The notes below the pieces were generated by a model. It worked only from the letters and a program-made list of their open reading frames with translations. It made no database searches and had not been told where the DNA came from. Shown in pieces: positions 1-64,000 of a DNA stretch of 64,000 nt; within the stretch, counting starts at the first letter, position 1, and each line of letters opens with the position of its first letter. This stretch comes from Lysobacterales bacterium (GTDB lineage: Bacteria; Pseudomonadota; Gammaproteobacteria; Xanthomonadales; Wenzhouxiangellaceae): positions 248,001 through 312,000 of the forward strand of contig PBLG01000046.1 in the NCBI GenBank assembly GCA_002722315.1, written 5' to 3'. The position numbers were made by a program, and so were the translations under genes.

Positions 1-140
1 GCGATCAGGCGCTTGAACTTCGCCGAGCCGGTGACGTTGGTACGCTCGCCTACGTTGACGAAGCCCAGATCCGGCGTGATCGTCAGCGGCTCCAGGCCGC
101 TCAAGCGCGTGTATCGTATCTGTTCCTGGCGTTGACTCAT
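1..140 (-). CDS. metH: Methionine synthase, C-terminal half (pterin-/cobalamin-binding part), partial at window edge
   Basis: Reverse-strand translation from ATG at 140: [63 protein letters not shown] is the MetH pterin-binding domain signature. Confidence 0.85.
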
Positions 141-186
141 GTATTCCTCGTGTTACCGAATTTCAATTCGGAATTTTGAAAACGTT

Positions 187-308
187 TGCCGCGGATTGGC
201 GCGGATGGACGCGGATGAAATGCAATTGAAAACAGACATAAAAGGAAGCCTTTGGCCTTTTCCGGTCTTGCGGCCTTCATCCGCGTTCATCTGCGCAGAT
301 CCGCGGCA
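187..308. repeat. Long imperfect inverted repeat (33-bp arms, 56-nt loop) between the two metH genes
   Basis: Left arm 187-219 TGCCGCGGATTGGCGCGGATGGACGCGGATGAA; reverse complement of right arm 276-308 is TGCCGCGGATCTGCGCAGATGAACGCGGATGAA (29/33 identical). Confidence 0.9.
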
Positions 309-339
309 GAAAGCCACTTGTCCGCGGCCGAAATTATCT

Positions 340-1380
340 TCAGGCCGCCTTGCGTTCCTTCGGCTTGCGCGGCTGGAAGGGTTCGATCGCCTTGCCGATG
401 GCTTCCAGGTGCGCCGGGGTGGTGCCGCAGCAGCCGCCGATGATGTTGACCAGGCCGTCCTCGGCGTAGGTCTTGACGATCTCGGCCATTTCTTCCGGGC
501 TCTGGTCGTATTCGCCGAACTCGTTCGGCAGACCGGCGTTGGGATGCGCGGTAACCAGGCACTCGGCGACCCTGGACAGATCCTCGATGTGCTTCTTGAG
601 CTGGTCGGCGCCAAGGGCACAGTTGAAGCCGACGCCGGTCGGGCTTGCGTGGCGGACCGAGTAATAGAAAGCTTCGGGCGTCTGGCCCGACAGCGTGCGT
701 CCGCTGGCGTCGGTGATCGTTCCGGAAATCAGCACCGGCCAGCGTTCGCCGCGGCGGTCGAATTCTTCTTCGATGGCGAAGATGGCGGCCTTGGCGTTCA
801 GCGTGTCGAATATGGTCTCGACCATCAGCAGATCCGCGCCGCCGTCCAGAAGCCCGCGTACCGCCTCGGTATAGGTTCCGACCAGGTCGTCGAACGTGAC
901 CTTGCGATAACCGGGGCTGGAAACGTCCGGCGAGATCGAAGCGGTCTGGTTGGTCGGTCCGATCGTGCCGACGACGAAGCGCGGCCTGTCCGGCGTTTCC
1001 GCCTCGATTTCGTCGCAGGCCTCGCGGGCAATCTTCGCGGCCTCGAAATTGATCTCCTCGGAGACTTCCTCCAGCGAATAGTCGGCCTGGCTGATCCTGT
1101 TGGCGTTGAACGTGTTGGTCTCGACCAGGTCGCAGCCGACCGCCATGAAATCCTTGTGGATCTTCTTGATCAGGTCGGGCCGGGTCAGCGTCAGAAGGTC
1201 GTTGTTGCCCTTGAGGTCGTCTTCATGATCGGCGAATCGCTCGCCGCGAAAATCTTCCTCGTCGAGCTTCTCGCCCTGGATCATGGTGCCCATGGCGCCG
1301 TCGAGCAAGAGGATACGGTTGTCCAGCGCGTCGAACATCTTTTCCACGCGCTCCGGGTTGTGCCATTTGAGATGATTCAT
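340..1380 (-). CDS. metH: Homocysteine S-methyltransferase domain protein (N-terminal half of split MetH)
   Basis: [35 protein letters not shown]...[12 protein letters not shown]...[17 protein letters not shown]; zinc-site GGCCGT motif. Start at ATG 1380, overlapping the upstream gene stop. Confidence 0.92.
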
Positions 1381-2270
1381 GTCTGCCTTGCTAGTAACGT
1401 GATGATTTCGAAGTTCGGGGGTTTCTTTTCCACCGACGTGATTTCGCAGAAGTCGATTTCGAGTCCGGTCGCCGAGACCAGCTCCGCGAGCTGGGCGGGC
1501 GCAAACCCGCGGTTGACGTGCCCGTAGGCCTCGACCTGCGCGGTGTGGCGGTGACGCGCCAGCGTTGCGGCAATCAGTCGGCCGCCGTCGGCGACCACCC
1601 TGGCCGCCTCGGCCACGACCCGCCCGGGCGTCTTGCTGTAGGTGAGCGCATGCAGCAGCAACACCGTGTCGAAACTGCCGTCGTCGAAGGGCAGGGCGTG
1701 CATGTCGCCGTGGTGGAAGCGGACGTTGTCGAAGTCGGCAACGCGCTTCTGGCCGGCTTCGACCACCCTGGGCGAGACGTCGATGCAATCTATTGACTCG
1801 GCCCGCGAATGGAGCAGTTCGCCGATTACCCCGTCGCCTGAAGCGATGTCCAGGACACGGCCCGGCGATACCAACTGCACGATCGCCCGGGCGGTCGCTT
1901 CCCAGGTCCGGCCGGGTGAATAATGGCGCTCCATGTCCCCGGCGACGGCGTCGGGCCAGTGTTTGCCGGAGGCGCGCTCGGCCATGACATCGGGCAGGCG
2001 CTCGGCGTCGGCCTGCACCTGCGGATCGTCCAGGCGAGCGCGAAGCATTCGCCAGAACTGGGAGATCTCGCACGCCTGATCGCCGGTCATCGAGCGGTAA
2101 TAGACCGAAACGCCTTCGCGCCGGTCGGCGACCAGGCCCGCTTCGCGCAGCCGGGCAAGGTGGGTCGACACGCGCGGCTGCGCCAGGCGCGTGATTCGCG
2201 CCAGCTCGGCAACGGTCAGTTCCTCGATGTCCAGAAGCGCCAGGAGTCGCAGGCGGGTGGCATCACCCAA
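1377..2270 (-). CDS. ArsR-family HTH fused to SAM-dependent methyltransferase (SahR-like regulator)
   Basis: N-term [46 protein letters not shown] (ArsR wHTH), C-term [15 protein letters not shown] (SAM motif I). True start uncertain: the ORF is open upstream to a TAA with no ATG. Confidence 0.85.
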
Positions 2271-2309
2271 CAGGCTGCAGTGGCGCCCGATCAGCTCGAG
2301 CTCGATAAC

Positions 2310-2339
2310 AATATCCTTTTATCTCGATTGAAAGATATT
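2310..2339. promoter_or_regulatory. Candidate operator upstream of the ArsR-MTase/metH genes
   Basis: AATATCcTT...AAaGATATT imperfect dyad (2310-2318 / 2331-2339) just upstream of the regulator start. Confidence 0.45.
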
Positions 2340-2424
2340 TAAACAGGATAGCGGTCTGACGGCTATTTTTCAAGCTTGCAGGCGATTGCTGCGGGAGTGG
2401 GTGAGCGCGCTCGCGCCGGCAGGC

Positions 2425-3192
2425 TCAGCCGGCGTCCTTCCAGCGCCTGATGACGCCGAAAACCGCCGAGGGCGAATCGGCCCGACCCGGCTCGCGTCGC
2501 TGTGCCGCCGAGATTACGGCCCGATCGCGCGTACGCATGAACGGGTTGAAGGACTTTTCGGCTCCAATCGTGCTCGGCAGCGTTACCCGATCATGCTTGC
2601 GCAACTCGGCAACCTGTTCGCAGCGTTCGGCCAGCGCCGGATTCTCCGGCTCCACCTTGCGCGCGAAGCTGCAGTTCGATTCGGTGTATTCGTGGGCGCA
2701 GTAGACCCGGGTCGAGTCGGGCAGGGCGGCGAACTTGTCGATCGAATCCTGCATCTGCGCCGGTGTACCTTCGAACAGGCGCCCGCAGCCGGCCGAAAAC
2801 AGCGTATCCCCGCAAAAAAGCAGGCCGTGGCCGTGGAAAGCAATGTGGCTGGTGGTGTGGCCGGGCGTTTCAAGCACACTGAAGGCCAGGTCGAGTTCGT
2901 CGATGGCGACCGAATCGCCTTCGCCGACCAGACGCAGGCTTCGCGGCATCCGCGGGTCGTCGGGGCCCCAGGCGGGCGCCGGGTGTAGCGCGCGGATCTC
3001 GTCGACACCCCCGACGTGATCGTGGTGGTGATGCGTCAGCAGAAGCCCCGCGAGCCGGAGTTGATGACGATCCAGGAACGCCAGCGTCCCGGAAGATTCG
3101 CCCGGATCCACGATCACACAGTGCCGGCCGTCGTGAACAGCCCAGATATAATTGTCGCTGAACGCCTTGATTGCCTCGATCTGGATGGTCAC
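2425..3192 (-). CDS. gloB: Hydroxyacylglutathione hydrolase (glyoxalase II)
   Basis: IEAIKAFSDNYIWAVHD, THHHHDHVGG, FCGDTLFSAGCGRLFEGT, VYCAHEYTESN; GTG start at 3192 inferred. Confidence 0.92.
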   Translation of the reverse strand: MTIQIEAIKAFSDNYIWAVHDGRHCVIVDPGESSGTLAFLDRHQLRLAGLLLTHHHHDHVGGVDEIRALHPAPAWGPDDPRMPRSLRLVGEGDSVAIDELDLAFSVLETPGHTTSHIAFHGHGLLFCGDTLFSAGCGRLFEGTPAQMQDSIDKFAALPDSTRVYCAHEYTESNCSFARKVEPENPALAERCEQVAELRKHDRVTLPSTIGAEKSFNPFMRTRDRAVISAAQRREPGRADSPSAVFGVIRRWKDAG

Positions 3193-3260
3193 TGCAGCCC
3201 TCCTGGCGAAAATATGCAAATCTTGGCCTTGAATTGTACCGACCGCAACGGAATGCCTGA

Positions 3261-3860
3261 ATGATCGCTGGATTCGCCAGACTTCAGAACGCCGAGAACG
3301 CGCTGGTGCCGCGGTTGATTTCCGACGCCGGCGTTGACTGGCTGGTCGAATGCGCGCCGGCGGCCAGTCCGTCGCCGGCGATTCGGGCGCCGCGGCACAG
3401 AATGCTCCAGGATGCGGGCGGATGGGTCTGGCCGTGCCGCCTGCAGGCCGACCTGCTTCCGTTTGCCAGCGACAGCCTGCCGGCCGTCGTGCTGCGCCAC
3501 CTGTTCTGGCTCGATTCCGGCAATGCGCTGCTGGCCGAGAGCATTCGCTGCCTCAAGCCGGGCGGTCTGCTGGTGTCGATCTCGGCCAATCCGTGGCACC
3601 GGTGCAGTTGGCAGGAGTTGGGGCGCAACACGCTGCAGCTTCCCGCCTGGCCGAGGTTCCTGATGCAGCATGCGCGCCATCAGTTGTTGCTGCAATACCC
3701 CGCGCGCCAGCAATGGCGTGGATTCATTCCCGGCGTGGCGCCGCTGCTGGTGGTCGTGGCCCGCAAACCGCCGCGTGCGGCGCCCGTCGAGCGGCTTCGG
3801 ATGCGACGGGCTGTGCGCTCGCACGGCCGCGCCGTGCCCACGAGCTGTCGCGCGGCGTGA
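3261..3860 (+). CDS. SAM-dependent methyltransferase-like protein
   Basis: [42 protein letters not shown] (class I MTase motifs); lies between gloB and rnhA. Confidence 0.65.
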
Positions 3861-4294
3861 GTTCCGGAACTGTAGAAATCTGGACCGATGGCGCCTGTCG
3901 CGGCAATCCCGGACCGGGCGGCTGGGGCGCGGTGCTTCGCTTCAACGGCAGCGAGAAGGAGCTTTCCGGCGGCGAGCGGGAGACGACCAACAACCGGATG
4001 GAGCTGATGGCGGCGATTCAGGCGCTGGAAACGCTCAAGCGACCATGCCGCGTTCACCTGACGACGGATTCGAATTACGTTCGCCAGGGAATCACTGAAT
4101 GGCTCCCGCGCTGGCGCGCCAACGGCTGGCGCACGGCCGCACGCAAGCCGGTCAAGAACGCCGACCTCTGGCAGCGCCTGGCGGATGCCGCCGAACGGCA
4201 CGAGGTCAAGTGGTCGTGGGTCCGGGGGCACTCCGGTCACCCGGAGAACGAGCGCGCCGACGGCCTGGCGACCGCGGCCGCGGCCCGCTTCTGA
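3857..4294 (+). CDS. rnhA: Ribonuclease HI
   Basis: [22 protein letters not shown]...[16 protein letters not shown]...[21 protein letters not shown] start overlaps upstream stop. Confidence 0.95.
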
Positions 4295-4357
4295 ACGCCG
4301 CCCGCTCGTCCGCGCAACCGTCGGGCAGGCCGTGAAGACATTCGAGAGGATAATTTG

Positions 4358-5098
4358 ATGCGCCAGATCGTGCTGGATACCGAAACCACCGGCCTCGAAC
4401 CCGAAGAGGGGCACCGGATCATCGAGATCGGATGCCTGGAACTGATCGACCGCCGGCTTTCCGGACGCCAGTTTCACCGCTACATAAACCCGGAGCGCCC
4501 GGTGGAATCCGACGCGCTGGGCGTGCATGGACTCAGCGATGATTTTCTCGCCGACAAGCCGAGATTCGAGGAGATCGCCGAGGAGTTCATGGACTTCATC
4601 CGCGGCGCCGAACTGCTGATTCACAACGCATCGTTCGACGTCGGCTTTCTCGACAGCGAACTTGCCCGCCTTGAAGGCGCGCCCAGAGTGACCGAGATGG
4701 CCGAGGTCCTGGATACGCTGACGCTGGCGCGCGAGTTGCACCCGGGCCAGCGCAACAGCCTGGATGCGCTGTGCCGGCGCTACGAGGTGGACAATTCCAA
4801 TCGTTCGCTGCACGGGGCGCTGCTGGATTCGGAACTGCTGGCCGAGGTCTACCTGCTGATGACCGGCGGCCAGGTTGCGCTGGGACTGGATCTCGATGGC
4901 GGCGCGACCCCCGTGGCGGATCCTTCGGTGCCCGCATTCGACGCCAGTCGGCTCGTGCGCAAGCTGGCCGGGGACGCCGAAATCCAGGCGCACCGCGCCC
5001 TGCTCGACAAGATCGGCAAGGCTGCAGGAGACGGCGGTTGCTTGTGGGACAGGCTTGAAGCGGCCGGCGAAGCCGCCCCGGCTTCGAAACAGAGTTGA
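4358..5098 (+). CDS. dnaQ: DNA polymerase III epsilon subunit (3'-5' exonuclease)
   Basis: MRQIVLDTETTGLEPEEGHRIIEIGCLELIDRRLSG; ExoI-III motifs, HNASFDVGFLDSEL. Confidence 0.95.
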   Translation: MRQIVLDTETTGLEPEEGHRIIEIGCLELIDRRLSGRQFHRYINPERPVESDALGVHGLSDDFLADKPRFEEIAEEFMDFIRGAELLIHNASFDVGFLDSELARLEGAPRVTEMAEVLDTLTLARELHPGQRNSLDALCRRYEVDNSNRSLHGALLDSELLAEVYLLMTGGQVALGLDLDGGATPVADPSVPAFDASRLVRKLAGDAEIQAHRALLDKIGKAAGDGGCLWDRLEAAGEAAPASKQS

Positions 5099-5105
5099 GA
5101 TTCCA

Positions 5106-6077
5106 TTGACACGGCAGCAGGCTTCCCGGTCGACCTTGCCGCCGTCGGTGGTCATCTGCGGCCCCACCGCGGCCGGAAAGACCGAGATCGCACTCGAAAT
5201 CGCCCGTCGATTGCCGGTCAGGCTGATCAGTGCCGACTCGGTGCAGGTCTATCGTGGCATGGACATCGGCACGGCAAAACCCGACGCGAGAACGCTGGCG
5301 GAATTTCCGCACGCGCTGATCGACATACGCGACCCGGAGGAGGGGTACTCGGCGGCCGAATTCGCCGACGATGCGGGCGCCGAAATGGCTTCGGCGTGGT
5401 CCGGGGGTGCGTTGCCGGTGGTCGTCGGCGGCACCGCGCTCTACCTTCGCGCTCTGCGCTACGGACTTGACGCGATGCCGTCGGCCGATGCGGCGCTTCG
5501 GCAGCGTATTGCCGACGAGGCCGAGGCGGTTGGGTGGCCCGCGATGCACGGACGGCTGGCGAAGCTCGATCCGCAGTCGGGCCGACGCATCCGGGTCAGC
5601 GATCCGCAGCGGATTCAGCGGGCGCTGGAGATCTGCCTGGCAAGCGGCCGCCCGGCCAGCAGCTTCCACCGGGGGCGGGGGCCCGATCGCCTGGTGGACA
5701 GCCTGTTTCTGGTGGTGTCGCCGGCGGATCGCGACCAGTTGCACAACCGGATCGAGGCCCGCTGGTCTCGAATGCTGGAGCTCGGGCTCGTCGACGAGGT
5801 CGAGCGCTTGCTGAAGCGTCCGGGCCTGTCGCGCAGATCGATGGCGTTGCGCGCGGTGGGCTACCGCCAGACCCTCGGCTATCTCGATGGCGCCCTGGCC
5901 CGGGAGGACCTGGTAGACCGGGCCAGCGCCGCGACGCGCCAGTTGGCCAAGCGCCAGCTGACCGCGTTCCGAAAATGGACGGGAGGAATGTGGTATGACC
6001 CGTTGAATATTCGAACAATCGACCGCATAATCAAGCGGGTAAGCAGGTTCGGTGCGGCGAAGGGGATCGCACCATGA
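5106..6077 (+). CDS. miaA: tRNA dimethylallyltransferase
   Basis: VVICGPTAAGKTEIALEIARRLPVRLISADSVQVYRGMDIGTAKP; TTG start at 5106 inferred. Confidence 0.93.
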   Translation: MTRQQASRSTLPPSVVICGPTAAGKTEIALEIARRLPVRLISADSVQVYRGMDIGTAKPDARTLAEFPHALIDIRDPEEGYSAAEFADDAGAEMASAWSGGALPVVVGGTALYLRALRYGLDAMPSADAALRQRIADEAEAVGWPAMHGRLAKLDPQSGRRIRVSDPQRIQRALEICLASGRPASSFHRGRGPDRLVDSLFLVVSPADRDQLHNRIEARWSRMLELGLVDEVERLLKRPGLSRRSMALRAVGYRQTLGYLDGALAREDLVDRASAATRQLAKRQLTAFRKWTGGMWYDPLNIRTIDRIIKRVSRFGAAKGIAP

Positions 6078-6233
6078 GCAAATTCGAATATGGGGCGAGG
6101 GGCCGGCGATCGAATCGAGCCGGGTCGGACACCGGGCACTCTCGGAACAGTCCGTCGTCGGCCGCCAGTCGGATGATCAGCAAGGCATTCACGACAGACC
6201 CGCGATAATCAGGGCAACCAAGGAGAACTACAA

Positions 6234-6479
6234 ATGTCAGGCAAGGGTCAATCACTTCAGGATCCGTATCTCAATGCGCTGCGCAAGGAGCGCGTTCCGG
6301 TATCGGTATTCCTGGTCAACGGGATCAAGCTGCAGGGGCAGATCGAGTCGTTCGACAACTTCGTCGTGCTGCTGAAGAATTCGGTTAGCCAGATGATCTA
6401 CAAGCACGCCATTTCCACCGTGGTCCCGGCGCGCAACGTCCGCATCGCGCCGCCTCAGGAAGATCAAGACGCCGATTGA
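6234..6479 (+). CDS. hfq: RNA chaperone Hfq
   Basis: [63 protein letters not shown]. Confidence 0.97.
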
Positions 6480-7786
6480 CCCAGCCAAAGCCCAAGTCCG
6501 CCGCCCTCAGCGAGACAACCCGCGCCGTTCTCGTGCAGCCGGAGCTCGGAGGGCCCACGGCCGCCCGGGAAATAGAGGAATTCGAATCGCTTGCGCACGC
6601 CGCCGGCTGCGTCTCGTTGGGCGTCATCCGGGCGCCTCGTGCTCACGCCGACGCCAGGACCCTGGTCGGCAGCGGGAAGGTGGAGGAAATTGCCCAGGCC
6701 GTGCGCGACGGCGAGGCCTCCATCGTGCTGTTCAATCACCGGCTATCTCCGGTGCAGGAGCGCAATCTGAGCCGCGAACTCTGCGTTCCGGTGCTGGACA
6801 GAACGACGCTGATCCTCGATATCTTCGCCCAGCGGGCCCGATCCCACGAAGGCAAGCTGCAGGTCGAACTGGCCCAGTTGCAGCACTTGTCGACGCGGCT
6901 GGTCCGGGGCTGGACCCACCTGGAGCGGCAGCGCGGCGGTATCGGGATGCGGGGTCCGGGCGAGACCCAGCTCGAGACCGACCGCCGGTTGCTGGCCGGT
7001 CGGATAAGGCAACTCAACAGCCGGCTCGACCGTCTGGAACGACACCGTGCGCGTGGTCGCAAGGCGCGTGAGCGGGGCACTTTGCCGCTGGTTGCCCTGG
7101 TCGGGTACACCAACGCAGGCAAGTCGACGCTGTTCAATCGGATCACCGACGCCGACGTGGTCGTGCGCGACCAGCTGTTCGCAACCCTCGATCCCACCGT
7201 TCGGAAAATCCGGACCGAGCGGGGCGGCGAGGTGCTCGCAAGCGATACGGTCGGTTTCATCCAGGATCTGCCGCATGAACTGGTGGCCGCATTCAAGGCG
7301 ACGCTGGAGGAAACGCTTTCGGCATCGCTGGTCGTCCAGGTCGTGGATGCATCGGATCCGGAGCGCGGCGCGCACAGCGCCACGGTTGAGCAGGTCCTTT
7401 CGGACATCGGCGCGGCGGAATTGCCGAGGCTGACGGTTTACAACAAGATCGACCTCGTCGAAGGCAGTGCCGGTATCGAGCGCGACGAGCACGGACAGGT
7501 GATCCGGGTGTGGGTATCGGCCCGTACCGGAGAAGGCCTGGGCCTGTTGCTCGACGCGATCGGCGAGCGCATCGGACAGGGCAGGATTCAGGCCGAGGTG
7601 CAGCTGCCTGCGGGTCTGCAAAAGCTCAGGTCGCAGCTCTACAAGCTGGGGGCGATTCAATCGGAATCGGTGGAAGACGACGGCTCGAGTCTGCTTCGGC
7701 TCGATCTCACCCTTCGCGACGCCCGGGAGCTCGAGCGAATGGGTGGTGCCGGGGGCACGTGGATTCACCAACACCTGCTAAAATGA
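6476..7786 (+). CDS. hflX: Ribosome-associated GTPase HflX
   Basis: [40 protein letters not shown] start overlaps hfq stop (TTGA). Confidence 0.95.
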
Positions 7787-7878
7787 ATTTTTTGCCGGCT
7801 GCTGCGATCGGAGCGTTCTACGCGCCCCTGGTCGAAGGTTGCAGTCGCGCTGGCGCATGTAACGTTACGGAGAACCAA

Positions 7879-9033
7879 ATGCCCTGGAATGAGCCCGGAC
7901 GCGGTGGTGGAAACGGAAAGGATCCCTGGAAGGGGGGCGGGCAGCAACCGCCTGACCTCGATGAGGTATTCGCCAACGTCCAGAAACGCCTGAAGAAGAT
8001 CATGGGCGGTGGAGGAGATGACGACGGCGGCAGTTCGCAGGGTCCGGGCAGCGGCCCCGGGATGGGCGCCATCATTGCCCTGGTGCTGGTGCTGGCCGGC
8101 ATCTGGACGGCCTGGAATTCGGTCCACATCATCGATGAGTCGGAACGCGGCGTCGTTCTGAGGTTCGGGGAATACACCCGGACGATGATGCCCGGCTTGC
8201 GATTCACTTTTCCCGCGCCTGTCGAAACCATCGAGAAGGTCAACGTCGCAGAGGTTCGTTCGCAGGAAAACCAGGCGCGAATGCTGACCAGCGACGAGAA
8301 CCTGATCGAGCTCGGTTTTGCGGTCCAGTATCGCGTGCTCGATCCGGCCAACTTCCTGTTCGAGGTAGAGCAACCGGAGGTCACCCTGGCGGAGGCGTCG
8401 GATAGCGCGATCCGCGAGGTCGTGGGCACCAACCAGATGGACTTCATCCTGGAGCAGGGTCGCGGCGAGATTGCCAGCGCCGCCCGCGAACTGCTGCAGC
8501 AAATCGTCGAGCGTTACGACGCCGGAATCGAAATCCTTTCGTTCAACCTCCAGCAGGTCCGCCCGCCGAACCAGGTGCAGGCCGCGTTCGACGACGTGGT
8601 GCGAGCGCGCGAAGACCAGGTGCGTTTCGCAAACGAAGCTCAGGCCTACGCCAACCAGGTCATCCCCGAAGCGCGAGGTCGTTCCGCGCGCATCATGGAA
8701 GAAGCGCAGGGTTACCGGGACTCGGTGATCGCACGGGCCGAAGGTGAGGCAGACCGGTTCGTAGCGGTATACGAGGAGTACGCCAAGGCTCCGGAAGTCA
8801 CACGCCAGCGCCTGTATCTCCAGGAACTCGAGGACCTCTATTCGAACACGCCGAAGGTACTGATCGACGCGGATTCGTCCAACAACCTGCTGTATCTCCC
8901 CCTGGACAGGCTTGGGGCTTCCGGCGGCACGCGAAGCATGCCACCGCCCCCGCTGATGTCGGCCGGAGAACGTGAAGGCCAGAACAGCACCGCGACGCAG
9001 ACCAGAACCCGGACCGGCCGGGAAGGACGCTAG
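7879..9033 (+). CDS. hflK: FtsH protease modulator HflK
   Basis: MPWNEPGRGGGNGKDPWKGGGQQPPDLDEVFANVQKRLKKI, SPFH/band-7 domain. Confidence 0.95.
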   Translation: MPWNEPGRGGGNGKDPWKGGGQQPPDLDEVFANVQKRLKKIMGGGGDDDGGSSQGPGSGPGMGAIIALVLVLAGIWTAWNSVHIIDESERGVVLRFGEYTRTMMPGLRFTFPAPVETIEKVNVAEVRSQENQARMLTSDENLIELGFAVQYRVLDPANFLFEVEQPEVTLAEASDSAIREVVGTNQMDFILEQGRGEIASAARELLQQIVERYDAGIEILSFNLQQVRPPNQVQAAFDDVVRAREDQVRFANEAQAYANQVIPEARGRSARIMEEAQGYRDSVIARAEGEADRFVAVYEEYAKAPEVTRQRLYLQELEDLYSNTPKVLIDADSSNNLLYLPLDRLGASGGTRSMPPPPLMSAGEREGQNSTATQTRTRTGREGR

Positions 9034-9036
9034 ACC

Positions 9037-9894
9037 ATGCGCATACTGATACCCATCCTGATCATCGCCGGCATCTTCACCGCGCTGCAGAGCGTGTTCA
9101 TCGTCAAGCAGACCGAGTACGCGATCAAGTTTCGTCTCGGCGAGGTCGTGCGGTCCGACTACGAACCCGGCTTGCACTTCAAGACGCCTTTCATCAACAA
9201 TGTGGTCAAGTTCGACCGGCGCCTTCAGCTGCTGGATATGCAGCCGGAGCAGATGAATACCGCAGAGCAGAAATACGTCGACGTCGATTACTACATCAAG
9301 TGGCAGATCGAGGACCCGAGGGAGTTCTACATCTCGACATCCGGCGGCGACTTCCGCATTGCGCGCACGCGACTGGCGCAGTTGATCCGCGACGACCTGC
9401 GCGAGGAATTCGCCCGGCGATCGCTCAATGAAGTGGTATCGATTCAGCGTCGCGACATGATGGAAGACCTGCTGCTGCAGGCAAGTCGCAGTGCCGAACA
9501 GTTCGGTATCGCGATCAACGACGTGCGTATCAAGAAGATCGAACTCACCGAAGAAGTCCTGGATTCGGTATTCAACCGGATGGAGACCCAGCGGACCGAA
9601 TACGCCAACGAACTGCGATCGCTGGGGCGTGAAAGAGCCGAAGAGATTCGCGCCGACGCCGACCGCCAGGTTCGCATCCTGCTGGCCGAGGCCGAGCGCG
9701 ACGCGGCACGGCTGCGAGGCGAGGGTGACGCCCAGGCCACTGCAACGTATGCCGCAGCGTACCAGCGCGACCCGGAGTTTTATTCATTCATTCGCAGCCT
9801 GGAAGCCTATCGCAACAGCTTCAGCGTTGACGGCGACATGCTCCTGCTCGACAGCGACTCGGATTTCTTCCGCTACATGGAACGCCGCGAGTAG
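9037..9894 (+). CDS. hflC: FtsH protease modulator HflC
   Basis: QSVFIVKQTEYAIKFRLGEVVRSDYEPGLHFKTPFINNV; follows hflK. Confidence 0.95.
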   Translation: MRILIPILIIAGIFTALQSVFIVKQTEYAIKFRLGEVVRSDYEPGLHFKTPFINNVVKFDRRLQLLDMQPEQMNTAEQKYVDVDYYIKWQIEDPREFYISTSGGDFRIARTRLAQLIRDDLREEFARRSLNEVVSIQRRDMMEDLLLQASRSAEQFGIAINDVRIKKIELTEEVLDSVFNRMETQRTEYANELRSLGRERAEEIRADADRQVRILLAEAERDAARLRGEGDAQATATYAAAYQRDPEFYSFIRSLEAYRNSFSVDGDMLLLDSDSDFFRYMERRE

Positions 9895-9918
9895 CGGCAT
9901 CAGACGGCCGAACCCGGC

Positions 9919-12854
<2,936 letters not shown>

Positions 12855-12864
12855 CGCCGAACGT

Positions 12865-14658
12865 TCAGGTCACGAACTCGCCGCCGGTCAGGTTGATTCG
12901 CGCGACCGTGATCACGCGGTTTCGCCCGGCGTCCTTGGCGTCGTAGAGCGCCTGGTCGGCGTGTGCATAAAGCACGTCGAGGCTGCGTTCCCGGGACAGC
13001 TCTGCCACGCCGAAACTCATGGTGACCGCAGGCTCGTCCTCGCCGGACCGGCGTCGATTCAGGGTTGCGCGAAAGTGCTCGATGCGGGCCACGGCGGTGT
13101 CGATATCGCAATCGACAAGCGCGATGCCGAATTCCTCCCCGCCCAGGCGGCCGATGATCGCGTCCGATTCGAAGGCGGCCCTCAGGCGTGATCCGATCCG
13201 CTCGAGCACGCTGTCGCCGACCAGGTGGCCGTATTCATCGTTGACCTGTTTGAACAGGTCGATGTCGGCCACGATCAGCGAGAACGGCATGGCATTCTGG
13301 CGCGCTCGCTGAAAAGCCTGCTGAGCCAGTTCGAAGAAGCGCGTATGGTTGTAGAGGCCGGTCAACCCGTCGCGCTGCGAGAGGCGCTGGAACTGCTGCC
13401 GGTCGCGGGCTGCCTTGACCAACAGCGCGAGAAGCAGAACCCCGGCCACGACCGCACCGAAACCCCCCATCGTCAGCGCAAGTTCCTCCTGCCGACGACT
13501 CTCGCGATCCAGCTCCGCAAGGGCATTCTGGGACCTGAGAAGTTCGAGCTCGCGCTCGCGCGCACGGTCGTCCTGGGCGCTCATCAGCAGGGTGAATCGC
13601 ATGTGGCGTATCCGGGCTGCCTGCTGCTGGCTGAATTCGATCGCCCGGCGGGTGTACTCGTATTCCAGGCGTTGGTTTTCTTCCAGCGCGGCGATCCGTG
13701 CGTGCACGCGCATGGCGCCGGCTCGAATGGCGTGGCTGCCCGGCGTTTCGATCCAGGGCAGGGTTGGCGCCATGACCTGCACGGCATCGTCAAGCCGGTC
13801 CTGGTCGAGCATCAGCTCCGCCAGGCGATAGCGGGCTTCCAGTTCCCCCTCGACGAATCCGCTGCGCGCGAGCATTTCGACGGCACGCTCGAGGTTGGAT
13901 TCCGCGGCCTCGTCGATGCCGCGCTCGCGCAATCCCACGGCCAGGCCGATCCTGGAGATCCCGGCAAAAACGAGATCCGGAATGGACTGGCACAGGTCGA
14001 CCGCCGTTCGATAATCGGCAATGGCCTGGTCAGGCTGCTGCAATCCGAGCCGGGCCCTGGCCCGCCGCTCCATCGCAACGCAATGGGCACGCGGCGCCTC
14101 TTCCCGGGTGACCTGCTCCATGGCCAGGTTGGCGTATTCGATTGCCGTGGCGTATTCGCCGATACGCGCGTGAAACTCGGCGGCGACGCTGTAGGTATCG
14201 GCTCGCATGGCGGAAGCCCGCACGCCCGGCGCCAGTTCCAGGGCCTCGCGGAAGTAATCGAACCCCGCCTCGAAGCGATCCTCGATGACGAGCAGGTTGG
14301 TCGCGAGATTCAGGGCCCGAAGCTCGAGGTCCGGATCCAGACCGCTGCGATCGGCCAGCATCCCGTCGAGCAGGTCGATCGCCTGCTCGCTGTTTTTCGC
14401 AAGCGCCGCGGCACGAGCCTTCAGCAGCGTGAATCGCGTTCTCTGCCTTGGGTCGGCCTGATCGAGCATGGCCTCCAGGCGCTCGATTTCATCCTTTATC
14501 TGCTGGCTGGAGCCCGAGTAGGTCAGCTGTTCCAGCCGCTCGAGGCGAAGCGGAAAGTCCTGCGAATGCGCCTGCGTTGTCCAAACGATCGCAAGCAGGG
14601 CTGCGAACATCAGGCGTGGCAGGCGTTCAACTGTGATTGGCATTGCAGGCAAGCGCAT
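12865..14658 (-). CDS. TPR-sensor diguanylate cyclase (GGDEF) with TM segment
   Basis: TPR-like repeats, TM segment GGFGAVVAGVLLLALLVKAA, then RDGLTGLYNHTRFFE...IIGRLGGEEFGIAL (GGEEF). Confidence 0.88.
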   Translation of the reverse strand: MRLPAMPITVERLPRLMFAALLAIVWTTQAHSQDFPLRLERLEQLTYSGSSQQIKDEIERLEAMLDQADPRQRTRFTLLKARAAALAKNSEQAIDLLDGMLADRSGLDPDLELRALNLATNLLVIEDRFEAGFDYFREALELAPGVRASAMRADTYSVAAEFHARIGEYATAIEYANLAMEQVTREEAPRAHCVAMERRARARLGLQQPDQAIADYRTAVDLCQSIPDLVFAGISRIGLAVGLRERGIDEAAESNLERAVEMLARSGFVEGELEARYRLAELMLDQDRLDDAVQVMAPTLPWIETPGSHAIRAGAMRVHARIAALEENQRLEYEYTRRAIEFSQQQAARIRHMRFTLLMSAQDDRARERELELLRSQNALAELDRESRRQEELALTMGGFGAVVAGVLLLALLVKAARDRQQFQRLSQRDGLTGLYNHTRFFELAQQAFQRARQNAMPFSLIVADIDLFKQVNDEYGHLVGDSVLERIGSRLRAAFESDAIIGRLGGEEFGIALVDCDIDTAVARIEHFRATLNRRRSGEDEPAVTMSFGVAELSRERSLDVLYAHADQALYDAKDAGRNRVITVARINLTGGEFVT

Positions 14659-14916
14659 AAAGTTGAACCAGAATAACCTTCAGACGATCCTGTTGCACGG
14701 GCGAATGATTCAAGGAGCGGCCGGGGAAAAGTTTCAGTGACGCTGAAAGATAATATCGGACGGATCGGTCTATTATCGCGAGTCCATTGATCGCTCCCCA
14801 ATGGCACTCGTCAGGCCCGATCCGGGGCGCCCGCCCCGGTTCGGGTCGTTTTTTGCCGGGATTCGCTGCCGTCCCGAGCCGAGGTTCGTTTCAGCATTCA
14901 TCCCAGTTCAGCTATC

Positions 14917-15540
14917 ATGGAGACAGCTATGCGCATGGGAGCAGATATGCGTCCAAAAACTTTCGATCAGACACGGGCGCTCGAGGCGGCGATGATTCAA
15001 TTCTGGGAATCCGGCTTCGAAGGCTCGTCGATGCAGAACCTCGTCGACAGGATGGGGATCAGCCGCCAGAGCCTTTACGACACCTACGGCAACAAGCGTG
15101 AGCTTTTCGAAGCTGCGCTCAAGAAGTACCGGGACGAAGTTATCGAGCCGAAACTCAAGGAACTCTCCGACGACTCCCTGTCTGCAACCCATCTCATTCG
15201 CCGGCATCTCGAGTCCATCGCGGACGGCGGCGACCGGATGCCGATAGGCTGCCTGGTGGTGCGCACGGCCACCGAGATTTCGGTACAGGATTCGGACATC
15301 GGCAGGATGCTGGAGGATTGCGTGAAACTGACCAGGGATACGATCCAGCGTGTCATCGAACGCGGTCAGAAGAGCGGTGAATTCGATACCAGCCGACCCG
15401 CAGGGGAGCTGGCCGCCGTAGTCATCGCCTCCGGCATGGGTCTTCAGGTGATGCGCCGCCTGCCCAATCAGGGGCGCGACATCCGGCCCTCCGTCGATGC
15501 GATCATGACCGGCCTCAGGGCGTCGGCCACCGAGCATTGA
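14917..15540 (+). CDS. TetR/AcrR-family transcriptional regulator
   Basis: ALEAAMIQFWESGFEGSSMQNLVDRMGISRQSLYDTYGNKRELFEAAL HTH; start could be the internal ATG at 14947. Confidence 0.88.
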   Translation: METAMRMGADMRPKTFDQTRALEAAMIQFWESGFEGSSMQNLVDRMGISRQSLYDTYGNKRELFEAALKKYRDEVIEPKLKELSDDSLSATHLIRRHLESIADGGDRMPIGCLVVRTATEISVQDSDIGRMLEDCVKLTRDTIQRVIERGQKSGEFDTSRPAGELAAVVIASGMGLQVMRRLPNQGRDIRPSVDAIMTGLRASATEH

Positions 15541-15550
15541 CGAAGCGATC

Positions 15551-16483
15551 GTGAACCCCGACGCCAAGCCGCTTGTGGTGGCGATTTCCTCGCGAGCACT
15601 GTTCGACCTGGATTCGACCCACCAGATCTACCTCGACGAGGGCCTGCAGGCCTATATCGATTATCAGCGCGAGCGGGAGAACGAGTTTCTTCAGCCCGGC
15701 GTCGCGTTTCCCCTTGTGCAGAAACTGCTGGCGCTCAACAACGACGACCACGACCACCCGGGGGTCGATATCGTGCTGCTGTCGCGCAACAGCGCCGATA
15801 CCGGGTTGAGAATATTCAATTCGATCGAGCACTACGACCTGCACATCGAGCGTGCGGTGTTCACCAACGGCGCCAGCCCCAGCAACTACATCGAGCCGTG
15901 CGGCGCGGACGTGTTTCTCTCGGCCAATGCGGTAGACGTTCGCAAGGTGCTCACGGCCGGCTATGCGGCCGCCACCATTCTTCCGCAGGCCACGCGAGAG
16001 AACCGGTCGGGACAGCTCAGGATCGCATTCGACGGCGATGCGGTGATCTTCAGCGACGAGGCCGAGCGGATCTACAAGACCCAGGGCCTGGCGGCGTTCA
16101 GCTCGAGCGAGCGTGAGGCTGCGGAAACGCCGCTGCGGGCAGGCCCGTTCAAGGCCGTCCTCGAAGCCATCCACAAGATCCAGTCGTCCTACCCGGCCGA
16201 CGAAAACCCGATTCGCACAGCGCTGGTCACGGCCCGGTCCGCGCCCGCCCACAAGCGCGTCATCCTGACGCTGCGGGCCTGGGGCATCCGCATCGACGAG
16301 TCGATGTTCCTCGGCGGCCGGGACAAGGCCGCGTTCCTTCGCGCATTCGGCGCCGACATCTTCTTCGACGACCAGCAGTTGCACTGCGACAGCGCCAGCC
16401 AGATGATCGCCACCGGGCATGTTCCCCATGGCGTCGCGAATGAGGAGCCGGATACTGATACCAGTTCCGGCCCGGACGACTGA
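15551..16483 (+). CDS. 5'-nucleotidase (cytosolic cN-I-like family)
   Basis: VVAISSRALFDLDSTHQIYLDEGLQAYIDYQ...VLLSRNSADTGLRIFNSIEHYDLHIERAVFTNGASPSNYI...FSDEAERIYKTQGL. Confidence 0.8.
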   Translation: MNPDAKPLVVAISSRALFDLDSTHQIYLDEGLQAYIDYQRERENEFLQPGVAFPLVQKLLALNNDDHDHPGVDIVLLSRNSADTGLRIFNSIEHYDLHIERAVFTNGASPSNYIEPCGADVFLSANAVDVRKVLTAGYAAATILPQATRENRSGQLRIAFDGDAVIFSDEAERIYKTQGLAAFSSSEREAAETPLRAGPFKAVLEAIHKIQSSYPADENPIRTALVTARSAPAHKRVILTLRAWGIRIDESMFLGGRDKAAFLRAFGADIFFDDQQLHCDSASQMIATGHVPHGVANEEPDTDTSSGPDD

Positions 16484-16571
16484 TCAACGAAGCTCGGGAT
16501 CACGGTCTTCCGGACCGCGGGCCCGATGCCTGAAGACCGAAACTTCCAAAAACAAATCCACGGGGTAGTCA

Positions 16572-19500
16572 ATGCTCAAGTTCTTACCGATCTTCTCGAA
16601 TGCCGTGGCCGCGAGCGTGCTGGCCCTCGGCCTGGCGCTGCCGGTCGGCGCGCAGGAACCCGACGACGGCGACAACAAGGAATCCTGGTCGGTCCAGGAA
16701 CCGCCCGGCGAGTGGCGGCCCATCGACATCGATTCCGACGAGGTCAGCTGGTCGACCGTCGACGTGAGTCCGGACGGGGCGTTCCTGGTGTTCGATTTCC
16801 TCGGCGACCTCTACCGGTTGCCGATCGCCGGCGGCGACGCGGTTGCGCTGACCAGCGGAATCGCCTGGGACTTCCAGCCCGCGTTCAGCCCCGACGGCAC
16901 GCGGATCGCGTTCATCAGTGATCGTTCCGGGGTCGAGAACGTCTGGACCATGGACGTCGACGGCGAGAACATGAGGCAGGTGACCGACGAGCGGGAACAC
17001 CTGCTTCACAATCCGGCCTGGGCGCCGGACGGTGAGTTCATCGCCGCGCGCAAGGCTTATGTCTCCACGCGATCGATACCGGCCGGTTCCATCTGGCTGT
17101 ATCACCGCAGCGGCGGCGGCGGAGTCGAACTGGTCGAACGGCTGCACGGGGAGCAATCGCAGAAGAACATTGCCGAGCCGGCGTTTTCACCCGACGGACG
17201 CTACCTGTACTTCAGCCAGGACACGACCGGCGGAAGCGTCTGGCAGTACAACAAGGACGCCAACCAGGGCGTGTTCGCGGTCCGTCGCCTCGACCGTGAA
17301 ACCGGCGAGACCGAGACCGTGATCTCGGGCCCGGGCGGCGCGGTTCGTCCGGTGCTCTCGCCGGACGGCAAGCGCCTGGCTTTCGTGCGCCGAAATCCGA
17401 CCGAGCTCACCAGCCGGCTGATGGTCAAGGACCTCGAGTCCGGCATCGAGACGACAGTGGCCGAGGAAATTTCGCGCGACATGCAGGAAACCAGCGGTGA
17501 TCGCGGCAATTATCCGGGATTCGACTGGATGCCGGACGGCCGGTCGCTGGTCCTCTGGAGCCAGGGCAAGCTGCGCCGGTTCGGCATCGACGGCTCGCAA
17601 TCGGTAATCGACTTTCGGGTCCGTGATCAGCGAATGATCCAGCCCGCGCTTCGCCAGAAGACCGAGGTTGCGCCCGAGACGGTCGACGTCAACATGCTGC
17701 GATGGAATCATGCCTCGCCGAACGGCGAACTTGCGGTCTACCAGGCGCTGGGTTACATCTGGATGCACGATCTTGGATCGGGTGAACGCCGACGCCTGAC
17801 CCGTCAGGACGATCACTGGGAGTTCTATCCGCGATTTTCACCCGATGGCCGCTCGGTGGTTTTCACCACGTTCGACGACGAGTATCTCGGCTCGGTTCGA
17901 ATCGAACCGGTCGGGCGCGGCCGCGGCCAGGTGCTGACCACCGAACCCGGCCATTATGTCGAGCCGTCGTTCTCGCCCGACGGCAAGCAGGTGGTATTCC
18001 GCAAGACCACCGGCGGTTACCTGACCTCGCCGACCTGGTCCGAGCGCCCGGGCCTTTACATCGTCGATGTCGACAACGGCGAGCCCCGGCGCATCCTCGA
18101 CAAGGGATCCGAACCCCAGTTCTCGGCCGACGGCAAGCGAATCCTGTTCAGCGAGCGCGTCGACGGCACGGATCTGGCGCTCAATAGCGTGAACCTTGAT
18201 GGCGAGGACCCGCGTGAGCACCTGCTGGGCGACTGGGTGACCGGGTATCGCGTCTCGCCGGACGGACGGTGGGTGGCGTTCACCGAGCATTACAACGCAT
18301 TTGTCGCGCCGTTCTTTCCCGCCGGCAAGCGGGTATCGGTGGGCGGCAAGACCAGTGCGTATCCTGTCCGGCAGGTGTCGGCGCGCGGTGGCGAAGTGCT
18401 GCACTGGTCGGGTGATAGCAAAGTTTTGGGCTGGTCGTACGGGCAGTATCTCTATCGCCGCCCTCTGACCGACGCGTTTGCGTTCCTCCAGGGCGCTCCC
18501 GAAGCGCTTCCGGAGCCCGCGACCGAGGGTCGTGACCTGAGTTTCGAAGTCGAGGCCGACAAGCCCGGCGGGCGGATCGCGCTGGTCGGCGCGCGGATCG
18601 TGACGATGCGCGACGCCTACGACCGACAGGAAGTGATCGAGAACGGCACGATCCTGGTCAACGGTAACCGCATCGAGGCCGTGGGTGCCTCCGGGGACGT
18701 GGAAATTCCCGACGGTTACCGCAGCGTAGACGTGGCGGGGCATACCGTCATCCCCGGCCTGGTCGACGCGCACGCCCACGGCGCGATGAGCAACGATCAG
18801 CTGCAGCCGCGCCAGAACTGGATGCAGTACGCGAACCTCGCGTTCGGCGTCACGACCATTCACGACCCTTCCAACGACAACTGGGGCATCTTCTCGATGG
18901 CCGAGCTGCAGCGCACCGGCGAGTCGCTCGCGCCGCGCATTTTCTCCACCGGCCGTATCCTCTACGGTGCCCTGGCGCCGGGTGCGACTGCCCGGGTCGA
19001 CGATTACGAGGATGCGCTGTTTCACGTGCGGCGACAGAAGGAACAGGGCGCGATATCGGTCAAGAGCTACAACTACCTGGGCCGTGATCAGCGCCAGCAG
19101 GTGCTCGAGGCCGCTCGCGAACTCGACATGATCGTGGTCCCCGAGGGCGGCATGCGGCTGGAGCAGAACCTGACCCAGATCGTCGACGGCCACACCGGCA
19201 TCGAACACAGCCTGTCGGTCAAGCGGATTTACGACGATATAGACCAGCTCTGGAGCCAGACCGGCGTGTTCTACTCGCCGACCTTCGTGGTTGCCTACGG
19301 TGGACTCATGGGCGAGGAATACTGGTACGACACCACCGAGGTGTGGAAGAACGAGAAGCTGATGTCCTTCACGCCCGAATCGATCGTTTTCCCGCGTTCG
19401 ATCCGCAGGCCGCGCGCCCCGGAGGCCCACTACAACCATTTCTTCGTTGCCGAGGAGGCCAGGGAGCTCAACGCGCTGGGTGTGCCGGTCGTGATCGGGG

Positions 19501-19898
19501 CGCACGGACAGCTGGCCGGTCTCGGCGCGCACTGGGAGTTCTGGATGATGGAGCAGGGCGGCTTCAGCCCGTTCGAGGCGCTCAGGGGCGCGACCATCGA
19601 CGGCGCCCGCTATTTCGGCATGGACGCCGAGATCGGTTCGATCGAGCCCGGCAAACTGGCCGACCTCGTCGTCATCGACGGCAACCCGCTTGAGAACATT
19701 CGCGACAGCCAGAACGTGGTCTACACCATGCTCAACGGGCGGCTGTACGATGCCTCGAACATGAACCAGGTGGCGCCCAAGCAAGTCGAGCGCGAGCCGT
19801 TCTTTTTCGAGCGCCAGGGCGGTGACGCCTGGATTCCGGCAACCCACGAGCGGTTCGAGCGCCAGGCGCAGGCGCTGGGCTGGCGACACGAGCACTGA
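16572..19898 (+). CDS. Exported amidohydrolase with N-terminal TolB/PD40 beta-propeller repeats
   Basis: Repeated FSPDGxxxxF blades, then amidohydrolase core VAGHTVIPGLVDAHAHGAM...HTGIEHSL...GSIEPGKLADLVVIDGNPLENI. Confidence 0.9.
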   Translation: MLKFLPIFSNAVAASVLALGLALPVGAQEPDDGDNKESWSVQEPPGEWRPIDIDSDEVSWSTVDVSPDGAFLVFDFLGDLYRLPIAGGDAVALTSGIAWDFQPAFSPDGTRIAFISDRSGVENVWTMDVDGENMRQVTDEREHLLHNPAWAPDGEFIAARKAYVSTRSIPAGSIWLYHRSGGGGVELVERLHGEQSQKNIAEPAFSPDGRYLYFSQDTTGGSVWQYNKDANQGVFAVRRLDRETGETETVISGPGGAVRPVLSPDGKRLAFVRRNPTELTSRLMVKDLESGIETTVAEEISRDMQETSGDRGNYPGFDWMPDGRSLVLWSQGKLRRFGIDGSQSVIDFRVRDQRMIQPALRQKTEVAPETVDVNMLRWNHASPNGELAVYQALGYIWMHDLGSGERRRLTRQDDHWEFYPRFSPDGRSVVFTTFDDEYLGSVRIEPVGRGRGQVLTTEPGHYVEPSFSPDGKQVVFRKTTGGYLTSPTWSERPGLYIVDVDNGEPRRILDKGSEPQFSADGKRILFSERVDGTDLALNSVNLDGEDPREHLLGDWVTGYRVSPDGRWVAFTEHYNAFVAPFFPAGKRVSVGGKTSAYPVRQVSARGGEVLHWSGDSKVLGWSYGQYLYRRPLTDAFAFLQGAPEALPEPATEGRDLSFEVEADKPGGRIALVGARIVTMRDAYDRQEVIENGTILVNGNRIEAVGASGDVEIPDGYRSVDVAGHTVIPGLVDAHAHGAMSNDQLQPRQNWMQYANLAFGVTTIHDPSNDNWGIFSMAELQRTGESLAPRIFSTGRILYGALAPGATARVDDYEDALFHVRRQKEQGAISVKSYNYLGRDQRQQVLEAARELDMIVVPEGGMRLEQNLTQIVDGHTGIEHSLSVKRIYDDIDQLWSQTGVFYSPTFVVAYGGLMGEEYWYDTTEVWKNEKLMSFTPESIVFPRSIRRPRAPEAHYNHFFVAEEARELNALGVPVVIGAHGQLAGLGAHWEFWMMEQGGFSPFEALRGATIDGARYFGMDAEIGSIEPGKLADLVVIDGNPLENIRDSQNVVYTMLNGRLYDASNMNQVAPKQVEREPFFFERQGGDAWIPATHERFERQAQALGWRHEH

Positions 19899-19925
19899 CA
19901 AGACGCTCGATCCTGCCTGATTCAA

Positions 19926-19956
19926 ACGCCCGCCGATCGGTTCGGCGGGCGTTTTT
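19926..19956 (+). terminator. Intrinsic terminator after the amidohydrolase
   Basis: ACGCCCGCCGA-TCGGT-TCGGCGGGCGT followed by T-run. Confidence 0.88.
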
Positions 19957-20153
19957 ACAGGCGCCTACCGAGTTCGCCTGACCTGACAGTAATACCTTGG
20001 CGGCCATGCGCCTTCGCGATAACTGTCCCGGCGGTCGGGCTATAACGATTCGTTCTGTTCCTGCGATTATGCGTTTTTGATCCAGGCGAGCGCATTGGAC
20101 TCGGGTAACATCGATCTCGTCTCAATGAGTAAAAAACGGATGCGGGAATCGAG

Positions 20154-22601
20154 ATGAGCTGGGTGGTTCACAAGTTCGGTGGCAGCAGTCTTGCCGACGC
20201 CGAGGCATTCCGCCACGTCGGCGGTCTTCTGGATTCGCTGGACGACCGGCGGCAGGCCGTGGTGGTATCGGCAATGCAGGGTACGACCGACGCGCTGATA
20301 GAACTGGCCCGCGCCGCGGCCGGGGAGGCCACGCACTCGGCACCCGAATGGGAGGCCGGTTTCGACGACCTGCGTCGCCGCCACCTCGAGTGCGCAGAGG
20401 CGCTGCAGGCCGAAGACGATGTGCGCACGGCGCTGGAGCGATCGTTCGCCGACCTGAGGCACTTGCTGGAAGGTCTCGCATTGCTCGGCAGCTTGCCGGG
20501 CGAGGTCCTCGACCTGGTCTCGGGTCTCGGCGAGCAATGGTCGGCAAGGCTTCTCGTCGGGGTGCTGGCGCACGGAGACCGGCCCGCCGCGTTCGTCGAC
20601 GCGCGCGACGTGATCCGCATCGAACGGGGCGAGCTGGGCCCCGTGCCGCTGATGGACAAGAGCCAGCGAGCGCTGGAGAGTCTGTCCCTTAAACAGGCCG
20701 ACAGGCTGGTGATGACCGGCTTCAGCTGCCGGGATGCGGCCGGGCGCGTCACCACACTGGGGCGCAACGGCAGCGACTTTTCCGCGACCATACTCGCCGC
20801 ACTGCTCGACGCCGACGAGGTTCATATCTGGACGGACGTCGAGGGCGTGCTGTCGGCCGATCCACGGCGCGTGCCGCAGGCCGAGGTGGTGCATCGATTG
20901 TCGTACCGCGAAGCGTTCGAGCTTGCCTATTTCGGCGCCAGGGTGCTGCATCCGCAAACGCTGGCGCCGCTGCTGAAGCGCGCGATCCCGGTACGGATAC
21001 GATCGACCCGGCTTCCCGATTCGCCCGGCACGCTCATCGACCGGCGCGGCTCGAGCGTGCCCCCGGTCAAGGGCGTTTCATGTATCGAGAAGCTGGCGCT
21101 GATAAACATCGAGGGCGCCGGGATGCTCGGTGTGCCGGGCACCGCCGAGCGCGTCTTCGAAACGCTGCACCGGGCCGATATCTCGGTCACCATGATTTCC
21201 CAGGGTTCCTCGGAGCACTCGATCTGCTGCGTATTGCCGAGACACGACGGCGAGCGGGCGCGTGAACTGCTGAACCAGCGGTTCCTGCACGAGATCGAAT
21301 CGGGCCAGTTGCAGCGGATTTCGGTGCTGGACGACATCGAGGTCCTGGCCATCGTCGGCGACGGCATGGCCGGCTCGCCCGGTGTTGCCGGGCGACTGTT
21401 CTCTTCGCTGGGCCGGGCCGGCGTCAACGTCCGCGCGATCGCCCAGGGCAGTTCCGAGCGCAACATTTCGGTGGCCGTCGATGCGGCAGCCTCGACGCGC
21501 GCGCTGCGCGCGGTGCATTCGGCGTTCTACCTGTCCGACCAGACCCTCTCGATCGGCCTGATCGGGCCCGGCCAGGTCGGGCGGGCGCTGCTCGGCCAGA
21601 TGCGCGACGCGCGCGCGCGGCTGCTGGACACCGCGCACATCGACCTGCGAGTCCGTGCGGTGGCTAATTCCCGCACCATGGAACTGGCCGAGACCGAGCT
21701 GTCGGATTCGGGATTTGCCGGCCGACTCGAGCATGGCGCGGCGCTGGATCTGGACCAATTCGCCGCGCACGTGCACGCCGAACACCTGCCGCACGCCATC
21801 ATCATCGACTGCTCGGCCAGCGATGCCATCGCCGACCGCTATGCCGACTGGCTCGGGCGAGGCATACACGTCATCACGCCCAACAAGCACGCCGGAAGCG
21901 GTGATCTTGATCGCTACCTGACGCTGCGCGAACTGGCTTCGGGCGCCGGAGCGCGCTGGCGTTACGAGGCCACGGTAGGCGCCGGCCTCCCGGTCGTCCA
22001 GACCCTGCGCGACCTGATCGATTCGGGTGATCGGGTGTTGCGCATCGAGGGCATCTTTTCCGGCACGCTGGCCTGGTTGTTCAATCGCTTCGAGCCGGGC
22101 ATGTCGTTCGCCGCCCTGGTCCGGGAGGCGCGCGAATCGGGCTACACCGAGCCGGACCCGCGCGACGACCTGTCCGGCACCGACGTGGCGAGAAAACTCG
22201 TGATCCTGGGACGGGAGATGGGCATGGATCTGACGCTGGAAGGCGTCGAGGTCGAAAGCCTGGTGCCCGGTGGGCTGTCGGACGGCGGCGTCGACGAATT
22301 CCTGAAAGGGTTGGACGTGCTCGACGAGGACATGGCGAGGCGCATGGACGACGCCCGCGCCAACGGCCGGTGCCTGCGATACACGGCGGCGCTGGACGCG
22401 CAGGGCAATGCGCGCGTCGGGCTGGAATCGCTGCCGCTGGACCATCCGTTCGCCCACCTCGCGCTGACCGACAACGTGGTCGCGTTCACCACCGAACGGT
22501 ACAACGAGAATCCCCTGATCGTTCAGGGCCCCGGCGCCGGGCCCCAGGTCACCGCGGCCGGGGTCTTTTCGGACCTTCTCAGGATCGCGCAGGCCAGGTA
22601 G
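20154..22601 (+). CDS. thrA: Bifunctional aspartate kinase / homoserine dehydrogenase
   Basis: WVVHKFGGSSLADAEAF, two ACT regions, then IGLIGPGQVGRALLGQM and VTPNKHAGSGDL...GIFSGTLAWLFN. Confidence 0.93.
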   Translation: MSWVVHKFGGSSLADAEAFRHVGGLLDSLDDRRQAVVVSAMQGTTDALIELARAAAGEATHSAPEWEAGFDDLRRRHLECAEALQAEDDVRTALERSFADLRHLLEGLALLGSLPGEVLDLVSGLGEQWSARLLVGVLAHGDRPAAFVDARDVIRIERGELGPVPLMDKSQRALESLSLKQADRLVMTGFSCRDAAGRVTTLGRNGSDFSATILAALLDADEVHIWTDVEGVLSADPRRVPQAEVVHRLSYREAFELAYFGARVLHPQTLAPLLKRAIPVRIRSTRLPDSPGTLIDRRGSSVPPVKGVSCIEKLALINIEGAGMLGVPGTAERVFETLHRADISVTMISQGSSEHSICCVLPRHDGERARELLNQRFLHEIESGQLQRISVLDDIEVLAIVGDGMAGSPGVAGRLFSSLGRAGVNVRAIAQGSSERNISVAVDAAASTRALRAVHSAFYLSDQTLSIGLIGPGQVGRALLGQMRDARARLLDTAHIDLRVRAVANSRTMELAETELSDSGFAGRLEHGAALDLDQFAAHVHAEHLPHAIIIDCSASDAIADRYADWLGRGIHVITPNKHAGSGDLDRYLTLRELASGAGARWRYEATVGAGLPVVQTLRDLIDSGDRVLRIEGIFSGTLAWLFNRFEPGMSFAALVREARESGYTEPDPRDDLSGTDVARKLVILGREMGMDLTLEGVEVESLVPGGLSDGGVDEFLKGLDVLDEDMARRMDDARANGRCLRYTAALDAQGNARVGLESLPLDHPFAHLALTDNVVAFTTERYNENPLIVQGPGAGPQVTAAGVFSDLLRIAQAR

Positions 22602-22610
22602 CCTGGCGTG

Positions 22611-22637
22611 AGCCGGGCGACTGCGCCCGGCTGTTTT
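22611..22637 (+). terminator. Intrinsic terminator of thrA
   Basis: AGCCGGGCG-actg-CGCCCGGCT-g-TTTT; the T-tract is also the first TTTT of the heptamer element. Confidence 0.85.
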
Positions 22638-22751
22638 AGGTTTTAGGTTTTAGGTGTTAAGCAAAAGCTATACCGAGCCGCATAAAGATCGGCTTTGTCA
22701 TTGAAAAAGATAGGTTTTACCTAACACTTAAAACCTAAAACCTAAAACGCG
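22634..22751. repeat. Inverted heptamer-array element, copy 1 (TTTTAGG arrays)
   Basis: Left TTTTAGG-TTTTAGG-TTTTAGG-TGTTAAG (22634-22661); right CCTAACA-CTTAAAA-CCTAAAA-CCTAAAA-CGCG (ends 22751), near-perfect reverse complement. Confidence 0.93.
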
Positions 22752-22768
22752 AAGCCTGAAACGCAGTT

Positions 22769-25324
22769 TCAGCTATCGCAATGCCAACAGCCCTCGGCGA
22801 TCCAGTTCAACGCCCCGCTGGTCGTGGTGCCGCCCAGTGTGCTGCCAATTGGGCTGCCGGGCGGGATGTCGGGGCCGGGGGTCAGTGGATCGGCCGGAGG
22901 GGCCGGGCGTTGCAGGTGATTGTCGATGCGTGCGGCAAGCCAGTCGCCGAATTCGCGCATGTCCCTTTGTCGTTTGACTCGATTCAAGAGCGCCCGCAAG
23001 CCGCTTCGTGCGGCCACCTGCACCTCGGCCGATCCGGTTTGCCCGTCCAGCCGCATCAGTGCGCTGGCATAGCGCGAGATCAGACGTCCCGAGATCACGC
23101 GCGAGCGCGGTGCTTCGGCACGTCCCAGGTCTTCGAGCAGCCGGGCGCGCACGGCGGCAATCACCTCGGTCAGCGAAGGCAGCTCCGCATCCATCGCCGC
23201 CTGCGCCGCCAGCCGCTCGGCGCGGGTCGGATCGAGCAGGGCGGCGAAGCTTATGTCGCCTGCGGTTTCGGCGGCCGTGAACAGGTCGAAGGCCGGCGCG
23301 GTCCGGCCCGGAAGCGTTTCCTCGCCCGGCTCGAACCAGTAACCGTCGTAGCTCGGCGGCATCATTCTTACGAGGTCATCGGGCAGGTCGAGTCGTTCGG
23401 GATCCAGCGTTTCCAGCAGCATCGCAAGCGCTCGTCGCTGGTCCTCCGCGGCGACCGGGGCAGGGCGCTGGCCGGGTCCGCCGCGTTGTGCGTAGCTGAA
23501 TTTCACGCCGCCCAGGGACTTGGCCGCGGCGTCGACCTGGTAACGGTGGTAGAGATAGATCGGCACCAGCACTTCGCGCAAGGCGGCCAGCGGGCGCCCG
23601 GCCGCGATCCGGTCGGCGCCGAACCGCGCCAGGGCCTGTTCACGAACCGCCAGCGCGTTACCCAGTTCCTCGATAGGGTCGCCGCCGTTGTCCCAGACCG
23701 CGCCGTGCGGATGGCCTGTCGATACGCTCCGGGCGTGCTCGTCGGCGACGAAGCGCAGGCCGCGCTCTGCGCCTTCGGCCACGATTGCGTCAAGACGCTC
23801 GGACTCGCTGACGTCCGGGGCGAACTCCGAGTACAGCCAGCGGGCGATCAGCTTGTCCCACTCACCAATACCGTGATCGTAGGCGCCGGAGAAATCCAGG
23901 CCTCCAAGGTCGTCGACCTTCACCCAGGGGGCGGGGTAGTCCATGACCGAAGCGCGATCGTTGGTCGAGGCGGCGAAGTTGTGGCCGAAACCGAGCGCGT
24001 GGCCGAGTTCGTGCGCGGCCAGCTGCCGAATCCGGTCCAGCGCGAGCTCGACCGGGTCGTCCTCTCGCCCGCTGCCCACTGCATCGACGCCGGCCAGGCC
24101 CTCGAAGATCATCCGATCCTGGCGCACGCGCTGCGAGCCCAGGATCACGTGACCCTTGATCATTTCGCCGGTGCGAGGATCGATGATGCCGCCGCCGTAG
24201 GACCAGCCGCGCGTCTGGCGGTGCACCCACTGGACAACGTTGTAGCGAATATCCAGCGGATGGGCGTCCTCGGGCAGCAGTTCCACCCGGAAACCGTCGG
24301 GGAAGCCGGCCGCGGCGAACGCGTCGCGCCACCAGGATGCGCCCTCGACAAGCGCCTGTCGAATACGCTCCGGCGCGCCCGGATCGATGTAAAACACCAG
24401 CGGTTCGCGCACGCCCGACCCTGGGTTGCCGGGCTCGTTGTACTGCAGCCTGTGGCGCATTGCATAGGCGCGAACGACCGGCTCGTCCAGGTCGGCGGCG
24501 TAGTCGTAGAAGCCCAGCGCGAACGTACCGGTGCGCGGGTCGGCGCTGCGCACCCGGTAGCCGTCGTCGGGCAGGCGCACGAAGCTGTGGTGCTGAATCA
24601 GCGTCACCACGCCGGGGTCGGCCGCGGTCGCCCGGATTTCTCGGCCGGGCTCGTCGCCGGTAAACGTGATCCAGGCGTCGACTTCGACGTTGTCCGGAAA
24701 CACCAGCAGCGACGCGGCATCGGGCAGCGAGCGGTCGTCGGCGCGGGTGAACTTGCCGCCGTCGCGGCTCAGGGTCTGCGCCAGGCCCAGCGCGTCTGCG
24801 GTCAGCAGCCCGGCAAGATCGATGAGGACGCGGCCGTTGTCGTCCTCGGCGATGATTTCGGTGGACCAGACGAACGAGGTCGCAAACGAGTCGCTGACCG
24901 CGCGCTGTTCCAGCGGGTTGGACGTCACGGCGCGGTAGCGATGATTCTCGACCTCGGCGATGACCCGGTCGCCGATGCGCCTGAACCTGAGGATGCGCCC
25001 GGAATTGCCCCAGCCGCGATCGAGCCCGAGCGGATTCGATCCCAGCCCGGCAGTCAGTCGCTGGGCATGGATGAAGCGCAGCAGCACGCCGGGTTGTTCG
25101 AATTCGGCCGACGGGGCCGGAAGCCGCGCCAGCACCTTGCCTTTTTCCGGGCTGCTGTAGATGTCGATGAAGCCTTCGCTGAGCTCCAAGCCCGTCGTGG
25201 CCTCGGTGAAGGAAGCCGGTTGACTGCCGGCGGATTCATCTTCCGCGAACGCCGGGACATAACCTGGAACGGCGAAGGCAAGAAATAGAGCGGCCCAAAA
25301 AGGGGCAAGTGTGCGTTTCGGCAT
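22769..25324 (-). CDS. Exported zinc-dependent metalloprotease (DUF5117/DUF4953-like)
   Basis: Signal peptide MPKRTLAPFWAALFLAFAVPGYVPAFA; zinc motif HELGHALGFGHNF; SVMDYPAPWV. Confidence 0.85.
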   Translation of the reverse strand: MPKRTLAPFWAALFLAFAVPGYVPAFAEDESAGSQPASFTEATTGLELSEGFIDIYSSPEKGKVLARLPAPSAEFEQPGVLLRFIHAQRLTAGLGSNPLGLDRGWGNSGRILRFRRIGDRVIAEVENHRYRAVTSNPLEQRAVSDSFATSFVWSTEIIAEDDNGRVLIDLAGLLTADALGLAQTLSRDGGKFTRADDRSLPDAASLLVFPDNVEVDAWITFTGDEPGREIRATAADPGVVTLIQHHSFVRLPDDGYRVRSADPRTGTFALGFYDYAADLDEPVVRAYAMRHRLQYNEPGNPGSGVREPLVFYIDPGAPERIRQALVEGASWWRDAFAAAGFPDGFRVELLPEDAHPLDIRYNVVQWVHRQTRGWSYGGGIIDPRTGEMIKGHVILGSQRVRQDRMIFEGLAGVDAVGSGREDDPVELALDRIRQLAAHELGHALGFGHNFAASTNDRASVMDYPAPWVKVDDLGGLDFSGAYDHGIGEWDKLIARWLYSEFAPDVSESERLDAIVAEGAERGLRFVADEHARSVSTGHPHGAVWDNGGDPIEELGNALAVREQALARFGADRIAAGRPLAALREVLVPIYLYHRYQVDAAAKSLGGVKFSYAQRGGPGQRPAPVAAEDQRRALAMLLETLDPERLDLPDDLVRMMPPSYDGYWFEPGEETLPGRTAPAFDLFTAAETAGDISFAALLDPTRAERLAAQAAMDAELPSLTEVIAAVRARLLEDLGRAEAPRSRVISGRLISRYASALMRLDGQTGSAEVQVAARSGLRALLNRVKRQRDMREFGDWLAARIDNHLQRPAPPADPLTPGPDIPPGSPIGSTLGGTTTSGALNWIAEGCWHCDS

Positions 25325-25329
25325 CGAAG

Positions 25330-26232
25330 TCAGTCCGCGCTCATGCCCTTGTAGTTCAATTCGACCCAGCGATCCGGCTCGATGAAGCCCTGGCCCCATT
25401 GGGCGTCGAATTCCCTGGTTATTTCGGCTTCCAGGACCTGCTCCAGCGTGGCGCCCACTTCGATCAGGTCTTCGAGCCTGCCGTGCACCGTGGCCAGCAT
25501 GTCACGGTATGCGCGCAGCTGATTGCGATCGATCACCGGGCCGCCGTGTCCGGTAATGACCGAGGTGTCTTCGTCTGCCAGCAGGATCACGCGATCGGTC
25601 GCACCGATCATGCCGGCCAGACTGCCGCCGCTGCCGTAGTCGATGAACGGATAAAGCCCGTGGAATACGATGTCGCCGGTGTGGATCACATTGGCCTCCG
25701 CCAGGCGCACGATCGCATCACCGTCGGTGTGCGCGTTCGGCACATGGATCGCGTTGACAGTGTGCCCGCCCAGGTGGAATGTGACCTGGTCGTTGAACGT
25801 CACCACCGGCAGCGCCTGCTCGGTCGCCGGCGGAACTTCGCGCTCGAAGAATTCCATGAACTGCCCGGCCGACATGCGCTTGCGCACATTGTCGTGCGCG
25901 ACGACCAGGGCGCCGGCCTCGGCCATGTTCTCGTTGCCGCCGGTATGGTCGCCGTGCCAGTGGGTGTTGAAAACGAAACGGATCGGCTGGTTCGTGACTT
26001 CGGCCACGGCCGCCTTGATCTTGTCGGTGAGCGGGGCGTACTGGTCGTCGATCAGAAATGCGCCGTTGTCGCCGACCACAAGGCCGAGGTTTCCGCCCGC
26101 GCCCTGGAGCGCGTAGATGCCCTCTGAGACCTTCGTGGTCCGAATCTCGACCGAAGAGAAATCCTGGGCGATCGCCAGCGCAGGCAGAAAAGCGAAGGCA
26201 GCGCAGATGGCATTGAGCGTCAAGCGGTTCAT
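25330..26232 (-). CDS. Exported MBL-fold metallo-hydrolase
   Basis: Signal peptide MNRLTLNAICAAFAFLPALAIAQ; FNTHWHGDHTGGNENMAEAGALVVAHDNVR. Confidence 0.9.
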   Translation of the reverse strand: MNRLTLNAICAAFAFLPALAIAQDFSSVEIRTTKVSEGIYALQGAGGNLGLVVGDNGAFLIDDQYAPLTDKIKAAVAEVTNQPIRFVFNTHWHGDHTGGNENMAEAGALVVAHDNVRKRMSAGQFMEFFEREVPPATEQALPVVTFNDQVTFHLGGHTVNAIHVPNAHTDGDAIVRLAEANVIHTGDIVFHGLYPFIDYGSGGSLAGMIGATDRVILLADEDTSVITGHGGPVIDRNQLRAYRDMLATVHGRLEDLIEVGATLEQVLEAEITREFDAQWGQGFIEPDRWVELNYKGMSAD

Positions 26233-26445
26233 GAATCGTGGCTCCTGTTTCAGGGAATTGGTCGACGGCCATTCTATAGCCGTTCGATCAAGCCACGGTA
26301 AACCGCTTGTCCGCCTCGCGCAAGCCGGTTTCGGCGCAGGGCGGCTGCGTTTCCTTAATCTTTCCGTGCTTTGGCGTCTTCCTTCATGCAATGAACGAAC
26401 GGGCAAGCTCAACCAGCGACCATACGGCCGGTATCGCGAACGTTG

Positions 26446-29400
26446 TCAGTTTGCGCGAAGCCGCAGCCGCCGGGGGCGCCAATGGACGAGGCGCGCAGCC
26501 GACCGCACCATGAATCGCCAGGCGCGGCCCGGCCAGCGGCTCATGACGTCCAGCCAGAGATAGATGGTGGGCAGGAACACCAGGCTCACGACGGTGGAGA
26601 ACAGCAGTCCGCCGACGATGGCGCGGGCCATGGGGTAGTAGGGCGGCCCGCCGCCGCCGATCTGGGTGGTGCCGACGCAAAGCGGCACCAGGCCCAGCAC
26701 GGTGGTGCCGACGGTCATCAGGATGGGACGCAGACGGTCGCGCCCTGCCTGCAGTATGGCGTCGTCCCGAGCCATTCCGCCGTTGCGCAACTGGTTGATA
26801 TGGTCGATGAGCACGATGCCGTTGTTCACGACAACGCCGATCAGGATCAGGATGCCTATCATCGCCATCAGCGAAAACGTCGTGCCTGTGACCAGGAAGA
26901 ACCAGTAGACGCCGACGACCGAGAACAGGATCGAGACGATCATCGTGACCGGATACAGCAGTGATTCGAATAGCGCCGCAAGCACGATGTAGATGATCAC
27001 CAGGGCGAGCAGGATATTGATCAGCATGCGCATGCCGGTATCGTCCTCGCGACTGAATCCGCGCCCCAGTCGCCATTCGTAGCCCGACGGGAGGGTCATC
27101 GCGCCCAGCGTGGATTCGATCCGTTCGCGCGCCTCGGGCATCGTGATGTCGTCCAGGTTGGCTTCGACGGTCAGCGAGGTTTCCCGGTCCACGCGGCGGA
27201 TGATCCCGGGACCGGGATTTTCGACCAGGTCGACCAGGGCCGTGATCGGCACCTGGCGGCCTTCGGCGTTGGTCAGCAGCAGACCGGCCAGCGCTTCCGG
27301 GCTTCGGCTGTCTTCGTCGCGGAACCGGATGCGAACCGGGACTTCGCCCTGTTGCCCCTGGAACTCGCGCAGGCTCACGCCGCGCAGCGCGGTGGCGATG
27401 GTGGTCGCGATCTGGCCGGAGTCGAACCCCAGCAGACGGGCGCGGTCCCGGTCGATGCGCACCTGCAGTTCTCGCTCGTTCGGCGATTCGGGCAGGCGCA
27501 CGCCCTCCAGCCCGTCGACCGGCTCGAGCAACCGGACCACTTCTCCGGCCAGCGTTCGCAATCGGGTGCTCGATGCGCCGACCAGCGTGACGCTCACGCC
27601 TTCGCCGCCGGCGGTGCGTTCACGATCGAAGCTCGGCTTGCCGATCACGATCTCGGGCATCTCGGCCAGGATCTCGTCGGCGATGTCGCTGCTCGGTCGT
27701 TCGTCTTCGACGTCCTCTGTCAGCAGGATCGACGACTGGGCCTCGCCGGATTCGTTGTAGTAGGAGTAAACCGAGCGTATCTGCAGCCGGGACTGGTTTG
27801 CATACAGGTAATCCTCGATCCGGTCCACCGCGCGCTTGACCTGGTCCAGCGGGTAGTGGGCGTCCAGGTTGTACTGCAGGAACAGGTCGCGGTCCTCTTC
27901 GGCCGGGAACATGTCGGTCTCGACCATGCCGGCCGGGATGACGATCGAGGCAAAGGTCAGGACGATCAGCGCGGCGCTTTTCCAGCGATGGCGAAGCGTC
28001 CAGCCCAGCACGGCCTGGTAGCGCGTGCGGATGGCGTCGAGGACCGGAGACGACGACTGGCGCGTCGGTGGCTTCAGTCGGCTCGCGATCATCGGGATCA
28101 AGGTCTGCGCCAGGATCAGCGAAACGGCCAGCGAGACCACGATGGCGATCGCGACGTGGGAGAGAAAGATCGAGATCTCGGTCTGCTCGCCGAAGATGTT
28201 GGGCAGGAACACCGCCGCGCTGGTCAGCGTGCCGGCGGCCACGGCCAGCGCCACGCTGCGCACGCCGCGCTCGGTGGCCGCCACGACGTGTTCCGGCCCC
28301 GGGGTCTTTTCCCGTTCCGTGGCGATGCTTTCGCTGACCACCACCGCGTTGTCGACCAGCATGCCGATGGCCAGCATCAGGCCCATCATCGAGAGAATGT
28401 TCAGCGACACGCCGAGGAAGTACATCGCGCCCAGCGTGATCGTGATCGATACCGGGACCGCGAGCGCCACCATCAGCGTCATGGGTACGTTTCGAAGAAA
28501 GAAATACAGCACGAACAGCGAAAGCAGCGCGCCGAGCAACCCGGCGTTGCGCAGGTCGGTCAGCGAACTGACCACGCCGTCGGCCTGGTTTTCGAGGAAG
28601 AACAGGTTGATGCCGTTCATTTCCGGCTGGGCGCCGATGCGCTCGACCTCGGCGATCGCCCGTCGCCCGACGTCGACCAGGTTGGCGCCGCTTTCCTTGA
28701 GGATGTTCACGCCGATGGCGTACTTGCGGTCCAGGTGACGGGCGTAGTCACGCTCGGCGGTCCCGTAGGTGACCTCGGCTATATCCTGCAACCTGAGCCC
28801 GTCGGCGATCACCAGGTTGCGGTACTGCTCGACGTCGCGGAACTCGCCTCGCGGGGTGACCCGGTAGCGCGTGCCCGAGTCGGTCAGCATGCCGGCGGAG
28901 GTCGAGAAGTTCACGCTGCGCAGCTTTTCCAGCAGCGCCGGCAGGTCGACCCGGTGCGCGTTGACGCGGTCGGCGACCAGCTCGATGTTGATCTCCTTCG
29001 GCTCCAGTCCCTGCAGTTCCACCCGGGCCACGCCCTCGATGCGCTCCAGCGGCCGGATAAGCGTGCGCATGATCATGTCGTAGGCGTTGGAGAGGTCGCG
29101 CTCGGACGAGATTCTCAGCGTCAGCACCGGCTGGTCGGCGGTATTGAACTTGAGCACCTGGATGCGGCGCACGTCCTCGGGCAACTGGTCGCGCACCGCC
29201 TCGATCCGTTCGCGCGCCTCGACGGCCTTGATCGCCACGTCCTCGCCCCAGTCGAATTCGATCTGGAACTGCGCCATGTCGGCCGCCGATGTGCTGGACA
29301 GGCGCTTGACGTCGCTGAGCGTCGCCAGCACTTCTTCGACCGGGCGGGTGATCTCCTGCTCCACTTCTTCCGGCGTGGAACCGGGGTAGGGCACCTGCAC

Positions 29401-29541
29401 CAGCACGAACGGAATGTCGAGTTCGGGGAAGAACTCCAGCGGCAGCAGGCGCGCGGCGATGACGCCCACCGAAACCAGCGAAACGAACGCCATCACGATC
29501 GTGATCGGCCGGCGGATCGAGAACTCGGCGGGCGAACTCAT
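26446..29541 (-). CDS. RND efflux permease
   Basis: SIRRPITIVMAFVSLVSVGVIAARLLPLEFFPELDIPFVLVQVPYPGSTPEEVEQEITRPVEE; about 1030 aa AcrB-type. Confidence 0.93.
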   Translation of the reverse strand: MSSPAEFSIRRPITIVMAFVSLVSVGVIAARLLPLEFFPELDIPFVLVQVPYPGSTPEEVEQEITRPVEEVLATLSDVKRLSSTSAADMAQFQIEFDWGEDVAIKAVEARERIEAVRDQLPEDVRRIQVLKFNTADQPVLTLRISSERDLSNAYDMIMRTLIRPLERIEGVARVELQGLEPKEINIELVADRVNAHRVDLPALLEKLRSVNFSTSAGMLTDSGTRYRVTPRGEFRDVEQYRNLVIADGLRLQDIAEVTYGTAERDYARHLDRKYAIGVNILKESGANLVDVGRRAIAEVERIGAQPEMNGINLFFLENQADGVVSSLTDLRNAGLLGALLSLFVLYFFLRNVPMTLMVALAVPVSITITLGAMYFLGVSLNILSMMGLMLAIGMLVDNAVVVSESIATEREKTPGPEHVVAATERGVRSVALAVAAGTLTSAAVFLPNIFGEQTEISIFLSHVAIAIVVSLAVSLILAQTLIPMIASRLKPPTRQSSSPVLDAIRTRYQAVLGWTLRHRWKSAALIVLTFASIVIPAGMVETDMFPAEEDRDLFLQYNLDAHYPLDQVKRAVDRIEDYLYANQSRLQIRSVYSYYNESGEAQSSILLTEDVEDERPSSDIADEILAEMPEIVIGKPSFDRERTAGGEGVSVTLVGASSTRLRTLAGEVVRLLEPVDGLEGVRLPESPNERELQVRIDRDRARLLGFDSGQIATTIATALRGVSLREFQGQQGEVPVRIRFRDEDSRSPEALAGLLLTNAEGRQVPITALVDLVENPGPGIIRRVDRETSLTVEANLDDITMPEARERIESTLGAMTLPSGYEWRLGRGFSREDDTGMRMLINILLALVIIYIVLAALFESLLYPVTMIVSILFSVVGVYWFFLVTGTTFSLMAMIGILILIGVVVNNGIVLIDHINQLRNGGMARDDAILQAGRDRLRPILMTVGTTVLGLVPLCVGTTQIGGGGPPYYPMARAIVGGLLFSTVVSLVFLPTIYLWLDVMSRWPGRAWRFMVRSAARLVHWRPRRLRLRAN

Positions 29542-29544
29542 GGT

Positions 29545-32500
29545 TCAGGCCCCGGCCGGCACTTCGACGCCGCCGGGCGCCGGGACCGCCGCAGGCGACC
29601 TGTCCAGCAGGGTATAGACCACCGGCACCACGATCAGCGTAAGAACCATGGAGACCAGCAGTCCGCCGATGACCGTGATCGCCATGGGCATGCGCATCTC
29701 GGCGCCTTCGCCGAGCCCCAGCGCCATCGGCAGAAGGCCGAGCGCGGTCGTCAGGGTCGTCATCAGGATGGGTCTCAGGCGCTGACTGCCCGCCTGGATG
29801 ATGGCGTTTGCTCGGTCGAGACCTTCGGCCCGCAGGCGGTTGATCAGGTCGACCAGCACGATGGCGTTGTTGACCACGATGCCGCTGAGCATGATCATGC
29901 CGATGAACACCATGACGTTGATCGTCGTTCCTGTGATCGCCAGCGCCAGGGCCACGCCCACCGCGGCCAGCGGAACGGAGAAAAGAATCACGAACGGGTG
30001 CAGCAGCGACTCGAACTGCGAGGCCATGACGATGTAGACCAGGAAGATCGCCAGGCCCAGGGCGAACAGCAGGGACCGGATCGAGGCCTGCATTTCGGCG
30101 TTCTGTCCGAGCACGCTCATGCGCATGGTCGGCGGCACGGCCAGGTCGGAAAGTCTCGCGTCGACGTCCTCGACCGCGGCGCTGAGCGCACCGTAGGCGA
30201 GGTTGGCCGAAATCACGGCCACGCGCTCCTGGTTGGCGCGGCGGATTTCGGCCGGGCCTTCTGCCACGATGATCTCCGCCACCGCGTCCAGCGTCACGGG
30301 TCGGGCGCTGCCGGGATTCACGATCAGGTTGCGGATATCGTCGATGGAGGAGCGATCCGGTTCGCCGGCCCGCACCAGTATGTCGATCTTGCGGTCGCGC
30401 CAGCTGTAACGGGTCGCCACGGTGCCGCGCACCGTGTTGACCAGCTGGTCGGCAACCTGGCGAACGCTCAGGCCGAGCGACGCGATGCGCTCCTGGTCGA
30501 AGTGCACCTGTACTTCGGGGTAGCCACTGTCCATGCTCGACTCCAGGTCGACCAGGCGATCGGAGTCCTCGAGCCGTGCCACCACCTGGTCGGCGACCGA
30601 CTTCAGGGCATCGAGCTCGAAGCCGGAGATCCGGATCTCGATCGGCTTGTCGAAGCTCATCAGCTCCGGCCTGGAAATGCGCGTCTTCAGGCCCGGCTGG
30701 CCCGCGGCGGCGGCCCGCAGGGCCGTCATGGCGCGTTGCTCGGTTTCGGGCGTGACGTTGTCGAGCGAGACGAGAATGCGGCTGATGTTCTCGCCGGACT
30801 CGGTCGGGTTGGCGTCGATCCGGTTGCCGCTGCCGGCAACGCCGAACGCATAGTCGATTTCGGCGAGCGGTTCGGCGGCCGCCTGGATCCGGCGCATCAC
30901 GCGGTCGGTTTCGATCAATGGCGTCCCCGGCGGGAGTTCCGCGGTGACTTCAAACCGTCCCTGGGCCAGCTGTGGCACCAGCTCGGTATCCTGCTGTACC
31001 AGGAAGGCCAGCGAGCCCAGCAGCAGGGCCGAGGCCACCGCCAGCACGGCGAAGCGGTGCCGCAGGGCGCGCTCCAGGATGAACCGATAGCGACCGCGTA
31101 CGGCCTGCATCAGGCGGCCGCCGCCTTGTTCGCCGGTTTCAAGCCGCTTGCCGGCGCGACCGCCGAGACGGGCGGCAAGCATCGGGATCAGGGTCAGGGC
31201 GACCAGCAGTGAGATCGCCAGCGCGTAGGTCACGGTCAGCGCCTGGTCGGAGAACAGCTGGCCGGCAATACCCTCGACGAACGCAAGCGGGAAGAACACC
31301 GCGATGGTGGTCAGCGTGGAGGCCAGTACGGCGGCGGCCACTTCCGACCCGCCTCGAACGGCGGCCCGGGCGCGCGACTCCGTCGGCGCTTCGCCCGATG
31401 CGCCGTCGGCCGAGCGCTGTCGCGAGATGTTTTCCAGCACCACGATCGCGTTGTCGACCAGCAGACCGGTGGCCAGCGCGATGCCGCCAAGCGACATGAT
31501 GTTGAGCGAGATGCCGGTTTCGGCCATCAGGAAGAAGGTCGCGACGATGGAGACCGGAATCGAGACGGCCACGATCAGCGTCGAGGCCCAGTCGCGCAGG
31601 AACGCGAATATCACGAGCATGGCCAGCAGTCCGCCAAGCAGGGCATTGCCGACGACTTCGTCTATCGCCTGGCCGATGAAGGTCGCCTGGTTTTCGACCA
31701 CCACCAGCTGCATGCCGTTGGGCAACTCCGCGCGCACCGATTCCAGCTTTTCGATCACGGCTTCGGCTACGCCCACGGTATTCGTATCGCCTTCCTTGTA
31801 GACGGCGAGCTCGACCGCTTCGCGACCGTCGAGCCGGATCACGGCCTCGCGCTCGCTGAAGCCCTGCGACACCTCGGCCACGTCGCGCAGGTAGACCGGC
31901 CGACCGGAACGCTCGGCGACGATCATGCCGGCGATCTCCTCGACGCTGGTGAACTGGTTCATGGTGCGCACCAGGTAGCGCTGGCTGCCGGTCTCGAGCC
32001 GGCCTGCCGAAACGTTGACGTTCTCGGCGGCCAGCCGCGCGGCCAGTTGGGCCACGTCTACGTTCAGTCGTGCCATGCGCTCGGGGTCGATCTCGATCTG
32101 TATCTCGTCTTCCAGGCCCCCGGAAACCTTGACAGCGGCCACGCCGGCGACCGGCTCGATCGCCTTCTTCAGCTGCTCGTCGGCATGCCGGCGAAGCGCC
32201 TTGAGCGCACGGGTCTCGTTCTCGGGGGTGTCTTCGAAGCCGAGCGCCATGCGCACGATGGGATCGGTGGCGGGATTGAAGCGCAGCAGCGACGGCCGCC
32301 CGGCCTCCAGCGGCAGCTGCAGCACTTCCAGCTTCTCGCGAACGTCCAGCCCGGCCATGTCCATGTCGGTGCCCCAGGCGAACTCGAGGATCACGTCCGA
32401 CTGCCCGGTGCGTGAAATCGAATCGATGCTGCGCACGTTGTTGACGGTACCGACGCTTTCCTCGATCGGGCGGGTCAGCAGCGTTTCGATCTCGGCGGGC

Positions 32501-32664
32501 GCGGCGCCCTGAAGTTCGGTGCGCACGGTCAGCGTGGGGTAGCTCAGGTCGGGCAGCAGGTTCACGCTCAGGCCGCCCAGCGATATCAGGCCGAACAGCA
32601 GCAGGGTGACCGCGCCCATCATGACCGTGACGGGGCGCCGAACGGCGACCGCTATCCAGTTCAT
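29545..32664 (-). CDS. RND efflux permease (second)
   Basis: MNWIAVAVRRPVTVMMGAVTLLLFGLISLGGLSVNLLPDLSYPTLTVRTELQGAAPAEIETLLTRPIEESVG. Confidence 0.93.
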   Translation of the reverse strand: MNWIAVAVRRPVTVMMGAVTLLLFGLISLGGLSVNLLPDLSYPTLTVRTELQGAAPAEIETLLTRPIEESVGTVNNVRSIDSISRTGQSDVILEFAWGTDMDMAGLDVREKLEVLQLPLEAGRPSLLRFNPATDPIVRMALGFEDTPENETRALKALRRHADEQLKKAIEPVAGVAAVKVSGGLEDEIQIEIDPERMARLNVDVAQLAARLAAENVNVSAGRLETGSQRYLVRTMNQFTSVEEIAGMIVAERSGRPVYLRDVAEVSQGFSEREAVIRLDGREAVELAVYKEGDTNTVGVAEAVIEKLESVRAELPNGMQLVVVENQATFIGQAIDEVVGNALLGGLLAMLVIFAFLRDWASTLIVAVSIPVSIVATFFLMAETGISLNIMSLGGIALATGLLVDNAIVVLENISRQRSADGASGEAPTESRARAAVRGGSEVAAAVLASTLTTIAVFFPLAFVEGIAGQLFSDQALTVTYALAISLLVALTLIPMLAARLGGRAGKRLETGEQGGGRLMQAVRGRYRFILERALRHRFAVLAVASALLLGSLAFLVQQDTELVPQLAQGRFEVTAELPPGTPLIETDRVMRRIQAAAEPLAEIDYAFGVAGSGNRIDANPTESGENISRILVSLDNVTPETEQRAMTALRAAAAGQPGLKTRISRPELMSFDKPIEIRISGFELDALKSVADQVVARLEDSDRLVDLESSMDSGYPEVQVHFDQERIASLGLSVRQVADQLVNTVRGTVATRYSWRDRKIDILVRAGEPDRSSIDDIRNLIVNPGSARPVTLDAVAEIIVAEGPAEIRRANQERVAVISANLAYGALSAAVEDVDARLSDLAVPPTMRMSVLGQNAEMQASIRSLLFALGLAIFLVYIVMASQFESLLHPFVILFSVPLAAVGVALALAITGTTINVMVFIGMIMLSGIVVNNAIVLVDLINRLRAEGLDRANAIIQAGSQRLRPILMTTLTTALGLLPMALGLGEGAEMRMPMAITVIGGLLVSMVLTLIVVPVVYTLLDRSPAAVPAPGGVEVPAGA

Positions 32665-33767
32665 GACTGGACGATCCCGGCTTCGATGATCCGGATCTCC
32701 GCCCCGTCGCGCAGGCTGTTCTTGCCGGCCGTCACCACGGTTTCGCCTTCACCGAGGCCCTCGAGAATCTCGACGCCCCCGGCGCCGTCATAGCCGGTCG
32801 TGACGGTTCGTCGCTCGGCCGTGTAACCGGCCCCGTCGTCGCGCTTCCTGGCCACGAATACGGCCACTGCTCCGTCTTCGTTCATCAGCGCCGTCTGCGG
32901 CACCAGCGGCACGTTGGTGCGGCTGTCGTGGACGACCCGCACGCGTCCGAACAGGCCGGGGCGCAGACGGCCGCTGTCGTCGCTGAAGGTCACGGTGACC
33001 TTGACCGTGCCGGTCTCGGCGTCGACCACCGGACTGATCCTGAGCACCTGGCCGCTGAATTCCCGGCCCGGAAAGGCATCCACCTGCAGCGTCGCCGGCT
33101 GGCCGGCGCCGAGCAGGTTCAGTTCGCGTTCGGGCACGTGCAGCACCGCCCACAGCGGGTCGAAGTCGTCGATCATGAAAAGCGGCTGGTTCTGCGTGAC
33201 CAGGTTGCCGACCTTGACCATGCGGTCGGCGACCACGCCCGCGATCGGGGCGCGGATCTCGGTGTGGGCAAGATCGAGCTGCGCCAGGCCATCGGTTGCC
33301 CGCTGGGCCTCGGTATCGAAGCGGATGCGCTCGTACTCGTCGGTGCTGATCAGGTCGCGCTCGTGCAGCTCGCGGGCCCGTTCGAGTTCGTTTTCGAGCT
33401 TGCGCAACCTGGCCTCGGTCTGCCGGGCCTGGAACTCGTAGCGGTCGCGCTCCAGCCGCGCCAGCACCTGGCCGGCCTCGACGCGATCGCCTTCCTCGAC
33501 CAGGATATCCAGCACGATGCCGCCGAGCTTGGCCACGGCGGTGGTCTGGCGTTCGGGCACGAGGGTTGCGGTGCCGGCATAGGACGAGGTGACGTCGCCG
33601 AACGAAACTTCGGTGACCTCGACCGGAATCGAGACCGGCGCATCGTCGGCGGCAGGCGGATCGGACGAGTTCGCGTCTGCGCCGCAGCCGTTGAGCAGCG
33701 GGACGGCGAGCAGGGCGGTGAGGACAAGACCAGACGTGCGGAAGAGGTGGCGCTTGGAACTCGGCAT
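32661..33767 (-). CDS. RND periplasmic adaptor (membrane fusion protein)
   Basis: Lipoprotein-like signal (LLNGCGAD), biotinyl-lipoyl barrel, LGGIVLDILVEEGDRVEAGQVLARLERD; overlaps the RND gene (ATGA). Confidence 0.93.
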   Translation of the reverse strand: MPSSKRHLFRTSGLVLTALLAVPLLNGCGADANSSDPPAADDAPVSIPVEVTEVSFGDVTSSYAGTATLVPERQTTAVAKLGGIVLDILVEEGDRVEAGQVLARLERDRYEFQARQTEARLRKLENELERARELHERDLISTDEYERIRFDTEAQRATDGLAQLDLAHTEIRAPIAGVVADRMVKVGNLVTQNQPLFMIDDFDPLWAVLHVPERELNLLGAGQPATLQVDAFPGREFSGQVLRISPVVDAETGTVKVTVTFSDDSGRLRPGLFGRVRVVHDSRTNVPLVPQTALMNEDGAVAVFVARKRDDGAGYTAERRTVTTGYDGAGGVEILEGLGEGETVVTAGKNSLRDGAEIRIIEAGIVQS

Positions 33768-33792
33768 GACGGTGGCCTGTGATGGTCATTTA

Positions 33793-33814
33793 GTGTGGTA
33801 GTAGACTAACACAC
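33793..33814. promoter_or_regulatory. Near-perfect 22-bp palindrome upstream of the MFP-RND operon (candidate TetR-type operator)
   Basis: GTGTGgTAGTagACTAaCACAC, 26-47 nt upstream of the MFP start. Confidence 0.6.
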
Positions 33815-33905
33815 CAATGCACCAAAAGCAAGCCCCGGCCCGCGTAAGCCGGGTCCGGAACGCTTGTGCGACGGTCGAGCTTTACCTAATTGACCGCGTG
33901 GCCCG

Positions 33906-36050
33906 CTAGCTCCTGCGCCAGGCGAAGAACCTTTCGGCCAGCTTCAGCGCGCCTTCGGGCTTGCGCGCCTTCTTCCACTCGCCGGCGGCGAACTTGTTGG
34001 CCTCGTTCATCGTCGGGTAGATGTGGATGGTGCCGAGAATCTTGTTCAGGCCCAGGCCGTGCTTCATGGCCAGGATGAATTCGGCGATCAGTTCACCGGC
34101 GTGCGCGCCAACAATCGTCGCGCCCAGGATCCTGTCCTTCCCGGGCTCGGTCAGTACCTTCACGAAGCCCTCGTCGGCGCTGTCGGCGATCGCGCGGTCC
34201 AGGTCGTCGATGCCGTATCGAGTCACGTCGTAATCGATGTCCTGCTCGGCGGCCTCGGTTTCGCTCAGGCCCACGCGCGCGACCTCGGGCTCGGTGAAGG
34301 TGGCCCAGGGAATCACGCGGTAGTCGACGCGGAACGACCAGAACGGGGCGAGCAGGGCGTTGACCGACGCAAACCAGGCCTGGTGCGAAGCCACGTGCGT
34401 GAACTGGTACGGGCCGGCCGCATCGCCGCAGACGTAGATATTCGGGAAATTGGTCCGAAGCCAGGGATCGGTTTCAATCGTGCCCCGGTTGGCGATCCGG
34501 ACACCCATCTCCTCCAGTCCGAAGCCTCGCGTTCGCGCCTTTCTTCCAAGCGCGATCAGTACGCGATCGAACTCGATCGCGACTTCCTCGCCGTCGCGCT
34601 CGCAGACCACGCTTCCGCTGCCGGCGCCCTTGTCCTCGAATCGGCTGGCCCTGTGCCCGGTGGCGATTTTCACGCCCTCGGCCTCGAGGCGCTTCATAAG
34701 GGCCTGGCTGGCGTCGGGATCCTCGCGCGGCACCAGCCGGTCGGCCATCTCGATGATGGTCACCTTCGAGCCCAGCCGGGCGAAGGCCTGGGCCAGCTCG
34801 CAGCCGATCGGGCCGCCGCCGAGCACGGCGAAGCGCTCGGGCAGGTCCTCGAGTTCCCAGATGGTGTCGCTGGTGACGTAGTCGATACCGTCGAGCCCGT
34901 CGATCGGCGGCACCAGCGGCTCCGCGCCCGTGGCCAGGATGATGCTCCGGGCGGTGATGGTCTTGCCGTCGACCTGGACGGCCCAGGGCGAGACCAGCCT
35001 GCCGGCACTCTCGATGACGTCGACGCCCATGCCCCGGTAGCGCTCGGGCGAATCGTGCGGCTCTATCTTCGAGATCACGTCGCGCACCCGCTGCATGACG
35101 TCGGCCAGCGAGAAATCGGCGGTCATGGACTTGATCCCGTAGCGTTCGGAATCGCGCGCGTCCTGGACCAGGCGCGCGGTTCTCAGCAGCGCCTTGGACG
35201 GCACGCAGCCTGTGTTCAGGCAATCACCACCCATCCTGTTCTTTTCTATCAGCGCCACTTTCGCCTTGATCGTGGCACCGATATAGGCCGAAACCAGCCC
35301 GGCCGAGCCGGCGCCGAGGACGATCACGTTGTAGTCGAACGATTTCGGCTTGTCGTGGCCGGCATAGACCTTGCGGTGCTTGAGCAGTCTCAGCACCCAG
35401 CGCAGGATCAGCGGCAGCAGCCCCAGCAGCGCGAACGCGCCGATCAATTCCAGGGAAAGGATGTCGCCGGCCGACTCGACCTGGCTCAACTGCGTGCCGG
35501 CGTTGACGTAGACCAGCGTGGCCGGGAGCATCCCGAGCTGGCTGACCCAGTAATAGGTCCAGGTGCGGATGGGGGTCAGCGCCATGACCAGGTTGATCAC
35601 CCAGAACGGAAACACCGGCACCAGCCGAAGCGCCAGCAGGTAGAACGCGCCGTCCTTTTCGACCCCTTCGTTGATGGTCTTGAGGCGCTTGCTGAATTTC
35701 TTCTGGATCGTGTCGCGGAACAGGAAGCGCGCGGCCAGGAATACCAGCGTCGCCCCGATCGACGAGGCGAAGGACACGGCGATTGTGCCGGCCGCCAGCC
35801 CGAACAGCGCGCCCCCGGCGATGGTCAATACCGCCGCCCCGGGCAGCGAGAGCGCCGCCATCACGATGTAGACGGCCATGTAGAGCGCCAGCATGCCGAA
35901 GAAATTGCGGTCGATGAACGTCAGCAGCTGATCGCGCCGCGCGCGCAGTTCGTCCAGGCTGAAGTACTGGCCGAGGTCGAACCAGAAGTAGCTGCCGATC
36001 AGCAGCGCGATGACAAGCAGGATCAGGGCTCGGGTGAGGGCAGGTCGCAT
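33906..36050 (-). CDS. TVP38/TMEM64 (SNARE-associated) membrane domain fused to FAD-dependent pyridine nucleotide-disulfide oxidoreductase
   Basis: N-term AALSLPGAAVLTIAGGALFGLAAGTIAVSFASSIGATLVFLAARFLFRD; C-term NVIVLGAGSAGLVSAYIGATIKAKVALIEKNRMGGDCLNTGCVPSKALL. Confidence 0.9.
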   Translation of the reverse strand: MRPALTRALILLVIALLIGSYFWFDLGQYFSLDELRARRDQLLTFIDRNFFGMLALYMAVYIVMAALSLPGAAVLTIAGGALFGLAAGTIAVSFASSIGATLVFLAARFLFRDTIQKKFSKRLKTINEGVEKDGAFYLLALRLVPVFPFWVINLVMALTPIRTWTYYWVSQLGMLPATLVYVNAGTQLSQVESAGDILSLELIGAFALLGLLPLILRWVLRLLKHRKVYAGHDKPKSFDYNVIVLGAGSAGLVSAYIGATIKAKVALIEKNRMGGDCLNTGCVPSKALLRTARLVQDARDSERYGIKSMTADFSLADVMQRVRDVISKIEPHDSPERYRGMGVDVIESAGRLVSPWAVQVDGKTITARSIILATGAEPLVPPIDGLDGIDYVTSDTIWELEDLPERFAVLGGGPIGCELAQAFARLGSKVTIIEMADRLVPREDPDASQALMKRLEAEGVKIATGHRASRFEDKGAGSGSVVCERDGEEVAIEFDRVLIALGRKARTRGFGLEEMGVRIANRGTIETDPWLRTNFPNIYVCGDAAGPYQFTHVASHQAWFASVNALLAPFWSFRVDYRVIPWATFTEPEVARVGLSETEAAEQDIDYDVTRYGIDDLDRAIADSADEGFVKVLTEPGKDRILGATIVGAHAGELIAEFILAMKHGLGLNKILGTIHIYPTMNEANKFAAGEWKKARKPEGALKLAERFFAWRRS

Positions 36051-36176
36051 GGCGGTCCAGTCAGGTGGCGCGGCTCGCGCAGAGGCGTTCAGCCTACAGG
36101 GTCTCGCGCGCGGGCGGCATTCAAGGGTTTCCGACGGGACCGGGCCGGCAGGTCGCGCATTGCATCCTCATGAACG

Positions 36177-36203
36177 AAAAGCGGCCCGGATGAACCGGGC
36201 CGC
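36177..36203 (-). terminator. Intrinsic terminator for the minus-strand exported-protein gene
   Basis: On minus: GCGGCCCGG-ttcat-CCGGGCCGC-TTTT. Confidence 0.85.
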
Positions 36204-36229
36204 AGAGAAGAATCGACCGATCGTCGGGT

Positions 36230-37288
36230 CTATTGCAAGGGATTGCAGTCGTAGCCGGCGATGCGTACGAGACGGTCCAGCTCCATGCTGCCGGTACCCT
36301 TGCCCAGCGGGGAGAAGTCGTAGTTGACGCGGATCCGGTTGCAGTCGATCACCTCGATCTGGATGCTGCCGGCCGAATCCACGGTCACCTGGTCAGCGGG
36401 CGGCTGGTTCGGATCGGAGATGAATTCGCCGTTTTCCAGCGTGCTCATCTGGATCGCCACCGGGCCGGGCTGGGTCAGCGCCGGCGAAGAGTTGCCCACG
36501 ACCCAGATCGGCTGGCCGTCGAGGTAGGTGAAGAAGATCGCGAACACGAAATTCTCACTGACCTGCTCGGCGATCTGCAGTACCAGGCCCTGGCGCGGTG
36601 CGCCATCGAGCACCCACTGGCCCGAATACCGGCCGTTCAGTACGGGCTGATCGAACTAGGGCAGATCCAGCGTCGGCTCGAACTGGTCGAGCACGAATGT
36701 GGTGAAGTTGGGTACAGCGGAGGCATACGCGCCCCAAAAAAACTCGAGAGTAATCGTTCCGTTATAGTCGGCAGGAAAAAATGACGGCTCGGGATCAGGA
36801 TCGTCAACGCTGCTCAGGGAAAACGGATCCACTCCCAGCATCCATGTGGTCCCGTTCTCGGTGACGATGTCACCGGAAGCACCGACATCGCCCGAACCCT
36901 GCAACCGGAGCAGTTGCGCCTTGTGGTCGGGAATCTCTACATCGCCAGTGTCGGCAAAAACTTGCGGCACCACGATGGGATTCGCGCCGCCGCTCTGGCT
37001 CATGCGCACCAATATCACCGAGAAACCCTCGTCGTCGCAGGCCACGCGCCAGATGCGCACGCGCACCGAGCCGTCGCGCGAATTGCTGTTGATGGTCGGT
37101 GCCGTCATGTTGGTATCGACCAACGGGATCGTCCCTTCCGGTGGCTGTTCGGGCAGGTCGATCGATAGACAGCCAGGCGGGAAGGGCGTGCCGAGATCGG
37201 TCAGCAGGTTGAGTTCGCCGGTCTGCGCCTGGCTGCCGGCCACCGCGCCGGCCATGAGTGCTGCTGCAAGAATCCTTCGAATTAGCAT
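36230..37288 (-). pseudogene. Exported hypothetical protein interrupted by one in-frame TAG (36656-36658), or an authentic readthrough/two-ORF locus
   Basis: ORF from ATG 37288 (signal peptide MLIRRILAAALMAGAVAGSQA) ends ...FEPTLDLP-TAG; the same frame continues without another stop, FDQPVLNGRYSGQWVLDGAPRQGLVLQIAEQ..., to 36230. The downstream part has no ATG start. Confidence 0.7.
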
Positions 37289-37598
37289 GCCGAAACCTCT
37301 GATATTTGTGAATGGCTGATTGAATTGTAATCCAAAAAAATAACCGGAAGCTGAACCTAATGACGGTGCACAGGGAAATTCCATCCAATTTCCGACCGTC
37401 CTCGGCGGCGTAAGATTCTGGTCGAGTGGGTTAGCTCGGCGACGACTAGCAAGTCCGCCCGTCATACCTTTTATTTCTGACTTGGATTCATATTCGTCTG
37501 TTCAGTCGCTGTCCTTCCCACCCAGAACCAATGGAATCGGCAAACAGGTGGGTTATCGGTCCGGCAGTCTGCTGCTTAACATAAATTGCTTGAAAAAG

Positions 37599-37627
37599 TT
37601 GACAGTGTGTCTTAAGGGGTGTATGTT
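37599..37627 (+). promoter_or_regulatory. Candidate sigma70 promoter upstream of the tandem paralogs
   Basis: TTGACA - 17 nt - TATGTT. Confidence 0.45.
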
Positions 37628-37878
37628 TTTGAGCGACTGAACACCAAAGTAGCGGCTTAGAGTTGGCGACTCAAGACTGTAGAAAAAAAGACGCATGAAA
37701 CTAGCGCAGGCTTTTAAACGCTCGCCTACGGTTTGCTGCATCTAATGGTTACCTAAGTACACTCTGAAGCTCTCGATAGGCCACTCCGGGGTTCGATACG
37801 AAGTCGTATGCGGTTCTTGATTGTGGAAGTTCGTGCAGATAGAGCGGTGAATCATCTGAATCTGATAGGCGAAAATTA

Positions 37879-38592
37879 ATGAGCTACAAATACTTCTGTT
37901 TGTTCCTGATCATGTTTATTACGAGTCTAGCTAACGGGCAGTATGGTCCCATAGATGATTCTGCCAACAACCCCGCTATAGATTTGGAGCATTTTGAATC
38001 ACTCATAAGTAAATCAGAATTAGTCTTTTTGGGAGACCTGAAGGCAATTAGCAGGATTCGCCGGGTTGCGGACAGGATCATACCTGGCCCCTGGGTTGTG
38101 ACGCAGTATTTTATGGAAATTGAAAAAGTAGTATTGTGGCCGCCCAACGAGGCAGCTTCTGAGACGATTTCTTTCGTTTCCTATGGTGGGGATCTAACAC
38201 TCCAAAACAAGATAGGTGCTGAGAGCGGTACAGAAAACAAGGGGATTGCCCAAAGCGGCGTTGATTCAAGCGGCTACAAGGGCGTATTTGAGCGATTTGG
38301 CCGATCAGAATCAATATCGCACACTGCAGGCATTTCACAAACTGGAAGGTATCTGATTTTTATACTCTCCAGCCAAGTACGGAGTGTCTTTGATGACGCC
38401 CGACTGTTGAGTGTTTACCGAGTCAGCCAAGTAAGCGGAAAACATGTCGTTGAAGTCGGCGGCAAAATCGGGAAAGTCGATTATGCAGACCTGGAATCGG
38501 AATTGAAATCTCGCGCCGATCTTCTGGGCAGCTATGATTTCGATGCAAGGAGAAACAGACCGGGTACGCTGCATATCGGGCGTCAAAAGTAG
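37879..38592 (+). CDS. Exported hypothetical protein, paralog A
   Basis: Signal peptide MSYKYFCLFLIMFITSLANG; extensive identity to the next ORF. Confidence 0.8.
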   Translation: MSYKYFCLFLIMFITSLANGQYGPIDDSANNPAIDLEHFESLISKSELVFLGDLKAISRIRRVADRIIPGPWVVTQYFMEIEKVVLWPPNEAASETISFVSYGGDLTLQNKIGAESGTENKGIAQSGVDSSGYKGVFERFGRSESISHTAGISQTGRYLIFILSSQVRSVFDDARLLSVYRVSQVSGKHVVEVGGKIGKVDYADLESELKSRADLLGSYDFDARRNRPGTLHIGRQK

Positions 38593-38681
38593 TACGGCTC
38601 GTTGCACGAAAAGCATCAGCGCGGCGGCTTCTCGAGAGGGCGATTACATATCGCGTTGAACCGACCGATGGAAAGAATTCG

Positions 38682-39389
38682 ATGAGTTATATATTCTGGT
38701 TCTTGTTGTTGCTAGTGCTCGCCACGTGTCCAGCTATTGGGCAGCATGGTTCCATGGATGATTCCTCCATCAGGCCTGCAATAGATGTAGAGCAGTTTGA
38801 ATCGCTCATAAGTAAATCAGAACTAGTCTTTCTGGGAGACCTGAAGGCAATTAGCAGGATTCGCCGGGTTTCGGACAGGGTCATACCCGGCCCCTGGGTT
38901 GTGACGCAATACTTCATGGAAATTGACAACGTAGTACTTTCGCCACCCGAAAAGGCAATCTCGGAAACGATTTCTTTCGCTTCCTATAGTGGAGATCTGA
39001 CACTTCGGAACGAGATGGATATCGAGAGCGGTACAGAAGACCAGGGAATCGACCAGGGCTCTCTCGAATCAAGTGGTTACAAGGGCGTATTTGAACGGTT
39101 CGGCTTATCGCAATCACTATCTCATTCTGCGAGCATTGGACGAACGGGAAGGTATCTCGTTTTTATACTATCCAGTCGACAACCGGGTATGTTTGATGGG
39201 GCGCGGCTTCTGAAGGCTTACCGAGTCAGCCAAGTAAACGGAAAAGATGTCGTTGAAGTTGGCGGCAAAATCGGGAAAGTCGATTATGCAGACCTGGAGC
39301 CGGCATTGAAATCTCGCGCCGATCTTCTGGGCAGCTACGATTTCCATGCAAGGAGAAATAGACCGGGTACGCTGCATATCGGGCGCTGA
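38682..39389 (+). CDS. Exported hypothetical protein, paralog B
   Basis: Signal peptide MSYIFWFLLLLVLATCPAIG; shares FESLISKSELVFLGDLKAISRIRRV.DR.IPGPWVVTQYFMEI and VEVGGKIGKVDYADLE..LKSRADLLGSYDF.ARRNRPGTLHIGR with paralog A. Confidence 0.8.
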   Translation: MSYIFWFLLLLVLATCPAIGQHGSMDDSSIRPAIDVEQFESLISKSELVFLGDLKAISRIRRVSDRVIPGPWVVTQYFMEIDNVVLSPPEKAISETISFASYSGDLTLRNEMDIESGTEDQGIDQGSLESSGYKGVFERFGLSQSLSHSASIGRTGRYLVFILSSRQPGMFDGARLLKAYRVSQVNGKDVVEVGGKIGKVDYADLEPALKSRADLLGSYDFHARRNRPGTLHIGR

Positions 39390-39453
39390 ATGCATCTGAC
39401 TCACAGAAGCACAGGTGGCACACGATTGTGGTTTCAGCTGGATATCGACATTT

Positions 39454-40269
39454 CTAGGGAACCTGGTCGACCGGTTGGAGCATGATCGACTTGCGCGCCA
39501 GGAGGTTGTCATTCGAAACCTCGTTCGAAAATAGTCCGAGTCGAATTCCCTCAGGCGGGACATCAAGCCAATATGTCGTCTTGAACAGCCCATCCGGATC
39601 CAGCTCGAAGAGAGTTGCTTGATTATCGAGATCGTACAGAATCACGCGGGTGGCAAATCCGACGAGCTGTATATCCATCCGGCACGTATCGTCTGCCGGG
39701 GAGGTCATTTCGCACCGATCCGGTCCCAGTATGTCTGCGGAAGCGTTGGCGGCAAATGACTCAGTGGTCGATACCAGGTAGTTTTCTCCCTTCTCGTTGA
39801 GATAGGAGATCAGGAACGTGTTCTCTCCCGGGGTGAGATCCACCGGCACTGATCCGCTCCATCCGGAAGCAATGAGTTCATCGGCATTGGTGTAAACGAG
39901 AAGCTGTCCCGGACGATATTCATCGGGCAGCTTCCACGTCATCGTCAAGGTACAGGCGTCTTCGCCGACTTCGACGACGCAATAGATATTGGAGAATTCG
40001 AAGCTCCTTGCGTAGTGTCGGATCGCACCGATGATGACCCTGGTTGAAAAACCATCGAACTCCCGCATGGGTGGCGGTATCGATGCCGTGCGTGAATCTG
40101 CCTGTTCCGGAGGTGAATTGGAGAATGTTCCGGGTGTCGAACTCTGCGCGTCGTCGGGTGGCTGGCTCGTGACTGTTTCCGAAGGCGTTGAATCCAGGAG
40201 CAGCAGCGTGGCTATTCCGCCGATGGAAATTGCGAGCAGCGCTGCGAGGACAATTCCTTTGGAGTTCAT
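39454..40269 (-). CDS. Hypothetical membrane-anchored/exported protein
   Basis: N-terminal TM MNSKGIVLAALLAISIGGIATLLLL, Ser/Pro-rich linker, beta-rich C-term; no family recognised. Confidence 0.65.
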   Translation of the reverse strand: MNSKGIVLAALLAISIGGIATLLLLDSTPSETVTSQPPDDAQSSTPGTFSNSPPEQADSRTASIPPPMREFDGFSTRVIIGAIRHYARSFEFSNIYCVVEVGEDACTLTMTWKLPDEYRPGQLLVYTNADELIASGWSGSVPVDLTPGENTFLISYLNEKGENYLVSTTESFAANASADILGPDRCEMTSPADDTCRMDIQLVGFATRVILYDLDNQATLFELDPDGLFKTTYWLDVPPEGIRLGLFSNEVSNDNLLARKSIMLQPVDQVP

Positions 40270-40424
40270 GCTCAGTCTGTTCTGGTCTGATATCGTCGTC
40301 GAGCGTAGCACGGCGCCATCCGGGAGCGTACGCACGCCGAAAGCCCGGCCGGCACGCGACTGGTGGAAAAAATGCGTAATCGGCTAAAATAGCCGTTTGG
40401 CAAGCTCACACGAGAATCGCAAAC

Positions 40425-41162
40425 ATGGCAGGTCACAGCAAATGGGCCAATATCCAGCACAGAAAAAAGGCCCAGGACGCCAAGCGGGGGAAGATATTTA
40501 CCCGGCTGGTGCGTGAAATCACGGTCGCCGCGCGCGAGGGCGGGGGCGACCCCGAGGCCAATCCGCGGCTGCGGCTGGCGTGGGACAAGGCCAACGCGGC
40601 CAACGTGCCCAAGGACAACATCGAGCGCGCCATCAAGAAGGCCACCGGCGAGCTCGAGGGCGTGGACTACGAAGAGATCACCTACGAGGGCTACGCGCCA
40701 GGCGGGGTGGCCGTGATGGTCGAGACCGTCACCGACAACCGCAACCGCACCGTGGCCGCGGTTCGCCACGCGTTCTCCAAGCACGGCGGCAACCTCGGGA
40801 CCGACGGCTCGGTGGCCTACCTGTTCGAGAAGAAGGGCGTGATCACGTTTGCCCCCGGCACCGGCGAGGACAGGGTGATGGAGGCCGCGCTGGAGGCCGG
40901 CGCCGAGGACATCGAGACCGACGACGACGGCTCGATCGAGGTCCTGACCACGCCCGAAGAGTTCTCCGGCGTCCTCGGCGTGCTGCGCGAAGCGGGCCTG
41001 GAGCCCGAGGAGGCCGAGGTCACCATGCGGCCGGCGACGCTGGTCGAGCAGGATCTCGAATCCGGCCAGAAGCTGCTGAAGTTCCTCGACGTGCTCGAAG
41101 AGATCGACGACACCCAGAACGTCTGGCACAACGCCGATATCCCGGCCGAGGCCTACGAGTGA
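40425..41162 (+). CDS. yebC: YebC/PmpR-family regulatory protein
   Basis: [52 protein letters not shown]. Confidence 0.96.
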
Positions 41163-41169
41163 CGTCGTA

Positions 41170-41658
41170 ATGCGCATTCTCGGCCTCGACCCGGGCTCGC
41201 GCATCACCGGCATCGGCATCATCGACGGCGAGTCGCTGGTCGCCGCCCGCCAGCTCACCCTGGGCGGCGGCGAGATGCCCGAAAGGCTGGCCGGCATATT
41301 TTCCGGCGTGACCGAGGTCATCGCCGAATTCCAGCCCGACGTGGTCGCGATCGAGACCGTTTTCATGAGCCGGAACCCGCAATCGGCAATCAAGCTGGGG
41401 CAGGCCAGGGGGGCGGCGATCTGCGCCGCGGTACACGCCGGGCTGGCGGTGCACGAATACGCCCCCAGGCTGATCAAGCAGGCCATCGTCGGGCGCGGCG
41501 GGGCCGACAAGGAACAGGTGCAGCACATGGTTCGCGTTCTGCTGAAATCGACTGAAAGATTCGGCGCCGATGCCGCCGACGCGCTGGCCGTGGCGCTGTG
41601 CCACCTGCACTCGGCGCGCACTGCAAGGCGCCTGCCGCAGGGCGTGGTGCTTCGATGA
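41170..41658 (+). CDS. ruvC: Holliday junction resolvase RuvC
   Basis: [19 protein letters not shown]...[30 protein letters not shown]. Confidence 0.96.
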
Positions 41659-42260
41659 TCGCCCGTCTCGCCGGCACGCTGCTGGAACGCCGTCCGCCCA
41701 ACCTGCTGATCGACGTCGGCGGGGTGGGTTACGAGGTCGAGGCGCCGATGAGCGTGTTCGACCGGCTGCCGGCAAACGGCCAGCCCTGCACGCTGCTGAT
41801 CCACCAGGTCATTCGCGAGGACGCGCACCTGCTGTTCGGGTTCATCAGCCCATCCGACCGCGAACTGTTCCGCAGCCTGCTGAAGATCTCCGGCGTCGGG
41901 CCCAAGGTCGCGCTGGCGATCCTGTCCAGCGTCTCGGCGGCCGATTTCGCGCTGATGGTCGAATCCGGCGACAGCCAGGCGCTGACCCGCCTGCCGGGCA
42001 TCGGCAAGAAGACCGCCGAGCGCCTGATTCTCGAAATGAAGAGCCGGCTCGACGGTCTCGAACTCGGGTCCGGTTCATCGACCGGCGCCGGTCAGTCGGC
42101 GGGCGGTGAACGCAACGCCTCAGGCGAGGCCCGCGCCGGCCTGGTGGCGCTGGGCTACTCGCCGGCCGAGGCGCTGAAGATGATCAAGGGGGTGGGCGAC
42201 GACTCGGCCAGCGCCGAAGCGATGATCCGCCAGGCGCTGAAGAACCGGATGCAGCGTTGA
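41655..42260 (+). CDS. ruvA: Holliday junction branch migration protein RuvA
   Basis: [33 protein letters not shown]...[24 protein letters not shown] overlap with ruvC. Confidence 0.96.
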
Positions 42261-45122
42261 TCAATCGGCGAGAGGCCAGGGTTCGGGCTTGTGAATCGCG
42301 AAGCCCTGGGCGAAGTCGATGCCGAGCTCGCGAAGCACTTCCAGGTCTTCGATGTGTTCGACCTGTTCGGCGACGCACGGAATGCCGGCCGTTCGAGCAA
42401 TCTGTGCAATGCCTCCGACCATCGCACGACCGAGGCGCGAGTTTCGCATGTCGCGAACCAGCTCGCCGTCGATCTTCAGGCCATCGATCGGCAGCATCTT
42501 CAGGTATCCGAACGAAGAAAAACCACTGCCGAAGTCATCCAGGCTGATCGAGCAGCCAAAGCGACGTATCCCGTTTATGAATTCCAGTGCCTCTGCGAGC
42601 CGGAAAATGGCGTTGCTCTCGGTGATTTCGAAACAGACATTGGCTGGATCGACACCGTTTCTTGCGAACTCCCGGGTGACGAACTCCAGGCTGTCGGACT
42701 GGCTGAAGCTTGCCCCCGACAGATTGATCGAGAATCTGTCCTCGGGCCTGATCTCACCGCGCGCATTGGCCTTGCCTATGGCCTGCAGCGCGTGCTCGAC
42801 CACCCATCGATCGAGCATCACGATCTTGTTGAAGCGTTCGGCGGCGGGGATGAATAGCGCCGGAGAAACAAGCGATCCTTCACGGTCGACCATTCGCAAC
42901 AAAATTTCGCATCGCTCGCCATCAAGGTCGTCCCGCAAGGCACTGATTCGCTGGACATGTAACTGGAAACGATTGTTGAGCAGCGCATCGCTGACTTCGA
43001 CGGCTGTCCGCAGCTGGATGCCGCTTTGCTGATGAGCCTCGTCGCCGGGGCGAAACGCGCTGATCTGATTGCGTCCGTTGTCCTTGGCCATGTAGCAGGC
43101 CTGGTCGGCCGCCTGCAGCGCCTCGATAAGAGTCGTGGCGCCGGCCACCTCGACCACCCCGATGCTGATGCCGACCTGGAAACGATGCTGTCGCCAGGCA
43201 AACTCGAAGTCGTTGATCGCCGCGACCAGTTTCTCGGCCACCTCGATTCCGCGCTCCAGCGTGCAGCATTGCAGGAGTAGTGCAAACTCATCTCCGCCCA
43301 GTCGAGCCAGCAGGTCGGACTTGCGCACCTGGCGCAACATCAGCGCCGCCAGTTCCCCCAGCAGCTGATCGCCAACGTGATGCCCGCAGGAATCGTTGAC
43401 AAGCTTGAACTGGTCCAGATCCATGTAAAGCAGGCAGTGGGGTTCGCGAGCCGAATCGCGAGCCAGAATCTTTTCGGCCTCGCTCTCGAACTTGCGCCGA
43501 TTGAACAGGCCGGTCAGCGAATCGTGCTGCGCCTGCCACGTGATCTGGCGTGATTTGCGCCGGCTTTCGGTCACGTCGCGGAAGACGATCACGAAACCGC
43601 CGGACGATCTGGTGTCGGCTAGTGGGGTTATCGAAAGCTCGATGTCACTGTAGCGCCCGGTCCGTCCGTCCAGACAGAAAGCCCTGGAAGCAAGCAGTTC
43701 CGGATCGTGCAGCAGATGCAGGGGATTGATCTCGACCGCGCTGTCATCGTGTTCCCAGTAAAGGATCCGCATCACGTCGGACAAGGCGGCGCCTGTGGCA
43801 TGCTCGGGCGCTCGCCCGGTCAGCCGACAAGCCACCGGGTTCAAGTACTGAACCTTTCCGTCGAGATCGGTGCGAATCACCGCATCGGAAATCGAATCGA
43901 GTGTCACGCGCGCTTCGGCGCGCGCAGAGGCAAACGCCTGCTGCTCGCGCTTGCGCTCTGTCACATCGGACATGGTGCCGATCATGCGCGCCCCAGCGCC
44001 CTGCTCTGTGGCGAGAAACGAGCCACGGTCCACGATGTCGATCCAGACACCATCGGCGCGCTCGAACCGGTATTCGGCAACGTATTCGCCGTTGCCGGCC
44101 TGCGCCCGTTCCAGCGCCTCGACTGCGCGGACCCGGTCATCCGGGTGAATGCGCCGTTCCCACTGAGCGAGGTCGATATGCACGGCTTCGTCTAAATCGC
44201 AGCCCAGAACGGTCTTGATCGCTCCAAGCCAATGGATCCGACCGGTTGCGAAATCGGCATCGTAGACGAGTTGCCCGGTGGCAAGCGCCATGGTCCGATA
44301 AGCCCGTTCGCTGTATGCGATCCGGGCTTCGGCGCGCGCCCGCCGGGTCACATCCCGCAGCGTCCCGCGAAAGCCGGAGGGTGTTCCTGCGTCGCTGCGA
44401 ATCTGCGAAACAGAACATTCCAGCGTGAGCGTCGAGCCTCGGGTATCGACAATCCTGATATTGATGCCGCGTCCACTGACGCCCCTGTGTGCCACCCGTA
44501 GAAATGCACGCATGACGCGTGCCTTGTCTTCATCGACGACGCGATCCAGAATTCGCAGGCCCACGATGTGGTCATCGTCCACCTCGAGAATCTCCCGGAG
44601 TGCGGCGTTGCAGAACAACAGGCTGCCGTCAAGGTCGAGTTCGAAATAGCCGTCGATCAACGATTCGACGATTGTCCGGTACTGTTCCTCGCGCTGGACC
44701 AGCAGCGCTTCGGCATTCTTTCGCGCGCTGATATCACGGTAGATTCCGAAAATTCCGATCTGCTCATGGGTCGAGCGGATAGGTACACCGGAGACTTCAA
44801 CGTCCAGGAGACTGCCATCGCGCGTCATGCGCGAAGATTCGACGCGCACCGGCGTGCCGTCGAGCACTTCGCTGGAAATTTCGCTGGCCTCGTCGTGAAA
44901 TCCCGGGGCGACAATCAACTCGTGGATCGATCGGCCGACGCACTCGGTCATCGAATACCCGAACAACGCTTCGAAGGCGGAGTTGGTGCGGATCACGCGA
45001 TCAGTGCCGTCAACCAGCACGATTCCATCGGGCGAGTGCTCGAACAGATGTTCAAACAGGATCGAATCGAGGCCTGAATCGCTGCCGGTCGAGTCGGGCT
45101 TGCATTTTGCAGTGGCGTCCAT
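42261..45122 (-). CDS. Multi-PAS GGDEF/EAL cyclic-di-GMP protein
   Basis: PAS/PAC repeats (LFEHSPDGIVLVDGTDRVIRTNSAFEALFGYS...), RLGGDEFALLL GGDEF, EAL-type FSINLSGASFS and ISLDDFGSGFSSFGYLKMLPIDGLKIDGELV. Start M at 45122. Confidence 0.88.
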   Translation of the reverse strand: MDATAKCKPDSTGSDSGLDSILFEHLFEHSPDGIVLVDGTDRVIRTNSAFEALFGYSMTECVGRSIHELIVAPGFHDEASEISSEVLDGTPVRVESSRMTRDGSLLDVEVSGVPIRSTHEQIGIFGIYRDISARKNAEALLVQREEQYRTIVESLIDGYFELDLDGSLLFCNAALREILEVDDDHIVGLRILDRVVDEDKARVMRAFLRVAHRGVSGRGINIRIVDTRGSTLTLECSVSQIRSDAGTPSGFRGTLRDVTRRARAEARIAYSERAYRTMALATGQLVYDADFATGRIHWLGAIKTVLGCDLDEAVHIDLAQWERRIHPDDRVRAVEALERAQAGNGEYVAEYRFERADGVWIDIVDRGSFLATEQGAGARMIGTMSDVTERKREQQAFASARAEARVTLDSISDAVIRTDLDGKVQYLNPVACRLTGRAPEHATGAALSDVMRILYWEHDDSAVEINPLHLLHDPELLASRAFCLDGRTGRYSDIELSITPLADTRSSGGFVIVFRDVTESRRKSRQITWQAQHDSLTGLFNRRKFESEAEKILARDSAREPHCLLYMDLDQFKLVNDSCGHHVGDQLLGELAALMLRQVRKSDLLARLGGDEFALLLQCCTLERGIEVAEKLVAAINDFEFAWRQHRFQVGISIGVVEVAGATTLIEALQAADQACYMAKDNGRNQISAFRPGDEAHQQSGIQLRTAVEVSDALLNNRFQLHVQRISALRDDLDGERCEILLRMVDREGSLVSPALFIPAAERFNKIVMLDRWVVEHALQAIGKANARGEIRPEDRFSINLSGASFSQSDSLEFVTREFARNGVDPANVCFEITESNAIFRLAEALEFINGIRRFGCSISLDDFGSGFSSFGYLKMLPIDGLKIDGELVRDMRNSRLGRAMVGGIAQIARTAGIPCVAEQVEHIEDLEVLRELGIDFAQGFAIHKPEPWPLAD

Positions 45123-45402
45123 CCCTAAAAATATGCAATACACGTGCCATGGGTTGCGGGCCGCTGCCCCCGCCACACGCGAGCGGGGTGGATGCGTGGC
45201 CGGTTGAAGATCCGGCGGGAATTCGGATGGCCAAGATGGCAAAACTGGTTGAAATCTTTCAGATTGCGCGGCGTCCGGGTGCGAACGGGCGCGGGCCGAT
45301 CACCTTAAGGCCTGCTGTCGGTCTTGCCTGAACGCGCGTGCCGGACGTAGACTTCTTCCGGGAGCGGCAGCGGGGGCCGGGGTTTTTCGAGGGAGTCAGA
45401 CC

Positions 45403-45966
45403 ATGCTGAGCATTATCGATCTCTGGATGCCGATACTGGTATCCGCCGTACTTGTATTCATTGCAAGTTCCGTCATCCACATGGTGCTCAAGACGCACAA
45501 CAGCGACTACCGCCGCCTGCCGAACGAAGAACGGGTCACGAGCGCCGTCCGCGAGCAGGGCGCCTCGCCGGGCGTCTACATGTTTCCCTACTGCACCGAC
45601 ATGAAGGAGATGGGTTCGGAGGAAACGAAGGCGAAGTTCCAGCGCGGCCCGGTCGGAATGCTGACCCTGATGCCCGACGGCATTCCCAACGTCGGCAAGT
45701 CGCTCGGCATGTGGGTGGTCTACCTGCTGCTGGTCGCGGTTTTCGTCGCCTACATCGCCGCCGCATCGCTCGCGCCCGCGGCCGACTACCCGACCGTCTT
45801 CCGTGTTGCCGGCGCGGCAGCCTTCCTGCCGTTCGTGCTCGGCAACATGCCGGCCGCCATCTGGCACGGACAGCCGTGGTCGACGACGATACGATTCGCG
45901 ATCGACGGCGTGGTCTACAGCCTGCTCGTTGCCGGCACCTTCGCGGGTTTCTGGCCGGGCGGTTGA
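45403..45966 (+). CDS. Hypothetical membrane protein
   Basis: Several TM segments (WMPILVSAVLVFIASSVIHMVL, MWVVYLLLVAVFVAYIAAA, AIDGVVYSLLVAGTFAGFWPGG). Confidence 0.75.
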   Translation: MLSIIDLWMPILVSAVLVFIASSVIHMVLKTHNSDYRRLPNEERVTSAVREQGASPGVYMFPYCTDMKEMGSEETKAKFQRGPVGMLTLMPDGIPNVGKSLGMWVVYLLLVAVFVAYIAAASLAPAADYPTVFRVAGAAAFLPFVLGNMPAAIWHGQPWSTTIRFAIDGVVYSLLVAGTFAGFWPGG

Positions 45967-46059
45967 GTCACAACGATGGGGAATCGAACCCGTTGTAGCC
46001 GCCCGAAATTGACAAACCTTGCCAAAATTGAGATTCTTGGGTAATTCCCGCGCACCAAG

Positions 46060-46308
46060 GTGAAATCCGTGACGACAATGAATGTGTCCCTTCCGGAAGA
46101 AATGAAGCGATGGGTTGAGGACCAGGGCAAGACCGGGCGGTTTGGAAATTCCAGTGATTACGTTCGGGAGCTCATTCGGCGCGATCAGGAGCGTCAGGCG
46201 AAGATCGCACACCTTCAGCGACTGATCGACGAAGGAATCCACAGCGGTGTCAGCGAAATGAGCATGGCCGACTTGCGGAACTCGGCTCGAAGCAAGATCA
46301 GACCCTGA
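46060..46308 (+). CDS. ParD-family type II antitoxin
   Basis: MNVSLPEEMKRWVEDQGKTGRFGNSSDYVRELIRRDQERQAKIAHLQRLIDEGIHSGVS; classic ParD RHH. Confidence 0.92.
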   Translation: MKSVTTMNVSLPEEMKRWVEDQGKTGRFGNSSDYVRELIRRDQERQAKIAHLQRLIDEGIHSGVSEMSMADLRNSARSKIRP

Positions 46309-46310
46309 AC

Positions 46311-46610
46311 GTGGCCTATCGGCTGACGCGCAGGGCCGCCGAGGACATCGAAGAGATCTATTCATTTGGCGCTGAGCAGTTTGGCGTCGACCAGGCCGAC
46401 GCCTATCACACGCTGCTGGAACGCACCTTCGAGTTCCTTGCGAATAATCCGCTCGCGGCCCGAAAGCGACTGGAACTGGCGCCGCCGATTCGAATACACG
46501 CGGTGCAGTCTCACCTGGTGATCTACCGGGTCGAAGACAATGGCGAGATCCTGATCGTTCGCGTTCGGCACGGCCACGAAGACTGGGCCGAACCGGTGGT
46601 CGACCCCTGA
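46311..46610 (+). CDS. ParE/RelE-family toxin
   Basis: YRLTRRAAEDIEEIYSFGAEQFGVDQADAYHTLLERTFEFLANNPLAARKR...HLVIYRVEDNGEILIVRVRHGHEDW. Confidence 0.92.
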   Translation: MAYRLTRRAAEDIEEIYSFGAEQFGVDQADAYHTLLERTFEFLANNPLAARKRLELAPPIRIHAVQSHLVIYRVEDNGEILIVRVRHGHEDWAEPVVDP

Positions 46611-46745
46611 TCGCGCAATCAGACATTTTGCCGATAGACGAAACCCTGGTTGGCCGAGCAGCATCGCTTGGTTTCGAGCACGATTTGACCCTTGAGATTC
46701 CCGATTTCGCAGCCCCAGAAAATTCTCTTAAATACCTGTTTTGAT

Positions 46746-46781
46746 TTGAAAATGAGTGCCTGAAACTGTATACTTGAACAG
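46746..46781 (+). promoter_or_regulatory. sigma70-like promoter overlapped by a LexA (SOS) box
   Basis: TTGAAA (46746-46751) - 17 nt - TATACT (46769-46774); CTGTATACTTGAACAG (46766-46781) fits CTGT-N8-ACAG. Confidence 0.7.
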
Positions 46782-46801
46782 TATTCAAGCGGAGTTCACT
46801 C

Positions 46802-48142
46802 ATGACCTCTCCGGCCATTGATCTGCCAACCGAATCTCCCCGCAAGCTGCACGAAATCGAGTCCGAAATCACTGAACTGGCCGCGCACATTCACGCCGCG
46901 ACTTACCGGCTGCTCGTGCTCATTCGCGAGTTCGACGAGCGCGAGGGCTGGGGCGGGCCCGGGATGAAGTCCTGCGCGCATTGGCTCAACTGGAAATGCG
47001 GCATCGGACTTGGGGCAGCGCGCGAAAAGGTGCGAGTTGCCCATGCACTGAACGATTTGCCGAAAATCAGCGACGCGTTCCGGCGCGGCACGGTCAGCTT
47101 TTCCAAGGTCCGCGCGATGACTCGCGTCGCGACCCCGGAGAACGAGGATTACCTGATGCAGATTGCGGATCGCGGTACGGCCTCGCATGTCGAACGGCTC
47201 GTCAAGAACTTTCGAAAGGTCAAACGAATCGAGGCGCTCGAGCAGGAGAATCAGCGCCATGCTTTGCGCGAGCTGAACTGGTTTGTCGATGACGACGGCA
47301 GCTACGTGATCCGCGCGCGCTTGACGCCGGAGCAGGGCGAGCGGGTAGTCAAAGCGCTCGAAGCCGCCTGCGATGAGAATGATTCTGAATTAAAAAACGT
47401 TCCCGCGGAAACGTCGACCACCCCGGCCGTCGATCCGATGAGCGATCCGGTCGCGGCGCGCCGCGCGGATGCACTGGAACGCCTGGCCGATGCATTCTTC
47501 GGCAAGCCCGGTGACGGTGAATCGTCTGCAGTCACCGGCGGCGATCGCTGCACCATCAACCTGCACACCACGCCCGACACGCTCGCGGCCGACGGCGAAA
47601 CGGCCGAAGCCGAGCTGGAATCGGGCGCACGCGTTTCCGCGGAAACGTCCAGAAGGCTGGCCTGCGACTGCGGCGTGGTGCACTGGCGCGAGGACGATGA
47701 CGGTTCGGCGCTGAACGTCGGCCGCAAGACCCGCAGCATCCCGCCGGCGATCCGGCGCGCACTGCAGCGGCGCGACCAGGGCTGCCGCTTCCCGGGCTGC
47801 ACTACCCACAAATATGTCGACGCGCACCACATCCTGCACTGGGCTGACGGCGGCGAAACGAAGCTGGACAACCTGGTTCTCCTGTGCCGACATCACCATC
47901 GCCTGGTCCACGAAGGCGGTTACGGCGTGGACATGACCGCCGGCGGCCCGAAATTTACCGATCCGACCGCACGGACCATCGCACCGGCGGCAGAAACGCG
48001 TTTCCGCGGAAACGTTTTTGCGCTGAAGCTGCAGAATCGACAAGTCGGGCTGAAAATCGACTCCGAGACCACGATTCCGATGTGGGAGGGCGAGCGAATG
48101 GACGACGGGATGGCGGTGGAGGGGTTGTTGCAGTTGGAGTAG
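46802..48142 (+). CDS. DUF222 (13E12-repeat family) HNH endonuclease
   Basis: GAREKVRVAHALNDLPKISDAFRRGTVSFSKVRAMTRVATPENEDYLM (DUF222), CRFPGCTTHKYVDAHHILHWADGGETKLDNLVLLCRHHHRLVHEGG (HNH). Confidence 0.93.
   Translation: MTSPAIDLPTESPRKLHEIESEITELAAHIHAATYRLLVLIREFDEREGWGGPGMKSCAHWLNWKCGIGLGAAREKVRVAHALNDLPKISDAFRRGTVSFSKVRAMTRVATPENEDYLMQIADRGTASHVERLVKNFRKVKRIEALEQENQRHALRELNWFVDDDGSYVIRARLTPEQGERVVKALEAACDENDSELKNVPAETSTTPAVDPMSDPVAARRADALERLADAFFGKPGDGESSAVTGGDRCTINLHTTPDTLAADGETAEAELESGARVSAETSRRLACDCGVVHWREDDDGSALNVGRKTRSIPPAIRRALQRRDQGCRFPGCTTHKYVDAHHILHWADGGETKLDNLVLLCRHHHRLVHEGGYGVDMTAGGPKFTDPTARTIAPAAETRFRGNVFALKLQNRQVGLKIDSETTIPMWEGERMDDGMAVEGLLQLE
47397..47414. repeat. Intragenic palindrome, copy 1
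   Basis: ACGTTcCCGCGGAAACGT (one deviation from ACGTTTCCGCGGAAACGT). Confidence 0.85.
47632..47647. repeat. Intragenic palindrome, copy 2
   Basis: CGTTTCCGCGGAAACG, perfect 16-bp palindrome. Confidence 0.92.
47999..48014. repeat. Intragenic palindrome, copy 3 (different reading frame)
   Basis: CGTTTCCGCGGAAACG, perfect; preceded by overlapping palindrome GAAACGCGTTTC (47993-48004). Confidence 0.92.
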
Positions 48143-48231
48143 GGCGGCTTCTTCGCTTGCCAGTCGCCGCTGCATAGGGGAAACTGCGGCGCGACGACAA
48201 TGCGTCCGATTGCGACGAGGGAGCAGAACCA

Positions 48232-48819
48232 ATGCAACGCAAGAAAAGTAGTTCCGCGTTACGGCTCCGAATCACTCTGGAGGGCATCGAGCCACCCATC
48301 TGGCGGAGTGTGATTTTTCCGCGAAACGGAACGCTCCACGAGCTGCATCGGGCAATCCAGATGATGTTTGACTGGTATGACTATCACCTGTACCAGTTCG
48401 AGATCGGTAACAGGCACTTCGAGGCGCCGGATGAGGGGTCAGAAGGCGAGGACTCGACCGAAGCCAGACTGTCGAAACTGATCACAGGGCCCGGTCAGAC
48501 CTTCATCTATCTCTACGATTTCGGAGACGGCTGGGCGCATCGGATCGAAGTCGAAGATGCCCACGTGTCAGCCGATCCGGGCTGGATTCCGTGGCTGGTC
48601 GACGGCGCCCGGCGTGGCCCGCCGGAAGATTGTGGCGGCGTCGACGGCTACCAGCGGCTGATCGAGGCAGCGAAAGCGCCGCGCGAATCCCTTGACGAAG
48701 ATGATCGGGAGTTCGTGGAATGGGCGGGCGACGATTTCGATCCGGAGAAATTCAACGTGGCTCAGGCGCGTCATGCCCTGCTGCTTGCCGCCGCGTGGGG
48801 CTGCTTGAAGCGACGATGA
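48232..48819 (+). CDS. Plasmid pRiA4b ORF-3 family protein
   Basis: LRLRITLEGIEPPIWRSVIFPRNGTLHELHRAIQMMFDWYDYHLYQFEIG...YLYDFGDGWAHRIEVED...GPPEDCGGVDGY. Confidence 0.9.
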   Translation: MQRKKSSSALRLRITLEGIEPPIWRSVIFPRNGTLHELHRAIQMMFDWYDYHLYQFEIGNRHFEAPDEGSEGEDSTEARLSKLITGPGQTFIYLYDFGDGWAHRIEVEDAHVSADPGWIPWLVDGARRGPPEDCGGVDGYQRLIEAAKAPRESLDEDDREFVEWAGDDFDPEKFNVAQARHALLLAAAWGCLKRR

Positions 48820-48831
48820 AGGTTCCTGCGG

Positions 48832-49641
48832 TCATTGCAATAACCCGATTGCTTGTGCCGTAGCCCAGGAAACGACTATGGCCCAGCCAAAGCTGGCGAG
48901 CGTGCCGATGATGACGGTTTCACTATGGCTGCGCTCCCTGGCGTACTGAAACCGGAGTATGGACTTGGCGGCGATGAGGAACCCGATAGCCTGAAATTCC
49001 TGAGCCATGATCAGCATGAAGATCAGCGCGCGTTCCAGAAGCCCGATCCATTTCCCGCCGTCGATCAAGCCTATGTCAGCCTCGAAGGCCTGCCTTTCAT
49101 CTGGCTGTGAATCCGTGCGCTTGCCGCGCTCTTGGTTAGGCTTGGCGGATTCATCCAGATTGAAGCCCTGCATGAACAGTTCGATTACGAAACCGCCGGT
49201 CCGCGTAGTGAGTGTGAAGCCGGCACTCACGCATAGCACGATCAGGAACTGCACCTGCAAGTCTGCCGAGAGTGTGGACCACCAGCCTTCGCTCCAGGCG
49301 TCGCGCAGGTACCAGGCCGTGACAACGATAACCAGAACATGCAGGATCTGGTCGGCCAGGAAAAGGATCAGTCTTCCGCGTGGGTGCTCGCGAACCCAGG
49401 GTTTTTCTGACTGCCAGAGCTTGCCCCAGTCGATTACCGCATGCGAAATGGCAATGATTGCAACGGTGATTAGTGCCCCGCTCGACCATGCCCCAAGCAG
49501 GACCGCCGCGGTCGCGGCGACAATCGCTACATGGGCGAGAAATGCCTTGACGCGACGTTTGTTGTCAATGATCCAGCGCACTTGCAGCACGAAATCGGCG
49601 AATACATGGGCGGCGAACAGTGTCAGGGCGGTTTCGATCAT
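48832..49641 (-). CDS. DUF3307-type membrane protein
   Basis: MIETALTLFAAHVFADFVLQVRWIIDNKRRVKAFLAHVAIVAATAAVLL...ISHAVIDWGKLW...LFLADQILHVLVIVV; multi-TM. Confidence 0.8.
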   Translation of the reverse strand: MIETALTLFAAHVFADFVLQVRWIIDNKRRVKAFLAHVAIVAATAAVLLGAWSSGALITVAIIAISHAVIDWGKLWQSEKPWVREHPRGRLILFLADQILHVLVIVVTAWYLRDAWSEGWWSTLSADLQVQFLIVLCVSAGFTLTTRTGGFVIELFMQGFNLDESAKPNQERGKRTDSQPDERQAFEADIGLIDGGKWIGLLERALIFMLIMAQEFQAIGFLIAAKSILRFQYARERSHSETVIIGTLASFGWAIVVSWATAQAIGLLQ

Positions 49642-49717
49642 GTCGCGGTCAATCTCATGTTGCAGCTATCCGAGGGAACAACGGACAGCCGTGTCGAAAA
49701 AACGGGCGGCTTTGGCA

Positions 49718-49772
49718 AAAACAGTCTATTCAGGCTGTTTTTCTGAAAACAGGCCGTTCAGGCTGTTTTTCT
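49718..49772 (-). terminator. Tandemly duplicated terminator-like hairpins between SatD-like and DUF3307 genes
   Basis: Two 28-bp-period units AAAACAG...TTCAGGCTGTTTTTCT; on minus each reads AAAACAGCC-tgaay-GGCCTGTTTT or a close variant. The SatD-like stop codon lies in the first hairpin. Confidence 0.7.
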
Positions 49773-50405
49773 ACCCAAAGCGCTCTCGAAACCGTGTATT
49801 GCCCGGAGAAGGGCCCGACCCCCGGCTTTCGCGAAATGGTCCTGCACAGTCTGCGGGCGAACTCCGATGGATTCCGCGACCTGTGCATATTTGGGTTCCT
49901 CGGGTGCTGCCACGAGCCCGAACACTTCCGCCTGTTTACTTGTCCATCCGCTCGAAAGCCCCTCGCAGGCCGCAAACAGGCCCTTGATCAGGGGCAAAAG
50001 CTGTCGAGGCTTGAAATCACCATCGATCGCCCAACGATCCGGGCCCTTGATTTCTTCGAGATGCATGCCCGATAGCTCAAAAGCGCTTCCCTGGGATCCG
50101 GCCAATGCGGTCCCTAGCGCGCCGAAGCCAATACCGAACGCGATTCTCGTATCCGCATCCTGGTCAAAATTCTTGACGATCGATCGGAACAGCAGTCCGG
50201 CCCGAAGCGCATGCACAGGTTCGATCAGCGCGAATTGCCACCCGTCGCCGCGGAATCGCTCCAGTCGGGGGCTGCTCGGCTCAGTCCATCTACGAATATT
50301 GTCCGCGCCCTCGGATAGCGACCGCATAAGTTCGTCAAGCCTTTCGCTCTCCATTCGAGTGGAGCGCACGATATCTCCGGTCAGCACGCAGATCTTTCCG
50401 CTCAT
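49758..50405 (-). CDS. SatD-family-like protein; N-terminal region resembles class III nucleotidyl cyclases, C-terminal HTH
   Basis: MSGKICVLTGDIVRSTRMESERLDELM...RLERFRGDGWQFALIEPVHALRAGLLFRSIVK...TRIAFGIGFGALGTALAGSQGSAFELSGMHLEEI...YAQVAESIGVRPQTVQDHFAKAG. Confidence 0.7.
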   Translation of the reverse strand: MSGKICVLTGDIVRSTRMESERLDELMRSLSEGADNIRRWTEPSSPRLERFRGDGWQFALIEPVHALRAGLLFRSIVKNFDQDADTRIAFGIGFGALGTALAGSQGSAFELSGMHLEEIKGPDRWAIDGDFKPRQLLPLIKGLFAACEGLSSGWTSKQAEVFGLVAAPEEPKYAQVAESIGVRPQTVQDHFAKAGGRALLRAIHGFESALGRKTA

Positions 50406-50457
50406 CGCTTTGCACTCGCTATCGCATGATTCGCTCGACACCCAATTAACGGCTTCT

Positions 50458-53976
<3,519 letters not shown>

Positions 53977-54026
53977 GGCCTCGATTGTTGCCGGAACGGG
54001 CGGGGTGGTCAAGTCGGGTTTGCCAA

Positions 54027-54320
54027 TTAGGACGGCGCGATGGGCGGCCACTGACGGCGGGTGTGGACCAGCGCAAGAATCCAGACCTTGCCGCGTTCGG
54101 GATCGACTTCGTAGATCAGTCGGTAGCTCTCGTGGACAATGAACTCGCGAGTGCCGGGAACCAGGCCCTCCCGGCCCAGCTCGGGATGGTCGATCAACCG
54201 CTTGACAGTCGTACCGAAAAGCGCGTCCATCCGGGCCGCTGCATACGGGTCATCGGCAGCGATTCTGGCCCAGATTTCAAATCGATCCTGGCGGGCCTCT
54301 GTCGTCCAGACGATTCTCAA
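54027..54320 (-). CDS. RelE/ParE-family toxin
   Basis: [73 protein letters not shown]. Confidence 0.92.
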
Positions 54321-54598
54321 CGCTCGGCCACTTTCATCGCCTGATGTCTGAGCTCGGCGAATTCGGCGTCGACTTCGGCGTCGTCGAGGCCCTTGCCGGC
54401 GCGCATCGAAGCGCGGGATTTCTTGACCTTGCGCTCCAGCCAGGTCCGGTAGTCCTCGTGCTGGTGCTTCTCGATGTATTCGCGCATGAGTTGGCGCACG
54501 ACCTGCGAGGCGGGACGATCGGCCGCTCGGGTTGCGGCCATGAAAGCCTCCCGGAGCTCCGGTTCCAGCTTCATCGTGAAAATCGCATCCTTGCTCAT
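54317..54598 (-). CDS. RHH/CopG-like antitoxin
   Basis: MSKDAIFTMKLEPELREAFMAATRAADRPASQVVRQLMREYIEKHQ; ATGA overlap with the toxin. Confidence 0.88.
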   Translation of the reverse strand: MSKDAIFTMKLEPELREAFMAATRAADRPASQVVRQLMREYIEKHQHEDYRTWLERKVKKSRASMRAGKGLDDAEVDAEFAELRHQAMKVAER

Positions 54599-54783
54599 GG
54601 TGTGCTCACCGGGTTTGGCGAAAGTATCCATAAAGTATATACCTGGTATGCATGACGCGCCACCTTGATCGATCCAGCCCGCGGCGCTCTTTTAGGACAG
54701 GGAAGAATTCATGCGCCAAGCCCTTCGGAACGATTTCCGCTACCATTCAAGGCTGATGGAAGTCCCCGGCGCCCGAGCCCCTG

Positions 54784-55845
54784 ATGACCGAAAGCCATTT
54801 CGCTGACGACGATTCCCGCCTGATTTCGGCTCGACCGGCCGACGAGGAAGTGCGCTTCGAGGCCTCGCTTCGGCCGGCGCGGCTGGCCGAGTACATCGGC
54901 CAGCAGACAATGAAGGACCGGCTGGGCATCTACCTGGAATCGGCCCGGCATCGCTCCGAGGCCCTGGATCACGTGCTGATCTTCGGCCCGCCGGGGCTCG
55001 GCAAGACCACGCTGGCCAACGTGATTGCCGCCGAGATGGGTACGAACCTGCGCCAGACCTCGGGGCCGGTGCTGGAGCGCGCCGGCGACCTGGCCGCGAT
55101 GCTGACCAATCTCGAGTCGGGCGACGTGCTGTTCGTCGATGAAATACACCGCCTGTCGCCGGTGGTCGAAGAAGTGCTGTACCCGGCGATGGAAGACTAC
55201 CGGATCGACATCATCATCGGCGAGGGACCGGCGGCACGCTCGATCCAGCTCGACCTGCCGAGATTCACGCTGGTGGGGGCGACGACGCGCGCCGGATTGC
55301 TGACTTCGCCGCTGCGCGATCGCTTCGGCATCGTCGAGCGGCTGGAGTTCTACGGCGTCGACGACCTGGCAAAGATCGTCACGCGCTCGGCCGGCATCCT
55401 GGAAATCGCCTGCGACGGGCAGGGCGCGGCAGAGATCGCGCGCCGGGCTCGCGGGACCCCGCGTATTGCCAATCGCCTGCTCAGGCGGGTGCGCGATTTT
55501 GCCCAGGTGCGGGCCGACGGCAGCATCGACGCCGACGTCGCGCGCCAGGCGCTGGAAATGATGCAGGTCGATGCCGAGGGCTTCGACCAGCTCGACCGCC
55601 GGCTGCTGACCGTGCTGATCGAGCACTTCGACGGCGGCCCGGTGGGTGTGGAAAGCCTGGCCGCGGCGCTTTCCGAGGAACGCGGCACGATAGAAGACGT
55701 CATCGAGCCGTTCCTGATTCAACAGGGATTTTTGGTACGCACCGCGCGCGGACGCATGGCCACGACGCGCACCTGGCAGCACCTGGGACTCAAGGCGCCG
55801 GCCAAGCCGGGGGGACCGGACCTGTTCGAAAGCAACGAGTCATGA
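54784..55845 (+). CDS. ruvB: Holliday junction DNA helicase RuvB
   Basis: [61 protein letters not shown]. Confidence 0.97.
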
Positions 55846-56270
55846 CCGCAGGCGAATCCGGGCCCAACGAAACCTTCCGCTACCGCGTCTATTGGGAAGA
55901 TACCGACGCAGGCGGAGTGGTGTACCACGCGCGGTACCTGCAATTCCTGGAACGTGCCCGCTCCGACTGGCTGGCGAGCCTGGGCGTCTCGCAGACCGAA
56001 CTGCGCCGTGACACCGGCCTGATATTTGCCGTCACGCGCATGGAAATAGATTTCCGCAAACCGGCGCGGCTTGAAGATGAACTTGCCGTCTCGGTTCGCG
56101 TCCAAGCCGTGGGCCGCGCCCGGATGGACTTCACCCAGCAGATCCGGCGCGGTGACGAGTTGCTGATCGAGGCCGCGGTGCGCGCCGCCTGCCTGGATGC
56201 AGAGCGTTTCGCGCCGGCCCGAATGCCCGAAGAGATACAGGAAAAGCTCCGCGCATTGACTGTCTCTTGA
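55842..56270 (+). CDS. ybgC: Tol-Pal-associated acyl-CoA thioesterase YbgC
   Basis: [31 protein letters not shown]. Confidence 0.95.
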
Positions 56271-56321
56271 GCAATAAACCGTCTAGAATACAAATAATTC
56301 CAGCCAACTCCCGGAAATTAC

Positions 56322-57008
56322 ATGAATGCAGACATGAACATCTGGAGCCTCATCGCCGAGGCCACGCTGGTGGTGCAGCTGGTCATGGCGATCCTGCTCC
56401 TGGCCTCGATCGCCTCCTGGGTCATCATCTTTTCCAAGCGCGCGGTGCTGGGGCGGATGGAAAAGCGCTCCAAGCAGTTCGAGGAACGCTTCTGGTCTGG
56501 CGCCGACCTAGGACAGCTGTATGACCGGATCACGTCCGAGCACAAGGTTCGCGAAGGCCAGGAGATCATTTTCGAGGCCGGCTACCGGGAATTCTCGCGG
56601 CTCCGGGAAGAGCAGCGAATCGCCGCCGACACGCTCGCCGGCGGTGCCCAGCGGGCCATGCGCGTGGCGCTGACGCGCGAGATCGATCGACTGGAGAACG
56701 GGCTCAACTTCCTGGCTACGGTCGGCTCCACCAGCCCCTACGTCGGGCTGTTCGGCACCGTCTGGGGCATCATGCACGCGTTCTTCGCGCTGGCCGGCGT
56801 GCAGCAGGCCACGATCGCCATGGTGGCCCCGGGCATCGCCGAGGCGCTGATCGCCACGGCCATGGGGCTGGTGGCGGCGATTCCTGCCGTGATCGCCTAC
56901 AACAGGTATTCCAACCAGGTCTACCGGCTGGAAGTGCGGATGGACAACTTCAAGGAAGAGTTCGCCGGCATCCTGTTCCGCCAGGCGCGCAAGCTGCAGG
57001 ACGCCTGA
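56322..57008 (+). CDS. tolQ: TolQ
   Basis: MNIWSLIAEATLVVQLVMAILLLASIASWVIIFSKR...VGSTSPYVGLFGTVWGIMHAF. Confidence 0.95.
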   Translation: MNADMNIWSLIAEATLVVQLVMAILLLASIASWVIIFSKRAVLGRMEKRSKQFEERFWSGADLGQLYDRITSEHKVREGQEIIFEAGYREFSRLREEQRIAADTLAGGAQRAMRVALTREIDRLENGLNFLATVGSTSPYVGLFGTVWGIMHAFFALAGVQQATIAMVAPGIAEALIATAMGLVAAIPAVIAYNRYSNQVYRLEVRMDNFKEEFAGILFRQARKLQDA

Positions 57009-57011
57009 GCC

Positions 57012-57440
57012 ATGCAGACAGACGCCCCCATCCAGCGCCGCCGCCGGGCCATGGCCGAGATCAACGTGGTGCCGTACATCGACGTGATGCTGGTGCTTCT
57101 GATCATCTTCATGGTCACGGCACCTTTGCTCAACCTGGGCGTGGAAGTGGAGCTGCCACAGGGCAATGCCGAATCCATGGGCGACATCGAGGAGCCCCTG
57201 CTGGTGACCGTGGACCGCAACGGCGATCTTTACCTGAATACCGGCGATGCGCCGGAACTGGTCGACGGCCAGACCCTGGTCGAGCGCGTCAGCGTGATCG
57301 TCGGGCGCAATGAAAAGGTCCAGGTCCTGGTCGGCGGCGACCAGGCCGTGCCTTACCGGTATATCTACGACACCATGGTGCTGCTGCAGCGCGCCGGGGT
57401 AGCGTCCATCGGCTTCATGGGCGATCCGCCCGAGCAGTGA
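57012..57440 (+). CDS. tolR: TolR
   Basis: RRRRAMAEINVVPYIDVMLVLLIIFMVTAPLL. Confidence 0.95.
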   Translation: MQTDAPIQRRRRAMAEINVVPYIDVMLVLLIIFMVTAPLLNLGVEVELPQGNAESMGDIEEPLLVTVDRNGDLYLNTGDAPELVDGQTLVERVSVIVGRNEKVQVLVGGDQAVPYRYIYDTMVLLQRAGVASIGFMGDPPEQ

Positions 57441-58354
57441 AAGCGCAGGCCTCGCACAAACCGGTCCGACGCGATTCGCCGGCGCGCGACACGCTGCGCG
57501 CGCTCGCGATGGCGCTGGGCGTGCACCTGCTCGGCATCGCCCTGCTGTGGCTGGGCAGCCAGAGCTGGGAACCGAAGCGCCCGCCCCAGATCGCGCCCAG
57601 CTTCACGCTGGTGGATGCCTCGCCTTATCTCGAGGCCGAGCGGCAGGAGCAACTGGCCGAGGCGCAGGCCGAGGCGGCCGAGCGTCGGCTGGAACAGGCG
57701 CGTCGCGAGGAGGCCGAGCGGCAGCAGGCGCTTCAACGCCAGCGCGAGCAGGAGCAGGCCGAACAGGAACGCCAGGCCGCGCTCGAGGCCCAGCGCCAGC
57801 GTCAATTGGAGCGCGAGGCCGAACAGGCCCGGCTGGCAGAAGAACAGCAGCAGGTCGAGCGCGAGCGGCGCGAAGCCGAGCAGGCGCGTTTGCGCGAGCT
57901 GGAGGAATTGCGCCAGCGCCGCGAGCAGGCCCAGCGCGAGCGCGAGGAACAGGAACGTCGCCTGGCCGAGATCGCCGAGCGACGTGAACAGGAAGAACAG
58001 CGCCAGCGCGAAGCGGAAGAGGCCGAGCGGCTTCGGCTGGCGAGCGAGCAGGCGCAGGCCTCCGAGCAGCGCGCCACGCTCAGAGACGAGTACGTGGCGA
58101 CCATTCGGGAATTGGTGACGCGCAATTGGATTCGGCCGCCGACCACCCAGCCCGGGGTGCGCTGCTCGGTGCGCGTCGTTCAGATTCCGGGCGGCGAGAT
58201 CATCGACCAGGCCATCGCCAGCCCGTGCAACGCCGACCCGGCGACGCGACGCTCGATCATTGCCGCGGTCGAACGTGCAGCGGTCTTACCCTATCGAGGT
58301 TATGAGGATGTATTCGAACGTGAAATCATTTTTGAATTTGTTTACAACGGCTAG
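57437..58354 (+). CDS. tolA: TolA
   Basis: N-terminal TM, long charged E/Q/R-rich helix, C-term VTRNWIRPPTTQPGVRCSVRVVQIPGGEII. Confidence 0.92.
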   Translation: MKAQASHKPVRRDSPARDTLRALAMALGVHLLGIALLWLGSQSWEPKRPPQIAPSFTLVDASPYLEAERQEQLAEAQAEAAERRLEQARREEAERQQALQRQREQEQAEQERQAALEAQRQRQLEREAEQARLAEEQQQVERERREAEQARLRELEELRQRREQAQREREEQERRLAEIAERREQEEQRQREAEEAERLRLASEQAQASEQRATLRDEYVATIRELVTRNWIRPPTTQPGVRCSVRVVQIPGGEIIDQAIASPCNADPATRRSIIAAVERAAVLPYRGYEDVFEREIIFEFVYNG

Positions 58355-59630
58355 CCTGGCGCTTCTCCTCGTTTCGGGAGCCGCGCGGGCCCAGCTCCAG
58401 ATCGAGATCGTCGATGGCGTCGAGGGCGCGTTGCCGATCGCGGTAGTGCCATTCGACTTCGGCAACGCCGAAATGCAGCCCGAGACGCCCATCCACGAAG
58501 TGATCGCGGCCGACCTCCAGCGCAGCGGCCTGTTCGATCCCCTTGCCGTGACCGACATGATTGACCGTCCGAGTCGCCCGCCGGAAGTCAAGCTCGGGAC
58601 CTGGCGTCTGTTGAAGGTGGACTACGTCGCCATGGGTCGCTGGATTCCCGGCAGCGATGGGCTTTCGGGCGAAATCGAATACCACCTGGTCGCGGTGCAT
58701 TCGGGCCGCACGCTGTTTTCGCGCGCGATCGCCGCGGGGCCCGGCGCGTTTCGCCTTCGCGCGCACCAGATCGCCGATGCGATATACGAAGAACTCACCG
58801 GCGCGCCCGGCGCGTTCGCCAGCCGGATTGCCTACGTGCAGGTGACAGGCGCCGGCACCGATGCCGAGCAGTTCGAACTGATCGTCGCCGATTCCGACGG
58901 CCACAATCCGCAGACGATCGTTCGCCACAGCGAGCCCATCATGTCGCCTGCCTGGGGCCCGGAAGGGCGCCGCCTGGCCTACGTCTCGTTCGCCACCGGT
59001 CGATCCAACGTGGTCATCCAGGATATCTATACCGGTCAGCGCGACGTGATCGCCGACGGACGCGGCATCAACGGCGCGCCGGCGTTCTCGCCAAATGGCG
59101 ACTTGCTCGCGATGAGCCTGTCGCGCAGCGGCAATTCCGAGATCTGGGTGCGCACCCTGGCCACCGGGCGCATGGAACAGTTGACCGAGCACTATGCAAT
59201 CGACACAGAGCCGGCCTGGTCGCGCGACGGGCGCAATATCTTCTTCACCTCCGACCGTGCCGGTCGGCCGCAGATCTACAGCGTGCGCCGCGACGGCACG
59301 AATATCGAGCGGGTGACCTTCGAGGGTGAATACAATTCGCGGGTGTCGGTGGACCCGTATTCGGGCTTGCTGGCGATGGTGCACGGCGGACAGGCCAATT
59401 TCAGAATAGCGGTTCTCGATCGCGAATCGGAGCGTTTGCGTGTATTATCCCCGGGACGGATGGATGAGTCCCCGAGCTTCGCGCCGAACGGGCGCATGGT
59501 GCTGTACGCGACCCGCGAGGGCGAAAAAGGCGTATTGGCCGCGGTTTCTGTTGACGGCAACTTCAGGCAGCGGCTTGTGCTGAGCGACGGCGACGTACGT
59601 GAACCGGCCTGGTCACCGTTGATCCAATAG
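58302..59630 (+). CDS. tolB: TolB
   Basis: Signal peptide, LQIEIVDGVEGALPIAVVPF, TolB propeller repeats; starts within the end of tolA (ATG 58302 or 58308). Confidence 0.94.
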   Translation: MRMYSNVKSFLNLFTTASLALLLVSGAARAQLQIEIVDGVEGALPIAVVPFDFGNAEMQPETPIHEVIAADLQRSGLFDPLAVTDMIDRPSRPPEVKLGTWRLLKVDYVAMGRWIPGSDGLSGEIEYHLVAVHSGRTLFSRAIAAGPGAFRLRAHQIADAIYEELTGAPGAFASRIAYVQVTGAGTDAEQFELIVADSDGHNPQTIVRHSEPIMSPAWGPEGRRLAYVSFATGRSNVVIQDIYTGQRDVIADGRGINGAPAFSPNGDLLAMSLSRSGNSEIWVRTLATGRMEQLTEHYAIDTEPAWSRDGRNIFFTSDRAGRPQIYSVRRDGTNIERVTFEGEYNSRVSVDPYSGLLAMVHGGQANFRIAVLDRESERLRVLSPGRMDESPSFAPNGRMVLYATREGEKGVLAAVSVDGNFRQRLVLSDGDVREPAWSPLIQ

Positions 59631-59710
59631 AAAATCGGACAAGCAACAAATCGATTCGGCCAATCCGACAAAACCCGAAAAATAATCCCACACGGAATTC
59701 TGGAGGCAGC

Positions 59711-60244
59711 ATGAACTTCGCATCGAAAATTTTCCTGGTCCTGGTCCTGGCGCTGGTGCTCGGCGCCTGTGCGACCGATACCCGAGACGTTCCGCCGGCG
59801 CCGGAACCCGAACCGCAGCCGACGCAGCCTTCGGATCCTGTAGAAGTCGATCGCGTCAACCCGACCGATTTCGCCGATTCGCGCAACCTGGACAACCCGG
59901 ACAGCACGCTGAGCCAGCGCGAAATCTACTTCGAATTCGATCGTTCCGACGTGCGGCCCGAGTACCTGCCCATTGTTCGCGCTCACGCGGCCTACCTGCG
60001 CGCCAATCCGAGTGCCCGCATGCTGCTCGAGGGCCACGCCGACGAACGCGGTTCGCGCGAGTACAACCTGGGCCTGGGCGAACGTCGGGGCAACTCGGTG
60101 CTCGACCTGATGCGGGCCGAGGGCGCGAGCGCCGGCCAGATCGAAGTCGTCAGTTACGGCGAGGAACGCCCGGTGTGTCGCCAGTCCAGCGAGTCGTGCT
60201 GGGAGCGTAACCGGCGCGTGGAGATTGTCTACACCGCACGGTGA
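59711..60244 (+). CDS. pal: Peptidoglycan-associated lipoprotein Pal
   Basis: Lipobox LGACAT; IYFEFDRSDVRPEY...LEGHADERGSREYNLGLGERRGNSV. Confidence 0.96.
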   Translation: MNFASKIFLVLVLALVLGACATDTRDVPPAPEPEPQPTQPSDPVEVDRVNPTDFADSRNLDNPDSTLSQREIYFEFDRSDVRPEYLPIVRAHAAYLRANPSARMLLEGHADERGSREYNLGLGERRGNSVLDLMRAEGASAGQIEVVSYGEERPVCRQSSESCWERNRRVEIVYTAR

Positions 60245-60249
60245 CCTTG

Positions 60250-61170
60250 ATGCTTCAAGTACTGAAATCGAACTCCAGGCGCGCCCTCGGCGGCGCGCTT
60301 GCCATCTGTGCCCTGGCGGTCGCGGCCGCATCTCCGGTTATGGCGCAGGAAGACAACATGGCCTCGCGCATGATCCTGGAACTCCAGCAGATGCGCGAGG
60401 AAGTCCGTGAACTTCGCGGCATGGTCGAAGCCCAGGCGCAGGAGATCGAGAATCTCAAGCGCCGTCAGCGCGATCAGTACCTGGATCTCGACCGTCGGGT
60501 AGGGCAAATGCGCGGCGGCTCGACCGAAGCACCGATGCCGCAGACCAATGCTTCGGAAGGGAACGAGGTCGCGCAGAACGGTTCGGGTCGGGATTCGGCT
60601 CGTGATGTCAGTCAGCCGGAGGTCCGCCAGCCCACGACCGATCCTGCGCAACAGCAGCCGTCCGGGCAGACGGGCCGCGTGGCACCGCCCGAAGTGCGTG
60701 AGCCGATAGCAGAGCAGCCCGAAGTGGTGACGCTGGCCGACCCGGGCAGCGGCGACGGGCGCCAGTTGAGAGAGCCCACCGAGGCCGAGCAGCAGGCCTA
60801 CGACCAGGCATTCCGTGCGCTGCGCGAGACCCGTTACGCCGATGCCGCCGAGGGCTTCGATGCGTTCCTGCGCGATCATCCACAGTCGAGCTATGCACCC
60901 AATGCGCTTTACTGGCTTGGCGAGGTCTACTACGTCACGCGCGATTTCGAAACCGCCCTGGCGCAGTTCGAGCGTCTGCAGGAAACCTACCCGGACAGCA
61001 GCAAGAAGCCCGATGCGCTGCTCAAGATCGGTTTCAGCCACTATGAACTCGGCAACTGGGAACGCGCACGCGCCGCGCTCGAGCAGGTCATCGCCGATTT
61101 TCCCGGCACCAACTACTCGCGCCTGGCCGAGAACAGGCTGCGGACCATGAGGCTGGAAGGCAATCTCTGA
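60250..61170 (+). CDS. cpoB: Cell division coordinator CpoB (YbgF)
   Basis: Signal peptide, coiled coil, TPR: QAYDQAFRALRETRYADAAEGFDAFLRDHPQSSYAPNALYWLGEVYYV. Confidence 0.94.
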   Translation: MLQVLKSNSRRALGGALAICALAVAAASPVMAQEDNMASRMILELQQMREEVRELRGMVEAQAQEIENLKRRQRDQYLDLDRRVGQMRGGSTEAPMPQTNASEGNEVAQNGSGRDSARDVSQPEVRQPTTDPAQQQPSGQTGRVAPPEVREPIAEQPEVVTLADPGSGDGRQLREPTEAEQQAYDQAFRALRETRYADAAEGFDAFLRDHPQSSYAPNALYWLGEVYYVTRDFETALAQFERLQETYPDSSKKPDALLKIGFSHYELGNWERARAALEQVIADFPGTNYSRLAENRLRTMRLEGNL

Positions 61171-61176
61171 TTCAGG

Positions 61177-61211
61177 CTCTTGATCCGGCGATGCCGGATT
61201 AAGAGCGTTTT
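61177..61211 (+). terminator. Intrinsic terminator of the tol-pal operon
   Basis: CTCTTGATCCGGC-gat-GCCGGATTAAGAG-cg-TTTT; T-tract is the start of the heptamer element. Confidence 0.88.
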
Positions 61212-61331
61212 AGGTTTTAAGTTTTACGTGTTAAGTAAAAGGCAAAATGCGGGTTTGATGCAGGTGAGCATGGCCTGTGCTTTTGCTTGAACCCTAAAAC
61301 CTAACACCTAACACCTAACACCTAAAACGCG
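61206..61331. repeat. Inverted heptamer-array element, copy 2
   Basis: Left CG-TTTTAGG-TTTTAAG-TTTTACG-TGTTAAG; right CCTAAAA-CCTAACA-CCTAACA-CCTAACA-CCTAAAA-CGCG. Confidence 0.92.
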
Positions 61332-61362
61332 CGCTCAGAAGCGCCAATCCCTCCGCCTCCCC

Positions 61363-62028
61363 ATGCCCAATAAGACATCAGACCGTTCGGCAACCGCCCT
61401 GAAAATCACCGAGATCTTCCGGTCGCTGCAGGGCGAGTCGGATTCGGTGGGCTGGCCGACCGTGTTCGTTCGGCTGACCGGCTGCCCGCTTCGCTGCGTG
61501 TGGTGCGATACCGCTTACGCGTTCCAGGGCGGGGAGTGGATGGAGATCGACGCCGTCGTCGACCGGGTCGGCGAACTCGATACGCGTCACGTCTGCGTCA
61601 CCGGCGGCGAGCCGCTGGCGCAGAAGCGATGCCTGGAACTGCTGACGCGGCTCTGCGATGCCGGCCACCGGGTTTCGCTCGAAACCAGCGGGGCCTTGCC
61701 GGTGGACCGGGTCGATACGCGCGTGGTCAAGGTGCTGGACCTCAAGGCGCCCGCCTCGGGCGAGGTCGCGCGCAACCTCTGGTCCAACCTGGACCACCTG
61801 CAGCCGCACGACCAGATCAAGTTCGTCATTTCAGACCGGGTCGACTTCGACTGGGCGGCGGGACAGATCCGGTCGCGCAACCTGACGCGCTGGGACGTGT
61901 TGCTGTCACCCGTTTGGGAGACGTTGCCGCCGGCGACCCTTTCGGAGTGGCTACTCGAATCCGGTCTCGACGTCCGCCTGCAGCTCCAGCTGCACAAGGT
62001 GCTATGGGGTGATCAGCCGGGGAAGTGA
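61363..62028 (+). CDS. queE: 7-carboxy-7-deazaguanine synthase
   Basis: KITEIFRSLQGESDSVGWPTVFVRLTGCPLRCVWCDTAYAF (radical SAM CxxxCxxC variant). Confidence 0.95.
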   Translation: MPNKTSDRSATALKITEIFRSLQGESDSVGWPTVFVRLTGCPLRCVWCDTAYAFQGGEWMEIDAVVDRVGELDTRHVCVTGGEPLAQKRCLELLTRLCDAGHRVSLETSGALPVDRVDTRVVKVLDLKAPASGEVARNLWSNLDHLQPHDQIKFVISDRVDFDWAAGQIRSRNLTRWDVLLSPVWETLPPATLSEWLLESGLDVRLQLQLHKVLWGDQPGK

Positions 62029-62086
62029 CCTCGGCTGCCTGTCGTGCCGGAGCATGACCGGGTGCGCGCTTGACGGCTGCTGAATC

Positions 62087-64000
62087 CTAATTGTTCCTGT
62101 TCGCCTCGACCAACCGATAAATCGCGTCCAGTGCCTCGCGCGGGCTGAGCATGTCGGGATCGATCTCCGCGAGCATCTCGACGACCGGATCCGGCTCGAC
62201 CGGCTCGGGCTCGCTTTTCCTGCGGCCGCCGAACAGATTCATCTGGGCCGATTCGGCGCGTTCTGCGTCGGCCTCGAGTTTTTCCAGGTGACTGCGGGCG
62301 CGGGCCAGGACGTCGTGCGGCAGTCCGGCGAGCCGGGCGACCTGCAGGCCGTAGGACTGGCTGGCCGGGCCCTCGCGAACGCTGTGCAGGAACACGATGC
62401 GGTCGCCGTGTTCGCGCGCGGTCAGGTGGACGTTGGCGATTCCCTCGTGGTCTTCGGCCAGCCGGGTGAGCTCGAAGTAGTGGGTCGCGAACAGCGTCAT
62501 GGCGCGTACTTTCATGGCCAGCTCGGTGGCGACGGCCCAGGCCAGCGCCAGGCCGTCGAAGGTGGACGTGCCGCGGCCGATCTCGTCCATCAGGACCAGC
62601 GAATTTTCGCTGGCGTTGTGCAGGATGTTGGCGGTTTCGACCATCTCGACCATGAACGTCGAGCGTCCTCGCGTCAGATCGTCGCCGGCGCCGATGCGCG
62701 AGAAGATTCGGTCGACCGGGCCGCAGCGCATCGCGGCGGCCGGCACGAAGCTGCCGGCGTGCGCCAGCAGCACGATCAGCGCGGTCTGGCGCATGAAGGT
62801 CGACTTGCCGCCCATGTTGGGACCGGTGATGACCAGCATGCGGCGTTCCGGGTCAAGTGCGCAGTCGTTGGGCACGAACGGCGCGTCCTGGACGGCTTCG
62901 ACCACCGGGTGACGCCCCTCGGTGATCTCCAGGCCCGGAGAATCGTCGAGCATCGGGCGATTCCAGTCGAGCATTTCGGCGCGCTGGGCGAACGTGGCCA
63001 GCACGTCCAGCGTGGCGATGGCGCCGGCCAGTCTCGAAAGTTCGGCGTGTTCGGCGGCCAGCTGTGCCACCAGCTCTTCGTAGAGCGCCTTTTCCAGCGT
63101 AAGCGAGCGTTCGCGGGCCGACAGCACCTTGTCCTCGTGCTGCTTGAGCTCCTCGGTGATGTAGCGTTCGGCGTTCTTGAGGGTCTGGCGCCGCGTGTAC
63201 TCGTCGGGGACCCCGCCGGCGCGCGACTTGCCGATCTCTATGTAATAGCCGTGCACCCGGTTGTAGCCGACCTTGAGGCTGGAGATGCCGGTGCGCTCGC
63301 GCTCGGCGGCTTCGTACTTCTGCAGAAAATCGTCGGCGTTGCTGCTGAGCGACCTGAGCTCGTCGAGCTCGGCGTTGTAACCGTCGCGAATAACGCCGCC
63401 GTCCCGTATCAGGACCGGCGGGTGATCGACGACGGCGCGCGCGAGCAGTTCGGTGATATCGGGCCTCGGCGGCATTCGTTCGGCCAGTTGCTGCAGTAGC
63501 GGGTCGTCGATGGCCTCCAGCAACTCGCGCAGCGCGGGCACGCGCGCCAGGCCCGCGCGCAGCGTGGTCAGGTCGCGGGGACGCGCGCTGCCCAGCGCGA
63601 TGCGAGTGAGAATGCGCTCCAGGTCGCCGCCGCCGGACAGCGTTTCGCGCACCGCGTCGAAACGCGAAGCTTCGGTCAGCGCCGCCACCGCGGCGTGCCG
63701 TCGGCTCAGCGGATCACGTTCGCGCAGCGGATGTATCAACCAGCGACGCAGTTCGCGACTGCCCATGGGCGTGACCGCATGGTCGAGCAGCGCGATCAGC
63801 GTGTTCTCGCTGCGGCCTTCGGGATGACGGTCGATCTCGAGATGCCGTCGGGTCGCCGCGTCCAGCAACAGGTGCGCGCTGGCCTGCTCGAAACGCAGGC
63901 CGCCGATGTGCGGCAGCTCGCCGGCCAGCATTTCGCGGGCGTAGCCGAGCAGGGCGCCCGCGGCGGCCACCGCACTGCCCGGGCTCTCGATGCCGAACCC
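62087..64000 (-). CDS. mutS: DNA mismatch repair protein MutS, N-terminus beyond window
   Basis: [63 protein letters not shown]; frame open to window end. Confidence 0.96.

Follow-up and report, generated by a model that had tools for sequence, protein, structure and literature searches.

NrdR is a transcription repressor that combines a nucleotide-sensing domain (ATP-cone) with a zinc ribbon; it acts through regularly spaced operator boxes, two in number, and controls ribonucleotide reductase genes. ParR-type iteron arrays consist of direct repeats that are read by a ribbon-helix-helix protein. The SatD family appears to resemble both systems. What it would have in common with NrdR is the coupling of nucleotide sensing to repression through operator boxes at regular intervals, but the folds are unrelated, and SatD has a run of alternating half-sites and a linked membrane gene. 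With ParR-type systems it would share a small autoregulator and an array of repeated sites beside its own operon, whereas the SatD half-sites alternate every 14–15 bp and their predicted reader is a helix-turn-helix (HTH) carried on a cyclase fold. The open-access papers searched for the SatD family and for S. mutans satD describe neither a function or fold nor an operator or a rule about partners. A S. pyogenes gene annotated satD has been described, without explanation, as the one accessory gene to be essential where present (PMC11323703). The results presented below assign a fold, an obligate partner and a predicted DNA target with its recognition code to a Pfam family known only by its "secretion and acid tolerance" name.

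The locus studied here lies in the window, that is, the whole stretch of DNA analysed (64 kb). An initial annotation of this stretch had proposed that a SatD-like protein and a DUF3307 membrane protein form a Pycsar-like cyclic-nucleotide defence module. As shown below, most of its descriptive statements were confirmed, beginning with the location of the two genes (both on the minus strand), while its functional reading was not supported: instead of phage defence, the pair seems to constitute a control switch, so far undescribed, that regulates itself. The features of the locus are the following.

49758..50405, minus strand: satD-like gene, 215 aa (ORF and translation; AF2 model; Foldseek and profile matches to class III cyclases)
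50010..50405, minus strand: palm domain of SatD, cyclase/GGDEF-like, about residues 1–132 (D11, D54 and G113 invariant)
50373–50375 and 50244–50246, minus strand: codons of the SatD metal-site Asp residues D11 and D54, respectively
49779..49946, minus strand: C-terminal HTH of SatD, residues 154–209, with putative recognition residues P184-Q185-T186 (HTH profile matches, AF2 helices, half-site covariation)
49721..49766, no strand: predicted operator array; its four half-sites alternate between ACAG and CTGT in exact steps of 14 bp
48832..49641, minus strand: membrane partner of 269 aa, with a DUF3307 domain and the conserved C-terminal module
49294..49623, minus strand: DUF3307 domain of the membrane partner, residues 7–116 (Pfam)
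48853..49053, minus strand: C-terminal module of the membrane partner, residues 197–263 (HMM positions, alignment, hhalign)
50458..54051, minus strand: type IIG (MmeI-like) restriction-methylation enzyme, upstream neighbour outside the module (Pfam MmeI domains; PADLOC)
42261..54650, no strand: accessory stretch of 12.5 kb that carries the satD module between ruvA and ruvB

On the minus strand, satD precedes the membrane gene with a gap of 116 nt (start codons of the ORFs were assigned mechanically). Directly upstream of satD lie the type IIG enzyme, which matches the PADLOC model REase_MTase_IIG with 1588 bits, and a ParDE pair, in agreement with the location downstream of a toxin-antitoxin and restriction-modification (RM) cluster given in the initial annotation. 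A PRiA4_ORF3 gene, an HNH/DUF222 protein and a second ParDE pair occupy the opposite flank. The satD pair and all these neighbours are found between the end of ruvA (42260) and the start of ruvB (54784). In four genomes of the same genus the island genes are absent and the ruvA-ruvB gap is only about 0.1, 0.4, 1.3 and 1.75 kb, so that this junction looks like a variable insertion site. Moreover, the satD gene was absent from every same-genus genome searched and was detected in 5 of 300 genomes of the order, the window's own genome counted, which indicates that the window copy of the pair is a local acquisition. Its nearest kin in the tree are from Salinisphaera and Maricaulaceae. The island, the junction array of four half-sites and the second module of the membrane protein had all been missed by the initial annotation. 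A large minus-strand ORF next to ruvA (42261–45242) shows GGDEF- and EAL-like motifs in its translation.

In order to evaluate the association of the two genes, 80 genome loci were fetched by the membrane protein family alone. A SatD-like ORF was found immediately upstream on the same strand in 79/79 testable loci, the 80th being cut by a contig end. The reciprocal comparison started from 32 Pfam-SatD places in Bacteroidota. By coordinates, 18 of them adjoin the long membrane gene; one more adjoins a divergent long form and 10 adjoin a short form, so that a partner is present in 29/29 testable places (32 minus one at a contig end and two unexamined). SatD and partner distances are also correlated (r=0.75; permutation maximum 0.16). 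These data demonstrate that satD and the membrane gene form an obligate operon, and the earlier view of the two as a functional unit holds. In a taxon sample biased to relatives of the query, the pair spans more than ten phyla, in bacteria and salt-loving archaea. It is carried on plasmids of Vibrio, Sphingomonas, Segatella, Salinivibrio, Enterobacter, Pseudoalteromonas, Fusobacterium and two haloarchaea; the Enterobacter plasmid pair had no match in E. coli. The tree is largely clade-consistent, and about a quarter of Bacteroidota genomes carry the membrane protein family, usually in one copy.

The membrane partner matched Pfam DUF3307 (PF11750; E=1.8e-17, 64 bits for a cut-off of 23), as had been annotated, but over residues 7–116 only. 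This domain is matched by 71/71 relatives of the protein, whose alignment contains 23 invariant columns, among them H12, D16, Q20, H67, D71, K74, D97, Q98 and H101 in the DUF3307 domain. The AF2 model is all helical (pLDDT 92.9), and no meaningful structural relative of this fold was obtained from the PDB or a viral library. A second conserved part, the C-terminal module, is defined by the motif G.IG.LER...AAKS..RF...E..IGT..S and is common to all SatD partners. The short partners (104–113 aa, "type 2" pairs), which in Bacteroidota are always found 3' of a second SatD subtype (L142–L150, L152), align to this module (hhalign E=1.2e-5, HMM positions about 135–235) and share with it the motifs G..ER, A.K...R and G(T/N)..S. 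Neither the short partner nor the module has a Pfam family. Conversely, stand-alone proteins of 113–153 aa that consist of DUF3307 only occur in Gammaproteobacteria with no SatD nearby (L154–L157). DUF3307 was consequently rejected as the constant partner of SatD: since the type 2 partner corresponds to the C-terminal module alone and DUF3307 exists without SatD, DUF3307 is, judging from these alignments, an optional N-terminal addition, and the obligate partner is the unnamed C-terminal module. The annotation of the SatD partner is corrected in this sense. In the model, invariant polar residues of the DUF3307 domain and of the C-terminal module alike are situated close to the ends of helices, presumably on the cytoplasmic side, as deduced from helix order and positive loops. 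Short DUF3307-type matches were also seen in many Rhodobacteraceae.

The fold of SatD was then compared with known structures. The AF2 model, built from an alignment of 76 sequences, reached a pLDDT of 95.8, and the best Foldseek matches were Ma1120 and CyaB (probability 1.00, TM about 0.43–0.58), followed at lower ranks by GGDEF enzymes, GTP cyclohydrolase III and the cUMP synthase 7r65. The profile of 76 relatives, searched against the PDB, found the class III cyclase Ma1120 (E=2.5e-6) and the cyclase 3mr7 (4.6e-4); its alignment to Ma1120 pairs both metal-site Asp residues. By model and by profile, the N-terminal domain of SatD is a nucleotidyl-cyclase/GGDEF-type palm. The structural comparison supports the cyclase-like fold that had been proposed from motifs alone; all the quoted motifs are present, and the profile match to Ma1120 shows that they are more than chance resemblances. 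All relatives (76/76) have D11, D54 and G113, confirming that both metal-site Asp residues are kept, and T9, G10, S15, Q57, R87, S112 and W154 are near-invariant. Position 110, which corresponds to the transition-state Asn, is variable (V/T/E/I/Q). Position 114, the place of the class III Arg, is Arg in 38/76 relatives and Met in the window protein. At position 50, the place of the purine-specifying Lys, Arg is found in 45/76 relatives and in the window protein, and mostly I, V, F or T in the other relatives. The initial annotation was thus right in describing this Lys as replaced and the Asn/Arg catalytic pair as not evident. With a changing residue at the Asn position and the Arg retained by no more than 38/76 relatives, SatD belongs to the cyclase superfamily but does not have the canonical class III catalytic signature. 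Compared with the class III cyclases (Ma1120, CyaB, Rv1900c and the PycC cUMP synthase 7r65), with which it has the fold and both metal-site Asp residues in common, SatD adds a fused HTH and the family-specific residues S112-G113, Q57 and R87. It also shares the palm superfamily with GGDEF enzymes and GTP cyclohydrolase III according to Foldseek, but has no GG(D/E)EF motif and no clear sequence match. The window protein itself falls below the threshold of Pfam SatD (PF16264; E=0.29, 11.2 bits, cut-off 29) and has no NCBIfam match; its membership rests on its relatives, 20/76 of which match this family (best 9.6e-11) and so share, by profile, the family of the satD gene of the S. mutans sat operon. 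The C-terminal HTH, also annotated earlier, was recovered by profile matches and by the AF2 model, in which its helices span residues 156–165, 173–180, 184–193 and 196–209.

Inverted repeats were searched in the 110 bp preceding satD, and 22 of 75 regions gave z>2, which is an excess. This excess corresponds to arrays of alternating half-sites with a step of 14 or 15 nt, as in L024 (TTGC-N11-GCAA-N10-TTGC-N11-GCAA), where the spacers differ from one another. With a fixed detector (exact 4-mers, steps of 14 or 15), at least four half-sites were found in 27/75 discovery regions and in 23/61 new, non-duplicate regions (50/136 in all), about half of the loci being without an array under this detector and the position of the array varying between loci. 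The longest arrays reach nine consecutive half-sites, and the array-bearing regions include one plasmid each from a haloarchaeon, Vibrio and Segatella. Among control tiles from the same loci, 3/7237 reached four half-sites and none reached five. Step sizes other than 14/15 were near chance, apart from 13–14, which has the 14 step in common. In the window no array was detected directly upstream of satD. It was found instead at the gene junction, where it overlies the stop codon of satD and intergenic DNA between satD and the DUF3307 gene; it is the only array of at least four half-sites in the 64 kb, and 0/5000 shuffles of the region reached four. L015 and L018 carry this half-site, ACAG, in the corresponding position, and junction arrays were detected at 12 further loci where the two genes are spaced apart. 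An RNA reading of these arrays was considered unlikely, given the 4-bp stems and unconserved spacers. When whole genomes were scanned for single patterns, the GCAA array was found only at satD in 150 Rhodobacteraceae genomes (two genomes), and the ATCG array was found at satD in five of 198 Bacteroidota genomes and at two other places, one being an extra copy in a pair-bearing genome and the other a low-complexity match. In L235 (1501–1546; G716:C1:418039-418084), a copy of that genome's own SatD array lies far from satD and precedes an ORF for an ASCH-domain-like protein in a phage-like cluster; it would mark either another gene of the regulon or an operator that travels with a mobile element.

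To relate the arrays to the protein, 34 loci with arrays of the form N[CT]A[AG] were compared with SatD residues 184–186. Arg184 was observed if and only if the first base of the half-site is G (16/16 versus 0/18), and Ala186 if and only if the fourth base is A (21/21 versus 0/13); rows without Ala186 carry Thr or Ser at this position and G as fourth base. The half-site letters covary with residues 184 and 186 in 34/34 loci. Gln185 goes with C at the second base and other residues with T. The Fisher p values for the covariation (4.5e-10 and 1.1e-9) overstate its significance because the rows are related. Half-site orientation was fixed by the N[CT]A[AG] word search, and the half-site of one row (L089, TTAA) is self-complementary. 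Between the close relatives L033 (RLT, GTAG) and L042 (QQS, ACAG), protein and DNA differ at matching positions. The window protein, with P-Q-T, is paired with ACAG, as is L018, and the state combining Arg184 with G recurs outside Pseudomonadota (L021, L053). Arg to G is a textbook protein-DNA contact. Of all the evidence, this residue-base covariation points most strongly to SatD as the reader of the array, and it makes the HTH, which the initial annotation mentioned only briefly, the informative part of the protein.

Together, the arrays and the covariation of the half-sites with residues 184 and 186 suggest that SatD is most likely a nucleotide-binding autoregulator of its own operon. The mechanism that we favour, and hold to be rather probable, is that of a two-gene module in which SatD is the DNA-binding autoregulator and its cyclase-type domain a nucleotide sensor that controls a membrane output. 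The HTH would read the alternating half-sites, one every 14–14.5 bp, before satD or at the junction with the membrane gene; the subunits would probably assemble on the DNA as a row or filament and thereby set the level of the membrane partner, in our inference by repression rather than activation. With its two-metal Asp pair intact, the N-terminal domain most likely binds a metal-nucleotide, perhaps with slow turnover, and its nucleotide state would gate DNA binding, contact with the membrane protein, or both. If DNA binding is gated in this way, the amount of a membrane protein would be tied directly to a nucleotide pool or signal. The output would be the membrane partner, through the small obligate module with its conserved Glu-Arg, Lys...Arg and Glu/Asp at helix ends, which in the window copy is fused to a DUF3307 domain. 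More tentatively, and with rather less than even confidence, we propose that SatD may represent an undescribed class of regulators, found in bacteria and archaea, in which HTH domains form a row or filament on DNA (about 14.5 bp per subunit, alternating orientation) under the control of a two-metal cyclase-type domain, always with a single type of membrane effector and a three-letter recognition code (residues 184–186).

The invariant metal-site Asp residues could equally mean that SatD is an active enzyme. It would then be a cyclase or another NTP-converting enzyme whose small-molecule product targets the membrane partner, with the HTH and the array serving only to set expression, and the module would be a general stress or signalling switch, not a defence system. 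The conservation of T9, G10, Q57, R87, S112 and G113 in addition to the Asp pair suggests a kept active site, and the best fold matches are enzymes (among them adenylyl cyclases, GGDEF enzymes, GTP cyclohydrolase III, cUMP synthase). We nevertheless regard this reading as unlikely in view of the loss of the transition-state Asn, the presence of the Arg in only half of the relatives and a partner in which no recognised cyclic-nucleotide receptor domain was found. The order of the operon, regulator first and membrane protein second, and the patchy distribution of the pair would also suit a toxin-antitoxin-like arrangement, in which SatD restrains, by repression and perhaps by contact, a membrane protein whose over-production does harm; the S. 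pyogenes gene mentioned above, essential in its carrier strains (PMC11323703), points in the same direction. The link of that gene to the family is its satD annotation, however, and the largely clade-consistent tree and long residence of the pair in the suf operon (see below) are unlike typical plasmid-addiction modules, so that an antidote role seems improbable.

A Pycsar-type role, in which infection would prompt SatD to make a signal and the DUF3307 protein would kill the cell, was suggested by the cyclase fold of SatD and by the type IIG RM and toxin-antitoxin genes that adjoin the window pair; on a Sphingomonas insulae plasmid (L006 5001–9452), the pair likewise adjoins genes for a Pycsar effector family protein and for an adenylate/guanylate cyclase. 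The contexts in Rhodobacterales and Bacteroidota do not favour it. In about forty fetched Rhodobacterales loci, the pair is located between sufT and sufA, within the suf operon. Moreover, 8 genomes of a 31-genome Rhodobacterales sample have satD beside sufT, in all cases directly after it, and in genomes without satD sufT and sufA are often 3–115 bp apart. The pair of this order resembles a stable but often lost cassette in an Fe-S assembly operon. At 20 Bacteroidota loci, compared with same-contig control regions by PADLOC and Pfam, the 139 neighbours of the pair are mostly housekeeping genes and include a few RM genes at most. Near the Bacteroidota pair 93 PADLOC models match (E up to 1e-15), and among the top 25 models listed the matches appear to be mostly four DEAD-box helicases and type I RM genes; a defence island was rejected, as no broad enrichment over the control regions can be claimed at these 20 loci. 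No PADLOC model, Pycsar included, matched SatD or the membrane protein at E up to 1. The pair thus stands in a defence or mobile setting in the window and on one plasmid, and otherwise, in Rhodobacterales and most Bacteroidota, largely outside such settings. The initial annotation had named an occurrence chiefly outside defence contexts among the findings that would speak against its proposal, and this is largely what was seen. Its residence in the suf operon, its housekeeping neighbours and its clade-consistent tree argue against a defence specialisation, and the class III catalytic pair, which is not kept, and the obligate HTH with its operator array are further features that do not fit a Pycsar-type system. 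Phage defence is not supported as the role of the SatD pair, and we judge the Pycsar-type reading very improbable; control of the membrane partner by a nucleotide-sensing autoregulator remains the preferred one. The pair had no match in 50,697 phage records either, and a phage origin was also rejected; a search of 2.9 million viral contigs yielded a single match to the membrane protein family (L095). A SatD-like ORF is present upstream of this match, and the contig may be a mis-called provirus. On the Sphingomonas insulae plasmid (L006), a TIR-domain gene is also located near the pair.
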